IMG/VR virus record: IMGVR_UViG_3300008113_000108
Location: 1-64,000 of that record
Source of the DNA: a virus
DNA: 64,000 nt
Strand: one strand, 5' to 3'
Position 1 is the stretch's first letter, and each line of letters starts with the position of its first letter. Shown here one piece after another: positions 1 through 64,000 of the stretch. A program made the translations under genes and the position numbers. The notes under the pieces are model-generated. The model ran no database searches and was not told the DNA's origin. It saw only the letters and a list, made by a program, of their open reading frames with translations.

Positions 1-111
1 CTTGAGGCTGAGATCTATGATTGGCAGGATGATATGATGATTCCTGCTGATGATGATACTGAAGCCCAGCAACATTTTGTTGCTTTTCTGAACTCAAACT
101 ACGATTATTAA
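1..111 (+). CDS. C-terminal 36 codons of a gene entering from the left; unidentified
   Basis: An open frame runs from base 1 to a TAA at 109-111. The visible tail is acidic (a run of three Asp) and ends in aromatic residues (FLNSNYDY). The start and most of the gene lie outside the window. Only six bases separate its stop from the next ATG, so the two are probably cotranscribed. I do not recognise the family from this fragment. Confidence 0.6.
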   Translation, partial: LEAEIYDWQDDMMIPADDDTEAQQHFVAFLNSNYDY

Positions 112-116
112 TTATT

Positions 117-245
117 ATGTCTAAAGCACTGCTAATTTCAATGCTTCGCAAAGGTCAAACTGGCGAGGAGATTCTCTCCATCCTTGATATGTTGGCTGCA
201 GATGATGATACTGCAGAACCAACTCTAGAGGAAGTCCAGTTCTAA
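117..245 (+). CDS. Small conserved-looking phage protein, 42 aa, unknown function
   Basis: ATG at 117, TAA at 243-245. The protein begins MSKALLISMLRKGQTGEE, predicts as two short helices (residues 1-12 and 16-30) and ends with an acidic tail. It starts six bases after the preceding stop. Codon use matches its neighbours, and the frame is immediately followed by a promoter and the next gene, which leaves no room for extension. It has no catalytic motif. Small proteins of this style are typical of the early region of cyanophages; the function is unknown. Confidence 0.6.
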   Translation: MSKALLISMLRKGQTGEEILSILDMLAADDDTAEPTLEEVQF

Positions 246-261
246 AAGTGTCCCAAGGGGG

Positions 262-290
262 TTGACAATCCAGCCCCCAACCTGTAATCT
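262..290 (+). promoter_or_regulatory. sigma70-like early promoter (TTGACA-17-TAATCT)
   Basis: TTGACA at 262-267 and TAATCT at 285-290 are separated by exactly 17 bp, with TG directly before the -10. The -35 lies in the loop of a potential GGGGG/CCCCC hairpin (about 257-278). It sits 28 bp upstream of the 86-codon gene at 318. Similar promoters recur near 46.1, 49.7, 51.9, 53.0 and 57.4 kb. Confidence 0.7.
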
Positions 291-317
291 AATTGTTGTT
301 CACTCACTGAAACCATC

Positions 318-578
318 ATGGCAACCATTTCCCCCGTTCATCGCCAATTCTCTGTAGATCAGTCCAGTGCTATTCACAGTGTAACTGTAGAAGGTACTGA
401 TGTTGTTATCACTTATCAGTCCAATCCTGATAAAGCTTATGCATTCACTGCAACAGAAACCTATGCAGAGTTTCTGAGCGATCTGCTGACCAACGATGAA
501 CAGCTGATGAAAGTTAGCCTAGGTGCTACAATTGCAGATGGCCGCCGATCTGAAGAACTCAGCCAGGCTGCTATCTGA
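318..578 (+). CDS. Small phage protein, 86 aa, possible KTSC-like fold, unknown function
   Basis: The gene has its own sigma70-like promoter 28 bp upstream and a strong terminator ten bases downstream, so it is a single-gene early unit. The central segment (VTVEGTDVVITYQ, then AYAFTATETYAEFLSDLL) resembles the short beta-strand/helix pattern of KTSC-type domains, but the diagnostic residues are not clear enough to assign it. The C terminus is mostly helical and polar. There is no signal peptide or membrane segment. The role is unknown; its position suggests early host takeover. Confidence 0.7.
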   Translation: MATISPVHRQFSVDQSSAIHSVTVEGTDVVITYQSNPDKAYAFTATETYAEFLSDLLTNDEQLMKVSLGATIADGRRSEELSQAAI

Positions 579-587
579 TACAATTTA

Positions 588-615
588 GGGGGGTGAGATT
601 CCCCCCTTTCCTTTC
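588..615 (+). terminator. Rho-independent terminator
   Basis: GGGGGG (588-593), a 7-nt loop, CCCCCC (601-606), then a T-rich tract TTTCCTTTC. It closes the unit starting at 262. Confidence 0.85.
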
Positions 616-628
616 ATCATTACATTCT

Positions 629-700
629 GTGACAGCTGAACTGTTCATCCTGATTGTTGGCTTTACACTGTGGAAGTCCTTTGAACGTAGGTTCCTCTAA
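629..700 (+). CDS. Possible 23-aa single-span membrane micro-protein (GTG start)
   Basis: GTG at 629 opens a 24-codon frame ending in TAA at 698-700. Residues 4-15 are strongly hydrophobic (LFILIVGFTLW) and are followed by a basic/aromatic tail (KSFERRFL), a plausible single transmembrane segment with a positive cytoplasmic end. The stop overlaps the ATG of the next gene (TAATG), the coupling arrangement used many times in this genome. No clear Shine-Dalgarno is visible. Micro-ORFs of this size arise by chance, so the call rests on the membrane pattern and the coupling. Confidence 0.4.
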   Translation: MTAELFILIVGFTLWKSFERRFL

Positions 701-891
701 TGGAAACAATTGTTGCAGTCAAGCCTATCTCAAAGAAGGCCAAAAACAGGTTCGCTAATCTAATGGATTCCTGCGAGCATTGCATCATTGAACAACACAA
801 AGGAGACAAAGTGTTCCTGCAAAGTGTTAACGGCAGGAATTTCTTCTGGGTCAATGTACATCATGATCAGGATTGGGAGCTGGAGATGTAA
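700..891 (+). CDS. Small phage protein, 63 aa, unknown function
   Basis: ATG at 700 overlaps the stop of the upstream micro-frame (TAATG). The protein starts METIVAVKPISKKAKNRF and has a basic helical N-terminal half, two cysteines within CEHC and a beta-rich C-terminal half ending in acidic residues. The layout (basic segment, short Cys/His pair, strands around NGRNFFWVNV) looks like a compact nucleic-acid or protein-binding domain, but I recognise no named family. A hairpin at 912-929 follows the gene. Codon use is phage-like and AT-leaning, unlike the GC-rich genes just downstream. Confidence 0.65.
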   Translation: METIVAVKPISKKAKNRFANLMDSCEHCIIEQHKGDKVFLQSVNGRNFFWVNVHHDQDWELEM

Positions 892-911
892 TTATTACGA
901 ATTGTAACAAA

Positions 912-929
912 GGGGGCCAGGTGGCTCCC
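912..929 (+). terminator. GC hairpin without a T-tract (weak terminator or leader structure)
   Basis: GGGGGCC (912-918) pairs with GGCTCCC (923-929), one G-T wobble, over a 4-nt loop. It lies directly before the repeated element at 931-956 and after the gene ending at 891. Confidence 0.45.
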
Positions 930-930
930 A

Positions 931-956
931 CCATGCTGTAGGATTCTCTCAGTTCA
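931..956 (+). promoter_or_regulatory. Repeated upstream element, copy 1
   Basis: The segment starting CCATGCTGTAGGAT and ending in TCTCAGTTCA recurs at 2097-2120 with only a 2-bp deletion. Both copies lie just upstream of a GC-rich gene and just downstream of a hairpin. Each contains a TAGGAT box with TG before it (extended -10-like) but no good -35. It is probably a shared promoter or regulator site. Confidence 0.55.
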
Positions 957-966
957 CACCCAAGCC

Positions 967-1635
967 ATGAACTTCGCCCTCACCGCCATCAGCAGCAACG
1001 CTAAGACGGGTCCGATCCCCACCAGCACCAGCAGCCGTGAGACTTGCCCCAGCAGCTGCCCTTTCTACGATAAAGGTTGCTATGCAAAGTCTGGCCCACA
1101 GAACATTCACTGGAAAAAGGTTACTGAAGGTGAGCGTGGCGTGAGCTTTCAAGAGTTCACAAGTGCAATCCGCAAGTTACAGCGTGGCCAGATCTGGCGC
1201 CACAACGTTAGTGGTGATCTGCCACACATTCTCGGGGACATTAATGCTCCCATGGTGGAAGCCCTCGCTGATGCAAACAAAGGACGCAAAGGGTACACTT
1301 ACACTCACCACGTTCTGAATGATCACAACCTAAAAGTGATCAAGGAAGCTAACAGCAAAGGCTTCACAATTAATGCATCCACAGAGGATGTAGAGGTGGC
1401 TGATGCTGTTATGTCAGAGCATGGAATCCCTGCTGTTGCTGTTGTAAAGTCCGACAAAACAGATCGGTTCTACACTACAGAATCGGGTCGCAAAGTGATC
1501 ACCTGCCCTGCAACAATCCACGAGAATGTAACTTGTGCAACCTGTAAGCTTTGTGCAAAGTCTGACCGAGACTTTATCATTGCATTCCCTGCTCACGGCA
1601 ATGCAAAGAAAACAGTCAATGAAATTGTCGCCTAA
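967..1635 (+). CDS. Cysteine-cluster phage protein of unknown function (DUF7227-like), 222 aa
   Basis: Two cysteine groups are visible: C27-x3-C31-x6-C38 near the N terminus (CPSSCPFYDKGCYA) and C180...C190-x2-C193-x2-C196 near the C terminus, seven cysteines in all. Between them lie conserved-looking stretches IWRHNVSGDLPH and GYTYTHH. I recognise the overall pattern as a widespread phage/plasmid family of unknown function (I believe DUF7227). The clusters suggest zinc or Fe-S binding, but no reaction is established. The N-terminal third is GC-rich with host-like codons, whereas the rest is closer to phage usage. It is preceded by the repeated element at 931-956 and followed by its own terminator, so it is a single-gene early unit. 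Confidence 0.8.
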   Translation: MNFALTAISSNAKTGPIPTSTSSRETCPSSCPFYDKGCYAKSGPQNIHWKKVTEGERGVSFQEFTSAIRKLQRGQIWRHNVSGDLPHILGDINAPMVEALADANKGRKGYTYTHHVLNDHNLKVIKEANSKGFTINASTEDVEVADAVMSEHGIPAVAVVKSDKTDRFYTTESGRKVITCPATIHENVTCATCKLCAKSDRDFIIAFPAHGNAKKTVNEIVA

Positions 1636-1660
1636 AATATAATTATTTCATTTTGTTACA

Positions 1661-1697
1661 GGATCGGCTCTGAGCCATAGCCAGGCTCCCCCGATCC
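1661..1697 (+). terminator. Hairpin terminator-like structure after the cysteine-cluster gene
   Basis: GGATCGG (1661-1667) pairs perfectly with CCGATCC (1691-1697) around a GC-rich loop that can form an inner stem. There is no T-tract; instead a TATAAT box begins 3 bases later. Confidence 0.5.
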
Positions 1698-1699
1698 CC

Positions 1700-1732
1700 T
1701 ATAATATGAACACGGGGGCGAGAGAAGCCCCC
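1700..1732 (+). promoter_or_regulatory. Perfect -10 box plus leader hairpin
   Basis: TATAAT at 1700-1705 has no matching -35 at 16-18 bp, because that position is occupied by the upstream hairpin. A leader hairpin GGGGGC (1714-1719)/GCCCCC (1727-1732) follows, 17 bases before the ATG at 1749. The order hairpin, -10, hairpin, gene suggests regulated or activator-dependent transcription. Confidence 0.45.
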
Positions 1733-1748
1733 ACAACCCCCTGAGACC

Positions 1749-2060
1749 ATGACCCGCTCTGACCGTCTGACCCGCACCAGCGTTCCCACCATCATCGCTG
1801 TTGCCCTTGCCAAGCGCACCATCAAGGAACCCACCATCGTGGGCCGCCACCGTGCCCAATGGCTGTTCGATCTGGCCACCAGTGAGGTTGCCCTTCCCTC
1901 TGAGCGCAAGCTGGGCCGCCAAGCCCTGCAGGCTGCCGCTGATGCTGCTGGCCGCTCTGTGATCACCGTGAATGGCCAAACCATCGGGGACCGTGTTTAC
2001 AGCAAGGCTAGCAACCGCAGGCTTCGCAATTGGAGCCAGGATCGCAACACCCCTGTGTGA
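1749..2060 (+). CDS. GC-rich small protein, 103 aa, unknown function
   Basis: ATG at 1749 lies 17 bases after a leader hairpin. The protein is basic and predicted helical (for example KRTIKEPTIVGRHRAQWLF and ALQAAADAAGRSV), with a basic C terminus. I recognise no family. Base composition is striking: lines sampled here are about 63-67% G+C, with third positions mostly C or G, against AT-rich structural genes elsewhere. This suggests recent acquisition from a GC-rich cyanobacterium. A long frame exists on the opposite strand (about 1656-2096), but the + frame has the promoter and leader structure and is preferred. Confidence 0.6.
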   Translation: MTRSDRLTRTSVPTIIAVALAKRTIKEPTIVGRHRAQWLFDLATSEVALPSERKLGRQALQAAADAAGRSVITVNGQTIGDRVYSKASNRRLRNWSQDRNTPV

Positions 2061-2071
2061 ACAGATGTAAC

Positions 2072-2093
2072 GGGGCTGGCCAAGGCTGGCCCC
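2072..2093 (+). terminator. GC hairpin after the 103-aa gene
   Basis: GGGGCTGGCC (2072-2081) faces GGCTGGCCCC (2084-2093), with two G-T wobbles. There is no T-tract. It lies just before the second copy of the repeated upstream element. Confidence 0.4.
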
Positions 2094-2096
2094 CAA

Positions 2097-2120
2097 CCAT
2101 GCTAGGATTCTCTCAGTTCA
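2097..2120 (+). promoter_or_regulatory. Repeated upstream element, copy 2
   Basis: Same as 931-956 apart from a 2-bp deletion. It ends 13 bp before the ATG of the 55-codon gene and contains TGC-TAGGAT, an extended -10-like box. Confidence 0.55.
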
Positions 2121-2133
2121 AAGGAACCCACCG

Positions 2134-2301
2134 ATGGCCACCAAGACTCTGACCCTGACCAACGCCGAGATCCGTATCATCCGTCGCCTGATTATGTCTG
2201 GCCTGATCACCGCTGACCGTCGCAGTCAGCCCTGGCAGCTGTTTGAATCCCGCCAAGATGTGGAAGCCCTGTTGGGCAAGCTTCTGGAGATGAACGTCTG
2301 A
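2134..2301 (+). CDS. GC-rich 55-aa helical protein, unknown function
   Basis: ATG at 2134, TGA at 2299-2301. The start is supported by AAGGAACC 9-16 bases upstream and the repeated element before it. The protein has a basic helix (AEIRIIRRLIMSGLI) and a second helix (DVEALLGKLLEMNV), a pattern compatible with a small helical binding protein. G+C content and codon use match the neighbouring 103-aa gene and differ from the rest of the window, so the two probably arrived together. A GC hairpin follows directly. The function is unknown. Confidence 0.6.
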   Translation: MATKTLTLTNAEIRIIRRLIMSGLITADRRSQPWQLFESRQDVEALLGKLLEMNV

Positions 2302-2309
2302 TCAGCAAA

Positions 2310-2328
2310 GGGGGAGCCAGTCTCCCCC
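2310..2328 (+). terminator. GC hairpin terminator-like structure
   Basis: GGGGGAG (2310-2316), loop CCAGT, CTCCCCC (2322-2328). It is a strong stem without a T-tract and closes the GC-rich gene pair. Confidence 0.6.
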
Positions 2329-2331
2329 ACC

Positions 2332-2365
2332 CATCAGCAGTTCTGATGCATCAGCAGTCCTGATC
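2332..2365 (+). repeat. Tandem 17-bp palindromic repeat
   Basis: CATCAGCAGTTCTGATG (2332-2348) is followed directly by CATCAGCAGTCCTGATC (2349-2365), two differences. The first unit is itself an inverted repeat (CATCAG/CTGATG), so it could bind a dimeric regulator or fold as a hairpin. Confidence 0.65.
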
Positions 2366-2708
2366 AGTCAGCCAGGGCAGTATAAGCGCCCCTTATGGGT
2401 CGCCCCCCGCCGCCCCGTGATTAAAAGTTTGGGTCCCTCCTAAGCTATAACGTACCCACAAAGACCGAGAGATACTCAACCAACTCAAAAAATTTTCCGA
2501 GCCACCCCCGAGTCCCTCCAAGGTCCGCCAAGGTCCTCCCAAGTTTCCCCCATGAACCCCCTCCCAACTCACACAAGTCTCCGAGAGCAATTTTCATACA
2601 TTGCCCTCTGCATCACAGAGACACTCAAACTAATCTCAGAAAAATTTTTCTACAAAAAAATTTCTGAAAAATGTTGATATATACTGTAGTTTTAGAGAAA
2701 AAATAAAA
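2366..2708 (+). other. 343-bp gene-poor stretch: C-rich tract then AT-rich leader
   Basis: I see no convincing gene here. About 2496-2570 the + strand is strongly C-rich and G-poor, with a short internal repeat of CCAAGGTCC (about 2518-2536); the minus strand is correspondingly G-rich. A 41-codon frame at 2552 lacks a ribosome-binding site. From about 2630 the composition turns AT-rich and leads into the gene at 2709. This is the boundary between the early, partly GC-rich block and the AT-rich virion block, and may be regulatory or replicative. Confidence 0.5.
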
Positions 2709-2891
2709 ATGTCTACATTTTCTTCGTTTACCACAGAAGTTCAGTATGATGATAGATCTGGTGAATATTTCATTACATTCCCCGATGAGATTCTCGATGA
2801 AATGCAATGGCAGGAGGGAGACACTTTAGAGTTTGAGTACTTTGATCATCATGATACTCCTGGGATTCGTATACATAAAGTAGGAGAATAG
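2709..2891 (+). CDS. AbrB/SpoVT-like small protein, 60 aa
   Basis: The sequence after residue 12 (SGEYFITFPDEILDEM, then EGDTLEFEYFD) follows the swapped-hairpin AbrB/MazE pattern of a strand, a P-x-E-[IL] turn and an E-G-D-x-[IL] strand. That fold usually gives small DNA-binding or antitoxin-like dimers. Here no toxin gene is adjacent and the protein is acidic, so a virion-region accessory role or a regulator remains possible. It starts after an AT-rich leader with weak GAGA as the ribosome-binding site. The function is inferred from the fold pattern only. Confidence 0.65.
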   Translation: MSTFSSFTTEVQYDDRSGEYFITFPDEILDEMQWQEGDTLEFEYFDHHDTPGIRIHKVGE

Positions 2892-2915
2892 CGTCTTATA
2901 CGATCTTATTGAAAT

Positions 2916-5834
2916 ATGTCTAATTGTAGTCCAAAGAAAGAAAGGAAAGAAGCTACAGCAACGTTTACTTATACTCCCCCAGCAACTGAGGGTAATCCAT
3001 TTCCTCAGCCTGTTACATTATCCTTTACTTACATTGATAAGTTTTGGCATGAGATTCGACCACCTAGCAATACTAGGAAGACTATACAGAATGGTCAGAA
3101 GAAGCCAAAGCTTAGAACAAGCTACATCGCCGTTCCTAGTGGTGAGACTGCAGACGGTGAAGTAACTTTTACCAACCAGGAGTACACTCAACAGGAATAT
3201 GAGTATGATCCTGCTACAGGTATTTCTAAGCCTGTCTATGAGCGTCAGTGCATAGCAGAGATTTCTTATGATGAAAAGTACTTTTACCATATCATTGAGT
3301 GGCCCACCAGTCACACTATGGAAACCAGAGCAGTTGGTGGCTTTACTAAAACATCTACGACAAGTACAAGCTCTGGACAAGGTGGTGCAGCAACTACTAC
3401 TACTGTAGATACCTATGCTGTAGAGTCTTCTAACGTATCTGCTAACTTTAGTCTTGCTAAAGTAGACAGTGAAGTAACTGGACTACCTGATGGTAGCGTT
3501 GCTTATCATGGTGGTACTGATGATAACAAAATCTTCTTTACATACAACAGCAACTCTGATACTGTCATTGCAGTTGGTGATGTTGTAAATGGTTGGACCG
3601 TAAATAAAGTTGTAAACTATAGTACAGTCTATACAGGTGGTGATCAGTCATATTACATCACCAAAAAGATTAGAAAGAGAGTTTCTAGAACTTCAAAGAA
3701 GAATGAGAGTCCATCATTCATTTACATTAACAATAACTCTGCCAATAACAGTGTTGGAGTTGTTTCTGTAGGTGATGTTGTAAATGGTAAAGGCATCAGT
3801 AAAGGAACTACAGTTACAGCAATTGATGGTAATAAAATTACTTTATCAAAGCCATTAACTTCTAGAAAAGTCAGAGAAGCTCTATTTAAAAAGACTACAG
3901 TAGCAAATAAGGTAAATGAAACAACAGTTTGCTATGCAGAGATCTCTGGTGGAAGTTCTAACTTTACTGCAGATCAAACTTATACCGCAACTGGTTCTGG
4001 AGCATCCATTAAAGTTATTTCTGGTAAGGGAATTATTAACCGCTCTGCTGTGGTTGGTTGTTACATAAGCAAAGACAAAAAAGAGTTTAGATATACTCCG
4101 TTGTTTTATTCTAAGGATAATGATTGTTCTCCAACCATTACATCTGATGAATACTCTGAGTATGTTCTTGGTGATATTATTCTCAGTGATGGTTCTGAGC
4201 TATTAGCTTCTAAACTACTTGTCACCAGACCTAAGACTAACTTAGCATATAATATCAATAACATCTATTGGGCAAATCTGAATAGACCTGTTGATCAAGA
4301 TAGTCTAAAGAAATGGATCTCTAAGTTTAACAATAATATTCTTGAACTAGAGAAGACGATTGTTCAGCACGAAACTGCAGTTATGGGATCTAAAAAGGTT
4401 TCCCGAGCTGTAGACTCTGAGTGTGGTAATAATCTCTATCAGGAATATACTAAAGTCTATTATCCAGATCAAGAAATCAAAGCATTTAATGATGGTATTT
4501 CTACATTCCAACAAGAAGTATCTCAGGATCCTTGTACAGATGTTAAATCTCCTGATGCCTATACTAAAGATGAGATTGCTAATATCATTACTTCTAACAT
4601 TTCTGGTCTGACCTCACTTTCTTCTATTCGTCTACCAGAAGAAATGTTCAAGCAGATTGTATCTAATCCAGATTCATTGCAGAATATGCTTCTCAACGCA
4701 TTAGATACGATTGGTGCATCTGTTCCAACTAAAACTACTATTCCAAACCTTCCACCACAAATTGAAGGTGATAACAAGTCTAGCCAGGTTTTCAGTACTG
4801 AAGAAGTAACAAGAATTCCTCCAAGAATGAAATCTCTTGAGTATCTTGTTGATGATCTATCATTCTTCAGTGATGTAGAACTTACTCCTTCTGCAAGTGG
4901 TAATATCTTTACCTTTACCATTAAGTCTATTCCAAGGTGGACTGGTAATGCAAGCTGCTCTGGACAAACTGGAGCTGATATTAGTCCTGCAGGAACTGGT
5001 CTACGTATTGTTACAAACAAAACAGGTGGGTATGTAGATAGCATCACAGCAAGTGCTGCATCTTTCAATGCAGATTCCAGCATTACAAATCCACTTTTCC
5101 CATTAAATCCAACCACCACAACTAAAACATGGGTTGGCGGTTCTCCTTATCCTTCTACTGTATGGCAAGGTGCAGGTACAAACTACCAGCAAGACTTTGA
5201 AAAAACAGTAGAATTTAGATTTAATGAAGTTACAGAGTATGTAACTGAGTCAATTAGAACAAAAGGTAGTCCATTTGTGGATTCTCCAATCTATGCTCAG
5301 CTATCTACAGCACTTGGAACCACCGATACTACCATTAAAGTGAACTCTACAGATGGATTCTTATCCTCTGGATACTTAATTATTCCAAAATTTATCATAA
5401 AACTAGAGAAAAATCCAGAAACCAAGAATGTAAACACCAATCATTACTATCTTGGCGAAGAAATTATCTATTATCGTCGTAAAACAGCTACAGAATTCCA
5501 GCAATGCACCCGTGCAATGTTTGATAGTACGTCCACTTTTGAGATGTCAGTCAATTCTGGCAAGATTGAGAAGGGCGTAACCTATATAATTAAGACTTTG
5601 GGATCTGTGAATTGGCAAAGTTATGGTGCTCCAGATGGAGCAAAGGTAGGAACTATCTTTACTGCTGAGATAGATGGTCCTCAAACCACTGAATCTGGAG
5701 AAGTTACACTCTTTGAAAGCACTCTTATACCATTTGAAAGTGCTCCAGATGTCAATCAGGTGGCTCATAGCTATGAAAAACGTAGTTATTTGACCCAATA
5801 TTGGCCAGTCCGAGTTCAAAACAAATCCGTATGA
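2916..5834 (+). CDS. Large virion structural protein (tail/baseplate-associated), 972 aa
   Basis: A long Thr/Ser/Asn-rich, beta-predicted protein lying directly upstream of the PAAR spike-tip gene and the gp25-gp6-gp7-gp8 baseplate cluster. A block near residues 840-880 (GEEIIYYRRKT...FQQCTRA) matches a module also seen at the N terminus of gp7. It is followed by another phage-type block (GVTYIIKTLGSVNWQSYGA). The middle contains a helical stretch (about residues 465-500) that could oligomerise. The start MSNCSPKKERKE has no strong Shine-Dalgarno. I do not recognise a T4 counterpart; position and composition argue for a baseplate or tail-tip component. It ends in an ATGA overlap with the PAAR gene. 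Confidence 0.75.
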   Translation: MSNCSPKKERKEATATFTYTPPATEGNPFPQPVTLSFTYIDKFWHEIRPPSNTRKTIQNGQKKPKLRTSYIAVPSGETADGEVTFTNQEYTQQEYEYDPATGISKPVYERQCIAEISYDEKYFYHIIEWPTSHTMETRAVGGFTKTSTTSTSSGQGGAATTTTVDTYAVESSNVSANFSLAKVDSEVTGLPDGSVAYHGGTDDNKIFFTYNSNSDTVIAVGDVVNGWTVNKVVNYSTVYTGGDQSYYITKKIRKRVSRTSKKNESPSFIYINNNSANNSVGVVSVGDVVNGKGISKGTTVTAIDGNKITLSKPLTSRKVREALFKKTTVANKVNETTVCYAEISGGSSNFTADQTYTATGSGASIKVISGKGIINRSAVVGCYISKDKKEFRYTPLFYSKDNDCSPTITSDEYSEYVLGDIILSDGSELLASKLLVTRPKTNLAYNINNIYWANLNRPVDQDSLKKWISKFNNNILELEKTIVQHETAVMGSKKVSRAVDSECGNNLYQEYTKVYYPDQEIKAFNDGISTFQQEVSQDPCTDVKSPDAYTKDEIANIITSNISGLTSLSSIRLPEEMFKQIVSNPDSLQNMLLNALDTIGASVPTKTTIPNLPPQIEGDNKSSQVFSTEEVTRIPPRMKSLEYLVDDLSFFSDVELTPSASGNIFTFTIKSIPRWTGNASCSGQTGADISPAGTGLRIVTNKTGGYVDSITASAASFNADSSITNPLFPLNPTTTTKTWVGGSPYPSTVWQGAGTNYQQDFEKTVEFRFNEVTEYVTESIRTKGSPFVDSPIYAQLSTALGTTDTTIKVNSTDGFLSSGYLIIPKFIIKLEKNPETKNVNTNHYYLGEEIIYYRRKTATEFQQCTRAMFDSTSTFEMSVNSGKIEKGVTYIIKTLGSVNWQSYGAPDGAKVGTIFTAEIDGPQTTESGEVTLFESTLIPFESAPDVNQVAHSYEKRSYLTQYWPVRVQNKSV

Positions 5835-6154
5835 CCAGACCAGTAGCCCTTTTGGGCAATCCAGACTCAATTTCTTTTAGACCTTGCTGTGTTTACCCAC
5901 CAAATACAGTAACACCTATTGTATCAACAGTAATTGCAAATGGTCGTCCAAGGGCTAAAGTGGGCGATGTACTGACTCCTGCACCTGGATTTCCAGTTTG
6001 TAAGGACACTTTCTGCCCTCCCTTGGAAAGAACCATCATTGGAGTAAGTAAAGTCATCGTAAATGGGCTTCCATCAGCCCACGTAGGGGACTTGACAAAT
6101 CCAGCTTCTCCACGTACAATACTACCTGCCCCCACAAACCTATTCGTGAACTGA
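5831..6154 (+). CDS. PAAR-motif tail spike-tip protein, 107 aa
   Basis: Two PAAR-type segments are visible (IANGRPRAKVGD and IVNGLPSAHVGD), with Cys and His residues available to hold a metal in the conical tip. PAAR proteins cap the central spike of contractile tails and lead membrane penetration. I chose ATG at 5831 because it overlaps the upstream stop (ATGA) and starts MTRPVALLGN. A start 30 bases upstream would invade the preceding gene. Its place between a large structural gene and gp25 fits a baseplate hub assembly unit. Confidence 0.85.
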   Translation: MTRPVALLGNPDSISFRPCCVYPPNTVTPIVSTVIANGRPRAKVGDVLTPAPGFPVCKDTFCPPLERTIIGVSKVIVNGLPSAHVGDLTNPASPRTILPAPTNLFVN

Positions 6155-6155
6155 T

Positions 6156-6299
6156 ATGGCAAAAGCACCTAGTTTCAACAAGTCTGGTTACACCCCAGGA
6201 AAGCCCAAAATGACCCGTCAAGGTCGTTCAAAGAACACCCGACTCTCTGCTTCTAGTCGCAATGGTCGGAAAAAAGCTTATCGAGGTCAAGGACATTGA
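6156..6299 (+). CDS. Small strongly basic protein, 47 aa, unknown function
   Basis: ATG one base after the PAAR stop; TGA at 6297-6299. It is very Lys/Arg-rich (MAKAPSFNKSGYTPGKPKM at the N terminus, KKAYRGQGH at the end), has no hydrophobic core and is probably disordered or nucleic-acid/virion-binding. It is the last gene of its unit, with a strong terminator six bases downstream. I recognise the style from cyanophage structural clusters, but no function is known. Confidence 0.7.
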   Translation: MAKAPSFNKSGYTPGKPKMTRQGRSKNTRLSASSRNGRKKAYRGQGH

Positions 6300-6304
6300 T
6301 ATTC

Positions 6305-6328
6305 GGGGGTCTAATGACCCCCTTTTTT
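6305..6328 (+). terminator. Rho-independent terminator
   Basis: GGGGGTC (6305-6311), loop TAAT, GACCCCC (6316-6322), TTTTTT. A textbook terminator ending the PAAR unit. Confidence 0.92.
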
Positions 6329-6331
6329 ATG

Positions 6332-6339
6332 GATAAATA
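6332..6339 (+). promoter_or_regulatory. T4-type late promoter octamer (GATAAATA)
   Basis: GATAAATA, one mismatch to TATAAATA, directly after a terminator and 61 bp before the next start. It would be read by the gp55 late sigma factor encoded at 46154. Confidence 0.65.
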
Positions 6340-6400
6340 CTACCGAAGGGATAGCAACCCCTTTAAAAGTTCTGTTCGACCCATTTTTTGGAGAAAACAG

Positions 6401-6556
6401 ATGGCAATTCACCCAAATCCCGATAGGGATATTTCATACATGAAACAAATGTGGGGAACTACAAGATTAATCACTGATTATGTTCCTCAGAGACCTAAAA
6501 CTAAAAAAGCTTATCGAGTTGATTATTGCGAATACTTTGAAGATACATCTAAATAG
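6401..6556 (+). CDS. Small phage protein, 51 aa, unknown function
   Basis: The chosen ATG at 6401 has a good Shine-Dalgarno (TTGGAGAAAACAG). An in-frame upstream start would place coding sequence through the terminator and late promoter, so I reject it. The protein (MAIHPNPDRDISYMKQMWG...) is basic with a Tyr/Asp/Glu-rich end. It is the first gene of a late unit that continues with gp25, gp6 and gp7. The function is unknown; it is probably a virion or assembly component by context. Confidence 0.65.
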   Translation: MAIHPNPDRDISYMKQMWGTTRLITDYVPQRPKTKKAYRVDYCEYFEDTSK

Positions 6557-6582
6557 TTTATAAATCTCGTTTATCTGCGTCA

Positions 6583-6999
6583 ATGTCCCTTGTTTCAGAC
6601 GAATTAGGAAAAATATCCAGGTCATTTAAGGACATTAGCTTGAATTTTGGGCTGAATCCAGTTACAAAGGACGTTGTTGTACTTAAAAATGAGGAGGCGA
6701 TCAAACAGTCTGTAAAAAATTTAGTATTAACTAAGCTTGGAGAGAGACTTTTTAACCCTCTAGTTGGAACTAACACCACTGGATACCTTTTTGAACTCAC
6801 TACAACATTTTCTGCTAACTCTCTAATCGAAGAAATTGAGAATGTCTTGCAAAGTTATGAGCCAAGAATAACTTTGAGCAATATTACTGTAAATGTTGAA
6901 GATGATTCCAATGAATTTGATGTAACAATAGAATATTTAATAGTTGGGTTGCCTCCAATATTACAAACAGTAGACTTTATCCTCGTAAGAGAAAGCTAA
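6583..6999 (+). CDS. 25: gp25, baseplate wedge subunit
   Basis: At 138 aa it is close to T4 gp25 (132 aa). The GPW/gp25 fold signature is present: LKNEEAIKQSVKNLVLTK followed by GERLFNPLVGT and a conserved loop into the C-terminal strands (EFDVTIEYLI). gp25 bridges the baseplate wedge to the first sheath ring and starts sheath polymerisation. It lies immediately before gp6, three bases away, as in other T4-like cyanophages. Confidence 0.93.
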   Translation: MSLVSDELGKISRSFKDISLNFGLNPVTKDVVVLKNEEAIKQSVKNLVLTKLGERLFNPLVGTNTTGYLFELTTTFSANSLIEEIENVLQSYEPRITLSNITVNVEDDSNEFDVTIEYLIVGLPPILQTVDFILVRES

Positions 7000-7002
7000 T
7001 AA

Positions 7003-8268
7003 ATGGAATTACCTACTATCTCTGCTTTAGAATTTTCTCAAATCAGAGAATCCATCAAAAATTACATCAAAACTAAGACAGATTTCAAAGACTACGACTT
7101 TGAAGGCTCTAACTTGTCCATGCTTGTGGACATTTTAGCGTATAATAGCATGTATTCGTCATATAACGTCAATATGGCGGCGAATGAGCTAAATCTTGAC
7201 ACCTCTGTTCTTCGTGACAATGTAGTTTCTCATGCAAAGAGACTAGGTTATACTCCAAATTCATATACTTCAGCAAGAATTGAGTTTAATATTACAGCAA
7301 ACAATATTTCTCAGTATCAGAGCATCTATATTCCAGCAGGTCCACTATTTTCAGTAACTCAAAATAATAAAACTTATACATTTATTACTAGAGACAGATA
7401 TATTTTAAACACTCAAGGTGTATCTAGTGCAACGTTTACAAATATTGAAGTTAAAGAAGGACAAGAGTTTTCAATCAGATATACAGTAGACGATAGTAAC
7501 GAAAACCAAAGATTTTTTGTACCTAATAATTTTGTAGACGCAGATTCTATTAAAATTTCTGTAATTTCAGATCCTGCGACAAACTTAGAAGTAGAGTACG
7601 AGAAGAAAACTAGTATTGTTGGTGTTGGTCCATCAGACAAGATTTTCTTCGTAGAAGAAGTTCAGGATCAGAAGTACGAAATTATTTTTGGCGATGATGT
7701 TATTGGAAGAAAATTACAGAATGGAGAAGTTATCATCATTCGTTATGTAATTACATCTGGTTCTACAGCAAATGATATTGCAGGGTCTCAGTTAAAGTTT
7801 GTTGGGACTGTAAAGGGTGTCAACAATGGCGTAGAGACCACAATTGGAGCTGTTAATATTACATCAACTCCACTATCTACTAAAACTGATGGTGGCTCAG
7901 AGTTTGAACCAATCAAATCAATTAAATACAGGGCTCCAAGGTATTACGCTTCACAACAAAGAGCTGTAGTAAATAATGACTATGAGAGCATTCTTCAAAA
8001 TATTTACGCTAATGCTGATTTAGTCCGAGTTGTTGGCGGGGAGACCAAATCTCCACCAGAATATGGCAAAGTTTTTATCTCAATCAAGCCTAAAGTAGGA
8101 AGTAAGATCTCTCCAGTAGAGAAAAGACGTATTGTAGATGAAATTAAGACTTATACTGTAGGTTCTATTACCCCAGTAATTGAAGATGCAATTCCATTTA
8201 CCATTCTATTAAATGTCAATGTAATTTATGAAAAATTAAAAATAACACTGAAGACAAATATACAATGA
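7003..8268 (+). CDS. 6: gp6, baseplate wedge subunit (N-terminal two thirds; short)
   Basis: The N terminus (LEFSQIRESIKNYI...DYDFEGSNLSMLVDILAYN) and the middle (VVNNDYESILQNIYANADLVRVVGGE) are diagnostic of gp6, which forms the baseplate inner ring with gp7 and gp53. Length is only 421 aa against 660 in T4. The frame stops in the domain beginning ITPVIEDAIPFTILLNVNVIYEKLK, just before the C-terminal ring-closing region. The following frame overlaps by ATGA and looks like the distal part of gp6. Either the gene is split into two coupled cistrons, or it carries a deletion or frameshift. Confidence 0.88.
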   Translation: MELPTISALEFSQIRESIKNYIKTKTDFKDYDFEGSNLSMLVDILAYNSMYSSYNVNMAANELNLDTSVLRDNVVSHAKRLGYTPNSYTSARIEFNITANNISQYQSIYIPAGPLFSVTQNNKTYTFITRDRYILNTQGVSSATFTNIEVKEGQEFSIRYTVDDSNENQRFFVPNNFVDADSIKISVISDPATNLEVEYEKKTSIVGVGPSDKIFFVEEVQDQKYEIIFGDDVIGRKLQNGEVIIIRYVITSGSTANDIAGSQLKFVGTVKGVNNGVETTIGAVNITSTPLSTKTDGGSEFEPIKSIKYRAPRYYASQQRAVVNNDYESILQNIYANADLVRVVGGETKSPPEYGKVFISIKPKVGSKISPVEKRRIVDEIKTYTVGSITPVIEDAIPFTILLNVNVIYEKLKITLKTNIQ

Positions 8269-8954
8269 TTAGTGATCCTTTCTGCATCAAAGGATTCAAT
8301 GAACCAGTATTTTTAGCAGCATTTAGTGATAAATTTGCATCATATAACGTAAATGATTGTAGTCAAAGAGAAAACGCAGACATTTATCTATTAACTCTAA
8401 AAGAGAGAGTTGTAGCAAAGGTAGGAAAAATCAATTATGAGACTGGAGAACTCAATTTTACAGTAGTTGCATGTCAAGATGCCCCAATAAATATTTACGT
8501 AGTTCCAGATAGTCCAGATATTACAACGGGTTCAGACACTTATCCTAACATTGAAGTAACTGATGTAAATCCTCTTGACGTGACCGAATACTCAAATGAT
8601 GATTTAAGTACAGAAGCAATTGTTCCAAGAACATTTACGTCCACAACATCATCTGGCGATCCTTTAGGATCAAATCCAATTAATGACGTACCAGGAAGCA
8701 CAACCGTAAATCCAGATGGCAGTGTTACTACTGTAGATGATGATGGAACTGCCACAACGACTAATCCTGATGGATCTACCACAGTCGAGGAACCAACAAC
8801 TGCAACTGATGAGTGTGAAAAGCTATATGCCAAGATTTCTGCCCAAGGTTTTGCAGATAATGCAACTCTACAGGCTCTTGCAACACTAGGTTGTCCCCCT
8901 CCTGATACTGATATCGAAGACTTTACACCAATAAATCCAGATACCTGCTCATGA
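8265..8954 (+). CDS. gp6 C-terminal-like or novel acidic Thr-rich protein, 229 aa
   Basis: It overlaps gp6 by ATGA. Residues 1-100 (for example VGKINYETGELNF and INIYVVPDSPDI) have the pattern I associate with the extreme C-terminal domain of cyanophage gp6, where such a strand pair precedes a low-complexity tail. Residues 100-180 are Thr/Asp/Gly-rich with a repeated NPDGS(V/T)TT motif. The last 50 residues form a small Cys-containing domain (CEKLYAKISAQGF, LATLGCPP). It ends in an ATGA overlap with gp7. It could complement truncated gp6 in trans or be an independent structural protein. Confidence 0.6.
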   Translation: MISDPFCIKGFNEPVFLAAFSDKFASYNVNDCSQRENADIYLLTLKERVVAKVGKINYETGELNFTVVACQDAPINIYVVPDSPDITTGSDTYPNIEVTDVNPLDVTEYSNDDLSTEAIVPRTFTSTTSSGDPLGSNPINDVPGSTTVNPDGSVTTVDDDGTATTTNPDGSTTVEEPTTATDECEKLYAKISAQGFADNATLQALATLGCPPPDTDIEDFTPINPDTCS

Positions 8955-11900
8955 CAACTTTAGACCAAAAAATTGTTGACACTTCAGTATTAATTGAGAA
9001 GCAACTTCCGTCATTTGTAAGGGAATCTAATCAAAAGTTTATATCTTTCCTAACCTCTTATTATGAATCGCAAGAGGTTAAATATAATTCTTTAGATATT
9101 GTAGAGAACTTAATTGATTATTACAATATTGGATACTATACTCCTAGCAAGCTAGTTGAGTATACTACAGTAATGTCTTTGGTTTCTGCTGATGCAACTA
9201 CGATTACTGTATTGAGCACTATTGGATTTCCAGAATCTAATGGATATATTCAAATTGGCGATGAAATAATTTTCTATAAATCAAAAACAAAAACTCAGTT
9301 TGTAGATTGTGTACGTGCAACTGGGGCGTTTGTTCTTGACAAAATTCCAACATCAGAAGTAGTATATAAAAAGAGCAAAGAAGCATCAAGTTATATTCCC
9401 GAAACTAAAGTATATAATATTTCATATCAGTTTGTTACTGAATTTTTTGATAGAATTAAGTCTGAAATCTCTCCAACATTACCAGAGACTTTAGCACCAG
9501 AATTAAATATATCATCTTTCCTAAAAAATATCAGTTCTTTTTATCGTGCAAAAGGAACTGAAAATTCACATAAACTACTCTTTAGAATCTTATTTAATGA
9601 GAGGAGAGTAAAGTTAAAATTAAAGTCAAGTGGTACTGGAGCAGTAATTGATATTCTAAACTATTCTGGAGATATCAGTTCTTTCCAAATTTCTTCTGCT
9701 GGAAGTGGTTATTATTACGAACTACCAACTAATGGTGGACCTTTGGTTGCTCCACCTGTAATCGACATCATTGGTTCTGGAACTGGAGCAGTGAACCCAG
9801 TGACTTCTATTGCTTCAAAGAGAGCTGAAATGGTTGTTACTGGAATGAATTCTTCTGGTGGCATTACTGCTGTTCAAGTTGCAAACAAAGGATCTGGATA
9901 TATTGGTCCTATTACTGCAAGAGTTAGAGAGAGAATTTTCGACCAAGATCAGATCGTCAACTGCCTAGATTCAAATAATAACGTTATTGGTAGGGGGAAA
10001 GTCTATAGTTGGAGCGATTCCTCCCGAGAGCTTATTTTATATGAAATTACTGGGTATTTTAAGGCCAATTCAAAGCTTATTGGAGTGGGTGGCGAGAGCC
10101 CTCGCTCTATAATTTCTGCTGCATATCCAGTAACTACTCTAAACAAAGAGGGCAACCCATCAATTGAGATTATTCCAAATGAAGTTAGAGTAGAGAGACC
10201 TAAAGAGAATGTAATTCGACCATCTTCATCTTCATTCTATGAAAGACGAATTGTTCGTTGCGAATTAATTTCTGGAGCCCAAAATTTAGATAATGTAAAG
10301 CTACTAGAGTTAGTCCAAAGCAGAGACTTGTCATATGAAATTCCTGGAGTAGTGTTAGAAATAACAGAGATTCAAAAGCTACAGGATAATTTATACGAAT
10401 TTGAAATCGGAGATAATTTAAAGTACAATAAATTATTTTTGCCACCATCTACAGTAGTAACTCAAACTTCTACATTAACATCAAATACACTTGCAACAGT
10501 TACTACCACCAATGCTAAAAATTTCCCTACAAGAAATGGAAAATTATACATCAATGGTAGAATAGTAGAATATCAATCAAGAAATGATACTCAGTTTTTA
10601 AGCTGTAGAATAATTTCAGGAACATCTCCATTAGTAGTTCAAAATAAAGATAATGCATATCTTTATGGAAGAACTTGTATTACTTCTGGAAGTGTAAATT
10701 ATTTTCTAAATGGATATATTAATGGAGATAGAAGCTTAACTCCTATTGTGTTCAAAATTATTGGTGTTCCATCTGAGATTAAAATTTCTAATGGAGGAGC
10801 TTTATATTCATCATCATTATTTAAATTTGCTACTGATACTACAGATTCAATTTTAACTGGTAAATTATACAATTTTGGTTCAGTTGATCAAATAATTATA
10901 GAAAACGTTGGTCAAGGATATAAAGTAAATGATAGAGTTATAGTAAATAACGAATTTACTTCTGGAAGTGGATTTTCAGCATATGTTTCAGAAATTTCAG
11001 GTGTTAATATATCATCCTATCAATTTGTAACTCAATTAGATCAACAGCTAATAAAAATTACAACCACACAGAATCATAATCTCGCTCAAAACGATGTTGT
11101 ACTTTTTGCCAACTCTCAAATTGGCAGGAAAAAGGTATTTTCAGTAGATTCCAGCACTCAATTTTCAATTCCTTGCCCAGTAGGATTTGTCACTCAAAAT
11201 TTAACCTTAACATATACAACTACTTCAAGAGGAGCATCAGGTTCTATTGTAAAGATTTTAATTTCAAATAAAGGCAATAACTATAAAAAACTCCCAGAAG
11301 TAGTTGGTGTGCAATCTGAAAATGGATATGGTGCATTGCTCCAACTAAACTCTTCTACTATTGGAAGACTATCATCTATTAGATGTGAATCCATTTATGG
11401 TGAACTAATTGGTGATCGAAAAGCTCAGTTTAATGTAAAGTTTCCATCTACTGCAAAACTTAAAAATAATTATCAAATTGCTAGAATTGATGTCATCTCT
11501 GGCGGAAATAATTATAGACCAACTGATAAAGTCAAAGTAAATGGTGTCGTTGACAATAATTATCAATTTAAAATTATAACTTCATCTGGTGTTATCACAG
11601 CAATTGAAGTAATTTATGGTGGCAATAATTTAAATGCTATTCCAACAATCACTATTCAAAGTGATTATGGAACTGGAGCACAACTAGAAGCAAAATTAGC
11701 AAGAAAATTACTATTTAAAAATGATACTTTAAATTTTGGTTCTTATTCTTCCCCAACGGGAACAGCCAAGGTAATCAATTTTGATGCTCAAACATCAACC
11801 TTAGAGTTTGAACTTGTATCAGGAGCTATCAATGAAAATGATACAATTTACTTTGCAAACAATGTAGTATATGGTCAGATATTTTCTATTAAATCTGCAT

Positions 11901-14900
11901 CTGCATATGCTACAACATCACCATATGTTTCATTCCCATTCAAGTTTTTAGACAACTATGGTTTCCTGAATGACTCTTCTCAGAGAATTCATGATAGTGA
12001 TTATTATCAAGATTGGTCATATACTATTGCGTCTACAAAAAATACTCTTGAGTGGCGTAATGAAGTAATTGCAAATACTCATCCATCAGGCTTCAAGCTA
12101 TTTGGCAAAAATTTAATTGAAAACCAGAAGCCACTATTTAAAAGCCAACAAGACGTATTTAACAGCTCTGTAATATTTAAAGCCACTTTATCAAATCTTC
12201 TAAACTTAAATATAAAATTAAGTGACTGCAAGACTCAAAAAGTACTAATTGAGAACTATGCTGCATATGCAGTTGGAGATTTTGTATATGGAAATATTTC
12301 TGGAGCAACAGGTATTGTAAAAGATATCTCTGAAAGTTACATAGAAATTTTATTACTCGGAACCTCCTCATTTGTAGTAGGTGAGTACATTTTTGAGGTT
12401 TCAAGAGATTTTGCAGCTTTTGGTAATCATGAAAGCAATACTCTATTCACCTTTTATTCTGGCATTTTACAAAAACCAGTTGATTCATATTATGTTTCAA
12501 ACAATAATTTTATTCCAAGATTCCCGCTCAACGCAGTAGATGAAATTGTTGCAAATAAGCTAACTAATGAATTCAGTGTGCTGGATTTTCAAGTTGTTGG
12601 AAATACATTAAAACTATTCAAAAATGGTGCTGCATTTAATCCTGGGTCCGCAGAGAAACTATTAATTTCAGTTAATGGTGTTGTGCAAAATCCAACATAT
12701 ACTTTATCTGGAAATATTGTAACACTGAGCACTGCACTTTCCACATCCGACACTATTTTTGTATTATATCAGCAAAATTTAAGAGTATTAACTCTATCTG
12801 GCTCTGGTACAAATTATACTATAAACTATACCCCAAGTTCTAGTTGCAATTTACTACTGTTTGCTAATTCTGTATACCAATCACAACTCTTAACTGATTT
12901 CTCTATCGTCGGTAATCAGGTATCTCTCTCAGAATCTGTAAATTCATCAAGTATCTTTGGTTGGTATATTGACGAGACAGTTACATGTTATCTTCTCAAT
13001 GTCTCTACCCTCAGTGCAAACAAGATTCTAGATGTTAATAATTGCGAAGTTAAAAAATTAACTCAATATATTGAATCAAATGTAGTAAAAACCCCAGAGT
13101 CTTTATATCAAATAACCAAAGATCTTTTAGATGGAACTGTCTATGCAGATCCAGATAATACTACTGTATATGGATTTGATAGCAGATTTACCTATACAAA
13201 TCCAGAATATTCAAGTAGTTATGTAGAAGTATTAAACGAAATAACTTTTAATGGATCTACAACAACATTTAATCTACGTTATACCGATGGGCTTCCATAT
13301 GCACCAGTAAATGGAAAAAATACTTTACTTGTATATGTTAATAATCAAGTTGTAGATCAAGATCAATATACAATTTCAGGATCTACAATTACATTTAACC
13401 AGGCATATAGTGCATCTGCAAAGTGTACAATTATTGATTTCAATAGCAAATACTTAGCCAATAATACTTCTTCTAAATCAGCTAATTTAGATAGATTAAA
13501 TGTAGTTCAAAATGGAACTAGAAAAACATTTAACCTATCTGATAAAGGTGTACCACAATATGTTAAAAATGTAGGTGATCTATTTGTAATTAAAAATGGA
13601 AATCTTAGAAGACCAGAAACTCAAGAACATTCTATCTCTTCCAATAAAATTACATTTGTCACTGCTCCAACTACAAATGATAATATTAAATTATGTTATT
13701 TTAACAGACAACTAGAACCAGAGAAAACTAAAAATGTAATTCTTGATTCCTTTATTTGTTTCAACGGAGTAAGAGCAACATTCCCAATTTCTTTAGATGG
13801 AATTTTGTTTGCTCCAATTACTGAGCATCATTTATTTGTAGTTAGAAACAGTGTATATCAAAAGCCAACTATTGATTATACTATTTCTGGCACAAATATT
13901 ACATTTACAACCGCTCCTCTCTATGGAGAAGAGGTTTCCGTTTATTATTCATATGATGGATTAACTCAAAACTTTAAATTTGATGATTTGAGGATGTATA
14001 CTGGCAGTCAGTCAACATTCTCTTTGACTAAAAATTATATTAGCACTACAGTGTATAGTGCTAGCCACTTACAAGTAGTCAGAAACGGAGTATATCAATA
14101 TCCTGGTATTGATTATAGCGTTGGCGGAGTTTCTGATTCTAGGTACATTAATTTTGTAACTGCACCAACAAATTCAGATGATATCAGCATCGTAAATTAT
14201 AAATCTGAAGATTTAGTTGATGTTACTAATAGATTTACTCAAATTAACACAACTTCTCTACAATATACTTCTCAAGCACCTGCAATTGATACTTCTGTAT
14301 TCTTAATCTATGTAAATGGCATTCTTCAGGTTGGTAATTCATGGAGTTTTAATACTACTACTAATGTATTAACTTTCCAAGGTTTTGTAAGTCTTTCTCT
14401 CGATAAAGTACAAGTTTTAGCATTCAAGACTGCAAAGAGAATACTAGATCCTATTACTATTGTTTCTGGAACAACCACTTACAATTTACAAGTTAATAAT
14501 TCTACCATAACAACAAGTCTTCCAACAAATAGTTCAGACTTACTAGTAAGCGTCAATGGAGTCCAGCAGCTACCAATTTCTGCGTACACTGTTTCTGGAT
14601 CTACTATCACATTTATTGATTCAAATCTTCCTGTAGGCGGCTCTGTTTACATCTATCAAATTGGATCATCCACTTTTGATACTGAAGTTATTGATTATAT
14701 TAATGATAATTATGCAAAATCAACATATAAACTACAAGTAAACTACAAGAGTTTTAATCCTCCAGCATCTTCTGACATTTTTGTATTGAGAAATGGAGTT
14801 CTACAGAATCCTGGCGAAGACTTTATTGCTGGAAATGGATATATCACATTCACCACAAATATTACTGGTGCAGATGATGTATACTTAGGATATCGTCATG

Positions 14901-16966
14901 GCACTACAGAAATTGCAATTAACAGCGTAAGTGGAACTACAGTAACACTGGCTACATCAATTCCATCCTCTCAATACAAAGATTTAGTTCTTCATATCAA
15001 TGGAGTTCCTCAATTCTATGGAACTAACTTTACTATTTCTGGAAATGTCGTAACATTATCTTCTTCAGTTCAAATTGATTCAATTTTTGCAATTAAATAT
15101 GTTCCAATAACTTTTATAGATCCTATCGAAGATTGTCCAAATTCAATCAGAACTAAATTTAGATTATTCTATAATGCTCAAAATTTAATTATTGCAAACA
15201 TTTTGCAAGATGCAGATATTCTAGTGTCTGTAAATGGAATTATTCAATACCCAGGAGTTCAATATACAATATCTCCAAATAGAGGAATCATTGAATTCTT
15301 AACTCCTCCACAATTCACTGATCAAATTTTCATGGTTAGGATGAGTGGAAATGAAGTGGTTAATCTTACTTCTGTTTCTGGTTCAAATACTGTATATAAT
15401 CTAAGTCAATCAATTCCAACACAGAGACAGGAAAATCTAGTAGTATTTTCAAACAATGCATGGAAATTTAATGAACTAGGAGAATATACTTATAACACCA
15501 CATCAAGAATTACTCTAGCAGCTGCAAATACATCAACATACGTGTTTGGCATTAAATTTGCTGGAATATTCCATCTATTAGATCAAATTAATACACCATA
15601 TAATGGATCCAATATTAAATTTAACCTATTCTTAAACCAGGAAAACTTTATGCCTCCTGGAACAATCGAGAATGATGTAATCCCATCTGAATCTAGTTTG
15701 GTTGTTGTTAAAAATGGTAAAATTCTGGATCCTGGAGTAGAATACACACTTCAGGGAGATATCAAGAGTCAAATTCAATTCTCAGTTGCTCCAATTTCAA
15801 CTGATGTAATTTCAGTGAAGTGTGTCGGATCTTTCTTAAAACTTCTATCTATTACTTCTGGATTTGGCGGAAAAACCTACAGTCTTAAAAAACAAGACAA
15901 TACTGCATATTATCCAAATGCAGGCATTAATCGTCCAAGATCCTATGAGAATCAAATTCTCGTAATTAAAGATGGAAACATTCAAAGCCCACTCTATGAT
16001 TACTATGTTGACAACGACAAATTAATCTTTAACAATAACTTAACCGCATCAAAATTAGTCATTCTTGATTTTAGAGGTACTAAGTCAGATGTAAACATTG
16101 ATAGTGTTTCATATCAAGTTAACGCTGGAGATAGAATTAAAATTGATGGTGAGCAGAATGAAAGAATTGTTTCTGAAGTAATATCTCCAACAGTCTTAAA
16201 AACAATTTCTTATGCTGGATCTAAGCCTTCTGGTTTTACTGGAACTGCTACCACATCTAGTGGCAAATTAACAGCAATTACTGTAACAAATGGCGGAAAA
16301 GGATACAAATACCCAGTTGTTCTCAGAACTTCTGGAAGTGGTCATGGAGCAAAAGCAACTGCATCAGTAAATAATACTCTTGGTGGTGCAATCCAAGCTC
16401 CAATTCTAATTCAATATCCTGGTTATAATCAATACGTAACTCAGAATGTAATCCCAACATCATATGCATACGCACAGAAGAGAACTCAGTTAAGTACTTC
16501 AAATGTAAAAATTGGAACTAAGTTAACTGCAAATATTAACTCTACGACTGAAGTTATTCCTCTTGCAAATGCACAAAACTTTGAGCAAAGTGATGCTGTA
16601 GTTAATATTACATCCTCTACTGGATCTGGAGCTACATTTAGAGCGTTTATAAGTAATGGAAGAGTTAGAAAAGTAGAAGTTCTAACTCCAGGAATTGGTT
16701 ATGATGATAGAGACGCCGAGATTACCATCACTGGCGGTGGCGGAAGTGGTTGCGTTCTAGAAACAATTCTTGATAGTATGGGTAGAGTTACCTCTGTTGT
16801 TGTTAGAAATTCTGGAGAGGGATATGATGTGTTTAGAGTAATTATTGATAGGGATATAATTGAATATACTAATATTGTTTCAAATCAATTAGTGGGATGT
16901 ACCAGATTACCATCTTCACTTGCCCACAACCAAGATGACATCGTATATTATGACAAATTTATATAA
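8951..16966 (+). CDS. 7: gp7-like giant baseplate wedge protein, 2671 aa
   Basis: The N terminus (residues 1-60) and the block near 195-225 (FLKNISSFYRAKGTE...LLFRILF) are the gp7 signature; gp7 initiates wedge assembly. At 2671 aa it is over 2.5 times T4 gp7 (1032 aa). The excess has three parts. First, several G-x-G-Y modules lie near 240-330, 650-1000 and 2440-2650. Second, about 14 tandem beta modules of 80-90 residues span roughly 1235-2380. Third, a C-terminal block resembles the N-terminal GDEIIFY module. Neighbours gp6 and gp8 confirm the position. The expansion probably forms an extended arm or receptor-facing region on the baseplate. Confidence 0.85.
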   Translation: MTTLDQKIVDTSVLIEKQLPSFVRESNQKFISFLTSYYESQEVKYNSLDIVENLIDYYNIGYYTPSKLVEYTTVMSLVSADATTITVLSTIGFPESNGYIQIGDEIIFYKSKTKTQFVDCVRATGAFVLDKIPTSEVVYKKSKEASSYIPETKVYNISYQFVTEFFDRIKSEISPTLPETLAPELNISSFLKNISSFYRAKGTENSHKLLFRILFNERRVKLKLKSSGTGAVIDILNYSGDISSFQISSAGSGYYYELPTNGGPLVAPPVIDIIGSGTGAVNPVTSIASKRAEMVVTGMNSSGGITAVQVANKGSGYIGPITARVRERIFDQDQIVNCLDSNNNVIGRGKVYSWSDSSRELILYEITGYFKANSKLIGVGGESPRSIISAAYPVTTLNKEGNPSIEIIPNEVRVERPKENVIRPSSSSFYERRIVRCELISGAQNLDNVKLLELVQSRDLSYEIPGVVLEITEIQKLQDNLYEFEIGDNLKYNKLFLPPSTVVTQTSTLTSNTLATVTTTNAKNFPTRNGKLYINGRIVEYQSRNDTQFLSCRIISGTSPLVVQNKDNAYLYGRTCITSGSVNYFLNGYINGDRSLTPIVFKIIGVPSEIKISNGGALYSSSLFKFATDTTDSILTGKLYNFGSVDQIIIENVGQGYKVNDRVIVNNEFTSGSGFSAYVSEISGVNISSYQFVTQLDQQLIKITTTQNHNLAQNDVVLFANSQIGRKKVFSVDSSTQFSIPCPVGFVTQNLTLTYTTTSRGASGSIVKILISNKGNNYKKLPEVVGVQSENGYGALLQLNSSTIGRLSSIRCESIYGELIGDRKAQFNVKFPSTAKLKNNYQIARIDVISGGNNYRPTDKVKVNGVVDNNYQFKIITSSGVITAIEVIYGGNNLNAIPTITIQSDYGTGAQLEAKLARKLLFKNDTLNFGSYSSPTGTAKVINFDAQTSTLEFELVSGAINENDTIYFANNVVYGQIFSIKSASAYATTSPYVSFPFKFLDNYGFLNDSSQRIHDSDYYQDWSYTIASTKNTLEWRNEVIANTHPSGFKLFGKNLIENQKPLFKSQQDVFNSSVIFKATLSNLLNLNIKLSDCKTQKVLIENYAAYAVGDFVYGNISGATGIVKDISESYIEILLLGTSSFVVGEYIFEVSRDFAAFGNHESNTLFTFYSGILQKPVDSYYVSNNNFIPRFPLNAVDEIVANKLTNEFSVLDFQVVGNTLKLFKNGAAFNPGSAEKLLISVNGVVQNPTYTLSGNIVTLSTALSTSDTIFVLYQQNLRVLTLSGSGTNYTINYTPSSSCNLLLFANSVYQSQLLTDFSIVGNQVSLSESVNSSSIFGWYIDETVTCYLLNVSTLSANKILDVNNCEVKKLTQYIESNVVKTPESLYQITKDLLDGTVYADPDNTTVYGFDSRFTYTNPEYSSSYVEVLNEITFNGSTTTFNLRYTDGLPYAPVNGKNTLLVYVNNQVVDQDQYTISGSTITFNQAYSASAKCTIIDFNSKYLANNTSSKSANLDRLNVVQNGTRKTFNLSDKGVPQYVKNVGDLFVIKNGNLRRPETQEHSISSNKITFVTAPTTNDNIKLCYFNRQLEPEKTKNVILDSFICFNGVRATFPISLDGILFAPITEHHLFVVRNSVYQKPTIDYTISGTNITFTTAPLYGEEVSVYYSYDGLTQNFKFDDLRMYTGSQSTFSLTKNYISTTVYSASHLQVVRNGVYQYPGIDYSVGGVSDSRYINFVTAPTNSDDISIVNYKSEDLVDVTNRFTQINTTSLQYTSQAPAIDTSVFLIYVNGILQVGNSWSFNTTTNVLTFQGFVSLSLDKVQVLAFKTAKRILDPITIVSGTTTYNLQVNNSTITTSLPTNSSDLLVSVNGVQQLPISAYTVSGSTITFIDSNLPVGGSVYIYQIGSSTFDTEVIDYINDNYAKSTYKLQVNYKSFNPPASSDIFVLRNGVLQNPGEDFIAGNGYITFTTNITGADDVYLGYRHGTTEIAINSVSGTTVTLATSIPSSQYKDLVLHINGVPQFYGTNFTISGNVVTLSSSVQIDSIFAIKYVPITFIDPIEDCPNSIRTKFRLFYNAQNLIIANILQDADILVSVNGIIQYPGVQYTISPNRGIIEFLTPPQFTDQIFMVRMSGNEVVNLTSVSGSNTVYNLSQSIPTQRQENLVVFSNNAWKFNELGEYTYNTTSRITLAAANTSTYVFGIKFAGIFHLLDQINTPYNGSNIKFNLFLNQENFMPPGTIENDVIPSESSLVVVKNGKILDPGVEYTLQGDIKSQIQFSVAPISTDVISVKCVGSFLKLLSITSGFGGKTYSLKKQDNTAYYPNAGINRPRSYENQILVIKDGNIQSPLYDYYVDNDKLIFNNNLTASKLVILDFRGTKSDVNIDSVSYQVNAGDRIKIDGEQNERIVSEVISPTVLKTISYAGSKPSGFTGTATTSSGKLTAITVTNGGKGYKYPVVLRTSGSGHGAKATASVNNTLGGAIQAPILIQYPGYNQYVTQNVIPTSYAYAQKRTQLSTSNVKIGTKLTANINSTTEVIPLANAQNFEQSDAVVNITSSTGSGATFRAFISNGRVRKVEVLTPGIGYDDRDAEITITGGGGSGCVLETILDSMGRVTSVVVRNSGEGYDVFRVIIDRDIIEYTNIVSNQLVGCTRLPSSLAHNQDDIVYYDKFI
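12650..16080 (+). repeat. About 14 tandem divergent beta modules within gp7
   Basis: Each module of about 80-90 residues carries the core VNG-x-x-Q-x-P...YT-x-SG, then ITF-x-x-AP and a D-x-[IV]-x-[VL]-x-[YF] strand. Examples begin LLISVNGVVQNP (about residue 1235), LFVVRNSVYQKP, IFVLRNGVLQNP, ILVSVNGIIQYP and ILVIKDGNIQSP (about 2335). DNA identity between modules is low, so the array is old. Confidence 0.8.
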
Positions 16967-16972
16967 TAAATA
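16965..16972 (+). promoter_or_regulatory. Late promoter octamer (AATAAATA) before gp8
   Basis: It overlaps the gp7 stop and lies 36 bp before the gp8 ATG; one mismatch to TATAAATA. Confidence 0.5.
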
Positions 16973-17007
16973 ATCATAACAAAGACAAACTATAAGGACA
17001 CCGAATA

Positions 17008-18624
17008 ATGCCTTCATTAGTATCAGATAATTTTAGAATTTTTGCGTCTCAACAATTTATCGAGTCTCTAGAAGAGCCATACAACAGTTCTTCTGCTCCA
17101 ACTTCAGAAGATGCTGTCGGTAATCCTACCGAATCAGCAGCATCTCAAGCTTACAGAAGCAAAATTTATCTTTTTATTGGACGTTCATATAACTGGAATG
17201 ATACTACTGCAGGCGCTGTTGCAGAGAAATATGCAGGAGTTTCTACTGTATCCGACTTTTCTCCACCAAATCCAGTAGATTCATTTGATGAATTGAGTGA
17301 GATTTATGATGATATGATCGCTATCAAGAGAGTTACCCGAAGCGACGTATCAGAAGTAATTAGAAGAAGAGTGTGGCAGACTGGCGTAGTCTATGATATG
17401 TACAAGCATGATTATGGAACTGTGATCAATGGTCAGCCAAAAATTTCTGCAACTGGTCAATCAAAGCTTTATGATTCTCAGTTCTATGTGATGAATAAAG
17501 ATTTCCAGGTTTATAAGTGCATCTACAATGGTCAAGATCCAGATGTAAACCAAAATGGAAAGGTTTCAACAGTAGAACCTACTGGGACAAGCACTAGTAT
17601 TTTCACTACCTCTGATGGATATAAGTGGAAGTACATGTATACTATTTCCATCTCCGATTATATTAAATTTGTTTCTTCAGATTTTATCCCTGTAAGGAGA
17701 GATACATCTGTTCAAAACGCTGCAGTCGATGGGGCTATTCATCAAGCTCTGATCACGAATAGAGGAACAGGTCTTACAAATGGAACTTTCTATACACCAG
17801 TAATTGGTGATGGGACTTCTAAGTGTATCATTAGAGTTACAGTAGCTTCTTCTCAAATTACTGCTGCAGAAGTAGAGAATGCATATCTCGGTGCTGGATA
17901 TACATATGGAATTGTTGATTTGACCAAGTGCTATTCAAGTGCTGCAAATGCAAATACTGAGACTGGCACTGTGACTAGCTTAGGCACCACTGCTAAACTT
18001 GAGGCTATTATTTCTCCTCCAGGCGGACATGGCTCAAATGCAATTTATGAGCTAGGTGGATTCAGAGTAATGATCAATAAGAGTTTAGACTTCCTAGATG
18101 GAAATGGTGATATTCCTATCAACATGCAGTTTAGAAGATTTGGTCTTATCGAAGATCCTCAAACTGTAGGAAACTTAGATTATACCGCTCCAACTGCTGC
18201 AGTTTGCAGAGCGATTAAGTTCCCATCAACCACCACAGATAATTTCCAAAATGGTGAAATTATCACTCAAGCTACTACTGGGGCAAAGGGAAGAGTTATT
18301 CATTGGGATCCAGTAGATAAAATTTTAAGATATTATCAAAACGAATATATTAGCACTACTCAAGATGGTGCTAATAAGAGCAAATTGATTGCATTCTCTG
18401 GAGCATATGCAATCACTGGAGCTACCAGCCAAATCACTGCAACTCCAGACACAGCATATAGCACAGCTCCAGGAACCGTTCTATCAGGAACTACATTTAC
18501 TTCTGGATATTCAACTGGTGAAATCAAGAAATATAGTGGTAAAATCATCTATATTGAAAATAGAAAGCCAGTATTCAGATCTAACGATCAGATTGAAGAT
18601 ATCAAATTAGTGGTAGAATTTTAA
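17008..18624 (+). CDS. 8: gp8, baseplate wedge subunit
   Basis: At 538 aa it is longer than T4 gp8 (334 aa), with extra beta-rich modules in the middle. The N-terminal half carries gp8 features: KIYLFIGRSYNWND, DDMIAIKRVTRSDVSEVIRR and WQTGVVYDMYKHDY. gp8 dimers bridge gp7 and gp10 in the wedge. Two glycine-rich stretches near residues 245-320 (ITNRGTGL, LGAGYTYG) resemble modules in gp7 and gp14. The start has a Shine-Dalgarno (AAGGACACC) and an upstream late octamer. Confidence 0.9.
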   Translation: MPSLVSDNFRIFASQQFIESLEEPYNSSSAPTSEDAVGNPTESAASQAYRSKIYLFIGRSYNWNDTTAGAVAEKYAGVSTVSDFSPPNPVDSFDELSEIYDDMIAIKRVTRSDVSEVIRRRVWQTGVVYDMYKHDYGTVINGQPKISATGQSKLYDSQFYVMNKDFQVYKCIYNGQDPDVNQNGKVSTVEPTGTSTSIFTTSDGYKWKYMYTISISDYIKFVSSDFIPVRRDTSVQNAAVDGAIHQALITNRGTGLTNGTFYTPVIGDGTSKCIIRVTVASSQITAAEVENAYLGAGYTYGIVDLTKCYSSAANANTETGTVTSLGTTAKLEAIISPPGGHGSNAIYELGGFRVMINKSLDFLDGNGDIPINMQFRRFGLIEDPQTVGNLDYTAPTAAVCRAIKFPSTTTDNFQNGEIITQATTGAKGRVIHWDPVDKILRYYQNEYISTTQDGANKSKLIAFSGAYAITGATSQITATPDTAYSTAPGTVLSGTTFTSGYSTGEIKKYSGKIIYIENRKPVFRSNDQIEDIKLVVEF

Positions 18625-18632
18625 AATAAATA
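18625..18632 (+). promoter_or_regulatory. Late promoter octamer (AATAAATA)
   Basis: Begins one base after the gp8 stop and 37 bp before the next ATG; one mismatch to TATAAATA. Confidence 0.5.
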
Positions 18633-18668
18633 ATAAAAAACGACTATAAACTTTGAAGGTTTAAATAA

Positions 18669-21600
18669 ATGCAAGATACAAATCTTAATTTGCAGCCATA
18701 TTTTGACGATTTTGAGTCCTCTAAAAATTTTTATAGGGTTCTGTTTAAGCCTAACTATCCTGTTCAAGCCAGGGAGCTTACTACACTACAATCAATCCTT
18801 CAAAGTCAAATTGAAAAGTTTGGAAAGCATGTATTCAAGGAAGGTTCTGTCGTTATTCCAGGGCAGATTGGATATGATCTTCAATATAATGCAGTTCTAG
18901 TTCAGAATACTGTAAACGGAGTTTCTTTTGAAACTCTCAGAAAAAATTTACATGATAAAATTTTAGTAGGTGAAAGTTCAGGTGTAAAGGCTAAAGTTTT
19001 AAACAGTATTAGCTCTACTGAATCTGAAAAATCTACTGCAACTCTATACGTAAAATATGTTTCATCTGGTAATGTAGTTAATGGAGTTCAGCTAACTAAA
19101 TTTACAAATGGTGAAACTCTTAGAGATGAAAATAACAATCCAGTAGCAGTCACTACTACTCAAAATGCATCTTCATTTGTGGGTAGTGCTGCATATATCA
19201 CTTCTGGAGTTTTCTTTATTCGTGGATTCTTTGTAGAGGTTCCTACTCAAAATATTATTCTAGACCAATATAGCAATTTCTCCACATATAAAATTGGTTT
19301 ATCAGTAGTAGAATCTATTGTAACCACCGATGAGGATAATTCACTATATGATAATGCTGTCGGTTCTCCAAACTTTACAGCTCCAGGAGCCGATAGATTA
19401 AAAATTGAAGCCATTTTAAGCAAACAAGATATTGATTTCCCAACAGACCCATCTTTCATTGAACTACTTCGACTACAAGATGGTAATCTAATTAAATTAG
19501 TTGAAAATTCACTTTATAATGAACTAGAAAAAAATCTAGCAAGAAGAACCTTTGACGAATCTGGAAACTATACTGTAAACAATTATACAGTAAATATTAG
19601 AGAAACATTTAATGATGGCGAAAATGAAGGAGTATATTCATTTAATGATGTTCTATTAGACGGAACTAAAGTATTAAATAGAACTCCAACTTCTACTGAT
19701 GGCAAAGCAATTGACGGTAGAAATTACTACACTGTAGAATTATCTCCTATCAAAGCTTATGTAAAAGGCTTTGAAGTTAACAATACAGATAAAAAATATA
19801 TTACTACAGAAAAACCAAGAAAGTCATTAGCACTTAACAATCAAGGTTTAGTATCAGCATTTGGCAATTATATTGAAATTGATACATCCACAGTTCAAGG
19901 ATCAATTGTTCCTGGGACTACAGTTACTTTAAAGAAAACAATTAACTCTGTAGAGACTTCTATTGGTAAAGCTCTAGCTTTATCCCTAATTGTTGGTGGA
20001 AAATTATATCTTGCTGATATAACGATGTTTACTACCATTGTTACATCAGAAGCTTCTCCTGCAGTAGCAGCAGGAGATTTTGTTTTTACTAATACTGGAT
20101 CAAGTGCAGTAGTAGAATCCGTAAATGGAACTACTATTGTATTGAGACAAGTAACTGGTAGCATTTCTCAAGGCTCTACATTTACAAATAGCAAAAATAC
20201 TTCAACCTATACAATTTCTTCTGTTGACAACAATAAGATTGAAAATATTACAAATCTCAGCACTTCCAATTTTAGTGCTACAGTTAAACTTGAAGCTGTA
20301 TCCGTTTCTGGTTCTACATTTAATGTAACTGGAACTTCATTGACTGGAGTAGGAACTAATTTTGCTTCAGAAGTACAAGTTCCTATGAAACTTCAAATTG
20401 GAACTTCTATTGTAACCGTTACCAATGTAACTTCAAGCACTATTACTTTTAGTGGCACTCTAACCAATGGCACATATTATAACATTAAAAAATTAGTACC
20501 AAAGGTAAAAACTACAGGCTCCAATTTCTTCACTAAAATTTCTAATACTTCTGTAAAATCATCTACAGATTTTACTTACTACAAAACTGTAACTGAAGTA
20601 AAGACCGTAACTAATGCTCTAGCTACTATCTCTACAACTTCAAATTTTACTATTTCTCCAAGTGATATCATTGTTACTAATAACAGTGGCGAAGTTCAAT
20701 TCTCTGCAACTTCAACATCTGCAACATCTGTAAATATTTCAGTAAATGCTGCTTTAAATGGCACTTCTATAAATATCACTTACAAAGTAAGAGTAAATAA
20801 TCCATCTCTCAGAACAAAATCTGCAAGTAAATTTAATTTCTTGCTTGTAGATAAAGTTAAAAATTCTACTAATACAATTTATGGAACCAGAATTTCTGAT
20901 AGAGATGTCTCACTAAAATTCCCAGATGTTTATAGAATTCACGCTGTTCGTGAGGCGTTAAATTCTAATGCATCAAATGAAGATCTTTTTGATAGAGTTT
21001 CTGTAAATGATTCCACAGGATTAACTGCTGGGGATATTATTACGTATCAAAATATTAGTGCTAAAATTGTTTCTATTAATGGCAATACTTTATACGTAAT
21101 TTATACCTCTGCAACTAAATTGCAGCCTGGAACAAACTTAACTTTATCCGTAGACGTTACTTCTGCAGCTCCAGTTGTAGGTAAGTTTATTACCTCAGTC
21201 ACAAACGGAAATTATAGAGATATTACTGCAGATTTTGTTTTGAATAAAAATGATTCTGCAGAGTTTTACAATATTTCTAAGCTGACCAGACTACAGAATA
21301 GCCCATCTCCACAGAATAAATTTATTGTACTATTTGATTATTTCATTCACAATAATACAAATAATGATTTCTATTCAACAAATTCATATGATGTTACTCA
21401 AATTGAATATTCACAAATTCCACTATGCTTTGATGGCACTCCTTACACAGACATCGTAGATTTTAGATATGAAACTGTTCCTTCAACTGGATCTGGTGGC
21501 TCATTAATTACACCATATCAAGAATCTATTTCTGCATTTGACTCTCTTGGACTATCAAGAATAATTCCAAATTTTGCATTCCCAGGAGAAATTATTAGCC

Positions 21601-24600
21601 TAGATTATGACTATTATCTAGGAAGAATTGATAAAATTTTCTTAGACGAAAATGGAAACGTAATAGTATCTAAAGGTTCCGAGTCTCTAACTCCAAAAGA
21701 CCCAGAGGATATTCCTAATGCATTACATTTAGGAACACTAACTATTCCTCCATATATGAAGTCAGTTGCAGATGCAACTCTAAGATTGGTTGAATCTAAG
21801 CGTTATACTATGAGAGATATCGGTTCAATTGACAGAAGATTGCAAACTGTTGAAGAACTCACTTCACTAAATCTTCTTGAAATTGGAACCAATAGTCTTA
21901 CTATTGTAGATGAGGATGGCAATAATAGATTCAAAACTGGTTTTGTAGCAGACAATTTCAAGACTACTGATTTAGCAGATTTGAATAATGTTGCTTATAC
22001 CGCATCTATTGATACTGAAAATGCTTTACTACGTCCATATCCTTATGTTACCAACGTTGAATTAAAGCCAGTTTCTACTGGAACTACAACAAAACAAACT
22101 GGAACTTTAGTAACAGTTCCATATACAGAAATTCCATTTATTACTCAAAGTTATGCAAGTAGAGTAGAAAATTTACAGCCATTTGAAATTATCCAGTGGT
22201 ATGGAGATCTTCAACTTGATCCTGAAAAGGATGTGTGGTTTGATACTATTAGAACACAAGGACAGGCTCAGAGAATTGACCTAAGCGAGCCAATTAGATT
22301 CCTATTTGATAATAGTAGTGCTAGAGGAGAGCAGTGGGGAGCATGGACCAACACTGGAGCTGCTAGAACTGGTGGTGGTACAAATGTATTCCAAGAAAGA
22401 ACTGGTGTTAATAATACCTTCTCTACATTAACACAGGATATTCAGGTAGGAGATTCAATCAATTCTATTACAGCTTCAGAATTTGTAAGATCTAGAATTG
22501 TTGAATTAGTCTCAACAAAATTAAAACCAAATACAGTATTCCACTTCTTTGTCGATGACAATTTAAACAATTCTATCATCTTCCCAAAAGAAATTACTGG
22601 GATGACATCTAGAAATGGAGCGTTTGTCACTGGCGAAGTAGTAGAATTATATAATATTCCACCTAGCGGAACTTCTACTCTTGCAATTCCACCAATTAAT
22701 CCTGTAAGAGCTACAGTTGTTACTTCTACTCTTGGATCATATACTGCAGTTACCACTTTCCTTAAAATTGATAATATTACAACTAGAGATGGTTCTGAAC
22801 TAAGTCCAGATAGACTTGGAGATACAGTTCAAATCAGAGGGTTAACTTCTGGAGCTACTGGAACAATAACATTTAATGGAGCTAGAGTTAAATCAGATTC
22901 AAGAGGAACAGTTGATGCTTTTGTAATTATTCCACCAAACACATATAGGACTGGAGAAGCTATCTTCAAACTTTGTGATCAAATAACTGGAACATCCATT
23001 TATGGCATTTCAGATTCTAGTTCCCAAGCTACATACGATACTATGGGAACTAGAGTATCTCTGACAAGCAACGTAGTATCTCTCACAACTCCACAAATTA
23101 CCTCAACTCCAATTAGAGGAACCAGAACTGTATTCATTCCAGATCCACCACCACCTCCACCAGCAGGGGGCGGAGATCCTCTAGCACAATCATTCTTGGT
23201 TGATATTGAAGGTGGAATGTATATAACTTCCATCGACTTATATTTCCAAACAAAGGATGAAACTCTTCCAGTTTCTATCGAGATTAGAACCATGGAAAAT
23301 GGTACTCTAACTAGTACTATTGTTCCAAATGGAATTACTACTGTTCAAGCTGCAGACATTAAAATTTCAAATAATGGCTCAGTTGCAACTAAATTTACTT
23401 TCCCATCTCCAGTATACCTAAACCAGAATACAGAATATGCATTCATGGTAAGAAGCGTATCCAAGAACTATAAAGTATGGATCTCAAGATTGTCTGAGGT
23501 AGATGTACTTGGAGGATTTATTATTGACAAGCAGCCATATTCTGGCTCACTCTATAAGTCTCAAAACATGTCTGTCTGGACTCCAGATCAATTTGAAGAC
23601 ATGAAGTTTGTTCTGAATAGAGCAAAATTTGCTACTGGAGCAACTTATACTTGCAAGCTATCAAATAAGCCAGTTAATGATGCGTCATTACCTGCAAATG
23701 CACTTAAGTTTACTCAGTCATCTGGATCAATTGAAGTCTATCATCCAAATCATGGCATGAATAGCATTCAAAATTATGTTAAAATTTCATCAGTGCTCTC
23801 AAATGCACCTCTAACCACGTTAAATACTGCGATTACAACTGCCACTCAAACAGGACCACTCACAGTAGGAAATGCATCTGATGCTACTTGGACTACAATC
23901 GGAGAGGCTGCAGTTTCATCTACAAATCCAGGATTCATTTTAGTCAACAACGAAATTATCAAGTATACTGGAATTTCTGGAAACACCATTACAGTTCCTG
24001 CAGATGGAAGAGGTCAATTTGGAACAACTGCTGCGGTTCATGCAGCAGGTGCTACATTATACTGCTATTCCATCAATGGAATTCCACTATCAGAAATCAA
24101 TAAAACTCACAAAATTACTGAATTAATTGACTTGGACAGATACAAAATTAGTGCTGGCGTAAATGCTAACTCAAGTACTGTTGCTGGAGGTTCTAACATA
24201 AAAGCATCCAGAAACATTCAATTTGAAGAACTATATCCAAACCTAAATATTCTTTCTATTCCATCTACTAGTGTTTCTGTTGGATTTGAAAGTATCACTG
24301 GAAATAGTCCATATCAAACAGGATCCTCATTTGCAAGCATTGCTGAACAGCCTGTTCAAAACAGACAATACAATGAACTAACTACAACTAGATTAGTTGC
24401 GTCTCCAACAAACTCAAATCAATACTTTAGCTCAACCGAAGCTTCAACTCTAACATTTAATATCAATCTTTCAACTGAAAAGGATAATATTAGCCCTGCG
24501 ATTGATGTTGCTGGCTCATCTGCTATTGCAATATCAAACAGAATTATTCGCAAAGTATTAAATAATGCGGTAGATATTTCTGCAGAACTCACACCTTCAT

Positions 24601-24962
24601 CAGGAATATATTCATCATACATAACCAAAAAAGTTACACTTCAAAATACTTCAACTTCAGTAAAAGTTCTTCTAGATGGTATCCGAGCACAGGGACTAAA
24701 CGGAGAATACTCCGACATTAAAGTATTTGTAAAGATCTACAGTGAAGGAAATCTAGGAGTATTTGATTCCATGAATTATATTGAAGTTCCTGCAGTTTCA
24801 TACCCAAGATCAACAAATTCTAAAGAATACAAGGCATTTGATTTTGAATTGAAGAACCTACCAGAGTTTAAAGAATTTGCAGTTAAAATCTGCATGGTTA
24901 GCGGAGATCAAACTAACATTCCTAAGATTAGAAACTTTAGAGCTATTGCACTTGCTGTATAA
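18669..24962 (+). CDS. Giant DUF4815-type virion protein, 2097 aa
   Basis: The N terminus (NFYRVLFKPNYPVQAREL, then HVFKEGSVVIPGQ) is the DUF4815 signature found in cyanophage baseplate clusters after gp8. The middle is Thr/Ser-rich beta structure. Around residue 1495 a hexaproline hinge (PDPPPPPPAGGG) precedes DPLAQSFLVDIEGGMYITSI, a conserved block in large cyanophage tail proteins that reads like a carbohydrate-binding jelly roll. The position fits a peripheral baseplate or short-fibre component (where gp9/gp10 lie in T4). No catalytic motif is visible. It is the last large gene before the small cluster at 25 kb. Confidence 0.82.
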   Translation: MQDTNLNLQPYFDDFESSKNFYRVLFKPNYPVQARELTTLQSILQSQIEKFGKHVFKEGSVVIPGQIGYDLQYNAVLVQNTVNGVSFETLRKNLHDKILVGESSGVKAKVLNSISSTESEKSTATLYVKYVSSGNVVNGVQLTKFTNGETLRDENNNPVAVTTTQNASSFVGSAAYITSGVFFIRGFFVEVPTQNIILDQYSNFSTYKIGLSVVESIVTTDEDNSLYDNAVGSPNFTAPGADRLKIEAILSKQDIDFPTDPSFIELLRLQDGNLIKLVENSLYNELEKNLARRTFDESGNYTVNNYTVNIRETFNDGENEGVYSFNDVLLDGTKVLNRTPTSTDGKAIDGRNYYTVELSPIKAYVKGFEVNNTDKKYITTEKPRKSLALNNQGLVSAFGNYIEIDTSTVQGSIVPGTTVTLKKTINSVETSIGKALALSLIVGGKLYLADITMFTTIVTSEASPAVAAGDFVFTNTGSSAVVESVNGTTIVLRQVTGSISQGSTFTNSKNTSTYTISSVDNNKIENITNLSTSNFSATVKLEAVSVSGSTFNVTGTSLTGVGTNFASEVQVPMKLQIGTSIVTVTNVTSSTITFSGTLTNGTYYNIKKLVPKVKTTGSNFFTKISNTSVKSSTDFTYYKTVTEVKTVTNALATISTTSNFTISPSDIIVTNNSGEVQFSATSTSATSVNISVNAALNGTSINITYKVRVNNPSLRTKSASKFNFLLVDKVKNSTNTIYGTRISDRDVSLKFPDVYRIHAVREALNSNASNEDLFDRVSVNDSTGLTAGDIITYQNISAKIVSINGNTLYVIYTSATKLQPGTNLTLSVDVTSAAPVVGKFITSVTNGNYRDITADFVLNKNDSAEFYNISKLTRLQNSPSPQNKFIVLFDYFIHNNTNNDFYSTNSYDVTQIEYSQIPLCFDGTPYTDIVDFRYETVPSTGSGGSLITPYQESISAFDSLGLSRIIPNFAFPGEIISLDYDYYLGRIDKIFLDENGNVIVSKGSESLTPKDPEDIPNALHLGTLTIPPYMKSVADATLRLVESKRYTMRDIGSIDRRLQTVEELTSLNLLEIGTNSLTIVDEDGNNRFKTGFVADNFKTTDLADLNNVAYTASIDTENALLRPYPYVTNVELKPVSTGTTTKQTGTLVTVPYTEIPFITQSYASRVENLQPFEIIQWYGDLQLDPEKDVWFDTIRTQGQAQRIDLSEPIRFLFDNSSARGEQWGAWTNTGAARTGGGTNVFQERTGVNNTFSTLTQDIQVGDSINSITASEFVRSRIVELVSTKLKPNTVFHFFVDDNLNNSIIFPKEITGMTSRNGAFVTGEVVELYNIPPSGTSTLAIPPINPVRATVVTSTLGSYTAVTTFLKIDNITTRDGSELSPDRLGDTVQIRGLTSGATGTITFNGARVKSDSRGTVDAFVIIPPNTYRTGEAIFKLCDQITGTSIYGISDSSSQATYDTMGTRVSLTSNVVSLTTPQITSTPIRGTRTVFIPDPPPPPPAGGGDPLAQSFLVDIEGGMYITSIDLYFQTKDETLPVSIEIRTMENGTLTSTIVPNGITTVQAADIKISNNGSVATKFTFPSPVYLNQNTEYAFMVRSVSKNYKVWISRLSEVDVLGGFIIDKQPYSGSLYKSQNMSVWTPDQFEDMKFVLNRAKFATGATYTCKLSNKPVNDASLPANALKFTQSSGSIEVYHPNHGMNSIQNYVKISSVLSNAPLTTLNTAITTATQTGPLTVGNASDATWTTIGEAAVSSTNPGFILVNNEIIKYTGISGNTITVPADGRGQFGTTAAVHAAGATLYCYSINGIPLSEINKTHKITELIDLDRYKISAGVNANSSTVAGGSNIKASRNIQFEELYPNLNILSIPSTSVSVGFESITGNSPYQTGSSFASIAEQPVQNRQYNELTTTRLVASPTNSNQYFSSTEASTLTFNINLSTEKDNISPAIDVAGSSAIAISNRIIRKVLNNAVDISAELTPSSGIYSSYITKKVTLQNTSTSVKVLLDGIRAQGLNGEYSDIKVFVKIYSEGNLGVFDSMNYIEVPAVSYPRSTNSKEYKAFDFELKNLPEFKEFAVKICMVSGDQTNIPKIRNFRAIALAV

Positions 24963-24963
24963 T

Positions 24964-25197
24964 ATGGATAAACTAATGGTTGATGGGCACCCAGGTCTTT
25001 ATAGAGATATGAAAAGTGGTGCCATTGTAAATGATAACTCTTATGAGTATGAGTCTTATATGAAACAGTATCAAGCAAGACAACATAAATCATATAGAGT
25101 AGATAAAATTGAAGAAGATTTGAATAATCTCAAATCAGAAATTGGTGAAATTAAATCTTTGCTTTTACAATTAAATGGACGAATTACCTCTGGCTAA
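24964..25197 (+). CDS. Small coiled-coil virion-cluster protein, 77 aa
   Basis: ATG one base after the preceding stop. The N terminus (MDKLMVDGHPGLYRDMKSG) is a motif I recognise from small genes at this position in cyanophage genomes. Residues 45-72 form a heptad-like helix (DKIEEDLNNLKSEIGEIKSL), likely a coiled coil. Its C-terminal 23 nt overlap the next small gene. It is probably a structural or assembly factor; function unknown. Confidence 0.75.
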   Translation: MDKLMVDGHPGLYRDMKSGAIVNDNSYEYESYMKQYQARQHKSYRVDKIEEDLNNLKSEIGEIKSLLLQLNGRITSG

Positions 25198-25333
25198 GCA
25201 GTTTGCGCTTCAAAAAATTTATAATGACATCGACACATTGAATGAAGAGCAGGCTAAAAAGATAGCAAAAGACTTTGCTAGATTATATTATACTCATCAG
25301 CATGTTGCCATGAATATGCTTCTAAAAAAATAG
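25175..25333 (+). CDS. Candidate NblA-like phycobilisome-degradation adaptor, 52 aa
   Basis: ATG at 25175 lies inside the preceding gene; TAG at 25331-25333. The protein predicts as two helices. It has the spacing of NblA, a roughly 55-60-residue adaptor that triggers phycobilisome proteolysis: an N-terminal ELPL-x3-F-x-L, then an E-E-Q-A segment (LNEEQAKKIAKDF) and an aromatic LYY before a second helix. Phage nblA genes are known from several cyanophage families. Similarity is judged by eye over a short protein, so this is a candidate. The tight ATG-in-gene overlap and the terminator nine bases later support it being a real gene. Confidence 0.5.
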   Translation: MDELPLAKQFALQKIYNDIDTLNEEQAKKIAKDFARLYYTHQHVAMNMLLKK

Positions 25334-25341
25334 AAAGAAAA

Positions 25342-25370
25342 AGGTCTCCTTATAAATACTAGGGAGACCT
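25342..25370 (+). terminator. Hairpin with a late promoter octamer in its loop
   Basis: AGGTCTCC (25342-25349) pairs perfectly with GGAGACCT (25363-25370). The 13-nt loop contains a perfect TATAAATA (25351-25358). It follows the NblA-like gene, has no long T-tract, and combines terminator-like and promoter elements. Confidence 0.6.
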
Positions 25371-25375
25371 CTCTA

Positions 25376-25383
25376 TATAAATA
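25376..25383 (+). promoter_or_regulatory. Late promoter octamer (perfect TATAAATA)
   Basis: The octamer ends 7 bp before the ATG at 25391. At that distance its own transcript would be nearly leaderless; the octamer in the hairpin loop upstream (25351) gives a normal leader. Confidence 0.6.
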
Positions 25384-25390
25384 TTTTTAA

Positions 25391-25723
25391 ATGGCAGCTG
25401 TAAAAAATCTGTATATTGACCAGGGCTCTGATTTCAACGCTCAAATTACAATTTATGATGACAACAATGCTCCCTGGGATTTGACTGGATACACTGGTCA
25501 AGCTAAAATAAGGAAATCTTATTATAGCACAAATTATGTAAATTTTACAGTATCTTTTCCTGTTATCAGAACTACTGGAACTGTTATTCTTGATTTAACT
25601 TCTGCACAAACTTCTTTATTAGAACAAGGCAGATACTTATATGATGTAGTACTTACCAATTCTTCTGGTAAAAAAACTAGAGTTATAGAGGGAATTGTTA
25701 CTATCAATCCTGGAGTAACATGA
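25391..25723 (+). CDS. Beta-sandwich tail-fibre-region protein, 110 aa
   Basis: The protein (IDQGSDFNAQITIYDD, WDLTGYTGQAKIRKS, EQGRYLYDVVLTNSSGKK) has the strand pattern of small phage upper-baseplate or fibre-attachment domains (BppU N-terminal-like). It is preceded by two late promoter octamers and overlaps the next gene by ATGA. It is likely an adaptor joining a fibre to the baseplate. This is inference from pattern and from the fibre-like genes that follow. Confidence 0.7.
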   Translation: MAAVKNLYIDQGSDFNAQITIYDDNNAPWDLTGYTGQAKIRKSYYSTNYVNFTVSFPVIRTTGTVILDLTSAQTSLLEQGRYLYDVVLTNSSGKKTRVIEGIVTINPGVT

Positions 25724-25926
25724 AAACAAAAGTAACGGTTTCAAATCAGCCACAAGTAATAACTGTTGCACAAAATGCAGCACAAAAAATATCTTCGTTA
25801 AGTGATGTTGATGCTTTAAACGCACAACACGGAGCCCTTTTACAATATGATGCCACTGTTGGGGCTTGGGTTGCTTCTAATATTATAGAACGTAATGGTC
25901 TAACCATTAATTGCGGTAACTACTAA
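25720..25926 (+). CDS. Small fibre-module protein, 68 aa
   Basis: ATGA overlap with the preceding gene. The segment LSDVDALNAQHGALLQYD followed by a Trp (GAWVAS) is a recurrent motif found within long tail fibre proteins, where it precedes the fibre shaft. Here it stands as its own small gene between a beta-sandwich adaptor and a repeat-rich fibre. It is probably a small fibre-attachment component, or a piece split from a longer fibre gene. Confidence 0.65.
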   Translation: MKTKVTVSNQPQVITVAQNAAQKISSLSDVDALNAQHGALLQYDATVGAWVASNIIERNGLTINCGNY

Positions 25927-25944
25927 ACCATCAGGGAAACAGAA

Positions 25945-28689
25945 ATGGCAACTATCATTAAAATTAAAAGATCCTCTGGAACTGGACAACCAAACCTTGG
26001 ACAAGGTGAATTAGGTTATTCCTGGGGTACAGCGACCTATACCGATGCTCAGAGTGCTACGGTAACATCTTATGGTAAGATGTACCTAGGCACTGGCACT
26101 GAGTCTGGAGGTATTGCAGCCAATATTGAAGTTATTGGCGGTAAATACTTCACTGACATGCTAGATCATGGGCATGGAACACTGACTGCCAACTCTGCAC
26201 TGATTGTAGACTCATCAAAGAGAATTAACGAGTTTTACGTTGATAATTTAGGATTTGATGGGAATACAATTTCCTCAACCAATACTGATGGAGATATTAA
26301 CCTAGATCCAAACGGTGCTGGAGAAGTAGTAATTCCAGATGATACTTATCTAACATTTGGAACCAGCAAAGATACAAAAATTAAATATGATGAAGCCACT
26401 GATGACCGTCTAGAGGTCACAGGTGCAGATTGGAACTTTGCGAATGGCGTTGCAATTAGCATTAGCGATAATACCCCATCATCTTCAACTACAACTGGTG
26501 CTCTAACAGTTGCGGGTGGTGTTGGTATTGGAGAAGATCTATATGTTGCAGGTTCTGCATATGTAGGATCACTTGCAGCTCCTTCAGACTTCACCATTTC
26601 TGGAGATCTAACTGTCCAGGGTGGAGATATCAATTTAACCCAAGTAGCTACAAATATTAATCTAAAAGATAATACTGTAGATGCTCTTGCAATCAAAGAA
26701 GGAACAAACGTTTATCTTGACATTACAACAACTGATAACGCTGAGAAAATTACTCTTGGTAATTCTCTAGCTTCTGTAGATGTTGTAGTTGAAGACAACG
26801 TTAGTGGGGCATTTATAGTAGCTCAAGGAGCAAATCAATATATTGCTGTTGATACAACTAACGAAGCAGAGCTACTAGTTTTAGGTAACTCAATAGCTGC
26901 AGTAAGAACAGTAGTTCAAGATGCAGATGCAAATGCATATTCTGTAAAAGAAGGTTCTAATTTTTACCTAAATGTTTCCACACTTGATGGTAATGAATCA
27001 ATAACTATTGGTAACAACATTGCATCTGTCAATCTAGATGTAGAAGATAACGCCGCAAATGCATTTAAGGTTGCTGAAGGAGCAACTAATTATATTAATG
27101 TTGCAACTACTGACAATGCAGAAGTTATCACTTTTGGTAACTCACTATCTACAATTAATAACGTAATTGAAGATAATACTGCTGCTGCATATACAATCAG
27201 CCAAGGTGCAAATACTTACTTTAAAGTAGATACTACTGATGCTAGTGAATTAATCACACTAAGCATCGGTAATGTTGTAATTGATAATGATCTACAAATT
27301 AAGGGTGGTGATCTAACAACTAATCAGACTACCTTTAATCTATTAAATGGTACTGCGACAACTGTAAACTTTGCGGGTGCTGCAACCACAATTGAAATTG
27401 GTGCCGCAACTGGTACTACCAATATTAATAATAACCTTGATGTTGACGGAGATGTTAACATTGACGGCGGAGACCTAACAGTTTCAACTTCAACCTTCAA
27501 TCTTGCTACTACAAATGCAACTACAGTAAATGCATTTACCTCTGCTACAACTCTAGAGCTTGGTGCTGCTACTGGAACAACTAACATCAACAATAACCTT
27601 GATGTTGATGGAGATGTCAATATTGATGGTGGGGATCTCACAGTATCCACTACAACCTTCAATCTTGCAAACACTAACGCAACCACCGTAAACTTTGCTG
27701 GTGCTGCTACTACTATTGAGATTGGTGCTGCTACAGGTACTACCAATATTAATAATAACTTAGATGTTGACGGAGATGTTAACATTGATGGTGGCGATCT
27801 AACTGTATCTACCACTACATTTAACTTAGCAAACACAAATGCAACTACAGTAAACGCATTTGGCGCTGCAACAACCATTAATTTCGGTACTGCTGCTACT
27901 ACAACAGATTTTGGTGATCTAAAAATTAATGGATCTACAATTTATGGAGACACCAATGGTCAAACTATTACCCTTGACCCTTATCCTGCTGGCGGAGATG
28001 CTGGTGGTGATGTCATTGTACGAGGCAACTTCAAGGTAACTGGTACAACTACTACTGTAAATTCTACAGTAATGACAGTTAATGATCCTATCTTCACTCT
28101 TGGAGATGCGATCAGTGAAAAAGTGTTGACTTCATCTGCTGCAAATGGAGCAACAACTTTAACTTTAGATAATACCACTGGTCTTAATACTGGTGATATT
28201 GTCAGTGGTAGTGCTAACATTCCTGCAAATACCACAATCACCGTAACTTCAGGAACTCAAGTTACTATTAGCAATGCTTTAACTGGCGGCATTTCATCTG
28301 GCACCGAATTAACTTTCACTCAAGGTGCTGATGATAATATGGACCGTGGTATCGAGTATAGATACTATCGTGATAGTCTAAAAACTGGCTTCTTTGGTTA
28401 TGACGAGTCTGGAATTAGTGAAGATGTAGTAACATACTATTTTACATACATTCCAGATGCTACTAATAGTGGAAACGTATTTAGTGGAACAAGAGGTAGT
28501 GCATACTTCAAGACTGTAAAGCTAGATGATGGTATTACAAATGGTATTCCATTCTTCGATGCATACAAGAGAATTACTACCACTGTTGCTGCAGGAACTG
28601 CAGACGCATCAACTTCAAACCAAATTCTAACTGTAAATGGTTCTGGAGTTCCAGTTTGGACCACAACTCTCGATGGAGGGACCTACTAA
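25945..28689 (+). CDS. Repeat-rich tail fibre-like protein, 914 aa
   Basis: The N terminus (KIKRSSGTGQPNLGQGELGYSW) is typical of phage fibre or appendage attachment domains. Residues about 252-440 are 42-residue repeats (SLASV...VEDN, DTTNEAE). Residues about 473-640 are three near-identical 54-residue repeats (LDVDGDVNIDGGDLTVST) plus a partial fourth, consistent with an extended trimeric shaft. The C-terminal 150 residues (GIEYRYYRDSLKTGFFGYD, ending PVWTTTLDGGTY) form the non-repetitive head, the likely receptor-facing domain. Start: Shine-Dalgarno CAGGGAAAC, ATG 25945. Confidence 0.8.
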   Translation: MATIIKIKRSSGTGQPNLGQGELGYSWGTATYTDAQSATVTSYGKMYLGTGTESGGIAANIEVIGGKYFTDMLDHGHGTLTANSALIVDSSKRINEFYVDNLGFDGNTISSTNTDGDINLDPNGAGEVVIPDDTYLTFGTSKDTKIKYDEATDDRLEVTGADWNFANGVAISISDNTPSSSTTTGALTVAGGVGIGEDLYVAGSAYVGSLAAPSDFTISGDLTVQGGDINLTQVATNINLKDNTVDALAIKEGTNVYLDITTTDNAEKITLGNSLASVDVVVEDNVSGAFIVAQGANQYIAVDTTNEAELLVLGNSIAAVRTVVQDADANAYSVKEGSNFYLNVSTLDGNESITIGNNIASVNLDVEDNAANAFKVAEGATNYINVATTDNAEVITFGNSLSTINNVIEDNTAAAYTISQGANTYFKVDTTDASELITLSIGNVVIDNDLQIKGGDLTTNQTTFNLLNGTATTVNFAGAATTIEIGAATGTTNINNNLDVDGDVNIDGGDLTVSTSTFNLATTNATTVNAFTSATTLELGAATGTTNINNNLDVDGDVNIDGGDLTVSTTTFNLANTNATTVNFAGAATTIEIGAATGTTNINNNLDVDGDVNIDGGDLTVSTTTFNLANTNATTVNAFGAATTINFGTAATTTDFGDLKINGSTIYGDTNGQTITLDPYPAGGDAGGDVIVRGNFKVTGTTTTVNSTVMTVNDPIFTLGDAISEKVLTSSAANGATTLTLDNTTGLNTGDIVSGSANIPANTTITVTSGTQVTISNALTGGISSGTELTFTQGADDNMDRGIEYRYYRDSLKTGFFGYDESGISEDVVTYYFTYIPDATNSGNVFSGTRGSAYFKTVKLDDGITNGIPFFDAYKRITTTVAAGTADASTSNQILTVNGSGVPVWTTTLDGGTY
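26700..27290 (+). repeat. 126-bp (42-residue) tandem repeats in the fibre gene
   Basis: About four and a half protein repeats of 42 residues, each with a LGNS(L/I)A(S/A)V core followed by V(E/Q)D and QGA/EGS. Identity is moderate at protein level and lower in DNA. Confidence 0.75.
27361..27890 (+). repeat. 162-bp (54-residue) tandem repeats in the fibre gene
   Basis: Units begin at 27361, 27523 and 27685, with a partial fourth from 27847, a constant 162-bp period. Each encodes VN...(A)TT-x-E(I/L)GAATGTTNINNN and a DVDGDVNIDGGDLTVST stretch. Similarity is high, so copy-number change by recombination is plausible. Confidence 0.9.
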
Positions 28690-28708
28690 TCATTAATTGG
28701 AGAAAATT

Positions 28709-28924
28709 ATGAATCAAGATGAAATTAGCAATTTAATAGGTGTGATGCAAAAGAAAATCAATGAATTGACATCACAAAATATTATGTTTGAGGCTAAAAT
28801 AATTTACCTCAATAGTGTTATCACTAAAATGACTACAGAATCTTCAGTATCTGATGGAGGAGCTTTTGGCGAAGATTCTCCATCTATCCAAAAAGAAGCT
28901 TCCAAAACTAGAAGGTCAGCATAA
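28709..28924 (+). CDS. Small coiled-coil protein upstream of gp13, 71 aa
   Basis: ATG at 28709 has GGAG seven bases upstream; a TTG four codons earlier is less likely. Residues 1-45 (LIGVMQKKINELTSQNIMFEAKI) form a heptad-patterned helix; the rest is Ser/Lys-rich and disordered. The stop overlaps the gp13 ATG (TAATG). A neck- or fibre-associated helical protein seems likely from context; no family is assigned. Confidence 0.65.
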   Translation: MNQDEISNLIGVMQKKINELTSQNIMFEAKIIYLNSVITKMTTESSVSDGGAFGEDSPSIQKEASKTRRSA

Positions 28925-29745
28925 TGGCAAAACCAAGTAGTAGAGTACAATTAAAAGAATATTGTCTTCGTAAACTTGGAAAACCAGTGATTGAAGTCAA
29001 TGTGGATGATGATCAGATTGAAGATCTGATTGATGATACCATTCAGATTTATAATGAAAGAGCGTATGGTGGTATGGAAAGAATGTACCTCAAGTACAAA
29101 CTTACTCAAGAAGATGTTGATAATGGAAAGAAAAGAAACTTTACTACTACTCAAACTGATACCAACGATTCTGATAGTTTAAGAACTTTAAACTTTGAAG
29201 AAGGAAGAGGATATTTAACTGTTCCAGATCATATTATTGGCGTTCAAGGCATTTTTAAAGTATCAAATGCTTTCGTCAATAATATGTTTGGATTTAGATA
29301 TCAATTTTTCCTAAATGACTTTTATAATTTTTATTCATATGATATTATGAATTATTACATGGTCTTAACTTATCTTGAGACCTTAGATTTTATGTTGGAA
29401 GGAAATAAAGATATCAGATTTAATAAAGTTCAAAATAGACTTTACATAGATTTAGATTGGGGAATGCAAAGTGTTGATGACTTTATTGTTATTGATTGTT
29501 ATAGAGCATTAGATCCTAACACATTTACTAAATTATATAATGAAATGTGGGTTAAAAAATATTTAACTTCACTTATCAAAAAACAGTGGGGGCAGAACTT
29601 ATCAAAATTTGAAGGTATTCAAATGCCAGGTGGAGTAACTTTCAATGGTCGTCAATTATATGATGATGCAACAGGAGAATTAGATAAACTATACGAAGAG
29701 CTTCTAAGTACATATGAACTGCCTCCACTTGATATGGTAGGATAA
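28924..29745 (+). CDS. 13: gp13, neck protein
   Basis: At 273 aa it compares with 309 in T4. The N-terminal block (LKEYCLRKLGKPVIEVNVDDDQIEDLIDD) and the middle (LTVPDHIIGVQGIF...NNMFGFRYQFFLND) are characteristic of gp13. With gp14 it forms the neck that closes the filled head and joins it to the tail. It overlaps both neighbours by TAATG, and the order gp13-gp14-gp15 is that of T4. Confidence 0.93.
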   Translation: MAKPSSRVQLKEYCLRKLGKPVIEVNVDDDQIEDLIDDTIQIYNERAYGGMERMYLKYKLTQEDVDNGKKRNFTTTQTDTNDSDSLRTLNFEEGRGYLTVPDHIIGVQGIFKVSNAFVNNMFGFRYQFFLNDFYNFYSYDIMNYYMVLTYLETLDFMLEGNKDIRFNKVQNRLYIDLDWGMQSVDDFIVIDCYRALDPNTFTKLYNEMWVKKYLTSLIKKQWGQNLSKFEGIQMPGGVTFNGRQLYDDATGELDKLYEELLSTYELPPLDMVG

Positions 29746-30842
29746 TGAAAAACGTTTATTTTTCACATGGGACATCATCAGAACAGAGACTCTATGAGGA
29801 TTTAATCATTGAGTCTCTGAAAATTTATGGTTTTGATGTGTATTATTTGCCAAGAGAATTTTCAGATGATGATAGATTATTCAGAGAAGATCCTCTTGCA
29901 TTATTTGATGAAAACTACATGATCGAAATGTATGTTTCCAACTATGAGGGATTTACTGGAGAAGGGACTTTATTAACTAAATTTGGAGTACGTATTGCAG
30001 AAGAGGCAACATTTATAATTTCAAAGAGAAGATGGGAAGATCTAATTTCATCATCAAATAATTTACTCACCAATGAAAGACCTAATGAAGGTGATGTAAT
30101 TTATTTTCCACTTACAAATCAACTATTTCAAATTAAATTTGTAGAGCACAATAAGCCATTTAGACAGCTAGGACAGATTGCAACTTATCAACTAGTCTGT
30201 GAAGTAATGGAAGATTCCAGTGAAAGATTTGAAACTGGAATTGATGAAATTGATAAAATCAGAAGGGATGAAGGATATTCTATCACATTCAAACTTACAG
30301 ATGGTCTCAAGCAAATTAATGTTCTCAGTGGAGGAACTGGTTATACTGCGTCTGGAACTACTGTAACTTTTGGTACTGTTAATGGAGCGACTGTTGCTCA
30401 AGCTGCTGCTACGGTTTCAGCAGGAGTAATCACAGGGATTAAAATTATTCAACCTGGATCTGGATATAATTCTGTTCCTGCAGTAATTATTGGTGGCGCT
30501 GGAAATGGTGCTACTGCACAAGCTGTATTAGCACCAAAAGGAACTTATAAATTTGAAGAAATTGTAACAGGTTCTAGAAGTGGAGCTAAAGGAAAAGTTA
30601 TAAGGTATGATGTAACAAATAAAGAACTTGAGCTTATAGATATAGTAGGAAAGTTTCAAGACGGAGAAACTCTAGTCGGAGGAACTAGTAATGCAGAGTG
30701 GGTAATCAATACCTTTAGCTCTATTGAAAATGAAAATGATGACTTCAACGAAAACAAATGGTTTGAAGATGAAGGTGATAAAATTATCGACTGGTCTGAA
30801 AGAAATCCATTCGGTGAATATTCAAATATGGGAGAATTTTAA
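29745..30842 (+). CDS. 14: gp14, neck protein with an inserted glycine-rich module
   Basis: The N-terminal 185 residues (YFSHGTSSEQRLYEDL, GFDVYYLPREF, FGVRIAEEATFIIS) are gp14-like. At 365 aa it is over 100 residues longer than T4 gp14 (256). The excess lies at about residues 187-310 and contains GGTGYTASG and GSGYNSVPAV...GGAGNGA, the same G-x-G-Y beta module as in gp7. The C terminus (NKWFEDEGDKIIDWSERNPFGEY) returns to the family pattern. gp14 completes the neck with gp13. Confidence 0.92.
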   Translation: MKNVYFSHGTSSEQRLYEDLIIESLKIYGFDVYYLPREFSDDDRLFREDPLALFDENYMIEMYVSNYEGFTGEGTLLTKFGVRIAEEATFIISKRRWEDLISSSNNLLTNERPNEGDVIYFPLTNQLFQIKFVEHNKPFRQLGQIATYQLVCEVMEDSSERFETGIDEIDKIRRDEGYSITFKLTDGLKQINVLSGGTGYTASGTTVTFGTVNGATVAQAAATVSAGVITGIKIIQPGSGYNSVPAVIIGGAGNGATAQAVLAPKGTYKFEEIVTGSRSGAKGKVIRYDVTNKELELIDIVGKFQDGETLVGGTSNAEWVINTFSSIENENDDFNENKWFEDEGDKIIDWSERNPFGEYSNMGEF

Positions 30843-31639
30843 TGTTAGGCACACACTTTTATAACGAATCAATTCGTAAAACAATTATTGGATTTGGCAC
30901 TTTATTCAATAATATAGAACTTAAAAGAAGAGATAAGGATGGAGTTGTTCAGCAATCCATCAAGGTTCCTTTTGCATACGGACCTACAGAAAAATTTCTA
31001 GCTAGAATAGACGCAGAACCAAATCTAGATAAAAGAAGGCCAACTCAAATTCAGTTACCTAGAATTTCATTTGAATTGAAAGGTATTTCATATGATCCTA
31101 CAAGAAAGTTAGGACCAACTCAGGTATGCAGAACTCCAAAAAATGGAGAGACTGAGATATCTTATTCACATTATATGCCAGTTCCTTATAATCTAGATTT
31201 TGAACTTGCTATCATCAGCAAAAATAATGATGATGCTGTTCAAATTTTAGAGCAAATTTTACCTTTCTTTCAACCATATTTTTCAATTACAATTAATATG
31301 GTTGCAGAAACAGACGAGAAGAAAGATATTCCAATTTTACTAAACAATGTAACTATTCAAGATGAGTATGAGGGAGATTTTAGAGTCAGAAGAACTATTA
31401 TTTACACTCTAACATTTACTGCAAAGTCATACATTTACGGACCAGTTACAACATCAGATGTAATTAAGAAGGTCAATGTTGATATTGGAACCGCAATTAA
31501 TGCCAACAGATATGTTACATATAGTGTAACTCCAAAAGCACTAGAAGATAATAATAATGATGGAATTATTAATGCATTAGATGACGCTCTAGTAGAACCA
31601 GACGATGACTTTGGATTTAATGAACTTTGGACTGAATAA
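30842..31639 (+). CDS. 15: gp15, tail terminator/sheath stabiliser
   Basis: At 265 aa it is near T4 gp15 (272). Diagnostic segments are MLGTHFYNESIRKTIIGFGTL at the start, the RRPTQIQLPRISFEL stretch and the C-terminal FTAKSYIYGPV. gp15 caps the tail tube and sheath and makes the head-tail junction. It overlaps gp14 by TAATG. The C-terminal tail is Asp/Asn-rich. Confidence 0.93.
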   Translation: MLGTHFYNESIRKTIIGFGTLFNNIELKRRDKDGVVQQSIKVPFAYGPTEKFLARIDAEPNLDKRRPTQIQLPRISFELKGISYDPTRKLGPTQVCRTPKNGETEISYSHYMPVPYNLDFELAIISKNNDDAVQILEQILPFFQPYFSITINMVAETDEKKDIPILLNNVTIQDEYEGDFRVRRTIIYTLTFTAKSYIYGPVTTSDVIKKVNVDIGTAINANRYVTYSVTPKALEDNNNDGIINALDDALVEPDDDFGFNELWTE

Positions 31640-31641
31640 TT

Positions 31642-32058
31642 ATGTCAACATTCGATAAACTAGATGACGCTTTTAATATTGTCCCTCAAGATGCAGTTTC
31701 TGAAGCAGAGATTGTAAAACTTGAGAATGATTCAAAAGATATTGAAAAGGACTATGAATACAGCAGAGGACAATTATACAATTTAATTGAAAAGGGTCAG
31801 GAAGCAATTGACGGTATTATGGATGTAGCTAGAAATAGTGATCACCCAAGAGCATACGAAGTTGCATTTCAAGGCATCAAAAATATTGCTGACATGACTG
31901 ATAAATTAATTGATTTACAGAAAAAAATGAAGACAATTGAAGAAGATATTCCTTCACGAAAGGGTCCATCTACTGTAAATAATACAATGTTTATCGGAAG
32001 CACCGCAGAACTTCAAAAGTTTCTAAAGCAATCAAAAATAAATAATACAGAAGAATAG
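31642..32058 (+). CDS. 16: gp16, small terminase subunit
   Basis: At 138 aa it compares with 164 in T4. The helical core (RGQLYNLIEKGQEAIDGIM, AYEVAFQGIKNIADMTDKLIDLQKKM) is the gp16 coiled-coil, and the C-terminal SRKGPSTVNNTMFIGSTAEL matches the family end. gp16 forms a ring that regulates the gp17 motor. In T4 it directly precedes gp17; here two further genes intervene. Its stop overlaps the Shine-Dalgarno of the next start. Confidence 0.92.
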   Translation: MSTFDKLDDAFNIVPQDAVSEAEIVKLENDSKDIEKDYEYSRGQLYNLIEKGQEAIDGIMDVARNSDHPRAYEVAFQGIKNIADMTDKLIDLQKKMKTIEEDIPSRKGPSTVNNTMFIGSTAELQKFLKQSKINNTEE

Positions 32059-32068
32059 GAGTATCTTA

Positions 32069-32532
32069 ATGTCTGTTTTAAAAGTACTGCTGATGCATCT
32101 GATGCTATTCATGTAGCTTGGGGTGGAAATCCAACTGCTGTAGACGGAAATGATTTTCACATTCCAAAAGAACAGTCAGAAATAGTTAAATGTGCTACTC
32201 CAAAAAGAGTACAAATTATCTCTATTGATAAAGGTGCTGCAAATACTGTATTGAATCTAAACTTGGGTGGCGGCAGACCAGGACATCCATTTGTTGTTGG
32301 AGATTATGTAACACTAACTGGATCTTCTGTTGCAGCTTATAATACTGGAATTGCACATCTTGCCGTAACTGCAGTAACCGATACCAGCATTACAGTAGCA
32401 TTAGATTCATCTACATATGCAAATTTTACTGGAACTGCAACTCTAAATAATTCAATTAAATTCTCAGTAAAACCAGATGGTAATGGTGCTGCTGTTGGTC
32501 ATATTACTGAAGTTCAAATAGTAGGTGGATAA
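32069..32532 (+). CDS. Gene needing a -1 frameshift (T TTA AAA); small virion-like protein, about 154 aa
   Basis: ATG at 32069 has a strong Shine-Dalgarno (AGGAG, 7-nt spacing), but its frame ends after 15 codons. The -1 frame is open to 32532, contains no ATG and starts with sense codons that continue the protein smoothly (KSTADASDAIHVAWGGNPT). The switch point is TTTAAAA at 32077-32083, positioned as T TTA AAA in the zero frame, a canonical -1 slippery heptamer. One missing T in the T-run would look identical. The product is beta-rich (PFVVGDYVTLTGSS...). It ends one base into the next gene (TAATG). Confidence 0.65.
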
Positions 32533-33536
32533 TGGCTAAGCTGAGAGTTCCTACAGAAAAGGAAATCGCCAAAAAACATGGCGTTTCTGTTGACTATGTT
32601 ATTAGACAGGCAGAAATCGGATCTACCGTAGAAAGAGAGCACGTAACTACTCACGAAGAGGCTTATGGAATTGCTCTCCAACATATTGCTGAATTTCCTA
32701 ATTACTACAAGCATTTATTAAAGATGGAAAAGCAACTAAAATCTCAATGGAAAGATGGAAAAAAATCCGTCAAAGAAGAGAAAGAAGAAGTTCGTTATTG
32801 CCATCTTTGTGAAAAAGAAGAGACTAAATCTGAATGTTCATATGGCCCAAGCGCATGGGAAATGAATAGCAGGCAGTTAAAAATGAACGAAGATCATAAG
32901 GAAATTAATAGTGGAAAGATGAAAGACCATGAAGGTTACATGGCAAATCTTGAGATGGATCAAATGGAAAGATCCATTGCAATGCTTCGTAAAATTATTC
33001 GTAAATCTGATCATCAACTACCTGCTTGGGTTCAATCTAAAATTACAAGAGCTGCAGACTTTATTGATACAGCGGCAGAATATCTTTCTTCTGATGAAAA
33101 ATTAAGTGAGCAAAAATCTTTTTCGCAATTTATTAAAGAAGCTAATAATGTAAGTTTTGAGATTGGTTCTGGACATAGTGCTGCCAGAAGACAAGCAAAG
33201 ATTAGAAATCTCGCAAAAGGAACTACCAATCCAGGTGAAAAAGACGTAGCACAAAAAAAGCTAAAGGGTCCAAGTCTTCCAATGAAAGAAGGCGCTGCAT
33301 GGACTCGTAAAGAGGGTCAGAATAAAAAAGGTGGTCTTAACGAAAAAGGACGCAAATCATACGAGGCTCAAAACCCTGGAAGCGACCTCAAAGCACCTTC
33401 AAAGAAAGTTGGAAATCCTCGTAGAGCATCATTCTGTGCAAGAATGAAGGGCATGAAGAGTAAGCTAACTTCTTCTAAAACTGCCAACGATCCAAATTCA
33501 AGAATCAATAAATCATTAAGAGCCTGGAATTGTTAA
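32532..33536 (+). CDS. Basic virion-associated protein with DUF5661/DUF6321-like parts, 334 aa
   Basis: Residues 30-70 (HVTTHEEAYGIALQHIAEFPNYYKHLLKM) look like the DUF5661-type helical domain. A CxxC pair (CHLCEKEE) follows near residue 90. The C-terminal 85 residues are very basic (WTRKEGQNKKGGLNEKGRKSYEAQ without break is not needed to see it) and end in a Cys-containing RRASFCARMKGM motif seen in phage DUF6321-like proteins. An internal SFSQFIKEA stretch (about residue 197) resembles a gp21 protease site (F-I-x-E). It lies directly upstream of gp17. The role is probably packaging- or head-associated; not established. Confidence 0.7.
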   Translation: MAKLRVPTEKEIAKKHGVSVDYVIRQAEIGSTVEREHVTTHEEAYGIALQHIAEFPNYYKHLLKMEKQLKSQWKDGKKSVKEEKEEVRYCHLCEKEETKSECSYGPSAWEMNSRQLKMNEDHKEINSGKMKDHEGYMANLEMDQMERSIAMLRKIIRKSDHQLPAWVQSKITRAADFIDTAAEYLSSDEKLSEQKSFSQFIKEANNVSFEIGSGHSAARRQAKIRNLAKGTTNPGEKDVAQKKLKGPSLPMKEGAAWTRKEGQNKKGGLNEKGRKSYEAQNPGSDLKAPSKKVGNPRRASFCARMKGMKSKLTSSKTANDPNSRINKSLRAWNC

Positions 33537-33553
33537 TTTTATAAACAAATATT

Positions 33554-35233
33554 ATGAGTGATAGATCTAGTTATAAGGGTAATCCCAACTTAAAACCTTC
33601 AAACGTTCAGATTCAATTTACTTCTGAACAACTAGAAGAATATTTAAAGTGCCAAGAAGATCCAATCTACTTCGCAAAAAAATATATCAAAATTGTTTCT
33701 CTTGATGAAGGTCTAGTCCCATTTAAAATGTGGGACTTTCAGGAAAAATTAATTAGCAATTTCCACCAGCACAGATTCAATATTGCAAAGCTTCCAAGAC
33801 AGACTGGAAAATCAACTACGGTTGTTTCTTATCTGTTACACTATGCTTTATTCAATCCCAACGTAAAAATCGCAATTCTTGCAAACAAAGCAGAGACTTC
33901 ACGGGAACTACTGTCTCGACTCCAGTTATCATATGAAAACCTACCTAAATGGCTACAGCAGGGCGTGGGTTCTTGGAACCGTGGATCTCTTGAGCTAGAG
34001 AACGGATCCAAGATTATTGCTGCTTCTACCTCATCATCTGCTGTCCGAGGGAACTCCTTCAACATCATTTTCCTTGACGAGTTTGCGTTTATTCCAAACC
34101 ATATTGCAGAACAGTTCTTTAGTTCTGTATACCCCACCATCTCGTCTGGTAAGACTACCAAAGTTATTATTATTTCCACTCCAAATGGAATGAATATGTT
34201 CTACAAGTTCTGGCATGACGCAGAACGAGGGAAGAACAGCTACACACCACTGGAAGTTAATTGGTGGGATGTTCCAGGAAGAGATCAGAAGTGGAAAGAA
34301 GAAACTATTGCAAACACTTCTCAACGACAGTTTGAGCAGGAATTTGAATGTACCTTCTTAGGATCTGTTGATACTTTAATCAACCCAAATAAACTTCGTA
34401 CTATGGTCTATGACGATCCATTGAAGCGAAGTGCTGGATTGGATGTGTATGAAGATGCTATAGAAGGACATGATTATGTAATGACTGTTGACGTTGCTAG
34501 AGGAGTTGGAAATGATTACTCAGCATTTACTGTAATGGATGTAACCACTATTCCATATAAACTAGTAGCTAAGTACAAAAATAATGAAATTAAACCTATT
34601 CTATTTCCAAATATTATTGATACAGTTGGAAGAAATTATAACAATGCTAATGTTCTAGTAGAAGTTAATGATATTGGTGGACAGGTCGCAGATATTCTTC
34701 AATTTGATCTGGAATACGACAATCTTCTCATGTGTGCTATGAAAGGTCGTGCAGGTCAAATTGTGGGAACTGGATTCTCCAACAAAGCACAGCTAGGAGT
34801 CAAAATGACCAAGGCTGTGAAAAAGTATGGTTGTGCTAACTTGAAAGCAATGATTGAAGATGATAAATTATTAATTCCTGATTACGATATTATTAGTGAA
34901 CTTACAACCTTTATTCAAAAAAGCGATACATTTTCGGCAGAAGAAGGTTGCAATGATGACTTGGCAATGTGTCTAGTTATTTTCTCTTGGCTATCAACTC
35001 AACCATATTTTAGAGAGTTAACTTCAAATGATGTTAGGAAAAGAATTTTTGAAGATCAAAGAGAAGCTATCGAGCAAGATATGGCTCCATTTGGTTTTAT
35101 ATTGGATGGCTTAACAGATTCAGAAACTACTTTTGTGGACAACAAAGGGGACTATTGGACAGCAGCAACTAGTAATAATAGCTGGAATGTTGATGAATAT
35201 GGGGATATGGCGTACATGTGGGAATATAAGTAG
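33554..35233 (+). CDS. 17: gp17, large terminase subunit (packaging ATPase/nuclease)
   Basis: At 559 aa it compares with 610 in T4. The Walker A-type loop is RQTGKST (residues 82-88), Walker B is IIFLDEF (171-177, D175/E176) and the coupling motif region follows (IISTPNG). The RNase H-like nuclease domain has its first Asp at about 313 (MTVDVARG), a second acidic site in VLVEVNDIGGQ and a third in CNDDLAMCLV. gp17 translocates and cuts DNA at the portal. No strong Shine-Dalgarno is visible. Confidence 0.96.
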   Translation: MSDRSSYKGNPNLKPSNVQIQFTSEQLEEYLKCQEDPIYFAKKYIKIVSLDEGLVPFKMWDFQEKLISNFHQHRFNIAKLPRQTGKSTTVVSYLLHYALFNPNVKIAILANKAETSRELLSRLQLSYENLPKWLQQGVGSWNRGSLELENGSKIIAASTSSSAVRGNSFNIIFLDEFAFIPNHIAEQFFSSVYPTISSGKTTKVIIISTPNGMNMFYKFWHDAERGKNSYTPLEVNWWDVPGRDQKWKEETIANTSQRQFEQEFECTFLGSVDTLINPNKLRTMVYDDPLKRSAGLDVYEDAIEGHDYVMTVDVARGVGNDYSAFTVMDVTTIPYKLVAKYKNNEIKPILFPNIIDTVGRNYNNANVLVEVNDIGGQVADILQFDLEYDNLLMCAMKGRAGQIVGTGFSNKAQLGVKMTKAVKKYGCANLKAMIEDDKLLIPDYDIISELTTFIQKSDTFSAEEGCNDDLAMCLVIFSWLSTQPYFRELTSNDVRKRIFEDQREAIEQDMAPFGFILDGLTDSETTFVDNKGDYWTAATSNNSWNVDEYGDMAYMWEYK

Positions 35234-35246
35234 TTCAAAATATAAA

Positions 35247-35258
35247 GATAAATAAATA
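35247..35258 (+). promoter_or_regulatory. Overlapping late promoter octamers before gp18
   Basis: GATAAATA (35247-35254) and AATAAATA (35251-35258) overlap, each one mismatch from TATAAATA. They are followed by a small GAGA/TCTC hairpin and a ribosome-binding site (AGAGGTAA) before the gp18 ATG at 35293. Confidence 0.65.
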
Positions 35259-35292
35259 GTTTTGAGAAAAAAATCTCATAGAGGTAATAAAC

Positions 35293-37341
35293 ATGGCGTT
35301 TGCTTCACCTGGAGTATCTATTAAAGAAATTGATTTAACTCCAATTGTTAATGTATCTGATCAGAATATTGGTGCGGTTGTAATCGCTGCAGAAACTGGT
35401 CCTGTAGATACTGTAACTTTTGTATCTAGTGAAAGAGAGTTAGTTGATACATTTGGAAGACCAAATGAGTACAACTATGAGTCTTGGTTTGCAGCATCAA
35501 CAATCATCGAGTATGGCGGAATTGCTGCTGTTATTAGACCAACTAGCTCAAGCATCACTCTAAATTCATCTTCTGATGCTGGACTATCAAGCTTTATCAT
35601 CAAGAGCAAGTTTGAATATGACAATTTAGCTAGTGCTGTTCCAACACCACCATCTTTTAAGTTTGCTGGTAGAAGTGCTGGTTCAAAATTAAACTCACTC
35701 AAAGTAGTTGCAGTTGATCACGGTGCAGATCAAGTAATTAGTTATAGCGGAACCGATCCTTCAGTATCTGCAGGAGATGCAATTGTAATTAAAAAAGGTA
35801 GCACTACTGTAGGAACTGGTTGGGTTTATAAGTCAAACACTACAAATAATACTCTTCATATTATTTTAAGTGATAGTACAAAGAGAATTCCAACTTCAAA
35901 TGATCCAACCAATGGGTATCCAGCATATAGCATTACTGACAATGCAGGAACTCCAGTAACTTTAATTGCAGCTGGTGAAATTAGTGCAGCACCAGATAAT
36001 ACCTACTATGATACTCTAGAGTATGCTCCAGGTCAAAAGTGGAGAGATGTTGCTGCTCAGCCAGGAACATCTTCATCTGTAGCTTCAAAAGGCGGTAAGT
36101 TTGATGAAATGCACATTCTCGTTCTGGACGAGGATGGAATTATCACTGGAACACCAAATACAATTCTAGAGAAGTTTCTATTCGTTTCTAAGGCGAAAGA
36201 TGCTAGCACCCTAGATGGATCACTAGTATACTTCCATTCAGCTCTAGCAGAGAGATCAAAGTACGTATTCCCAGGATTTTCAACTGGTCTTGATTTCATC
36301 GGAAATTCTAAGGTAACTCTAGAGGGCGTAACTAATGCTGCTATCGGTGAAACAAACAGCTCAAATAAGGCATATTCACTAATCGTAAGCTCAGGAGCAC
36401 CAGTACTAGGATTTAGCCTAAGTGGTGGTCTAGATTACGATTTCGCAAACGATCCTGCAGACATCGAGATTGCAGTTACCAATGGATATGAGATCCTAAG
36501 AGACTCAGAGGCTTTCAACGACATTGACTTCCTAGTTCCAGGAAAAATTAGTGCAGATAGAGCAGTCAAGATTATTGACATTGCAGAATCAAGAAGAGAT
36601 TGCATGGCAGTAATTTCACCTAGAAGATCTGATGTAATCAACAGCTCAACCAATGCGGTTAAGACTGAGAACATCATCGACTTCTTCAGTGGTTTACCAA
36701 GCAGCTCATTTGCAATCTTCGATTCTGGTTACAAGTACATCTATGATAAGTTCAATGATACTTATCGTTATGTTCCTTGTGCTGCTGACGTAGCTGGTCT
36801 TTGCATTAATACCACAATTAATTCAGAGACTTGGTTCTCACCTGCTGGATACAACAGAGGAAACCTAAGAAATGCAACCAAACTTGCATATTCACCAAAG
36901 CAAGCAGAAAGAGACAGACTATACACAAATAGAATTAACCCAATCGTATCCTTCCCTGGCCAAGGAATTGTTCTATTCGGTGATAAGACTGCACTATCTT
37001 CTCCTAGTGCTTTCAACAGAATCAATGTTCGTAGACTATTCATTGAACTTGAGAAGAACATTGCTACTTTCTCCAAGTTCCAACTATTTGAAATTAACGA
37101 TGAAGTAACAAGAAGTTCATTTAAGGCTGCTGTTGAGCCTTATCTAAGAGGGGTTCAGGGAAGAAGAGGAATCTATGACTTCCTCGTTGTATGCGATGAG
37201 ACCAATAACTCTGCAGATGTGATTGATAGAAATGAGTTCAATGCTGAGATTTATATTAAGCCTGCTAGAAGTATTAACTTCATCACCATTACTTTTGTAG
37301 CCACAAGAACTGGCGTTTCCTTTGGCGAACTAACTCAGTAA
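35293..37341 (+). CDS. 18: gp18, tail sheath protein
   Basis: At 682 aa it is close to T4 gp18 (659). The N terminus (FASPGVSIKEIDLTPIVNVS, AVVIAAETGPVD) and the C terminus (YLRGVQGRRGIYDFLVVCD, ARSINFITITFVATRTGVSF) are the sheath family signature, including the conserved C-terminal domain used for the donor-strand mesh. It forms the contractile sheath around the gp19 tube. A strong Shine-Dalgarno and tandem late octamers fit very high late expression. Confidence 0.96.
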   Translation: MAFASPGVSIKEIDLTPIVNVSDQNIGAVVIAAETGPVDTVTFVSSERELVDTFGRPNEYNYESWFAASTIIEYGGIAAVIRPTSSSITLNSSSDAGLSSFIIKSKFEYDNLASAVPTPPSFKFAGRSAGSKLNSLKVVAVDHGADQVISYSGTDPSVSAGDAIVIKKGSTTVGTGWVYKSNTTNNTLHIILSDSTKRIPTSNDPTNGYPAYSITDNAGTPVTLIAAGEISAAPDNTYYDTLEYAPGQKWRDVAAQPGTSSSVASKGGKFDEMHILVLDEDGIITGTPNTILEKFLFVSKAKDASTLDGSLVYFHSALAERSKYVFPGFSTGLDFIGNSKVTLEGVTNAAIGETNSSNKAYSLIVSSGAPVLGFSLSGGLDYDFANDPADIEIAVTNGYEILRDSEAFNDIDFLVPGKISADRAVKIIDIAESRRDCMAVISPRRSDVINSSTNAVKTENIIDFFSGLPSSSFAIFDSGYKYIYDKFNDTYRYVPCAADVAGLCINTTINSETWFSPAGYNRGNLRNATKLAYSPKQAERDRLYTNRINPIVSFPGQGIVLFGDKTALSSPSAFNRINVRRLFIELEKNIATFSKFQLFEINDEVTRSSFKAAVEPYLRGVQGRRGIYDFLVVCDETNNSADVIDRNEFNAEIYIKPARSINFITITFVATRTGVSFGELTQ

Positions 37342-37373
37342 TTATTTTTTCGTAAACCATCTAGGAGAAAAAA

Positions 37374-38006
37374 ATGGCTAAAAGTATTTCAGATTTCAAA
37401 TCATATCTAAAGAAGGGTGGTGCAAGACCTAATCTATTCCTAGTTAGACTAAACTTCCCTTCTCAAATTAGTCAGATTGCAGATATCGGAACTATCACTT
37501 CTGCTACCAATTTGACTACTCAAGCAGAGTTCATGGTCAAAACTGCTCAGATTCCTGCATCAAACATTGGAACTATTGAAGTTCCTTTCCGTGGAAGGAT
37601 GCTCAAAGTTGCTGGCGACAGAACATTTGAGCCATGGTCAGTGACAGTTGTAAACGACGGTCAGTTCCAAATCCGCCAGGCATTTGAAGCATGGTCAAGA
37701 GGTATCAATGCTCTAACTGAAAACGTATCCCAACTAGGATATGGTGCAGATGGTGGAGCTTCATACTGTGTTGACATGACTGTATATCAACTCAGCAGAG
37801 ACGGTCAAACACCAAGCAGAACTCCTGCAAATCCAAACAATGTAGGTGTAGACGGCATGGAAGTAGTCCGTGCATATAAGTTCTACGATGCTTGGCCTTC
37901 ATCACTTTCTTCAATTGATCTCTCATTTGAAGCAAATGATCAGATCGAAGAGTTTACTGTTGAATTCCAGTACAACTTCTTTGAGACTACTAGCACCGCT
38001 CTTTGA
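37374..38006 (+). CDS. 19: gp19, tail tube protein
   Basis: At 210 aa it is longer than T4 gp19 (163), as in cyanophages. Family features are the N-terminal FKSYLKKGGARPNLFLVRL, TAQIPASNIGTIEVPFRGR in the first half and the C-terminal IEEFTVEFQYNFFE. It polymerises into the DNA-conducting tube inside the gp18 sheath. Start: TAGGAGAAAAAA before ATG 37374. It lies directly after gp18 as in T4. Confidence 0.95.
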   Translation: MAKSISDFKSYLKKGGARPNLFLVRLNFPSQISQIADIGTITSATNLTTQAEFMVKTAQIPASNIGTIEVPFRGRMLKVAGDRTFEPWSVTVVNDGQFQIRQAFEAWSRGINALTENVSQLGYGADGGASYCVDMTVYQLSRDGQTPSRTPANPNNVGVDGMEVVRAYKFYDAWPSSLSSIDLSFEANDQIEEFTVEFQYNFFETTSTAL

Positions 38007-38040
38007 TAAGCTAAATACATAAAAGAGTTTTAGGATTATT

Positions 38041-39702
38041 ATGACCCAATTATTTGGTTTCTCTATTGAAGACAGAAAGAAGAAACCAGCAAAGGCGTTT
38101 TCGCCTGCGCCTCCTAATGATGATGATGGCACCTCGGTAGTTGCCGCAGGTGCCTATTTTGGTCAGTATCTAGATCTAGATGGAGTTGGCCAACACAATA
38201 ATGAATTTGAGCTGGTAAGGAAATATAGAGAAATTGCATTACACCCAGAAGTAGATAGCGCCATTGATGATATTATCAATGAAGCGATTAGTAGTGACTT
38301 GGACTATGCTCCAGTTACAGTAGAACTTTCTACTCTAGAAGCAAGTGATAAAATTAAAAAATCTATTAGAGAAGAATTTGGCAATATTTTAAGACTTTTA
38401 AATTTTGATAAAAAGTGCCATAATATTTTCCGCCGCTGGTATATCGACGGCAGATTATATTACCACAAAATTATTGATTTTGATAAGCCAAAAGAAGGCA
38501 TCAAAGAACTTAGGTACATTGACTCACTAAAAATCAAAAGAGTCCGAGAAATTAAACGACAGAAAAACGTAGACTCTCTCACTACGATGGAGGGTCAGAA
38601 ATATGATTATGGTGAGTTTATCGAGTATTATATTTACTTTCCAAGGGGCTACAAAGGTTCTGATGCAAACGGCATCAAGATTTCTAATGATGCTGTAACT
38701 TATGTTCCTTCTGGATTGTATGACCATAATAGAAATATGGTCCTAAGCTATCTGTATAAAGCAATTAAGTCTGTTAATCAGCTTAGAATGATTGAAGACT
38801 CACTTGTAATTTACAGACTTTCAAGAGCACCAGAGCGTCGTATTTTCTATATTGACGTAGGTAATCTTCCAAAGGTAAAAGCAGAACAGTATCTACGTGA
38901 AGTAATGGGTAGATACAGAAACAAACTCGTTTATGATTCTGCAACTGGAGAGATTCGTGATGATCGTAAGCATCTAAGTATGCTTGAGGACTTCTGGCTA
39001 CCACGTAGAGAAGGTGGTCGTGGAACAGAAATCACCACACTTCCTGGTGGACAGAACCTAGGAGAACTAGAAGACGTTAAGTATTTCCAGAAGAAACTTT
39101 ACAAGTCTCTCAACATTCCCCTTTCAAGACTAGAACAAGAGTCTTCATTCACTATCGGAAGAACTAACGAGATCACCAGAGACGAATTAAAATTTGCGAA
39201 ATTTGTTGGAAGACTTCGCAAGCGTTTCAGCGACATGTTCCATGATCTTCTTAGAACTCAGTTAATTCTAAAAGGAATTATTACTGCAGATGATTGGGAG
39301 GAAATGAAAGAATTTATTCAGTATGATTACATCTTTGATAATCATTTCACTGAACTAAAGAATTCAGAAATTCTCAATGACAGATTAAATATCGTCAATC
39401 AAGTAGAACCATATCTAGGAAAATATTTCTCTGTAGAATATGTTCGCAGACAAATCCTCAAGCAAACCGAGGGTGAAATTGAAGAGATTGATATTCAGAT
39501 CGAAAGAGAGAAGCAACTAGGAATTATTCAAGATCCAACCCAAATGATGATGGACCAGCAAGGGGCTCTTCCACCAGGACAAGATCAGCAAATGCAACCA
39601 GATGTTGCGGCATCTGGTGAAGCTGGTCCTGCTGGAGGTGGAGTTGACACGGACTTTAAAAATTATATCTCACCATCCGATTACGGAAGAGGTAAATTTT
39701 AA
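38041..39702 (+). CDS. 20: gp20, portal protein
   Basis: At 553 aa it compares with 524 in T4. Diagnostic blocks are HPEVDSAIDDIINEAI (about residue 70), IFRRWYIDGRLYYHK, YRLSRAPERRIFYIDVGNLP, and SSFTIGRTNEITRDELKF, the portal clip/stem region. The dodecameric portal nucleates prohead assembly and hosts the gp17 motor. The C-terminal tail is Gln/Pro/Gly-rich. TTAGGATTATT precedes the ATG. Confidence 0.96.
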   Translation: MTQLFGFSIEDRKKKPAKAFSPAPPNDDDGTSVVAAGAYFGQYLDLDGVGQHNNEFELVRKYREIALHPEVDSAIDDIINEAISSDLDYAPVTVELSTLEASDKIKKSIREEFGNILRLLNFDKKCHNIFRRWYIDGRLYYHKIIDFDKPKEGIKELRYIDSLKIKRVREIKRQKNVDSLTTMEGQKYDYGEFIEYYIYFPRGYKGSDANGIKISNDAVTYVPSGLYDHNRNMVLSYLYKAIKSVNQLRMIEDSLVIYRLSRAPERRIFYIDVGNLPKVKAEQYLREVMGRYRNKLVYDSATGEIRDDRKHLSMLEDFWLPRREGGRGTEITTLPGGQNLGELEDVKYFQKKLYKSLNIPLSRLEQESSFTIGRTNEITRDELKFAKFVGRLRKRFSDMFHDLLRTQLILKGIITADDWEEMKEFIQYDYIFDNHFTELKNSEILNDRLNIVNQVEPYLGKYFSVEYVRRQILKQTEGEIEEIDIQIEREKQLGIIQDPTQMMMDQQGALPPGQDQQMQPDVAASGEAGPAGGGVDTDFKNYISPSDYGRGKF

Positions 39703-39708
39703 TAAATA
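39701..39708 (+). promoter_or_regulatory. Late promoter octamer (AATAAATA)
   Basis: Overlaps the gp20 stop and lies 34 bp before gp67; one mismatch to TATAAATA. Confidence 0.5.
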
Positions 39709-39742
39709 GTTATTGTAATTTTAATATATTATTGGAGTTTTT

Positions 39743-39991
39743 ATGTCTTTGTCACAGGAAATTGTGGATAGCATTATTGCTAGAAACAATGTAAATGCCA
39801 ATGAAAAAATTTATGATGCACTTTACGGAAAAGCTTCCGAAAAGATTGGAATGAGAAAAGTTGAAGTTGCCCAAAACATGTTTGCATCATCAAATTATGA
39901 AGATGATGAAGACTACTATGAAGAGGGTGAACCAGTAGTTGATCATGAGGATGAGTACGAAGAAGTACCAGAAGAAGAGTACGAACAATGA
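39743..39991 (+). CDS. 67: gp67-like prohead core protein, 82 aa
   Basis: Length matches T4 gp67 (80 aa) and the position between gp20 and gp21 is right. The N-terminal half is helical (LSQEIVDSIIARNNVNANEK) and the C-terminal half is extremely acidic (runs of Asp/Glu/Tyr), like gp67, which is degraded by gp21 during head maturation. It is preceded by a Shine-Dalgarno (TTGGAGTTTTT) and overlaps gp21 by ATGA. Confidence 0.85.
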   Translation: MSLSQEIVDSIIARNNVNANEKIYDALYGKASEKIGMRKVEVAQNMFASSNYEDDEDYYEEGEPVVDHEDEYEEVPEEEYEQ

Positions 39992-40641
39992 AACTAATCA
40001 CAGAAACTATCGAAGATATCAAAGTTATCACCGAAGAAAAAGGTGGTAAAAAAAATCTATATATTGAAGGAGTATTTCTTCAGGCGGAATTAAAAAACCG
40101 CAATGGTCGCATGTACCCAATGGAAACTCTTGAAAGAGAGGTTGGTTCTTATAACGAGAACTATGTTGCAAAAGGTCGTGCTCTAGGTGAACTAGGTCAT
40201 CCAGATAGTCCAACAATTAACCTAGATAGAGTATCCCACAAGATTGTTTCTCTTCGTTCAGAAGGAACCAATTTTATTGGTAAAGCTCAGATTCTAGAAA
40301 CTCCAATGGGTAAAATCGCTAAGTCTCTACTTGAGTCTGGCGTTACTCTAGGTGTGTCTTCAAGAGGAATTGGTTCCATTGAAGAAAGAAACGGAATCAA
40401 TGTAGTAAAGGATGACTTCATGTTATCTACTGCTGCAGACATTGTTGCAGATCCTTCTGCTCCAGATGCTTTTGTGCAAGGCATTATGGAAGGTAGAGAG
40501 TGGATTTGGAACAATGGTATGTTAGAAGAGAAAGTAATCAACAGCTATAAGCAAGCGATTAATAGAGCATCTTCTAATAGTTTAAACGAAAGAAAACTAC
40601 AAGTTTTTGAAAGTTTTCTTCGTAATATCAAAATTTCATAA
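39988..40641 (+). CDS. 21: gp21, prohead core protease
   Basis: At 217 aa it matches T4 gp21 (212). The serine protease of the herpesvirus-protease-like fold is visible as H71 in GELGHPDSP and Ser124/125 in LGVSSRGIGS. The substrate-region blocks YIEGVFLQAELKNRNGRMY and ADPSAPDAFVQG are family-typical. It cleaves gp22, gp67 and capsid-targeting sequences at (I/L/F)-x-E sites during maturation. ATGA overlap with gp67. Confidence 0.95.
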   Translation: MKLITETIEDIKVITEEKGGKKNLYIEGVFLQAELKNRNGRMYPMETLEREVGSYNENYVAKGRALGELGHPDSPTINLDRVSHKIVSLRSEGTNFIGKAQILETPMGKIAKSLLESGVTLGVSSRGIGSIEERNGINVVKDDFMLSTAADIVADPSAPDAFVQGIMEGREWIWNNGMLEEKVINSYKQAINRASSNSLNERKLQVFESFLRNIKIS

Positions 40642-40644
40642 ATA
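40637..40644 (+). promoter_or_regulatory. Late promoter octamer (CATAAATA) before gp22
   Basis: One mismatch to TATAAATA, 39 bp before the gp22 start, overlapping the end of gp21. Confidence 0.5.
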
Positions 40645-40683
40645 ATAGTAGAAAATATCACATATTTCTAGAGGGTTTTTTCG

Positions 40684-41671
40684 ATGTCCAATGTATTAAA
40701 GCAAGAAAGCTTCTTCAAGAGTAAAGAAGTCATCTTCTAAAGTCAATGCTGGTGCAAAGTCACCAGATGGAATGCCTCATCTACAAGGTTCAGCTCCTGG
40801 TCAAAAGGGGATGAAGGAAGAAGAAGAGTTTGAAGTTGAAGAAGAAGAAATTCTTTACGAAGCTGAGAAGTCAGAAGAAGATGAAGATGAGGAGGAAGAC
40901 GAAAAAGAAGAGAAGAAGTCTTCCAAAAAAGAGAAGAAAACAGAGATGAAGGCAGAAGAGATCGAAATCGACGTAACCGATGATCTCAATGCTCTCTTCC
41001 ACGGAGAAGAACTCTCCGAACACTTCATGCAAAAAGCAGCTACAATTTTTGAAGCTGCAGTAAAAGCAAAAGTAGTTGAAGAAGTTCAAAAGTTTGAGGC
41101 ACTATACGAACAGCGTCTAGTCGAGGAAATCGAAGAGATCGCTGAGTCCCTAGAGACCCGTGTAGACGCTCACCTTGATTATATTGCTGAGCAGTGGGTT
41201 GCTGAGAACCAGCTATCCATTGATAACGGCATCAAGACCGAAATTGCTGAAAATCTAATGCAAGGTCTTGCTAACCTCTTCATGGAGAACAATATTGATC
41301 TTCCTGAAGAGCAACAAGATGTAGTTGCCGAAATGGCAGCTAAACTAGATGAGATGGAGGAAAAACTCAACGAACAGATTGAAATCAATGTTGAGCTAAA
41401 CCAAGAAATCGGATCATATATTAAACATGGAATTATTGCAGAAGTATCCGAAGGTCTAGCAGAAACACAGAAAGAAAAACTGTTCAGCCTGTCAGAAGGT
41501 GTTGAGTTTATGAGTGAAGAATCTTTCCGTGACAAGATTGAAACAATCAAGGAAAATTATTTCCCTAAGACTCAATCAAATTATGTGGAAGACCTAGTTG
41601 AAAAGAATCAAGATTTCTATGAGGGACCAATGGCAGCATATGTAAATGCTGTTTCCAGATGGGCTCAGTGA
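40684..41671 (+). CDS. 22: gp22, prohead scaffold protein, with an apparent +1 frameshift after codon 7-8
   Basis: The body (DDLNALFHGEELSEHFMQKA, DAHLDYIAEQWVAENQL, IKTEIAENLMQGL) is the gp22 core scaffold, highly acidic and coiled-coil. The best start is ATG 40684 with GAGGG nine bases upstream, but that frame stops at 40740 after 18 codons. Removing one A from the GAAAGC at 40704-40709 joins it to the long frame (MSNVLKQEASSRVKKSSSK), giving about 328 aa against 269 in T4. Internal ATG 40772 would give 299 aa but lacks a good Shine-Dalgarno. gp22 is essential, so a sequence error, recoding or internal initiation must explain it. Confidence 0.85.
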
Positions 41672-41685
41672 TAATCTAGATTTTT

Positions 41686-41693
41686 TATAAATA
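41686..41693 (+). promoter_or_regulatory. Late promoter octamer (perfect TATAAATA) before gp23
   Basis: A perfect match to the T4 late -10, 49 bp before the major capsid start, as expected for the most highly expressed late gene. Confidence 0.8.
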
Positions 41694-41742
41694 TTAATAG
41701 ATTCCTAACAAATAAATTTAACAACCCAGGAGTTTACCCCCA

Positions 41743-43128
41743 ATGTTTAATTCAGAACAGCTACAAAGAAAATGGGCTCCTATTTTGGAGCACAACGATC
41801 TAAACCCAATTACAGACAGATATCGTAAAGCTGTAACCGCAGTTCTCCTAGAGAACCAAGAGTCATTCCTACGTGAAGAGCGTGGTGTTCTTTCCGAGGT
41901 TGCTGCTAATAGCACTGGTTCATTCACCGCTGGTGGTGCTGGTGTAGGCGCACATGGCTTCTCAGGTGGTGCTGCTGCTGGCGGTCCTGTTGCAGGTTTC
42001 GATCCAGTTCTAATCAGCCTAATCCGCCGTTCAATGCCTAAGCTAATTGCTTATGACATTTGCGGTGTTCAGCCAATGAGCGGCCCAACTGGTCTAATCT
42101 TCGCAATGCGTGCTCATCGTGGTACTGATCGCAATGGCGACGGTGCTACTCCAAACGTATTCGATAACGAGACCTTCTTCAACGAAGTTCCTTCAGGTTT
42201 CTCTGCTGCTGGTGGTTCATACTCTGCAGCTTCTGGTGAAACTGCAACCAACCCAGGCGTACTAAATGCTTCTGGTACTTACGGTTATGTTGGTGGTATG
42301 AACACCAACGCTGCTGAAGCTCTAGGCGAAAGCGGATCTGAGTTCCGTGAAATGAGCTTCTCAATCGAGAAGGTAACTGTAACAGCAAAGAGCCGTGCTC
42401 TAAAAGCTGAGTACACCCTAGAACTCGCACAAGACCTCAAGGCTATCCATGGTCTTGATGCTGAGACTGAGCTAGCAAACATTCTAAGCTCAGAGATTCT
42501 AACTGAAATCAACCGTGAAGTTGTACGTACCATCTACGTAACTGCTAAGCCAGGTGCTCAGAACAACGTAGCTAACGCTGGTACTTTCGACCTCGACGTT
42601 GACTCCAATGGTCGTTGGTCAGTTGAGAAGTTCAAGGGTCTACTATTCCAGATTGAGCGTGATGCAAACGCAATCGGTCATGAGACTCGTAGAGGGAAGG
42701 GTAACTTCATCGTTTGCTCCGCAGACGTTGCAAGTGCTCTAGCTGCTGCTAAGGTAATGGATTACACTCCACTACTCAACACTTCAGACACCCCAGACGA
42801 CACCGTATCAACTCTAGCTGGTACAATCAATGGTCGCATCAAGGTATATGTTGATCCATATTCAGCAAATATCTCCAATGACCACTACTACGTAATGGGT
42901 TATAAGGGAACCAACGCATATGATGCTGGTCTCTTCTACTGCCCATACGTTCCTCTCCAGATGGTTCGTAGCATCGGTCAGGACACCTTCCAGCCAAAGA
43001 TTGGCTTCAAGACCCGCTACGGCATGGTTGCAAACCCATTCGCAGGTGGTCTAACCCAGCGTTCTGGTGCTCTCCAGGCAAACGACAACGTTTACTACAG
43101 AAGAACCAGAGTTATCAACCTAATGTGA
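41743..43128 (+). CDS. 23: gp23, major capsid protein
   Basis: At 461 aa it is shorter than T4 gp23 (521), as usual in cyanophages. The N-terminal region (KWAPILEHNDLNPITD) ends in a helix that gp21 would remove. The HK97-fold core has IRRSMPKLIAYDICGVQPM, LIFAMRAHRG and KVTVTAKSRALKAEYTLELAQDL. The C terminus (FQPKIGFKTRYGMVANPF) is the family signature. Codon choice is enriched in optimal C-ending codons compared with neighbours, consistent with high expression. It is flanked by a late promoter and a strong terminator. Confidence 0.97.
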   Translation: MFNSEQLQRKWAPILEHNDLNPITDRYRKAVTAVLLENQESFLREERGVLSEVAANSTGSFTAGGAGVGAHGFSGGAAAGGPVAGFDPVLISLIRRSMPKLIAYDICGVQPMSGPTGLIFAMRAHRGTDRNGDGATPNVFDNETFFNEVPSGFSAAGGSYSAASGETATNPGVLNASGTYGYVGGMNTNAAEALGESGSEFREMSFSIEKVTVTAKSRALKAEYTLELAQDLKAIHGLDAETELANILSSEILTEINREVVRTIYVTAKPGAQNNVANAGTFDLDVDSNGRWSVEKFKGLLFQIERDANAIGHETRRGKGNFIVCSADVASALAAAKVMDYTPLLNTSDTPDDTVSTLAGTINGRIKVYVDPYSANISNDHYYVMGYKGTNAYDAGLFYCPYVPLQMVRSIGQDTFQPKIGFKTRYGMVANPFAGGLTQRSGALQANDNVYYRRTRVINLM

Positions 43129-43149
43129 TCACTGATTCACATATCTCTC

Positions 43150-43175
43150 AGAGGGTCTTCGGACCCTCTTTTTTT
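43150..43175 (+). terminator. Strong UUCG-tetraloop terminator after gp23
   Basis: AGAGGGTC (43150-43157), loop TTCG, GACCCTCT (43162-43169), followed by TTTTTT. The C(UUCG)G tetraloop is especially stable. Confidence 0.95.
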
Positions 43176-43182
43176 ATCTAAA

Positions 43183-43190
43183 TATAAATA
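43183..43190 (+). promoter_or_regulatory. Late promoter octamer (perfect TATAAATA) before gp3
   Basis: The octamer ends 6 bp before the gp3 ATG at 43197. If it fires at the usual distance the transcript would be nearly leaderless, so read-through past the gp23 terminator may also contribute. Confidence 0.65.
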
Positions 43191-43196
43191 AAACCC

Positions 43197-43733
43197 ATGG
43201 CTGCTAATTTTATAGCCAACTCAGGCTGCCCTTCAAATTTCCTGACTGGAATAGGATTTCAGTTTCAGTTAATTAAATATCCAAAAGTATCTTTCTTTTG
43301 CCAGTCTGCAACTGTTCCTGGTATTAGTCTTTCTACAGCCAGACAGGCTACAAGATACAACTATATCAGTCATCCTGGAGATGAGATAAATTTTGAAGAT
43401 CTAACTTTAGAATTTATCGTAGATGAAAATATGTCCAACTATGTGACTGTACATAATTGGGTTAGAAAATTAGGACATCCTTATTCATCAGAAGATATTC
43501 AAGAGCTTCCAGGAGATAGCTTGGATGATAAGACCTACAGTGATGCTGTATTGTTTATTCTAGATTCCAACTTTAAAAAGAAATTTAAAGTAGTTTTCAA
43601 AGATGTGTTCCCTACAGATTTAGGACCACTCAAGTTTGAATCTACATCTACCGATGTTCAGTACTTTACAGTTTCAGCCAATTTCAAGTATACTATATAC
43701 GATATATACGATATTAATGACAAGAAATTATGA
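43197..43733 (+). CDS. 3: gp3-like tail completion protein
   Basis: At 178 aa it matches T4 gp3 (176). It has a tube-like fold pattern (FQFQLIKYPKVSFFCQSATVPGI, LTLEFIVDENMSNY, VHNWVRKLGHPY) that also resembles gp19/gp54-class proteins. Its place directly after gp23 and before UvsY is where T4-like cyanophages carry gp3, which terminates the tail tube. Without a profile search, gp54-like or another tube-class protein is the main alternative. It ends in an ATGA overlap with UvsY. Confidence 0.8.
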   Translation: MAANFIANSGCPSNFLTGIGFQFQLIKYPKVSFFCQSATVPGISLSTARQATRYNYISHPGDEINFEDLTLEFIVDENMSNYVTVHNWVRKLGHPYSSEDIQELPGDSLDDKTYSDAVLFILDSNFKKKFKVVFKDVFPTDLGPLKFESTSTDVQYFTVSANFKYTIYDIYDINDKKL

Positions 43734-44161
43734 TCGACATTGACTTTGTTAAAAATGAATGGAAAAAAGACTCGGTGATGGATGAAGACTTATTAGATCA
43801 AGAGTCTATTAAAATTCCTCAATTACATAGCAAGTATTTAAATTTTCTTTCTGATGTAAGACTGATTAAAATCAAGAAAGAACAAGATTACAAAAGAATG
43901 CTCAGAGAAAAGTTTGAGTATTATACAGGTAAAGCAGATACAGAAGTTTATAGACAAAAGCCATTTGATTTGAAGATCTTGAAGCAGGATGTTCAACTTT
44001 ATATTGATTCAGATGAAGAAATACAATCCTTACAAAATAAACTAAATTATTATAAGGAGATGATGTTTTTACTTGAAAGTATTCTGAGTAATATCAATAC
44101 CAGGGGATTTCAAATTAAAAATAGCATCGAGTGGCAGAAATTCATGCAAGGTACTATTTAA
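43730..44161 (+). CDS. uvsY: UvsY, recombination mediator
   Basis: At 143 aa it matches T4 UvsY (137). Family segments are DLLDQESIKIPQLHSKYL near the N terminus, YYTGKADTEVYRQKPFDLK in the middle and the C-terminal RGFQIKNSIEWQKFMQG. UvsY loads UvsX onto gp32-coated single-stranded DNA. It overlaps gp3 (ATGA) and UvsW (TAATG), so the recombination genes are coupled to a tail gene at the late/replication boundary. Confidence 0.94.
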   Translation: MIDIDFVKNEWKKDSVMDEDLLDQESIKIPQLHSKYLNFLSDVRLIKIKKEQDYKRMLREKFEYYTGKADTEVYRQKPFDLKILKQDVQLYIDSDEEIQSLQNKLNYYKEMMFLLESILSNINTRGFQIKNSIEWQKFMQGTI

Positions 44162-45630
44162 TGGCAGATGTTATTATTCAGAAAAAGAATGAAGTTTATC
44201 TTTCTGTAGAATGCGAACCACACATAAAGTATGAACTTTCAGAGTACTTTACGTTTGATGTTCCAAATGCAAAATTCATGCCACAATACAAAAACAGGTT
44301 GTGGGATGGCAAGATCAGATTATTCAGTCCTGCGGAAGGACTAATTTATGTTGGTCTGTATGACTACCTAACTGAGTGGCTTTGTACGAGGGGATATACA
44401 TTCCTTGACAAGGATAATAAGTTCTATGGAATGCCCAAAGATTCCAATCAAGAAATTACACCAGAAGGTTTAGTGGATTATGTTAAGACACTTGGAATTC
44501 CTTTTAAAGTTAGAGACTATCAATACAAAGCAATTTACGAAGCACTAAGAAATAATCGTAAGTTACTTCTATCTCCAACTGCATCAGGAAAATCTCTGAT
44601 GATTTATTGCATTGTCAGATATTATACTGACAAAGGAATGAATGTATTAATTATTACTCCAACCACTTCTCTGGTAGAACAGTTATCAAAAGACTTCCAG
44701 GATTATGGTTGGGGAGATGATACACATAAAATTTATGCAGGCAAATCAAAGCAAACAAATAAACTAGTTACAGTTACAACTTGGCAATCAATCTACAAAT
44801 TACCAAAGGCATTCTTTGAAAAGTATGATGTTGTGATTGGAGATGAAGCTCATCAATTCAAAGCCAAGTCTCTAGTATCCATCATGACAAAACTACATAA
44901 TTGTAAACATAGAATTGGGTTCACGGGTACTCTGGATGGGTCAAGCACAAATCAACTCGTATTAGAGGGGTTATTCGGTCCTGTTAACAAGGTTATTAAG
45001 ACCAAAAATTTGATAGACAAGGGCTACCTCTCAAACCTCAAAATCAATATCCTTTTACTTCAGCATGAGTATTCGTCGTTTGAGTCGTATCAAGAGGAAT
45101 TAGATTACATATGTCGTAACGAAAGACGAAATAACTACATCAAAAAATTAGCCATCAATCAGGAAGGAAACACTCTGGTTCTTTTTGCTATGGTAGAAAA
45201 GCATGGCAAAGTACTTTACGATTTAATAAATAGTCAAGTAGGTAATGAAAGAAAAGTATTTTTCGTATACGGTGGAGTCGATACCGAAGAAAGAGAGCTA
45301 ATCAGAAAATTAACTGAAGAACAGTCAAATGCAATTATTATTGCATCGTATGGAACATTTTCCACTGGAATTAATATTCGTAACCTACACAATGTTATTT
45401 TTGCAAGTCCAAGCAAATCAAGAATTAGAAATCTCCAATCAATCGGTAGAGTATTGAGAAAAGGAGAAAACAAGTCCAAAGCAAGATTATTCGATATTGC
45501 TGATGATTTTTCAAAAGGAGAAAAGAAAAATTATACTTTAAATCACTTGATAGAAAGAATTAAAACTTACTCTGAAGAAAACTTTGAGTATGAAATAATT
45601 CCAGTTAATTTTAAACAGGGAGACAAATGA
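44161..45630 (+). CDS. uvsW: UvsW, DNA/RNA helicase
   Basis: ATG at 44161 overlaps the UvsY stop; an in-frame start 30 bases upstream would extend into UvsY and is less likely. At 489 aa it compares with about 503 in T4. Superfamily 2 motifs: Walker A LLSPTASGKSLM (about residues 135-146), DEAH in VIGDEAHQF, motif III RIGFTGTLDG, motif V YGTFSTGINI and motif VI QSIGRVLRKG. It unwinds branched recombination intermediates and R-loops, switching replication mode late in infection. Confidence 0.95.
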   Translation: MADVIIQKKNEVYLSVECEPHIKYELSEYFTFDVPNAKFMPQYKNRLWDGKIRLFSPAEGLIYVGLYDYLTEWLCTRGYTFLDKDNKFYGMPKDSNQEITPEGLVDYVKTLGIPFKVRDYQYKAIYEALRNNRKLLLSPTASGKSLMIYCIVRYYTDKGMNVLIITPTTSLVEQLSKDFQDYGWGDDTHKIYAGKSKQTNKLVTVTTWQSIYKLPKAFFEKYDVVIGDEAHQFKAKSLVSIMTKLHNCKHRIGFTGTLDGSSTNQLVLEGLFGPVNKVIKTKNLIDKGYLSNLKINILLLQHEYSSFESYQEELDYICRNERRNNYIKKLAINQEGNTLVLFAMVEKHGKVLYDLINSQVGNERKVFFVYGGVDTEERELIRKLTEEQSNAIIIASYGTFSTGINIRNLHNVIFASPSKSRIRNLQSIGRVLRKGENKSKARLFDIADDFSKGEKKNYTLNHLIERIKTYSEENFEYEIIPVNFKQGDK

Positions 45631-46025
45631 AAGAATTTTATGGAATAATCAAACTAGTAGACGGAACTGAAATAGTTGGAAGTGTAGTTCCATGTGAAGA
45701 ACAAGAAGGATTTATTGTTGAGAATCCTTTTGAAATTGCTGTAGAACCTATTTCAACTCCAACAGGAGAAATGTATAAAGTTGATATGAGACCATGGATT
45801 AAATTCTCCAAAGAAGACATTTTCTTTATTGAAAAGAATAAAGTATTTACAATTGGAGAAGCAGACAATAAAATCCTAACTCTCTACAGAAGCACCCTAA
45901 AGAAGTATCTTAATAAACAAGATAATAATAGAGTTTCTTTAGATAAAGAATTAGGATTTAAAAATAAAATTGAAGAAGCTAGAAAGCTTCTGGAGAAGTC
46001 CTTTAAACTTAATATAGATACTTAA
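45627..46025 (+). CDS. Sm-like small protein coupled to UvsW, 132 aa, unknown function
   Basis: ATGA overlap with UvsW. A strand-turn-strand N terminus (YGIIKLVDGTEIVGSV...VENPFEIAVE) suggests an Sm-like barrel. Then come a conserved Trp (RPWIKFSKEDIFFI) and an amphipathic tail (LTLYRSTLKKYLNK). The same architecture appears in the products of 55037-55324 and 57504-57869, so I regard these as three divergent paralogues. The last 35 residues are a basic helix. The role is unknown; coupling to a helicase gene suggests replication or RNA-related work. Confidence 0.7.
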   Translation: MKEFYGIIKLVDGTEIVGSVVPCEEQEGFIVENPFEIAVEPISTPTGEMYKVDMRPWIKFSKEDIFFIEKNKVFTIGEADNKILTLYRSTLKKYLNKQDNNRVSLDKELGFKNKIEEARKLLEKSFKLNIDT

Positions 46026-46069
46026 AGTTAATTCTGAACCCTGACAGAGTTATTATACACACATTCCAG

Positions 46070-46114
46070 GGTCTTGTCAACCCCCCCCCCTCACCACTTG
46101 ACAAGACCTTTTTT
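46070..46114 (+). terminator. Terminator with an 11-bp perfect stem and a C10 loop
   Basis: GGTCTTGTCAA (46070-46080) pairs perfectly with TTGACAAGACC (46098-46108), followed by TTTTTT. The loop opens with ten consecutive C (46081-46090). The 3' arm also holds the -35 of the next promoter. Confidence 0.9.
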
Positions 46115-46126
46115 ATGTGCTACAAT
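46098..46126 (+). promoter_or_regulatory. sigma70-like extended -10 promoter for gp55
   Basis: TTGACA (46098-46103), 17-bp spacer, TACAAT (46121-46126) preceded by TGC. The -35 is part of the terminator stem. Transcription should begin about 20 bp before the gp55 ATG at 46154. Confidence 0.85.
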
Positions 46127-46153
46127 TTACACAATTGGAATAATCTAAGTTGA

Positions 46154-46624
46154 ATGAAGAAAAAAGAACACTATGTAAATAACAAGGACTTCTTAGATGC
46201 CCTAATGGTTTATCGTAAAGAAGTTAAACTTGCAAAGGAAGAGGGTAGGGACAAACCTAAAGTTCCCAACTATATTGGAGAGTGCTTTCTGAAGATTGCT
46301 ACTCACCTATCATATCGTCCTAACTTTGTCAACTACATGTTTAAGGATGACATGATTTGTGATGGCATTGAAAACTGTCTTCAGTATATTGATAACTTTG
46401 ACCCAGAAAAGTCTACTAATCCATTTGCATATTTTACTCAAATTATTTACTTTGCCTTCCTTCGTCGTATTCAAAAAGAGAAGAAGCAACTTGAAGTTAA
46501 AACCAAGCTACTAGAAAGGTCTGGGTTTGACGAAGTATTTGCTGCCGACGATAACATCATGGGATTCAATATGTCTGACATGAACAGCATTAAAGAAAAT
46601 CTTGAATATCGCAATAACCGATGA
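46154..46624 (+). CDS. 55: gp55, late-transcription sigma factor
   Basis: At 156 aa it compares with 185 in T4. It is a minimal sigma70-family protein: the region-2-like core CDGIENCLQYIDNFDPEKSTNPFAYF... includes FAYFTQIIYFAFLRRIQKEKKQ, which binds the -10-like late octamer. gp55 recruits host RNA polymerase to TATAAATA-type promoters, which occur before virion genes in this window. It has its own sigma70-type promoter, which fits expression before late genes. ATGA overlap with gp47. Confidence 0.93.
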   Translation: MKKKEHYVNNKDFLDALMVYRKEVKLAKEEGRDKPKVPNYIGECFLKIATHLSYRPNFVNYMFKDDMICDGIENCLQYIDNFDPEKSTNPFAYFTQIIYFAFLRRIQKEKKQLEVKTKLLERSGFDEVFAADDNIMGFNMSDMNSIKENLEYRNNR

Positions 46625-47670
46625 ACAGTGCAATTATTACAGACCAGCATTTAGATGGAAGAAAGGGTTCTCTAGCTTTCTGGGAATTCTTTCTCAAGTT
46701 TTATGATGATGTATTCTTTCCAACCTTGGAAGAGAACAACATCAAAATCCTATTTGATTTAGGAGACACTTTTGATAATAGGAAATCAATTGATTTTGCT
46801 GCTTGGGATAGAATCAAGAAGCATTACTATGATAGACTTCGTGATCTTGGTATTCAAGTTCACATGATCGTAGGAAATCATACTGCATATTACAAAAATA
46901 CTAATCGTGTGAATACTCCAAATCTATTGCTGAGTTCATATGATAATATTACTATCTACGATGAAGTCTGTGATATTGATGTTCTAGGAAATACCATTAC
47001 AATGGTTCCTTGGATTAATCCTGAGAATCAATCCAAAGTAATGGACCATCTAAAGAACACAAAATCCCAAGTCCTAATGGGACACCTTGAGATCAATGGT
47101 TTTGAAGCTCATCCAGGTCATACTTTTGAGGGTGGTCTAGACAGAGATATCTTCTACAAGTTTAAGCAAGTATTCTCTGGACATTTCCATCACAAATCAA
47201 GAAGTGATAACATTCATTATCTTGGCAATCCTTATGAAATGACTTGGAGTGATTTCAATGAAGAAAGAGGATTCCATCTGTATGATCTAGATAATAGAAA
47301 ACTAAAGTTCATCAGAAATCCATTTAGGATGTTCAAGAAATTTTATTACAATGATGAAGTTCATGACTATCTAAAATTAGATCTCACTGAATACAAAGAC
47401 AGCTACGTTAAAGTAATTGTTGAAAATAAAACTGATCTTTACATGTTTGATAAAGTAATTGAAAAGTTTTATACTGTTGGAATTCATGATCTAAAAATTA
47501 TTGAAGATACTCAGATAATGTCTGATGAAGATGACATCGAGACAATTGAACATGAGGATACTCTCAGTACATTGCAGAGATATATAGAAGATATGAAAGA
47601 TAATTATGACAAGTCTAACTTGAAATCTATTATCAAATCAATTTATATCGAAGCATCTGAGATTCAGTAA
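46621..47670 (+). CDS. 47: gp47, Mre11-like nuclease subunit of the gp46/47 complex
   Basis: At 349 aa it matches T4 gp47 (339). Calcineurin-like metal motifs: D8-x-H10 (ITDQHLDG), LFDLGDTFDNR (GDxxD), MIVGNHTAYY (GNH) and SGHFHHKS (GHxH). With gp46 it resects DNA ends for recombination-dependent replication. ATGA overlap with gp55 and TAATG-type overlap with the DUF3110-like gene that separates it from gp46. Confidence 0.95.
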   Translation: MNSAIITDQHLDGRKGSLAFWEFFLKFYDDVFFPTLEENNIKILFDLGDTFDNRKSIDFAAWDRIKKHYYDRLRDLGIQVHMIVGNHTAYYKNTNRVNTPNLLLSSYDNITIYDEVCDIDVLGNTITMVPWINPENQSKVMDHLKNTKSQVLMGHLEINGFEAHPGHTFEGGLDRDIFYKFKQVFSGHFHHKSRSDNIHYLGNPYEMTWSDFNEERGFHLYDLDNRKLKFIRNPFRMFKKFYYNDEVHDYLKLDLTEYKDSYVKVIVENKTDLYMFDKVIEKFYTVGIHDLKIIEDTQIMSDEDDIETIEHEDTLSTLQRYIEDMKDNYDKSNLKSIIKSIYIEASEIQ

Positions 47671-47945
47671 TGTACATCCTAACGCTCAAAGATAAAAAAG
47701 AAGAGGGTGCATACGCAGTAGAGACATCAGACGGAAGTAAAGTTTTGCAACTGTTTGTTGACGAAGACGATGCACTGAGATATATTGGGCTGTTAGAAGC
47801 AGATGGATTTCCTGAGATGCAGTTAGTTGAAATAGATGAAGAGGATGCAGTCATTGCATGTGAAAGTTTTGGATATAATTATTGTGTAATAACTCCCGAT
47901 GATTTTGTAATTCCGCCTGAGACCATTTCTTATGATTTTATTTAA
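47670..47945 (+). CDS. DUF3110-like small protein between gp47 and gp46, 91 aa
   Basis: The pattern EGAYAVETSDGSKVLQLFVDEDDA...RYIGLLEADGFPEMQLVEID, then a late GYNYCVITPDD, matches the cyanobacterial DUF3110 family (about 80-100 aa) of unknown function. Its insertion between the two nuclease subunits is typical of cyanophages. It overlaps gp46 by 14 nt and gp47 by one base, so all three are probably translated together. Whether it modulates the gp46/47 complex is inference. Confidence 0.75.
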   Translation: MYILTLKDKKEEGAYAVETSDGSKVLQLFVDEDDALRYIGLLEADGFPEMQLVEIDEEDAVIACESFGYNYCVITPDDFVIPPETISYDFI

Positions 47946-49644
47946 GTCTGTAACATACTCAAATTTTCTTGCAGTAGGAAACACTCCAATTACAGTTGAT
48001 TTAAATTCTGCCAATACAACACTTATTGTTGGGACCAATGGAGCAGGTAAAAGTACAATCATTGAAGCTATTGTATTTGCTCTGTTTAACAAATCATTTC
48101 GTAAGGTAAATAAAAACCAACTTATTAACTCAATCAACGAAAAGGATTGTAAAGTTGATCTAGAGTTTAGCATTGGTCCGAAAGAATATAAAATTATTCG
48201 TGGACTGAAGCCAAATATTTTTGAAATTTGGGTTGATGGTCAGCTACTAGATCAGGTTGCTGCTGCGTCAGACCAACAAAAGTATCTGGAACAAAATATC
48301 CTGAAACTGAATTACAAGTCATTTACTCAGATTGTAATTCTCGGTAGCAGCACCTTTGTTCCTTTCATGCAACTTCCTGCTGCCCACCGACGAGAGATTA
48401 TCGAAGATCTTCTAGACATTCGTATCTTCTCGACTATGAATGTCATTCTAAAGGATCGAATCAAAACCAATAACGATAATATCAAAACCTTTGAGAATCA
48501 GATTGAGTTTCTCAAAGAAAAAGTCAAGATGCAAAAAGATCATATTGACTATATCAAAAATCAATCTCAGAAGAGTATTGATGACAAGAAAGTACAGATA
48601 GAAGATTATGAAAATCAGATCAAAGAGTGCAACGAAACCTACGATAAACTATGCGTTGATCTAGACAACAAGCAACAAGAACTTGCAGCTCTACCAAAGA
48701 TCAATATTAAAGAACTAGAGAAATACAAGACTAAGTTTCTGACAAAGTTATCTGATCACGAAACTAATATTCAATTTTATAGTGAGAATGATACTTGCCC
48801 AACATGTCATCAAGATCTCACTGATGATGTGAAAGAAAAGCATATTGGCAAATGCAATTCTGAGATTGAAAAACTTCAAAAATCAATTCACGAAGTTGAA
48901 ATTAAAATCGAAGAGTCTCAAGAAATTATTTCCAAATCTCAAGACATTCTACAACAAATCTCAGATATCAACGTAAAGATTGCTTCTCAAAACTACAAGT
49001 GTAAAGGTCTTGCAGATTTTATTGTTACTCTAAATGAAGAGATTGAGAAGATCTCGGAATCTGATAAAGATATTGCAGTCGAGAAACAAAAGCTAACCGC
49101 ACTCGCATCAGAAGGTCTGACTCTCAAAAAACAAGTGGACAAGATGAAGTCTAACAAAACCTATTTTGAGATTATCTCTAGCCTTCTCAAAGATACTGGA
49201 ATCAAATCTAAGATTATCAAAAAATATCTTCCAGTAATGAATCAACTTATCAATAAGTATCTTCAGTTGATGGACTTTTATGTTAACTTTAATCTAGATG
49301 AAAACTTTGAAGAAACCATCAAATCTAGATTCCGAGATGAGTTTAGTTATACTTCATTCTCTGAAGGTGAAAAGATGAGAATCGACTTGGCTCTAATGTT
49401 TACCTGGAGAGCAGTTGCAAAACTAAAAAATTCTACAAATACAAATTTACTCATTCTTGACGAAGTATTTGATAGTTCTCTTGACACAGCAGGCACAGAA
49501 GACTTTCTTCGCATCATTCGTGGAATTGACAAAGACACAAACGTGTTTGTTATCTCTCATAAAGGTGATGTTCTTCATGATAAGTTTGAAAGAGTCTTGA
49601 GGTTTGAAAAAGTCAAGAACTTCAGCAAGGTCAAAGAAATATAA
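47932..49644 (+). CDS. 46: gp46, Rad50-like ATPase subunit of the recombination nuclease
   Basis: At 570 aa it matches T4 gp46 (560). Walker A GTNGAGKST begins at about residue 34. A long coiled coil surrounds the zinc hook CPTC at about 289-292. The ABC signature FSEGEKMRIDLA and Walker B LLILDEVFD lie near the C terminus. It pairs with gp47 for end resection. The start overlaps the DUF3110-like gene by 14 nt. Confidence 0.96.
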   Translation: MILFKSVTYSNFLAVGNTPITVDLNSANTTLIVGTNGAGKSTIIEAIVFALFNKSFRKVNKNQLINSINEKDCKVDLEFSIGPKEYKIIRGLKPNIFEIWVDGQLLDQVAAASDQQKYLEQNILKLNYKSFTQIVILGSSTFVPFMQLPAAHRREIIEDLLDIRIFSTMNVILKDRIKTNNDNIKTFENQIEFLKEKVKMQKDHIDYIKNQSQKSIDDKKVQIEDYENQIKECNETYDKLCVDLDNKQQELAALPKINIKELEKYKTKFLTKLSDHETNIQFYSENDTCPTCHQDLTDDVKEKHIGKCNSEIEKLQKSIHEVEIKIEESQEIISKSQDILQQISDINVKIASQNYKCKGLADFIVTLNEEIEKISESDKDIAVEKQKLTALASEGLTLKKQVDKMKSNKTYFEIISSLLKDTGIKSKIIKKYLPVMNQLINKYLQLMDFYVNFNLDENFEETIKSRFRDEFSYTSFSEGEKMRIDLALMFTWRAVAKLKNSTNTNLLILDEVFDSSLDTAGTEDFLRIIRGIDKDTNVFVISHKGDVLHDKFERVLRFEKVKNFSKVKEI

Positions 49645-49666
49645 GATATCCTTATGGTCTAGCCCA

Positions 49667-49695
49667 TTGACATGGTGGGTTGGACCTGTTACTAT
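49667..49695 (+). promoter_or_regulatory. sigma70-like extended -10 promoter within a hairpin
   Basis: TTGACA (49667-49672), 17 bp, TACTAT (49690-49695) preceded by TGT. The -35 lies in the loop of an imperfect stem (GGTCTAGCCCA with TGGGTTGGACC, about 49656-49686). Confidence 0.8.
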
Positions 49696-49718
49696 ATGGG
49701 TAACGAATTGAGGCACTT

Positions 49719-51887
49719 ATGTCCGACATCCAACAATCCAAGAGCATTCTTGCAAAGCTTCTTGCGACTGAAAACCTTACTGTGGAACATCGGTCAGTTC
49801 CTACTGCAAGTTTTGACACTCATAATCGTATTCTGACTCTTCCTATTTGGGATAATACTTCTGGTGATGTTTATGACCTTCTTGTAGGTCATGAAGTAGG
49901 TCATGCTATCTACACTCCAGATTTGTATGGTAGTGACTTGAATCTTCCTCAAGGTTATCTGAACGTCGTTGAAGATGCTCGGATTGAGAAGTTGATGAAG
50001 CGTAAGTATCCTGGTCTTGCTCGGTCTTTCTACCGTGGTTATTCTGAACTGAATGATCAAGACTTTTTTGAAATTGATGATATTGACGTAAATACTCTGA
50101 AGTTTATTGACCGAATCAATCTGTATTTTAAACTCGGCAACGTAAATACTGGTTCATTTATTGATTTTTCTGCCGAAGAAAAACCATTCGTAACTAAAAT
50201 TGCAGCTGCAGAAACCTTTGAAGATGTTGTAAATATCGTCAAAGAACTTGTTGAGCATACTCAGCATGAAACTGAAATGCAGGTTCAAGTCACTCTTCAG
50301 GATAGTGATAATTCTGATGGGGAATCCGAACAAATGGATTCGCAACCTAATGAATCATCTGATAGTCAAGTAACTGAAAATCAGAGCAATCAATCTCCAA
50401 ATTCAAATTCAGACAAGAAAGAAGATCTTCCTAAAGATTCTTCCGATTCTTCTACAAAGAGTGCTGGCAAAGAACAAGATCTTAGCTCCAAGACTGATGA
50501 AGCTTGGGCTAAAAATCAAAAGCAACTTGCTACGATTAATAACAACAACTACATCTATCTAACTCCTCCAGATATTGATATCAAAAATCACATGATTATT
50601 TGGAAGGATTTTGCTGAAGATCTTCCTGCACTGTTTAAAAAGATTATTGATGATGCTTCTTATAGTGGATATCATGGAAAAGATTACTACAAATCTACTT
50701 TTTCAAGGGCAGCATCTGAGTACAAAAAGTATAAAGATGATTGCAAAAAATCTGTTTCATATCTCATCAAAGAGTTTGAAATGAAGAAGCGAGCAACCGA
50801 ATATAATCGGTCTGCTACTGCAGGAACTGGAATTCTAGACACCAATAAGATGCATTCCTATAAGTGGAATGATGACATCTTCAAGAAAGTTACTGTAGTT
50901 CCTAAGGGCAAATCTCATGGTCTGATCATGTATGTTGATTGGTCTGGATCTATGCAGGGCAATCTAATTGGTACTCTTAAGCAGTTGTACAATCTAATTC
51001 AATTCTGCAAGAAAGTTCAGGTTCCTTTTGAAGTGTATTCTTTCAATGATAGGAATGTTGCCAAAAATTATGCTTCAATGTCTAGGAGTAACAAATACAA
51101 AGTTGAGCCAAATCAAATCGTTATTCAAGAAGATTTTCTGCTAGTAAATTTCTTCAGCAGCAAAATGAATACTTCTCAACTAGAGAAGCAAATGGAAAAC
51201 GTTTGGAAACTGGCATACGTTCTAGATGGTCGTGGCTATCTTCCCTATGAGTATGGTCATTATGACCTTGGAAGTACACCACTAAATGAATGTATTTTTG
51301 CAGCCATTCCTATCTTTCATCAGTTTACTAAGACCTACAAAGTCGATAAAGTAAACACAGTATTTTTGACTGATGGAGAATCCAATTCAGTATCATTCAA
51401 TCGCCCTCCAGCACATTCAACTCAGCGGAATATCGTCCATGCTGGATGGCTGCAGCACAATGATATTCTTTGCCTTCAGGATAAGAAGAATAAAATCACT
51501 ATGATGAACATTACCAAAAATGGTAGTATCGGAGTTACATCTTCATTTGTAGATTATTATCGTCAAATGACTGGTTCTAATGCTGTAGGATTCCGATTGA
51601 TTGATTTTTATGCTGCCAAATCATTCCTCACTCGTCATCTGAAAGATGAATATCCTTCATGGAGCAATGTTTCTGCTGAATGGGCTAAAACTAGGTCTTT
51701 CACTTCTACTTCGATGGGATACAATGAACTTTATTTTATTGAGATTGGAGGATCATCTCCTCAGCCAGATGAAGAAACTCAATCCACTACCGCAACAGGC
51801 AATGTAGCCCTTGCATTTAAAAAGCAAATGAGCAAGAAAGCTTTCAATAAGATCATCTTATCGAAATTCGTTGACCAAATCGCTTGA
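49719..51887 (+). CDS. HExxH metallopeptidase fused to VWA domain (CobT-like), 722 aa
   Basis: Three parts are visible. Residues 50-95 carry a zinc-protease motif, HEVGH at 58-62, followed by VVEDARIE, whose Glu/Asp could supply the third ligand. Residues about 190-260 are a Ser/Asp/Gln-rich acidic linker. The C-terminal half is a VWA domain with MIDAS DWSGSM (D407, S409, S411) and FLTDGES. It resembles the VWA partner of MoxR/CobS-type AAA+ ATPases, and the next gene encodes one. The pair probably remodels or proteolyses a target protein; a cobalamin role is unsupported here. It has its own early promoter and ends overlapping the next one. Confidence 0.85.
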   Translation: MSDIQQSKSILAKLLATENLTVEHRSVPTASFDTHNRILTLPIWDNTSGDVYDLLVGHEVGHAIYTPDLYGSDLNLPQGYLNVVEDARIEKLMKRKYPGLARSFYRGYSELNDQDFFEIDDIDVNTLKFIDRINLYFKLGNVNTGSFIDFSAEEKPFVTKIAAAETFEDVVNIVKELVEHTQHETEMQVQVTLQDSDNSDGESEQMDSQPNESSDSQVTENQSNQSPNSNSDKKEDLPKDSSDSSTKSAGKEQDLSSKTDEAWAKNQKQLATINNNNYIYLTPPDIDIKNHMIIWKDFAEDLPALFKKIIDDASYSGYHGKDYYKSTFSRAASEYKKYKDDCKKSVSYLIKEFEMKKRATEYNRSATAGTGILDTNKMHSYKWNDDIFKKVTVVPKGKSHGLIMYVDWSGSMQGNLIGTLKQLYNLIQFCKKVQVPFEVYSFNDRNVAKNYASMSRSNKYKVEPNQIVIQEDFLLVNFFSSKMNTSQLEKQMENVWKLAYVLDGRGYLPYEYGHYDLGSTPLNECIFAAIPIFHQFTKTYKVDKVNTVFLTDGESNSVSFNRPPAHSTQRNIVHAGWLQHNDILCLQDKKNKITMMNITKNGSIGVTSSFVDYYRQMTGSNAVGFRLIDFYAAKSFLTRHLKDEYPSWSNVSAEWAKTRSFTSTSMGYNELYFIEIGGSSPQPDEETQSTTATGNVALAFKKQMSKKAFNKIILSKFVDQIA

Positions 51888-51912
51888 CTTCCCACCCCCT
51901 TTGCCCTATACT
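51884..51912 (+). promoter_or_regulatory. sigma70-like promoter (TTGACT-17-TATACT)
   Basis: The -35 overlaps the stop codon of the VWA gene; the -10 TATACT lies 29 bp before the AAA+ start. Spacer is exactly 17 bp. Confidence 0.8.
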
Positions 51913-51941
51913 ACTTTCATACCAAACGAGGTAACTTCATT

Positions 51942-53054
51942 ATGACTCAACTGAACGACCAACTGATTTCAAATCTCACTGCTGTATATGGTGAAACTGT
52001 AACTCGCCAACAACTAATTGAATACGCTGCAAGCTCCAACACTTCTCTTGCAGCCATCTGCAAATCTCTTGAGCCCCATAAATCTGGTCGTGGAGTTTGG
52101 AATCTGACTGCTGTTGAAACCCTTGAAAAAACTTTTAATTCTATGTCTGCTGCACCTGCGACTCCAGTAATTAGCTTTATTCCTCAGAAGGATAAGAACT
52201 ATGTCTCGTTTGGCAACTTTACTGATGTGAAGCGAATCGTCAAGTCTGGTATGTTTTATCCTGTTTTCATCACTGGTCTCTCAGGTAACGGTAAGACTGT
52301 CAGCGTAGAGCAAGCGTGTGCTCAACTGAAGCGTGAACTGATTCGTGTGAACATCACCATTGAGACCGACGAAGACGATCTGCTGGGCGGTTTCCGTCTT
52401 GTTGATGGAGAGACTGTATGGCATGATGGTCCTGTTGTGAACGCCCTCAAGCGTGGTGCTGTACTTCTTCTCGACGAGATCGACCTTGCCAGCAACAAGA
52501 TCATGTGTCTACAGTCTGTTCTGGAAGGCAAGGGTGTTTTTCTCAAGAAGATCAATCAGTATGTAACTCCTTCTGCAGGGTTCAATGTGATTGCTACTGC
52601 AAACACTAAAGGTAAGGGTTCTGATGATGGTCGCTTTATTGGCACCAACGTTATGAACGAAGCTTTCCTTGAGCGTTTCCCAATCACGTTTGAGCAGCCT
52701 TATCCTTCCATGGCTACTGAGAAAAAGATTCTCATGAACCTCATGAATTCTTTTGAGGTTGTTGATGAGGAGTTTGTAGACAAACTGATTGTCTGGGCAG
52801 ACACCATTCGTAAGACCTTCTATGATGGTGGCGTAGACGAAATTATCACTACTCGTCGTCTGGTTCACATCATCCAGTCATTTGCTATCTTCAAGAACCG
52901 CAAGAAAGCAATCAACGTGTGCATCAATCGTTTTGATGATGACACCAAGAGTTCTTTCCTAGATCTCTACAAGAACATTGATGCTTCTGATCTGGACACT
53001 ACTGAAGAAGCTACCCCAGAAACTACCGAAGAGGTACTTGACATCACCGCTTGA
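51942..53054 (+). CDS. cobS: CobS/MoxR-like AAA+ ATPase, 370 aa
   Basis: Walker A is GLSGNGKTVS (about residues 110-119), Walker B is LLLDEIDLAS (about 174-183), and an Arg-finger/sensor region lies in IATANTKGKG and LERFPITFEQPYP. It begins with a helical N-terminal domain. This is the CobS name commonly used in cyanophages, but the sequence only shows a MoxR-class ATPase. The adjacent VWA-peptidase gene supports a MoxR-VWA chaperone pair. It has a strong Shine-Dalgarno (ACGAGGTAAC) and its own promoter. The next promoter's -35 is inside its last codons. Confidence 0.88.
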   Translation: MTQLNDQLISNLTAVYGETVTRQQLIEYAASSNTSLAAICKSLEPHKSGRGVWNLTAVETLEKTFNSMSAAPATPVISFIPQKDKNYVSFGNFTDVKRIVKSGMFYPVFITGLSGNGKTVSVEQACAQLKRELIRVNITIETDEDDLLGGFRLVDGETVWHDGPVVNALKRGAVLLLDEIDLASNKIMCLQSVLEGKGVFLKKINQYVTPSAGFNVIATANTKGKGSDDGRFIGTNVMNEAFLERFPITFEQPYPSMATEKKILMNLMNSFEVVDEEFVDKLIVWADTIRKTFYDGGVDEIITTRRLVHIIQSFAIFKNRKKAINVCINRFDDDTKSSFLDLYKNIDASDLDTTEEATPETTEEVLDITA

Positions 53055-53066
53055 TTGCGGTATACT
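53038..53066 (+). promoter_or_regulatory. Near-consensus sigma70 promoter overlapping a coding end
   Basis: TTGACA (53038-53043, within the last codons of the AAA+ gene), 17 bp, TATACT (53061-53066). The start site would fall inside the hairpin at 53069-53085. Confidence 0.85.
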
Positions 53067-53068
53067 AA

Positions 53069-53092
53069 GGGGAGTTCCTCTCCCCATTTTTT
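53069..53092 (+). terminator. Terminator just downstream of the promoter
   Basis: GGGGAG (53069-53074), loop TTCCT, CTCCCC (53080-53085), A, TTTTTT. It would stop AAA+ gene transcripts, while the promoter inside restarts transcription. Confidence 0.85.
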
Positions 53093-53108
53093 ATTTGGAG
53101 ACTTAATT

Positions 53109-53417
53109 ATGCAATGGAAGTACAACGAGGAAAAGATCCTCAAAGATATTGAAGAGTATGTAGTCAGCACCTATCATGGTCACTATTGCGGTGATGAAGA
53201 TGGCTACAATGACATTCAAACAATTGATCTGATGGCAGCCAAAGGTCTTGCTGCTCCTTTCTGCCAAGCAAATATTCTCAAGTATGGCAGCCGCTATGGT
53301 GACAAGGATGGTCTTAACAAGCGGGATCTACTCAAAGTGATTCACTATGCTATGCTACTACTTCACTTTGACGCTCATTATTCTCGCACACAAAACGGTC
53401 TTCAAGAATTTAAGTGA
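53109..53417 (+). CDS. DUF3310-like (SaV-like) small protein, 102 aa
   Basis: ATG 53109 has a good Shine-Dalgarno (TTTGGAGACTTAATT); an in-frame start 54 bases upstream would cross the terminator. The C-terminal half (FCQANILKYGSRYGDKDGLNKRDLLKVIHYAMLLLHF) is one contiguous conserved region whose KYxxRxxxKxG...DLxKxxxYxxLL pattern is that of DUF3310. The family is often tied to nucleotide metabolism, without a proven reaction. It is the first gene of the clamp and clamp-loader transcription unit, and its stop lies three bases before the gp45 ATG. Confidence 0.75.
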   Translation: MQWKYNEEKILKDIEEYVVSTYHGHYCGDEDGYNDIQTIDLMAAKGLAAPFCQANILKYGSRYGDKDGLNKRDLLKVIHYAMLLLHFDAHYSRTQNGLQEFK

Positions 53418-53419
53418 TT

Positions 53420-54088
53420 ATGAAATTTTCCACCGAAACACTAAACGTTCTCAAGAACTTCTCTACCATTAACTCTTCTCTAGTTGTTAAGGCAGGAAGT
53501 GTAATTCGTACAGTTTCTCCAGTAAAGAATATTCTTGCTGAGTATACATGTACTGAAGCTTTTGAACGCAACTTTGCTCTGTATGATTTGAATGAGTTCC
53601 TTGGTGGTCTAACTCTATTCAAGGATCCTGAGTTTATCTTTGACAATGATAGCTTTGTTACTATCAAGAATGGTAGGTCTAAGGTAAAGTATTTCTTCTC
53701 GGATCCAAGTCTGATCACTAGCCCATCCGACAAACAGATTCCTATGGATGGCGAGAACGTAGAATTTGAACTCAGTGAAGAAGTTCTATCTTCGTTGCTA
53801 AAGGCAGCTAGTGTATATCAGCTAAAGGATCTCTCACTCATCAATGAAGATGGTAAGATCAATCTTGTGGTCCGTAACAAGGACAATGATACTTCAAACA
53901 GTTTCTCTGCAAAAGTAGGCGAAACCGATAAGGAGTTTGTTTTCAACTTCAAGATCGAGAACATCAAGATCATTCCTGATGTATACAAAGTTTTAGTTTC
54001 TCCACGTAATATTTCTCAGTTTATTAGTTCCAAATATAATCTTCAGTATTGGATTGCCCTTGAACCTGATTCCACCTTCGGAGGTTGA
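53420..54088 (+). CDS. 45: gp45, sliding clamp
   Basis: At 222 aa it matches T4 gp45 (228). ATG 53420 is preferred over a GTG two codons earlier. The protein has the clamp pattern: TLNVLKNFSTINSSLVVKAG, strand-rich middle (KVKYFFSDPSLI), and the C terminus LVSPRNISQFISSKYNLQYW. gp45 tethers gp43 to DNA and also activates gp55-dependent late transcription. It directly precedes the clamp loader genes gp44 and gp62. Confidence 0.94.
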   Translation: MKFSTETLNVLKNFSTINSSLVVKAGSVIRTVSPVKNILAEYTCTEAFERNFALYDLNEFLGGLTLFKDPEFIFDNDSFVTIKNGRSKVKYFFSDPSLITSPSDKQIPMDGENVEFELSEEVLSSLLKAASVYQLKDLSLINEDGKINLVVRNKDNDTSNSFSAKVGETDKEFVFNFKIENIKIIPDVYKVLVSPRNISQFISSKYNLQYWIALEPDSTFGG

Positions 54089-54092
54089 TTAA

Positions 54093-55040
54093 ATGATTCG
54101 TAATGATTTTTTGTGGGTTGAGAAGTACAGACCTCAAAAAGTAAGTGATTGCATTCTTCCTAAGGATATCAAGGAGACATTTGAAAACTTCGTAGAGCGG
54201 GGAGAAATCCCCAATCTACTTTTATGTGGTCCTCCTGGTATTGGTAAGACTACCATCGCTAAAGCACTATGTAATGAATTAGGAGTAGATTTTTATGTCA
54301 TCAACGGGTCTGATGAAGGACGATTTTTGGACACGGTACGGAACCAAGCAAAAAACTTTGCTTCGACCCTATCACTTCAAGGAACTGGTAAACACAAAGT
54401 CATCATCATTGATGAGGCAGATAACACAACCAACGACGTTCAACTCCTCCTACGGGCAAATATTGAGACGTTTCATAGCAACTGCCGATTCATCTTTACC
54501 TGCAATTACAGGAATAAGATCATTGAGCCCCTACAAAGTAGATGTGCAGTATTCGATTTCAATATCACAGGCAAAGACAAGCCAAAAGTCGCAGCAGAAT
54601 TCTTCCAGCGTATCAGGTCTATTCTTGAGGAAGAAAGTGTACAGTATGATGAAAGGGTTGTTGCAGAGGTAATCAATAAGTTTTTCCCCGATTGGCGTCG
54701 TGTTTTAAATGAACTCCAACGTTATAGTTCTGGTGGAGTAATTGACACAGGGATGCTGGCATCTGTATCAGATGTAAATATCAAAGATCTGATGCGATCT
54801 CTCAAAGAAAAGAACTTTGCTAATGTTCGTAAATGGGTTGTTGAAAATTTGGATAATGATGTGAACGCAATTATTCGTAAAATTTACACCGCAATGTACG
54901 AATCATTAGAGTCTCAATCAATACCACAGGCTGTTTTGATTTTTGCTAAATACCAATATCAAGCTGCCTTTGTTGCAGATCAAGAGATTAATACTCTGGC
55001 TTGCTTTACTGAACTGATGTGTGATTGTAAATTCAAATGA
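54093..55040 (+). CDS. 44: gp44, clamp loader large subunit
   Basis: At 315 aa it matches T4 gp44 (319). Motifs: WVEKYRPQKVSDCI at the N terminus, Walker A GPPGIGKT (46-53), DEAD in IIIDEADNTT (107-110) and the SRC Arg-finger motif (149-151). Four gp44 and one gp62 open gp45 rings on primed DNA. It overlaps the next gene by ATGA. Confidence 0.96.
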   Translation: MIRNDFLWVEKYRPQKVSDCILPKDIKETFENFVERGEIPNLLLCGPPGIGKTTIAKALCNELGVDFYVINGSDEGRFLDTVRNQAKNFASTLSLQGTGKHKVIIIDEADNTTNDVQLLLRANIETFHSNCRFIFTCNYRNKIIEPLQSRCAVFDFNITGKDKPKVAAEFFQRIRSILEEESVQYDERVVAEVINKFFPDWRRVLNELQRYSSGGVIDTGMLASVSDVNIKDLMRSLKEKNFANVRKWVVENLDNDVNAIIRKIYTAMYESLESQSIPQAVLIFAKYQYQAAFVADQEINTLACFTELMCDCKFK

Positions 55041-55324
55041 ACGTAAAACTTATTCGTATGTCCTCTGGTGAGGACTTAATTGCTAATGTAGTCAAACAAA
55101 ACTTTGATGTAATTGTTGTCGAGAATGCAATTGTTGGAGTTCCTACTGGACAGGGAACACTTGGATTTGCTCCATGGTCTCCGATGATTAGCAAAGCACA
55201 AACTGAAATCACTGTAGATAGAAAGTTTGTGGTATATATTGCTGAAGCTGATGAAGGTATTGTAGATCAATACACTCAGATGTATAGTAATATCATTACT
55301 CCAGATAAAAAAATTATTGTGTGA
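55037..55324 (+). CDS. Sm-like small protein between gp44 and gp62, 95 aa, unknown function
   Basis: ATGA overlap with gp44. The pattern MNVKLIRMSSGEDLIANVV, a hydrophobic strand (VIVVENAIVGVPT), LGFAPWSPM and YTQMYSNI parallels the products of 45627-46025 and 57504-57869: KLI-x-x-x-x-G-E, a middle conserved Trp and a terminal tyrosine-rich segment. It is likely an Sm-like fold. Its position between the two clamp-loader subunits is shared with other cyanophages to my knowledge; the function is unknown. Confidence 0.75.
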   Translation: MNVKLIRMSSGEDLIANVVKQNFDVIVVENAIVGVPTGQGTLGFAPWSPMISKAQTEITVDRKFVVYIAEADEGIVDQYTQMYSNIITPDKKIIV

Positions 55325-55328
55325 TTTC

Positions 55329-55712
55329 GTGGCAGAACTTAAAGATTATCTAAACTCCATCAATTTGTCAAAGCAAAATTTGATGGATTCTGATGAAGAA
55401 TCTGAAAGACAATATCCTCCATACATTGTCAACAGATGCTATTCTGGGTTTATAGATACTATACTTCTTGCAAATGAGATGAATTTAAATTCTCATATTG
55501 ACAAGAAGTTGCAATATGATTTTTATATAAATACTATCAGACCAAAGAAACGTTTCTCTCCTTGGCTAAAGAAAGAGAAATTAGATTCTCTGGAATGCGT
55601 CAAAGAATATTATGGGTATAGTGATGAAAAAGCTAAAACCGCTTTAAAAATTTTAACAGACGAACAACTTGAATTTATCAAATCTAAATTGAATCGTGGA
55701 GGAAGAAAATGA
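55329..55712 (+). CDS. 62: gp62, clamp loader small subunit (short)
   Basis: The GTG at 55329 (MAELKDYLNSIN) is chosen; a TTG four codons earlier overlaps the preceding gene. At 127 aa it is shorter than T4 gp62 (187), as usual in cyanophages. Family blocks are QYPPYIVNRCYSGFID, KLQYDFYINTIRPKKRFSPW and CVKEYYGYSDEKA. It completes the gp44/62 loader. Its end overlaps RegA by ATGA. Confidence 0.88.
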   Translation: MAELKDYLNSINLSKQNLMDSDEESERQYPPYIVNRCYSGFIDTILLANEMNLNSHIDKKLQYDFYINTIRPKKRFSPWLKKEKLDSLECVKEYYGYSDEKAKTALKILTDEQLEFIKSKLNRGGRK

Positions 55713-56131
55713 GCACCGATAGTGAAGTGAGTTGGGCACCAGAACAAATGGTCGAAGTCACTCTAAATGAGCCAGACGACTTTTTGAAAGTAAGAGAAAC
55801 TCTAACTCGTATTGGAGTTGCTTCTAGAAAAGAAAAGAAGCTATATCAATCTTGTCACATTCTGCATAAACAAGGTAGATATTATATCGTACATTTCAAA
55901 GAGCTTTTTGCTCTAGATGGTAAGCGAGCTAATCTATTTTTGAACGACGTTCAAAGGAAGAATCGAATTGCTCAATTACTACAGGACTGGGGACTTGTTA
56001 AGATTGTTAATCAAGATCAAGTAGCCGATGCGGCACCTCTAAGTCAAATCAAAGTTCTATCATTCAAAGACAAGAATGATTGGACTCTAGAATCCAAATA
56101 CAATATTGGAAAGAAAAAACAAGCAGAATAA
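55709..56131 (+). CDS. regA: RegA, translational repressor
   Basis: At 140 aa it compares with 122 in T4. The core VEVTLNEPDDFLKVRETLTRIG, SCHILHKQGRYYIVHFKELF and RKNRIAQLLQDWGL is the RegA fold, which binds AU-rich initiation regions and represses early mRNA translation, including clamp loader messages in T4. It follows gp62 as in T4 and is closed by a strong terminator. Confidence 0.92.
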   Translation: MSTDSEVSWAPEQMVEVTLNEPDDFLKVRETLTRIGVASRKEKKLYQSCHILHKQGRYYIVHFKELFALDGKRANLFLNDVQRKNRIAQLLQDWGLVKIVNQDQVADAAPLSQIKVLSFKDKNDWTLESKYNIGKKKQAE

Positions 56132-56138
56132 AAAGAAA

Positions 56139-56160
56139 GGGGGCATTTAGCCCCCTTTTT
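56139..56160. terminator. Bidirectional terminator between regA and the minus-strand gene
   Basis: AAAGGGGGC (from 56136) faces GCCCCCTTT with an ATTTA loop. The T-tract on the + strand (56156-56160) and the A-tract before the stem on the other side allow termination from both directions. Confidence 0.92.
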
Positions 56161-56161
56161 A

Positions 56162-56308
56162 TTATTTCATCGCCATTGCGAGTTGTGCTTGCTTAAGCCT
56201 TTCTTCTTTTTCAATTTGTTGACGAATAACTGTCAACCAGTTAGAAGCGATTTGATTTTTACGAGTTTCGGTGTCGTAATGAGCACCACGATAAGTTGCT
56301 TGTGACAT
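56162..56308 (-). CDS. YRG-motif small protein (DUF4278-like), 48 aa, minus strand
   Basis: Read on the minus strand from ATG at 56308 to TAA at 56162-56164. The start has a strong Shine-Dalgarno (AAGGAGAACCCTA). The N terminus MSQATYRGAHYDT carries the YRG-x-x-Y motif of cyanobacterial DUF4278-type proteins; the rest is a basic/acidic helix (VIRQQIEKEERLKQAQLA). It is preceded by the tandem structured leader and a late-type octamer on the minus strand. Function unknown; expression should be late. Confidence 0.75.
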   Translation of the reverse strand: MSQATYRGAHYDTETRKNQIASNWLTVIRQQIEKEERLKQAQLAMAMK

Positions 56309-56337
56309 TAGGGTTCTCCTTAGTTTTTTAGGTTAAA

Positions 56338-56426
56338 GAGCGTTCCTTCAGTCGGCTTTTGCGTCCCATTTGGGATGAACGATCCGTTCCGAGTCGGCTT
56401 ACTTCCGTCGCTATGAGCGATGAACG
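56338..56426 (-). ncRNA. Tandem structured RNA element in the minus-strand leader
   Basis: On the minus strand two about 44-46-nt units lie head to tail (56426-56381 and 56381-56338). Each opens with CGTTCATC, contains a short hairpin (TCGCT/AGCGA in unit A; TCCC/GGGA in unit B), then A-rich bases, AAGCCGACT and GGAACG. CGTTC pairs with GAACG in both units. The hairpin stems differ in sequence but keep pairing, which is covariation. The late octamer at 56433-56440 would start the RNA almost exactly at unit A. About 30 nt separate it from the Shine-Dalgarno of the YRG gene. Confidence 0.65.
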
Positions 56427-56432
56427 TATATC

Positions 56433-56440
56433 TATTTATT
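56433..56440 (-). promoter_or_regulatory. Minus-strand late promoter octamer (AATAAATA)
   Basis: On the minus strand AATAAATA, one mismatch to TATAAATA, lies immediately upstream of the tandem RNA element and downstream of the 106-aa minus-strand gene. Confidence 0.6.
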
Positions 56441-56441
56441 T

Positions 56442-56762
56442 TTAATCTCTTTGTCTCCAGTCGTCAGGTTTATCTTCTGTAAAGAAATCTACAATATCAT
56501 CCACTGTGTCGAATCCACTGATTCCTTTTCTTTCATGACCGATGCCACCAATATCAAGGGCATTTAAAAAGCCATCTAGGCTGTCCTCGGTCATATCTGG
56601 ATTTTCTGCTCGTCTCCTTGCCTGTCTGAGCATTGTGCCTGCTGTTCTATTAGCTGCAGCAAGTTTTTCCGCCCAAATCATATCAGATAATTCTACCGAC
56701 TCTCTGTTTACTATTTTATCACAAATTGCCTGAAGTCTCAGGCGATATTGAGTAGAGAGCAT
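56442..56762 (-). CDS. Minus-strand phage protein, 106 aa, unknown function
   Basis: Reads on the minus strand from ATG 56762. The N-terminal half is helical (STQYRLRLQAICDKI, VELSDMIWAEKLAAANR, MLRQARRRAEN); the C terminus is acidic and aromatic (DTVDDIVDFFTEDKPDDW). I recognise this pattern from cyanophage genomes at similar positions, without a function. A late octamer (56786-56793, minus) sits about 24 bases upstream. Together with the YRG gene it forms a late, oppositely oriented islet inside the early replication block. Confidence 0.75.
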   Translation of the reverse strand: MLSTQYRLRLQAICDKIVNRESVELSDMIWAEKLAAANRTAGTMLRQARRRAENPDMTEDSLDGFLNALDIGGIGHERKGISGFDTVDDIVDFFTEDKPDDWRQRD

Positions 56763-56785
56763 ACCGTATTGTGCAAATGCAATAA

Positions 56786-56793
56786 TATTTATT
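56786..56793 (-). promoter_or_regulatory. Minus-strand late promoter octamer (AATAAATA)
   Basis: Minus-strand AATAAATA, about 24 bp upstream of the 56762 start; one mismatch to TATAAATA. Confidence 0.6.
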
Positions 56794-56808
56794 TTCGGAA
56801 ATCCGAAC

Positions 56809-56864
56809 TGGACTTTTTGTTGGTTTCATATATATAATTGTGAAGAGATGCCTTCGGGGTCTCT
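56809..56864 (+). promoter_or_regulatory. Promoter and leader hairpin of hsp20
   Basis: A perfect TATAAT (56833-56838) has a weak TGGACT 18 bp upstream (56809-56814). The leader starts with a hairpin AGAGA...CC(TTCG)GG...TCTCT (56844-56864). The promoter faces away from the minus-strand islet. Confidence 0.6.
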
Positions 56865-56899
56865 AATAAAAACTCTCGCTTACCAAGGAGATTAAGAAG

Positions 56900-57376
56900 A
56901 TGAAATTCACCACTCAATCACTAGACTCATTTTGGAACGATTACGCTCCACTCGCTGTAGGTCTGGATGAAATGTTTAACCGACTCGATGCTATGCAGCA
57001 TTCGGTAAATGTAAACTATCCTCCCTACAACATCGTCAAGCATGACAACAGTAACTACACAATTGAAGTCGCTCTTGCAGGATTTAAACCAGAAGAGATT
57101 GAAGTCTTTACAGAACAAAACGTTCTCACAATTGCCAGCAAAGTTGAGGAACGAGATACTTCAAGACAGTATGTACACAAAGGTTTATCCAAACGTTCAT
57201 TCACCCGTAAGATTCAACTCTCAGATGAACATCGAGTATCCTCTGTAGGGTTTGAGCATGGACTACTAACTGTAGATATTGAAAGAATCATTCCAGAGCA
57301 CCAGAAGAAAACTACATGGAATATTCCTGGAGTAAAAATAGAGTCACAACTTTTAACAGAAGATTCAAATAAATAG
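56900..57376 (+). CDS. hsp20: Hsp20 small heat-shock protein
   Basis: At 158 aa it has a normal Hsp20 layout: an N-terminal arm (residues 1-38, SLDSFWNDYAPLAVGLDEMF), an alpha-crystallin domain (about 40-130; YTIEVALAGFKPEEIEVFTE, LTIASKVEERD, FTRKIQLSDEHRVSSVGFEHGLL is one continuous conserved block) and a short C-terminal tail. Hsp20 holds unfolded proteins and is common in T4-like cyanophages, where it probably protects virion or photosystem proteins. Start: AAGGAG ten bases upstream of ATG 56900. Confidence 0.93.
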   Translation: MKFTTQSLDSFWNDYAPLAVGLDEMFNRLDAMQHSVNVNYPPYNIVKHDNSNYTIEVALAGFKPEEIEVFTEQNVLTIASKVEERDTSRQYVHKGLSKRSFTRKIQLSDEHRVSSVGFEHGLLTVDIERIIPEHQKKTTWNIPGVKIESQLLTEDSNK

Positions 57377-57406
57377 AATTGGGAAATCCCCAAATATCGT
57401 CGGCAC

Positions 57407-57444
57407 AGACCCACCCTGGCAACTATCAGGGATTGGGTCTTTTT
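57407..57444 (+). terminator. Terminator after hsp20
   Basis: AGACCCA (57407-57413) pairs with TGGGTCT (57434-57440), with inner CCCT/AGGG pairs, then TTTTT. The next promoter's -35 begins three bases later. Confidence 0.88.
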
Positions 57445-57446
57445 AC

Positions 57447-57475
57447 TTGACAAGCGAGCCTGGGTATGCTACCAT
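57447..57475 (+). promoter_or_regulatory. sigma70-like extended -10 promoter for the gp43 unit
   Basis: TTGACA (57447-57452), 17 bp, TACCAT (57470-57475) preceded by TGC. It drives the small gene at 57504 and DNA polymerase. Confidence 0.82.
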
Positions 57476-57503
57476 ACATAGAGATGTTCTCCTGGAGCTT
57501 ACC

Positions 57504-57869
57504 ATGAATATTAAGCTGATTCAACTTATTAACAATGACTATATTATCTGTGAGTACGAAGAACTAGATGAAGAGCCTTCTCTTTACATGAAGAATCCTT
57601 ATCGAGTTGTGGAGCTAACCTATTGGGATTACAACGAAGACGATAAGCATTTTCCTCCAGATAATGCAGTGTTTCTGCAAACAACCGAAGAAAAAAATAT
57701 TAAAGATGAAAAAGAGATTGTTACAGTTCAGAGTGATTATGCTCAATTACTCAAGTATCCACTATTCACCAACGATACAGATATCCTGTTAAATTCTGAT
57801 AGGATCATGACAATTGTTGATCCACTTCCAGAAGTTCTAAACCTTTACGTTCAACTAATTTCTAAATGA
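57504..57869 (+). CDS. Sm-like small protein coupled to DNA polymerase, 121 aa, unknown function
   Basis: ATG 57504 has CTGGAGCTTACC upstream; a start 57 bases earlier would translate through the promoter and is rejected. The N terminus MNIKLIQLINNDYIICEYEE and the ending SDRIMTIVDPLPEVLNLYVQ parallel the proteins at 45627 and 55037. It ends in an ATGA overlap with gp43, as those are coupled to UvsW and gp44. An Sm-like fold is inferred; its role near the replisome is unknown. Confidence 0.75.
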   Translation: MNIKLIQLINNDYIICEYEELDEEPSLYMKNPYRVVELTYWDYNEDDKHFPPDNAVFLQTTEEKNIKDEKEIVTVQSDYAQLLKYPLFTNDTDILLNSDRIMTIVDPLPEVLNLYVQLISK

Positions 57870-60358
57870 GGTTTTATACCAACGTACAACTCATTCGTGA
57901 TGTAGTTCACTATCGTGGCTACAACAATGGAGTTCAGGAAATATTCCAGGACAAGTTTTCTCCTACTCTCTTTGTTCCATCCAAGAAGGAAAGTAAATAT
58001 AAAACTCTAGATGGGGAATGCGTAAGTCCTATCAAATTTGATAAGACTAATGATGCAAAAGACTTTCTCAAGAAGTATGAGGATGTAAACAACTTTGTTG
58101 TTTATGGTTACGAGAGATTTCTGTATCAATACATTGCAGATCAGTTTCCAGAAGAGGAAATCAAGTTTGATATTTCTTCAATGAAGATCGTCTCTCTTGA
58201 TATTGAGGTTGCATGTGAGAACGGGTTTCCTAATGTGGAAGCTGCTGCCGAAGAAATGCTTTGTATTACAATCAAAGATATCAATACAAAGCAACTGATT
58301 GTATGGGGTGTTCGTGAGTATGAGAACACTCGCTCAGATGTTGAGTATCGAGTATTCTGGACTGAGCAGGAAATGCTTCAAGACTTCCTGAATTGGTGGG
58401 TTCAGAATACTCCCGATGTTGTGACTGGGTGGAACGTATACCTTTACGATATTCCATACATCATGCGTAGGCTAGATAAAGTTCTATCTACAAAGCATAT
58501 GAAATCTATTTCTCCCTGGACTGTAGTGACCAATCGAGAAGTAGTAATCATGGGTAGACCACATATCATCTATGAGATTGCAGGTCTATCTGTTCTAGAC
58601 TATCTTGATCTGTATAAAAAATTCACATATACAAACCAGGAATCATATCGTCTAGATCATATTGCATTTGTTGAGCTTGGAGAAAAGAAACTAGATCACT
58701 CCGAGTTTGAAAACTTCAAAGACTTCTATACAAAAGATTGGCAGAAGTTCATTGATTATAACATTCATGACGTAGAACTTGTTGACCGCATGGATGACAA
58801 GATGAAACTGATTGAACTTGCAATCACCATGGCGTATGACGCAAAGGAGAACTTTGAAGATGTTTATTCTCAAGTAAAGACTTGGGACAATATCATCTTC
58901 AACTATCTAAAGCGTAAGCACATTGTAGTTCCTCCAAAAGTCAGTCAAAAGAAGGATTATGCATATGAAGGTGCATATGTAAAGGATCCTATTTTGGGTA
59001 AGCATGAGTGGGTGGTTTCATTTGACTTGAACTCACTGTATCCTCACCTCATCATGCAATACAATATCTCTCCTGAAACTCTTCTACAAGAGAGATTCCC
59101 AAGCATTAATGTAGATAAACTTCTCCATAAACAAATTGATACCAGTTCACTAGAATGTGCTACGGTATGTGCCAATGGAGCAATGTTTGATACTCATGAG
59201 CAAGGGTTCCTTCCCAAACTGATGGAGAAGATCTATGAAGACCGAACCATCTACAAAAAGAAGATGCTTGCTGCCAAACAGCAATACGAAAAGACTCCAA
59301 CGACGGAGTTGAAGAAAGAGATCGCCAGATGCAATAACATTCAGATGGCACGTAAGATTCAACTTAACTCTGCCTATGGTGCCATCGGAAATGAATACTT
59401 TAGGTATTTCCTGATCACCAACGCAGAAGCTATTACTCTTTCTGGTCAGCTTTCAATTCGCTGGATTGAAAACAAGATGAATGCGTATCTAAATAAAATT
59501 CTCAAGACAGATAACGAAGATTATGTTGTTGCTTCAGATACTGATTCCATCTATCTCAATATGGGTCCTTTGGTCTCTCATATATTCAAGGGAAGAGAAG
59601 CGACTACTGAGAAAATTGTCAATTTCATTGATAAGATCTGTACGGTGGAACTTGAGCCTTATATTGAAAGTTCTTACCAAGAACTGGCGAACTATGTGAA
59701 TGCATATTCCCAGAAGATGAAGATGAAACGTGAGAACATTGCAGATAAAGGAATCTGGACTGCAAAGAAACGTTACATTCTCAACGTATGGGACTCTGAG
59801 GGTGTAAGATACGAGAAACCCAAGATGAAAATCATGGGTCTTGAAACTGCACGATCCTCCACGCCATCATACTTCAGAGATAAATTGACTAAGGCATTTG
59901 AAATTATTCTGATGAAGGATAATGATGTTCTGATTGATTTCATCAATAAGGTTAAGATGGAAACTAGAAGACAAGATATTGTAGACATTTCATTCCCTCG
60001 TAGTTTGAACAATCTCAAGAAATACAAGGGATCATCTACACTGTATGCTCCAAAAACTCCAATCCAAGTCAGAGGAGCAATTCTATACAATCATCTTGTT
60101 AAAAAATTAAAGATTGCCAATAAGTATCCATATATTCAGGAAGGAGAAAAGATCAAGTTTGTATACTTGAAAACTCCTAACCCAATTCAAGAAAATGTGA
60201 TATCATATTTTCAAACACTGCCTCCAGAGTTTAATGTGCATAAGTATATTGACTTTGATATGCAGTTTTCCAAGAGCTTTCTAGAACCACTCAACTCAGT
60301 ACTAAATTCTATTGGCTGGGTTTCTGAAAGACGAGGAACACTAGAAGCATTTTTGTAA
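57866..60358 (+). CDS. 43: gp43, family B DNA polymerase
   Basis: At 830 aa it compares with 898 in T4. Exonuclease motifs: Exo I VSLDIEVA (D112, E114), Exo II TGWNVYLYDIPYI, Exo III YNIHDVELVDRM. Polymerase motifs: A SFDLNSLYPHLIMQYNI, B RKIQLNSAYGAIGNEYF, C VASDTDSIYLN (about D558, D560). All catalytic residues expected are present, so it should have synthesis and proofreading. It follows the Sm-like gene by ATGA and precedes UvsX. Confidence 0.97.
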   Translation: MRFYTNVQLIRDVVHYRGYNNGVQEIFQDKFSPTLFVPSKKESKYKTLDGECVSPIKFDKTNDAKDFLKKYEDVNNFVVYGYERFLYQYIADQFPEEEIKFDISSMKIVSLDIEVACENGFPNVEAAAEEMLCITIKDINTKQLIVWGVREYENTRSDVEYRVFWTEQEMLQDFLNWWVQNTPDVVTGWNVYLYDIPYIMRRLDKVLSTKHMKSISPWTVVTNREVVIMGRPHIIYEIAGLSVLDYLDLYKKFTYTNQESYRLDHIAFVELGEKKLDHSEFENFKDFYTKDWQKFIDYNIHDVELVDRMDDKMKLIELAITMAYDAKENFEDVYSQVKTWDNIIFNYLKRKHIVVPPKVSQKKDYAYEGAYVKDPILGKHEWVVSFDLNSLYPHLIMQYNISPETLLQERFPSINVDKLLHKQIDTSSLECATVCANGAMFDTHEQGFLPKLMEKIYEDRTIYKKKMLAAKQQYEKTPTTELKKEIARCNNIQMARKIQLNSAYGAIGNEYFRYFLITNAEAITLSGQLSIRWIENKMNAYLNKILKTDNEDYVVASDTDSIYLNMGPLVSHIFKGREATTEKIVNFIDKICTVELEPYIESSYQELANYVNAYSQKMKMKRENIADKGIWTAKKRYILNVWDSEGVRYEKPKMKIMGLETARSSTPSYFRDKLTKAFEIILMKDNDVLIDFINKVKMETRRQDIVDISFPRSLNNLKKYKGSSTLYAPKTPIQVRGAILYNHLVKKLKIANKYPYIQEGEKIKFVYLKTPNPIQENVISYFQTLPPEFNVHKYIDFDMQFSKSFLEPLNSVLNSIGWVSERRGTLEAFL

Positions 60359-60378
60359 ATTATTATTAGGAGTTAATC

Positions 60379-61419
60379 ATGAGTTTCTTAAATAGTGTTA
60401 TCAAAGAGTTAGATAACGAGTATGCAGGAATCGTCGAAGATGGAGTCGCCGCAGGAGATTGTGGGGGCTTTGTTGACACTGGGAGTTATATCTTTAATGC
60501 TCTCCTTAGTGGCAGTATTTTTGGGGGGCTACCTAACAACAAGATTACAGCTCTCGCTGGTGAGTCATCTACTGGAAAAACTTTCTTTGCTCTCTCAATC
60601 GTTAAATTCTTCCTTCAACAGAATCCTGATGGAGAAGTAATTTACTTTGAAACTGAGTCTGCAATTACCAAGGATATGATGACCAGTCGTGGTATTGATG
60701 CCAAACGAGTTGGTCTAGTTCCAGTATCTACAGTTCAGGAGTTTCGTACTCAATCAATCAAGGTTGTGGATGAGTACATGAAGCTAGCCAAGGGGGATCG
60801 TCCACCCCTGATGTTTGTGCTAGACTCTCTGGGAATGCTTGCGACCACCAAGGAGATCGAGGATGCCTCTGCAGGCAAGGAAACCAGGGATATGACACGT
60901 TCACAGGTTATTAAGTCTGTGTTCCGAATTCTTTCTCTCAAGCTAGGTACTGCTGGCATTCCTATGATTGTCACTAACCATACCTATGATGTTATTGGAT
61001 CATACATGCCAACCAAAGAAATGGGTGGTGGCTCTGGTCTGAAGTATGCTGCTTCCACAATCATCTATCTGTCAAAATCAAAAGAGAAGGATGGAACCGA
61101 AGTTGTAGGTAACATCATCAAGTGCAAAGCATTCAAGTCTAGGTTTACAAAAGAAAATTCTCTAATTGAAACGAGGTTGTTTTATGATGAACGTGGACTT
61201 GACAAGTACTATGGACTACTGGAGCTGGGTGAGAAGTACGGAATTTTCACTAAGTCAGGTGGGCGTTATGAAATTGCTGGTGGCAAGTATTATGCTAAGG
61301 CTATTCTTTCGGAGCCTGATAAATTCTTTACGCCAGAAGTGATGCAGGCACTTGACGAATGTGCCAAAAAGGAGTATAGTTACGGAGCGGTAGAGACCTT
61401 TGATGGAGAAGATGATTGA
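60379..61419 (+). CDS. uvsX: UvsX, RecA-like recombinase
   Basis: At 346 aa it compares with 391 in T4. Walker A is GESSTGKT (61-68), Walker B is LMFVLDSLG, and the DNA-binding loop region is [19 protein letters not shown]. It lies between gp43 and gp41 as usual in cyanophages and works with UvsY (43730) in recombination-dependent replication. Start: TTAGGAGTTAATC before ATG 60379. Its stop overlaps gp41 by TGATG. Confidence 0.96.
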
Positions 61420-62798
61420 TGGATAGAATTGAATCCAAGATTCTTTCAAACTTAATTTATGATGAACGGTACACCAGAAAAGTAATTCCATTTATTAAGG
61501 ACACTTACTTTGAACTTCTATCTGAAAAAATTGTATTTCAGGAAATTCACAACTATGTGATGAAGTATGATGATATTCCTTCCAAGTCTGTTCTCAAAAT
61601 CGAGATCGAGAATCGGAAGGATATCTCAGATGACATTTTTCAGACTTCAGTTAATCTAGTCAATGATCTCAAAGAAGAAAAATTTGATGATCAGTGGCTA
61701 CTAGACACTACTGAAAAATGGTGCAAAGATAGAGCCATTTATTTGGCTCTATTAGAATCAGTTAAAATTGCAGATGGAAAGGATAAGACTAGGAGCAAAG
61801 ATTCCATTCCGTCTATTCTTTCCGATGCACTATCAGTTTCATTTGATGAACACGTTGGTCACGACTACATTTCAGACTCAGAATCCAGATATGATTTTTA
61901 TCACAAAAAAGAAGACAAAATCCCATTCGACATTGAACTCCTCAACAAAATTACAAAAGGTGGTATCCCTAATAAGACTCTCAACGTCGCTCTTGCTGGT
62001 ACGGGTGTCGGGAAAAGTTTATTCATGTGCCACATGGCTAGCTCCGTGCTCTTGCAGGGGCGCAATGTTCTCTACATTACACTTGAAATGGCAGAAGAAC
62101 GCATTGCTGAACGAATTGATGCGAACCTCTTGAATGTAAATATTCAGGATATTATAGATCTCCCCAAATCAACTTACGAATCTAAAGTTAACAAACTAGC
62201 AGAGAAGACCAGAGGCAAGTTGATTATCAAAGAATATCCAACTGCATCTGCTCATGTTGGACATTTCAAATCTCTTCTAACTGATCTCGCATTAAAGAAA
62301 GGATTTAAGCCAGATATCATCTTCATTGATTATCTAAATATCTGTGCATCTTCTCGATACAAAGGAACACTGGTAAACTCTTACACATATGTAAAAGCTA
62401 TTGCCGAAGAGTTACGTGGTCTTGCTGTAGAGTGCAATGTTCCAATTGTATCTGCAACACAAACAACTCGTCAAGGTTATGGCAACACTGATGTAGAGCT
62501 TACTGATACTTCCGAATCCTTTGGTCTTCCTGCTACTGCTGACTTCATGTTTGCTCTTATTAGCACAGAAGAACTTGAAGCTCTAAATCAAATCATGATC
62601 AAGCAGTTAAAAAATCGTTATAACGACCCAACCTCATACAAGAGATTCGTCGTGGGTATTGACAGAGCCAAGATGAAGCTGTATAATGTAGAGGACAGTG
62701 CTCAGAAAAATCTGACTGATTCTGGTCAGAAAGATGATGAGTACGATGAAAAACTATCCAAAAAACAAACTAGATCATTTGAAGGTTTTAAAGTATGA
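61419..62798 (+). CDS. 41: gp41, replicative DNA helicase
   Basis: ATG 61419 overlaps the UvsX stop (TGATG); a TTG one codon earlier is rejected. At 459 aa it compares with 475 in T4. A DnaB-type N-terminal helical domain precedes the RecA-like ATPase with Walker A AGTGVGKS (193-200), LYITLEMAEERIAERID and Walker B IIFIDYLNI. gp41 is the hexameric helicase that works with the gp61 primase, which is not in this window. ATGA overlap with MazG. Confidence 0.95.
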   Translation: MDRIESKILSNLIYDERYTRKVIPFIKDTYFELLSEKIVFQEIHNYVMKYDDIPSKSVLKIEIENRKDISDDIFQTSVNLVNDLKEEKFDDQWLLDTTEKWCKDRAIYLALLESVKIADGKDKTRSKDSIPSILSDALSVSFDEHVGHDYISDSESRYDFYHKKEDKIPFDIELLNKITKGGIPNKTLNVALAGTGVGKSLFMCHMASSVLLQGRNVLYITLEMAEERIAERIDANLLNVNIQDIIDLPKSTYESKVNKLAEKTRGKLIIKEYPTASAHVGHFKSLLTDLALKKGFKPDIIFIDYLNICASSRYKGTLVNSYTYVKAIAEELRGLAVECNVPIVSATQTTRQGYGNTDVELTDTSESFGLPATADFMFALISTEELEALNQIMIKQLKNRYNDPTSYKRFVVGIDRAKMKLYNVEDSAQKNLTDSGQKDDEYDEKLSKKQTRSFEGFKV

Positions 62799-63235
62799 CA
62801 AAAAAGCTAATTAGTCTCAACGCATATCAAGATTTCGTTGGCGATACTACTAGTCTGGCTTCCAGTAATCCAGAAGAATTTGTAAATCGTATCAAAGAAG
62901 TTGAGCGGAAAAATCCAGAGGACAACGTAAATGCTGCTGGTGTTGATCTAAACCGACTTCTGACTGCTGCTATTGGTCTTACTGCTGAGGGTGGTGAGTT
63001 TGCTGAAGTTGTTAAAAAGATTGCTTTCCAGGGCAAACCTTACAATGAACAGTCACGAATTCACATGATCAAAGAGCTTGGTGATGTGATGTGGTATATT
63101 GCACAGGGTTGTATTGCTCTTGGAACTGACATCGAAGAAGTCCTAGAGACCAACGTAGAGAAGCTAACTGCTCGTTATCCTGAAGGAGTATTCCGAGTAT
63201 TCCATTCTGAAAACCGTAAAGAAGGAGATATCTGA
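62795..63235 (+). CDS. mazG: MazG-type nucleotide pyrophosphohydrolase
   Basis: At 146 aa it has the all-alpha NTP-PPase pattern: TAEGGEFAEVVKKIAF (E-x-x-E) and about 30 residues later MIKELGDVMWYIAQG (E-x-x-D). Phage MazG hydrolyses nucleotide triphosphates, with dNTPs and (p)ppGpp discussed as substrates, and may help nucleotide supply or host stringent state. It overlaps gp41 by ATGA and the next gene by TGATG. It lies in the replication unit rather than among accessory genes. Confidence 0.9.
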   Translation: MTKKLISLNAYQDFVGDTTSLASSNPEEFVNRIKEVERKNPEDNVNAAGVDLNRLLTAAIGLTAEGGEFAEVVKKIAFQGKPYNEQSRIHMIKELGDVMWYIAQGCIALGTDIEEVLETNVEKLTARYPEGVFRVFHSENRKEGDI

Positions 63236-63654
63236 TGAACGTGAATGACTGCCTAAGTGATCTCTTTGGGAAAAATTCTACGATGATTTTGTCCGATATT
63301 GATAAGATTAGATCTCTAGGACAGTCATTTAACTTCACAGTTTCTGAACACAAAAAGTTTACAATTGCACTTAGGAATGCTGAAATGTCATTGCGAAAGA
63401 ATTCAGCATTCCTAAATTTTATTTCTAAAAATCAAAACTTTTATTTGTTTGTTGTATTTAAACAATTCATACAAACTGGAAATAAGTTAGATACCTTTGA
63501 AGAGTATTACACTAAATTTGGCACACGATACAAAAACAAAATTTCTACCTACGGATTGCAATTCTTCAAACTATATAAACAAAGTTTTGAAGAACTTTAT
63601 AAAATAGCAAATTATTTGCACACTGCAAAATCTATTGTGACAGTTAGAATTTGA
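63235..63654 (+). CDS. Helical phage protein after MazG, 139 aa, unknown function
   Basis: ATG 63235 overlaps the MazG stop (TGATG) with an excellent Shine-Dalgarno (GAAGGAGATATCTG). The protein is rich in Phe, Lys and Tyr and predicted helical (AFLNFISKNQNFYLFVVFKQFI, then YGLQFFKLYKQSFEELYKIANYL). It has aromatic patches but no clear membrane span. I recognise no family. It closes the gp43-UvsX-gp41-MazG unit. Confidence 0.65.
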   Translation: MNVNDCLSDLFGKNSTMILSDIDKIRSLGQSFNFTVSEHKKFTIALRNAEMSLRKNSAFLNFISKNQNFYLFVVFKQFIQTGNKLDTFEEYYTKFGTRYKNKISTYGLQFFKLYKQSFEELYKIANYLHTAKSIVTVRI

Positions 63655-63686
63655 CCTAAATAATAAATGTAGAACTTTTGTTTTTG

Positions 63687-64000
63687 ATGAAGACATTTAC
63701 ACAATTTATAACAGAAGCAAGAACTCCCGCAGGAAAGGAAGCGGAGAAGAAAGGTCTTGTCCATATGGGCAAGGGTTACTATTCAAATGCCAAGGGAGAG
63801 ATTGTAGCTAAGAGTGAGCAGGGCGGACAGAAGTTAGTTTCTATTTCAAAAGACGAGAAACAAAAATTAAAGAATGGTCAACCTTTAATGGGACCATCTT
63901 CAATGGCAGATGTTCAAAATGCACCTGCTCCACAACAACAATCGCAACCACAAGATGCAACCGCAGAGCCTGATCAGCTAGAGCATGGTCAAGGTCCTGC
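63687..64000 (+). CDS. Gene with a capsid-targeting N terminus, truncated by the window
   Basis: ATG 63687; the frame is open to the window end (104 codons). The first residues, MKTFTQFITEARTP, match the pattern of T4 capsid-targeting sequences (such as on internal proteins) with a gp21-type cleavage motif I-T-E before Ala. The rest is Lys-rich at first (GKEAEKKGLVHMGKGYYS) and then Gln/Pro-rich and low-complexity. This predicts a protein packaged in the prohead and processed by gp21 (39988). The C-terminal function is outside the window. Confidence 0.6.
   Translation, partial: MKTFTQFITEARTPAGKEAEKKGLVHMGKGYYSNAKGEIVAKSEQGGQKLVSISKDEKQKLKNGQPLMGPSSMADVQNAPAPQQQSQPQDATAEPDQLEHGQGP

Follow-up and report, generated by a model that had tools for sequence, protein, structure and literature searches.

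The minus strand of the window, by which we mean the whole 64,000-nucleotide stretch analysed here, part of a 121,417-base virus record, encodes between positions 56426 and 56341 an RNA element that, judged from its sequence, is a glutamine riboswitch of a known class and is new as a variant: its two repeat units are interlocked, the inner aptamer core is circularly permuted, and in most sampled relatives small genes lie in its arms. The interlocked arrangement, called the composite fold below, is established at the level of sequence covariation. Our overall reading, a late-transcribed, interlocked two-core glutamine riboswitch that acts on translation of a small YRG protein, probably as an ON switch, strikes us as likely; the switching part is what we infer. 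From 56426 to 56341 the RNA runs CGUUC-A-UCGCUCAUAGCGA-CGGAAGUA-AGCCGACU-CG-GAACG-GAU-CGUUC-A-UCCCAAAUGGGA-CGCAA-AAGCCGACU-GAAG-GAACG. A sequence-only reading had described two head-to-tail units sharing the ends CGUUC/GAACG and the core AAGCCGACU, with two differing hairpins; these features are all present, and both hairpins (UCGC/GCGA and UCCC/GGGA) are fully paired.

The same reading knew of no named family for the element; Rfam supplies one. Unit 2 (56337-56383, minus strand) matches RF01739 (glnA, the glutamine-I class) with 39.8 bits and an E value of 3.6e-5 over the whole window, above the gathering cut-off of 35 bits, and unit 1 is a weaker second copy (56385-56426, minus strand) that at 23.7 bits falls below it. 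For RF01704 (Downstream-peptide RNA, glutamine-II) the window scores 18.9 bits, below the cut-off of 33. PreQ1 and CRISPR-repeat matches, also below cut-off, were rejected as chance. The locus already carries a glnA annotation in the closest isolate, Synechococcus phage S-CREM1 (OP535465.1), where a 99-nt “riboswitch, glnA” (164232-164330) lies between regA and hsp20 as in the window; S-CREM1 has the same compact composite element, and its small protein is 81% identical. That element has been discussed as a glnA RNA (PMC9964418); it is annotated as one glnA feature, and the interlocked fold is absent from the part of that account considered here. By analogy with the family, the ligand would be glutamine. 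Other phage-borne glutamine riboswitches have been reported from the marine phages Melnitz and Mosig, in Melnitz at the tmRNA (PMC9004378). No earlier account of the interlocked form was found in the glutamine riboswitch literature searched, which lay outside the primary class papers (Klahn 2018; Ames & Breaker 2011).

Glutamine-I aptamers are built on a loop E motif and a three-way junction (PMC6698751), and the Rfam consensus, from which we took the sequences, gives the loop E strands as AGUA and GAA with P3 between them. In the window, unit 1 has AGUA without GAA and unit 2 has GAA without AGUA, and a junction of P1, P2 and P3 with loop E AGUA/GAA is found only in the composite outer core. 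On the covariation evidence set out below, this outer core is a normal glutamine-I three-way junction to which unit 1 lends its 5′ half and unit 2 its 3′ half. P1 of this core pairs CGUUC (56422-56426) with GAACG (56341-56345), both strands being invariant in all 36 distinct compact elements aligned, so that P1 itself yields no covariation. RNAalifold, unprompted, paired the unit 1 CGUUC with the unit 2 GAACG and added the inner hairpin GAACG-GAU-CGUUC. The P2a hairpin UCGCUCAUAGCGA (56408-56420) shows two-sided changes at all four counted pairs, with 100% of cells paired. It is followed by the outer junction CGGAAGUA (56400-56407), which holds the ligand-triple G (56406), the long-range base G56405 and the first loop E half, AGUA. 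The P3 5′ strand AGCCGACU (56392-56399), the unit 1 copy of the common core, covaries between units with the P3 3′ strand AGCCGACU (56350-56357), the unit 2 copy, after which the second loop E half, GAAG (56346-56349), completes AGUA/GAA across both units.

The inner core, reached through P3, is on the same evidence circularly permuted and consists of the hairpin GAACG-GAU-CGUUC, P2b and CGCAA. The hairpin, its capped P1 (56377-56389), has an invariant stem, appears in the unconstrained minimum free energy structure and includes the long-range partner G56384. P2b, UCCCAAAUGGGA (56364-56375), has two-sided changes at three of four pairs and 100% of cells paired, and the inner junction CGCAA (56359-56363) supplies the other long-range base, C56361. 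All these features lie on the minus strand. The outer core shares with glutamine-I P1, P2, P3, loop E AGUA/GAA, GGAACG, the long-range pair and a position as leader of a DUF4278-like gene; it differs in that its P3 leads to a second, permuted core, in that two sequence units are needed for one canonical junction, and in its absence from the host genomes sampled. The inner core resembles glutamine-II in CGUUCA, ACGCA, GGAACGG and a C-G long-range pair, and small YRG genes lie downstream in both cases; it lacks the pseudoknot order of that class, GGAACGG preceding CGUUC as a simple capped hairpin.

The decisive base pairs run between the units and not within each, contrary to the independent tandem repeats of the earlier reading. 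Across the 36 compact elements, P3 drawn across units shows two-sided changes at four pairs, with a covariation score that 0 of 500 shuffles reached. The stems as a set covary over these 36 sequences as well, again with 0 of 500 shuffles attaining the score, which upholds the earlier suggestion that RNA structure is under selection. Sliding the P3 partner by one column lowers pairing in this alignment from 82% to 26-36%. A set of 403 elements that share the middle core-GGAACG-spacer-CGTTC-core was also gathered from phage genomes and viral contigs; many stand, as the sequence-only reading had anticipated, 5′ of small genes. Counts on this set come from pattern-based scans and describe the matches listed, not frequencies in nature. 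The P3 pair x8-y1 is never broken in the 327 long-core elements (0 of 5000 shuffles): the base that follows GCCGAC in unit 1 and the one that precedes GCCGACU in unit 2 form UA in 290, AU in 25, GC in 8 and UG in 4. The first core base of unit 1 likewise pairs with the last core base of unit 2 in 327/327; in S-SRM01 this pair is C-G where the window has A-U. A second core class pairs AGUCG with CGACU and AGUCA with UGACU, and one viral locus (L063) pairs AAACGAC with GUUGUUU. Most long-core elements carry mismatches, C-A and A-C, at two P3 positions. Concerted evolution between the units was rejected as the cause of the x-y covariation, the covarying x8 and y1 being non-homologous positions. 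P3 changes and the two states of the outer long-range pair described next are shared within clades by descent, and the counts therefore exceed the number of independent events.

A further discrimination comes from the long-range pair that closes the ligand site in both classes, C19:G41 in glutamine-II and its equivalent in glutamine-I (PMC6698751). We scored it as the base after ACG with the base after GAACG, using the glutamine-II numbering of PMC6698751 and our own mapping of the glutamine-I position, which is G and C in 76 of 77 single type-I aptamers from viral loci. Under the composite fold, the outer pair (G56405-C56340 in the window) is Watson-Crick in 403/403 elements, as G-C in 214 and C-G in 189, and the inner pair in 387/403, as C-G in 385 and G-C in 2. 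Folded as independent tandems, the same elements have a Watson-Crick pair in 190/403 for unit 1 (G-U not counted) and 189/403 for unit 2, and the window itself shows G-G and C-C mismatches.

These numbers bear on a rival reading, in which the two units would be ordinary glutamine-I aptamers, independent of each other and each closed by its own P1, giving a steeper glutamine response. Rfam does align each unit singly, and some glnA RNAs have been reported in tandem, with two cores per leader as here and no inter-unit pairing noted (Weinberg et al. 2010, PMC2864571); viral loci also include true tandems whose P3 is local. The window units, unlike those, interlock: only one half of loop E is present in each, P3 pairs drawn within a unit are broken in about one quarter of cells, and the site-closing pair does not form in roughly half of the units, both window units included. 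The composite P1 helices are also more stable than the tandem ones in 40/40 sequences, by 3.35 kcal/mol on average. We therefore rejected independent tandem folding, on the broken intra-unit pairs and the failed long-range pair, and regard it as very improbable for this element. The ordinary tandems seen in viral contigs (L015:3415-3520 and L020:3194-3302), each aptamer with complete local P3 and loop E, mean that viruses have both the ordinary tandem and the interlocked form. A covariance model of the composite fold scored the window, a training member, at 96.2 bits; outside the training set it scored S-PM2 at 94.0 bits and aligned the ORF-bearing element of DSL-LC03 end to end (226 nt, 70.5 bits). 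Rfam gives the composite halves separately, often below cut-off.

DNA similarity places the element in 207 phage records, all of them named cyanophages or marine viruses, which makes it common among sequenced cyanophages. The compact, gene-free form of the window is shared by S-CREM1, S-PM2, Bellamy and P-TIM68. Among cyanobacteria, RF01739 is present in 59/292 genomes; a pattern search for the composite middle found it in 0/386, and the composite model, run on 117 genomes, gave five weak matches of 52-60 nt, the size of a single aptamer. A composite element in host genomes was rejected on these two results, and the composite looks phage-specific in these samples. A pattern scan of genome contigs without an Rfam check hit chiefly unrelated bacteria and served solely as a route to two cyanobacterial genomes. 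Two phages have a manA RNA (RF01745, more than 180 bits) some 500 nt or less from the composite, upstream in P-SSM4 (L483:421-606) and downstream in P-RSM6 (L487:1359-1544).

Judged from anatomy, both cores may bind glutamine. The inner core has no loop E, however, and its site may for that reason not bind; in this alternative, only the outer glutamine-I core would bind and the permuted inner element would be kept for another reason, as a structural arm or as a site for a protein or the ribosome. A viral locus with an apparent natural deletion of the inner core (L128, upstream of 2001) fits such a role, since it is left with CGUUC-P2a-GACGGAAGUA-AGCCGACUUAAAAAGCCGACU-GAAGGAACGC and retains the outer core and the gene. 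Set against this, the inner long-range pair is kept in 387/403 elements, two of which have switched to G-C, and the bases that touch glutamine in solved structures (PMC6698751) are retained in the inner core. A single, outer binding site is a possibility we take seriously while holding it unlikely.

A stretch of 139-246 nt takes the place of the inner P2b hairpin in 261 of the 403 elements sampled, and it almost always contains an ORF, about 50 codons long. The start codon of this ORF sits at the P2 stem (UCUAUGG.../...AUAGA), and in 248/261 its stop codon falls within the core at a constant position, 13 or 16 nt in (for example ...ATAGACGCAAAAGCCGACTGA, ending IDAKAD). Core-to-core distances in the first ORF-bearing loci are mostly multiples of three apart (172, 175, 178, 181, 187 and 190). 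The ends of P2b covary across the ORF (UCUAU/AUAGA, UCCCA/UGGGA, UCCUUA/UAAGGA and others), and 16 of 25 distinct end pairs are fully paired, against a shuffle maximum of 11. Differences between the nested ORFs fall on the third codon position 14,435 times versus 7,220 and 2,875 for the other two, and single-change codons are synonymous in 9,941 cases versus 4,339 non-synonymous ones, counted over pairs that are not independent. These substitution patterns show coding selection on the nested ORFs, several of which carry annotations as hypothetical genes (PSSM4_169.3, PHM1_180, SSSM7_289). Examples within P2b include L204:2807-2959, L483:946-1119, L484:941-1117, L489:959-1138, L491:939-1103 and many IMG/VR loci, several matching PHROG 504. 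Many apparent split “half riboswitches”, a unit 2 3′ half with no 5′ half nearby, were discarded as such once an ORF of about 50 codons was seen to separate the two halves.

The outer P2a arm has an ORF-bearing insert in 89 elements; such ORFs, of about 64-75 codons, occur at L483:706-906, L484:708-911, L311, L317, L606 and other loci. They are homologous to the P2b ORFs (hhalign probability 95.8%), which suggests that arm-plus-ORF modules were duplicated. Over the first five stem positions of the P2a ORF arms, 54 of 65 cells are paired, no better than shuffles (mean 50.3, maximum 57), which leaves the position and homology of the ORFs as the grounds for the P2a claim. Translating a nested ORF and folding the aptamer would exclude each other, because the ORF begins within or beside the P2 stem and ends inside the core. 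We give even credence to the fuller proposal that this is a cyanophage two-site glutamine riboswitch, with the permuted second aptamer on the P3 arm of the first and genes cradled in the P2 arms, in which glutamine would silence the nested ORF and activate the YRG gene on a single RNA. No description of ORFs nested in riboswitch arms or of permuted glutamine aptamers was found in the literature searched, and an earlier account may exist.

Upstream of the element stands a putative late-type promoter octamer, AATAAATA (NATAAATA; AAUAAAUA in the window), at 56433-56440 on the minus strand, where the sequence-only reading had placed it. Motifs of the NATAAATA type are known from cyanophages (PMC2984593). 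The minus strand of the 64 kb window has just two copies of NATAAATA, at 56440 and 56793, one upstream of each of the two minus-strand genes of this region, and the plus strand has 17. In near relatives NATAAATA is retained 6-7 nt 5′ of the element, and the promoter is probably late. By eye, the octamer of the window is absent upstream of the S-CREM1 element, and S-PM2 and other phages have a sigma70-like TATAAT at the promoter site; timing may therefore differ between phages.

Downstream of the element, the Shine-Dalgarno sequence UAAGGAG (56316-56322) lies 7 nt 5′ of the AUG at 56308-56306 on the minus strand. Folding predicts that it is sequestered in a 7-bp helix with the anti-Shine-Dalgarno strand CUCUUUA (56334-56340), which begins at the base directly after outer P1 and is conserved in freshwater-type leaders. 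The strand opens with C56340, the outer long-range partner of G56405, so a closed glutamine site and a full anti-Shine-Dalgarno helix would compete, as far as anatomy indicates, for one base, and the two abut with no spacer between them. In the mechanism we propose, the leader RNA would begin at the late promoter just 5′ of the element and fold into a single interlocked glutamine riboswitch that has two glutamine-site cores, leaving the Shine-Dalgarno sequence of the YRG/DUF4278-type gene locked in the hairpin that starts directly after outer P1. At high glutamine the outer site would claim C56340, the anti-Shine-Dalgarno helix would fray, and the YRG protein would be translated. The ON direction is probable by analogy, since glutamine-I and -II riboswitches activate expression (PMC6316151).

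This expression platform is the weakest link of the proposal, because a paired Shine-Dalgarno sequence is predicted in 130 of 232 unique leaders only and is paired regardless of P1: with the energy model used, no alternative fold that frees it upon P1 formation was found, and its hairpin is present in all computed states. That constancy would also suit a glutamine riboswitch captured from a host and now a relic, serving as a glutamine-independent phage leader for mRNA stability or constitutive repression of the Shine-Dalgarno sequence, and in the clade of the window the late-type promoter would place transcription at a time when host regulation may no longer matter. Hundreds of viral elements nonetheless preserve, with covariation, the ligand-contact bases and the site-closing pair, consistent with continued binding, and we consider loss of glutamine sensing improbable. 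Among the functions offered by the sequence-only reading, the evidence favours a translational regulator, and nothing suggests a processed small RNA.

The gene behind the leader (56162-56308, minus strand) encodes a 48-residue YRG protein, as the mention of a YRG-motif small gene in that reading had implied. The protein looks modular, residues 1-22 resembling PHROG 5049 (YRG, DUF4278-like) and residues 23-45 PHROG 545, and many relatives share one half only. It has no match in Pfam, DUF4278 (PF14105) included; relatives do match DUF4278, some above cut-off. YRG is present in 385 of 389 genes downstream of the element, and of 95 related loci in viral contigs 80 were retained for the comparison. 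In the glutamine synthetase inactivating factor IF17, DUF4278 makes up the N-terminal part (PMC6316151), and from such anatomy it is plausible that the YRG protein acts on host nitrogen metabolism or its control. The neighbours are T4-like: the clamp loader proteins gp44 and gp62, regA, Hsp20 and a family B DNA polymerase. GGGGGCATTTAGCCCCC (56132-56165), bordered by A and T runs in the gap that separates regA from the convergent YRG gene, resembles a two-way terminator.

If the arrangement described here is true, single-aptamer models mis-annotate such interlocked RNAs. It would also be a natural case, not previously known to us, of two same-class aptamers interlocked by circular permutation and of protein genes housed in the arms of a riboswitch, and the way in which a lytic phage reads the nitrogen state of its host would become testable, as the question of which protein is made at which glutamine level.
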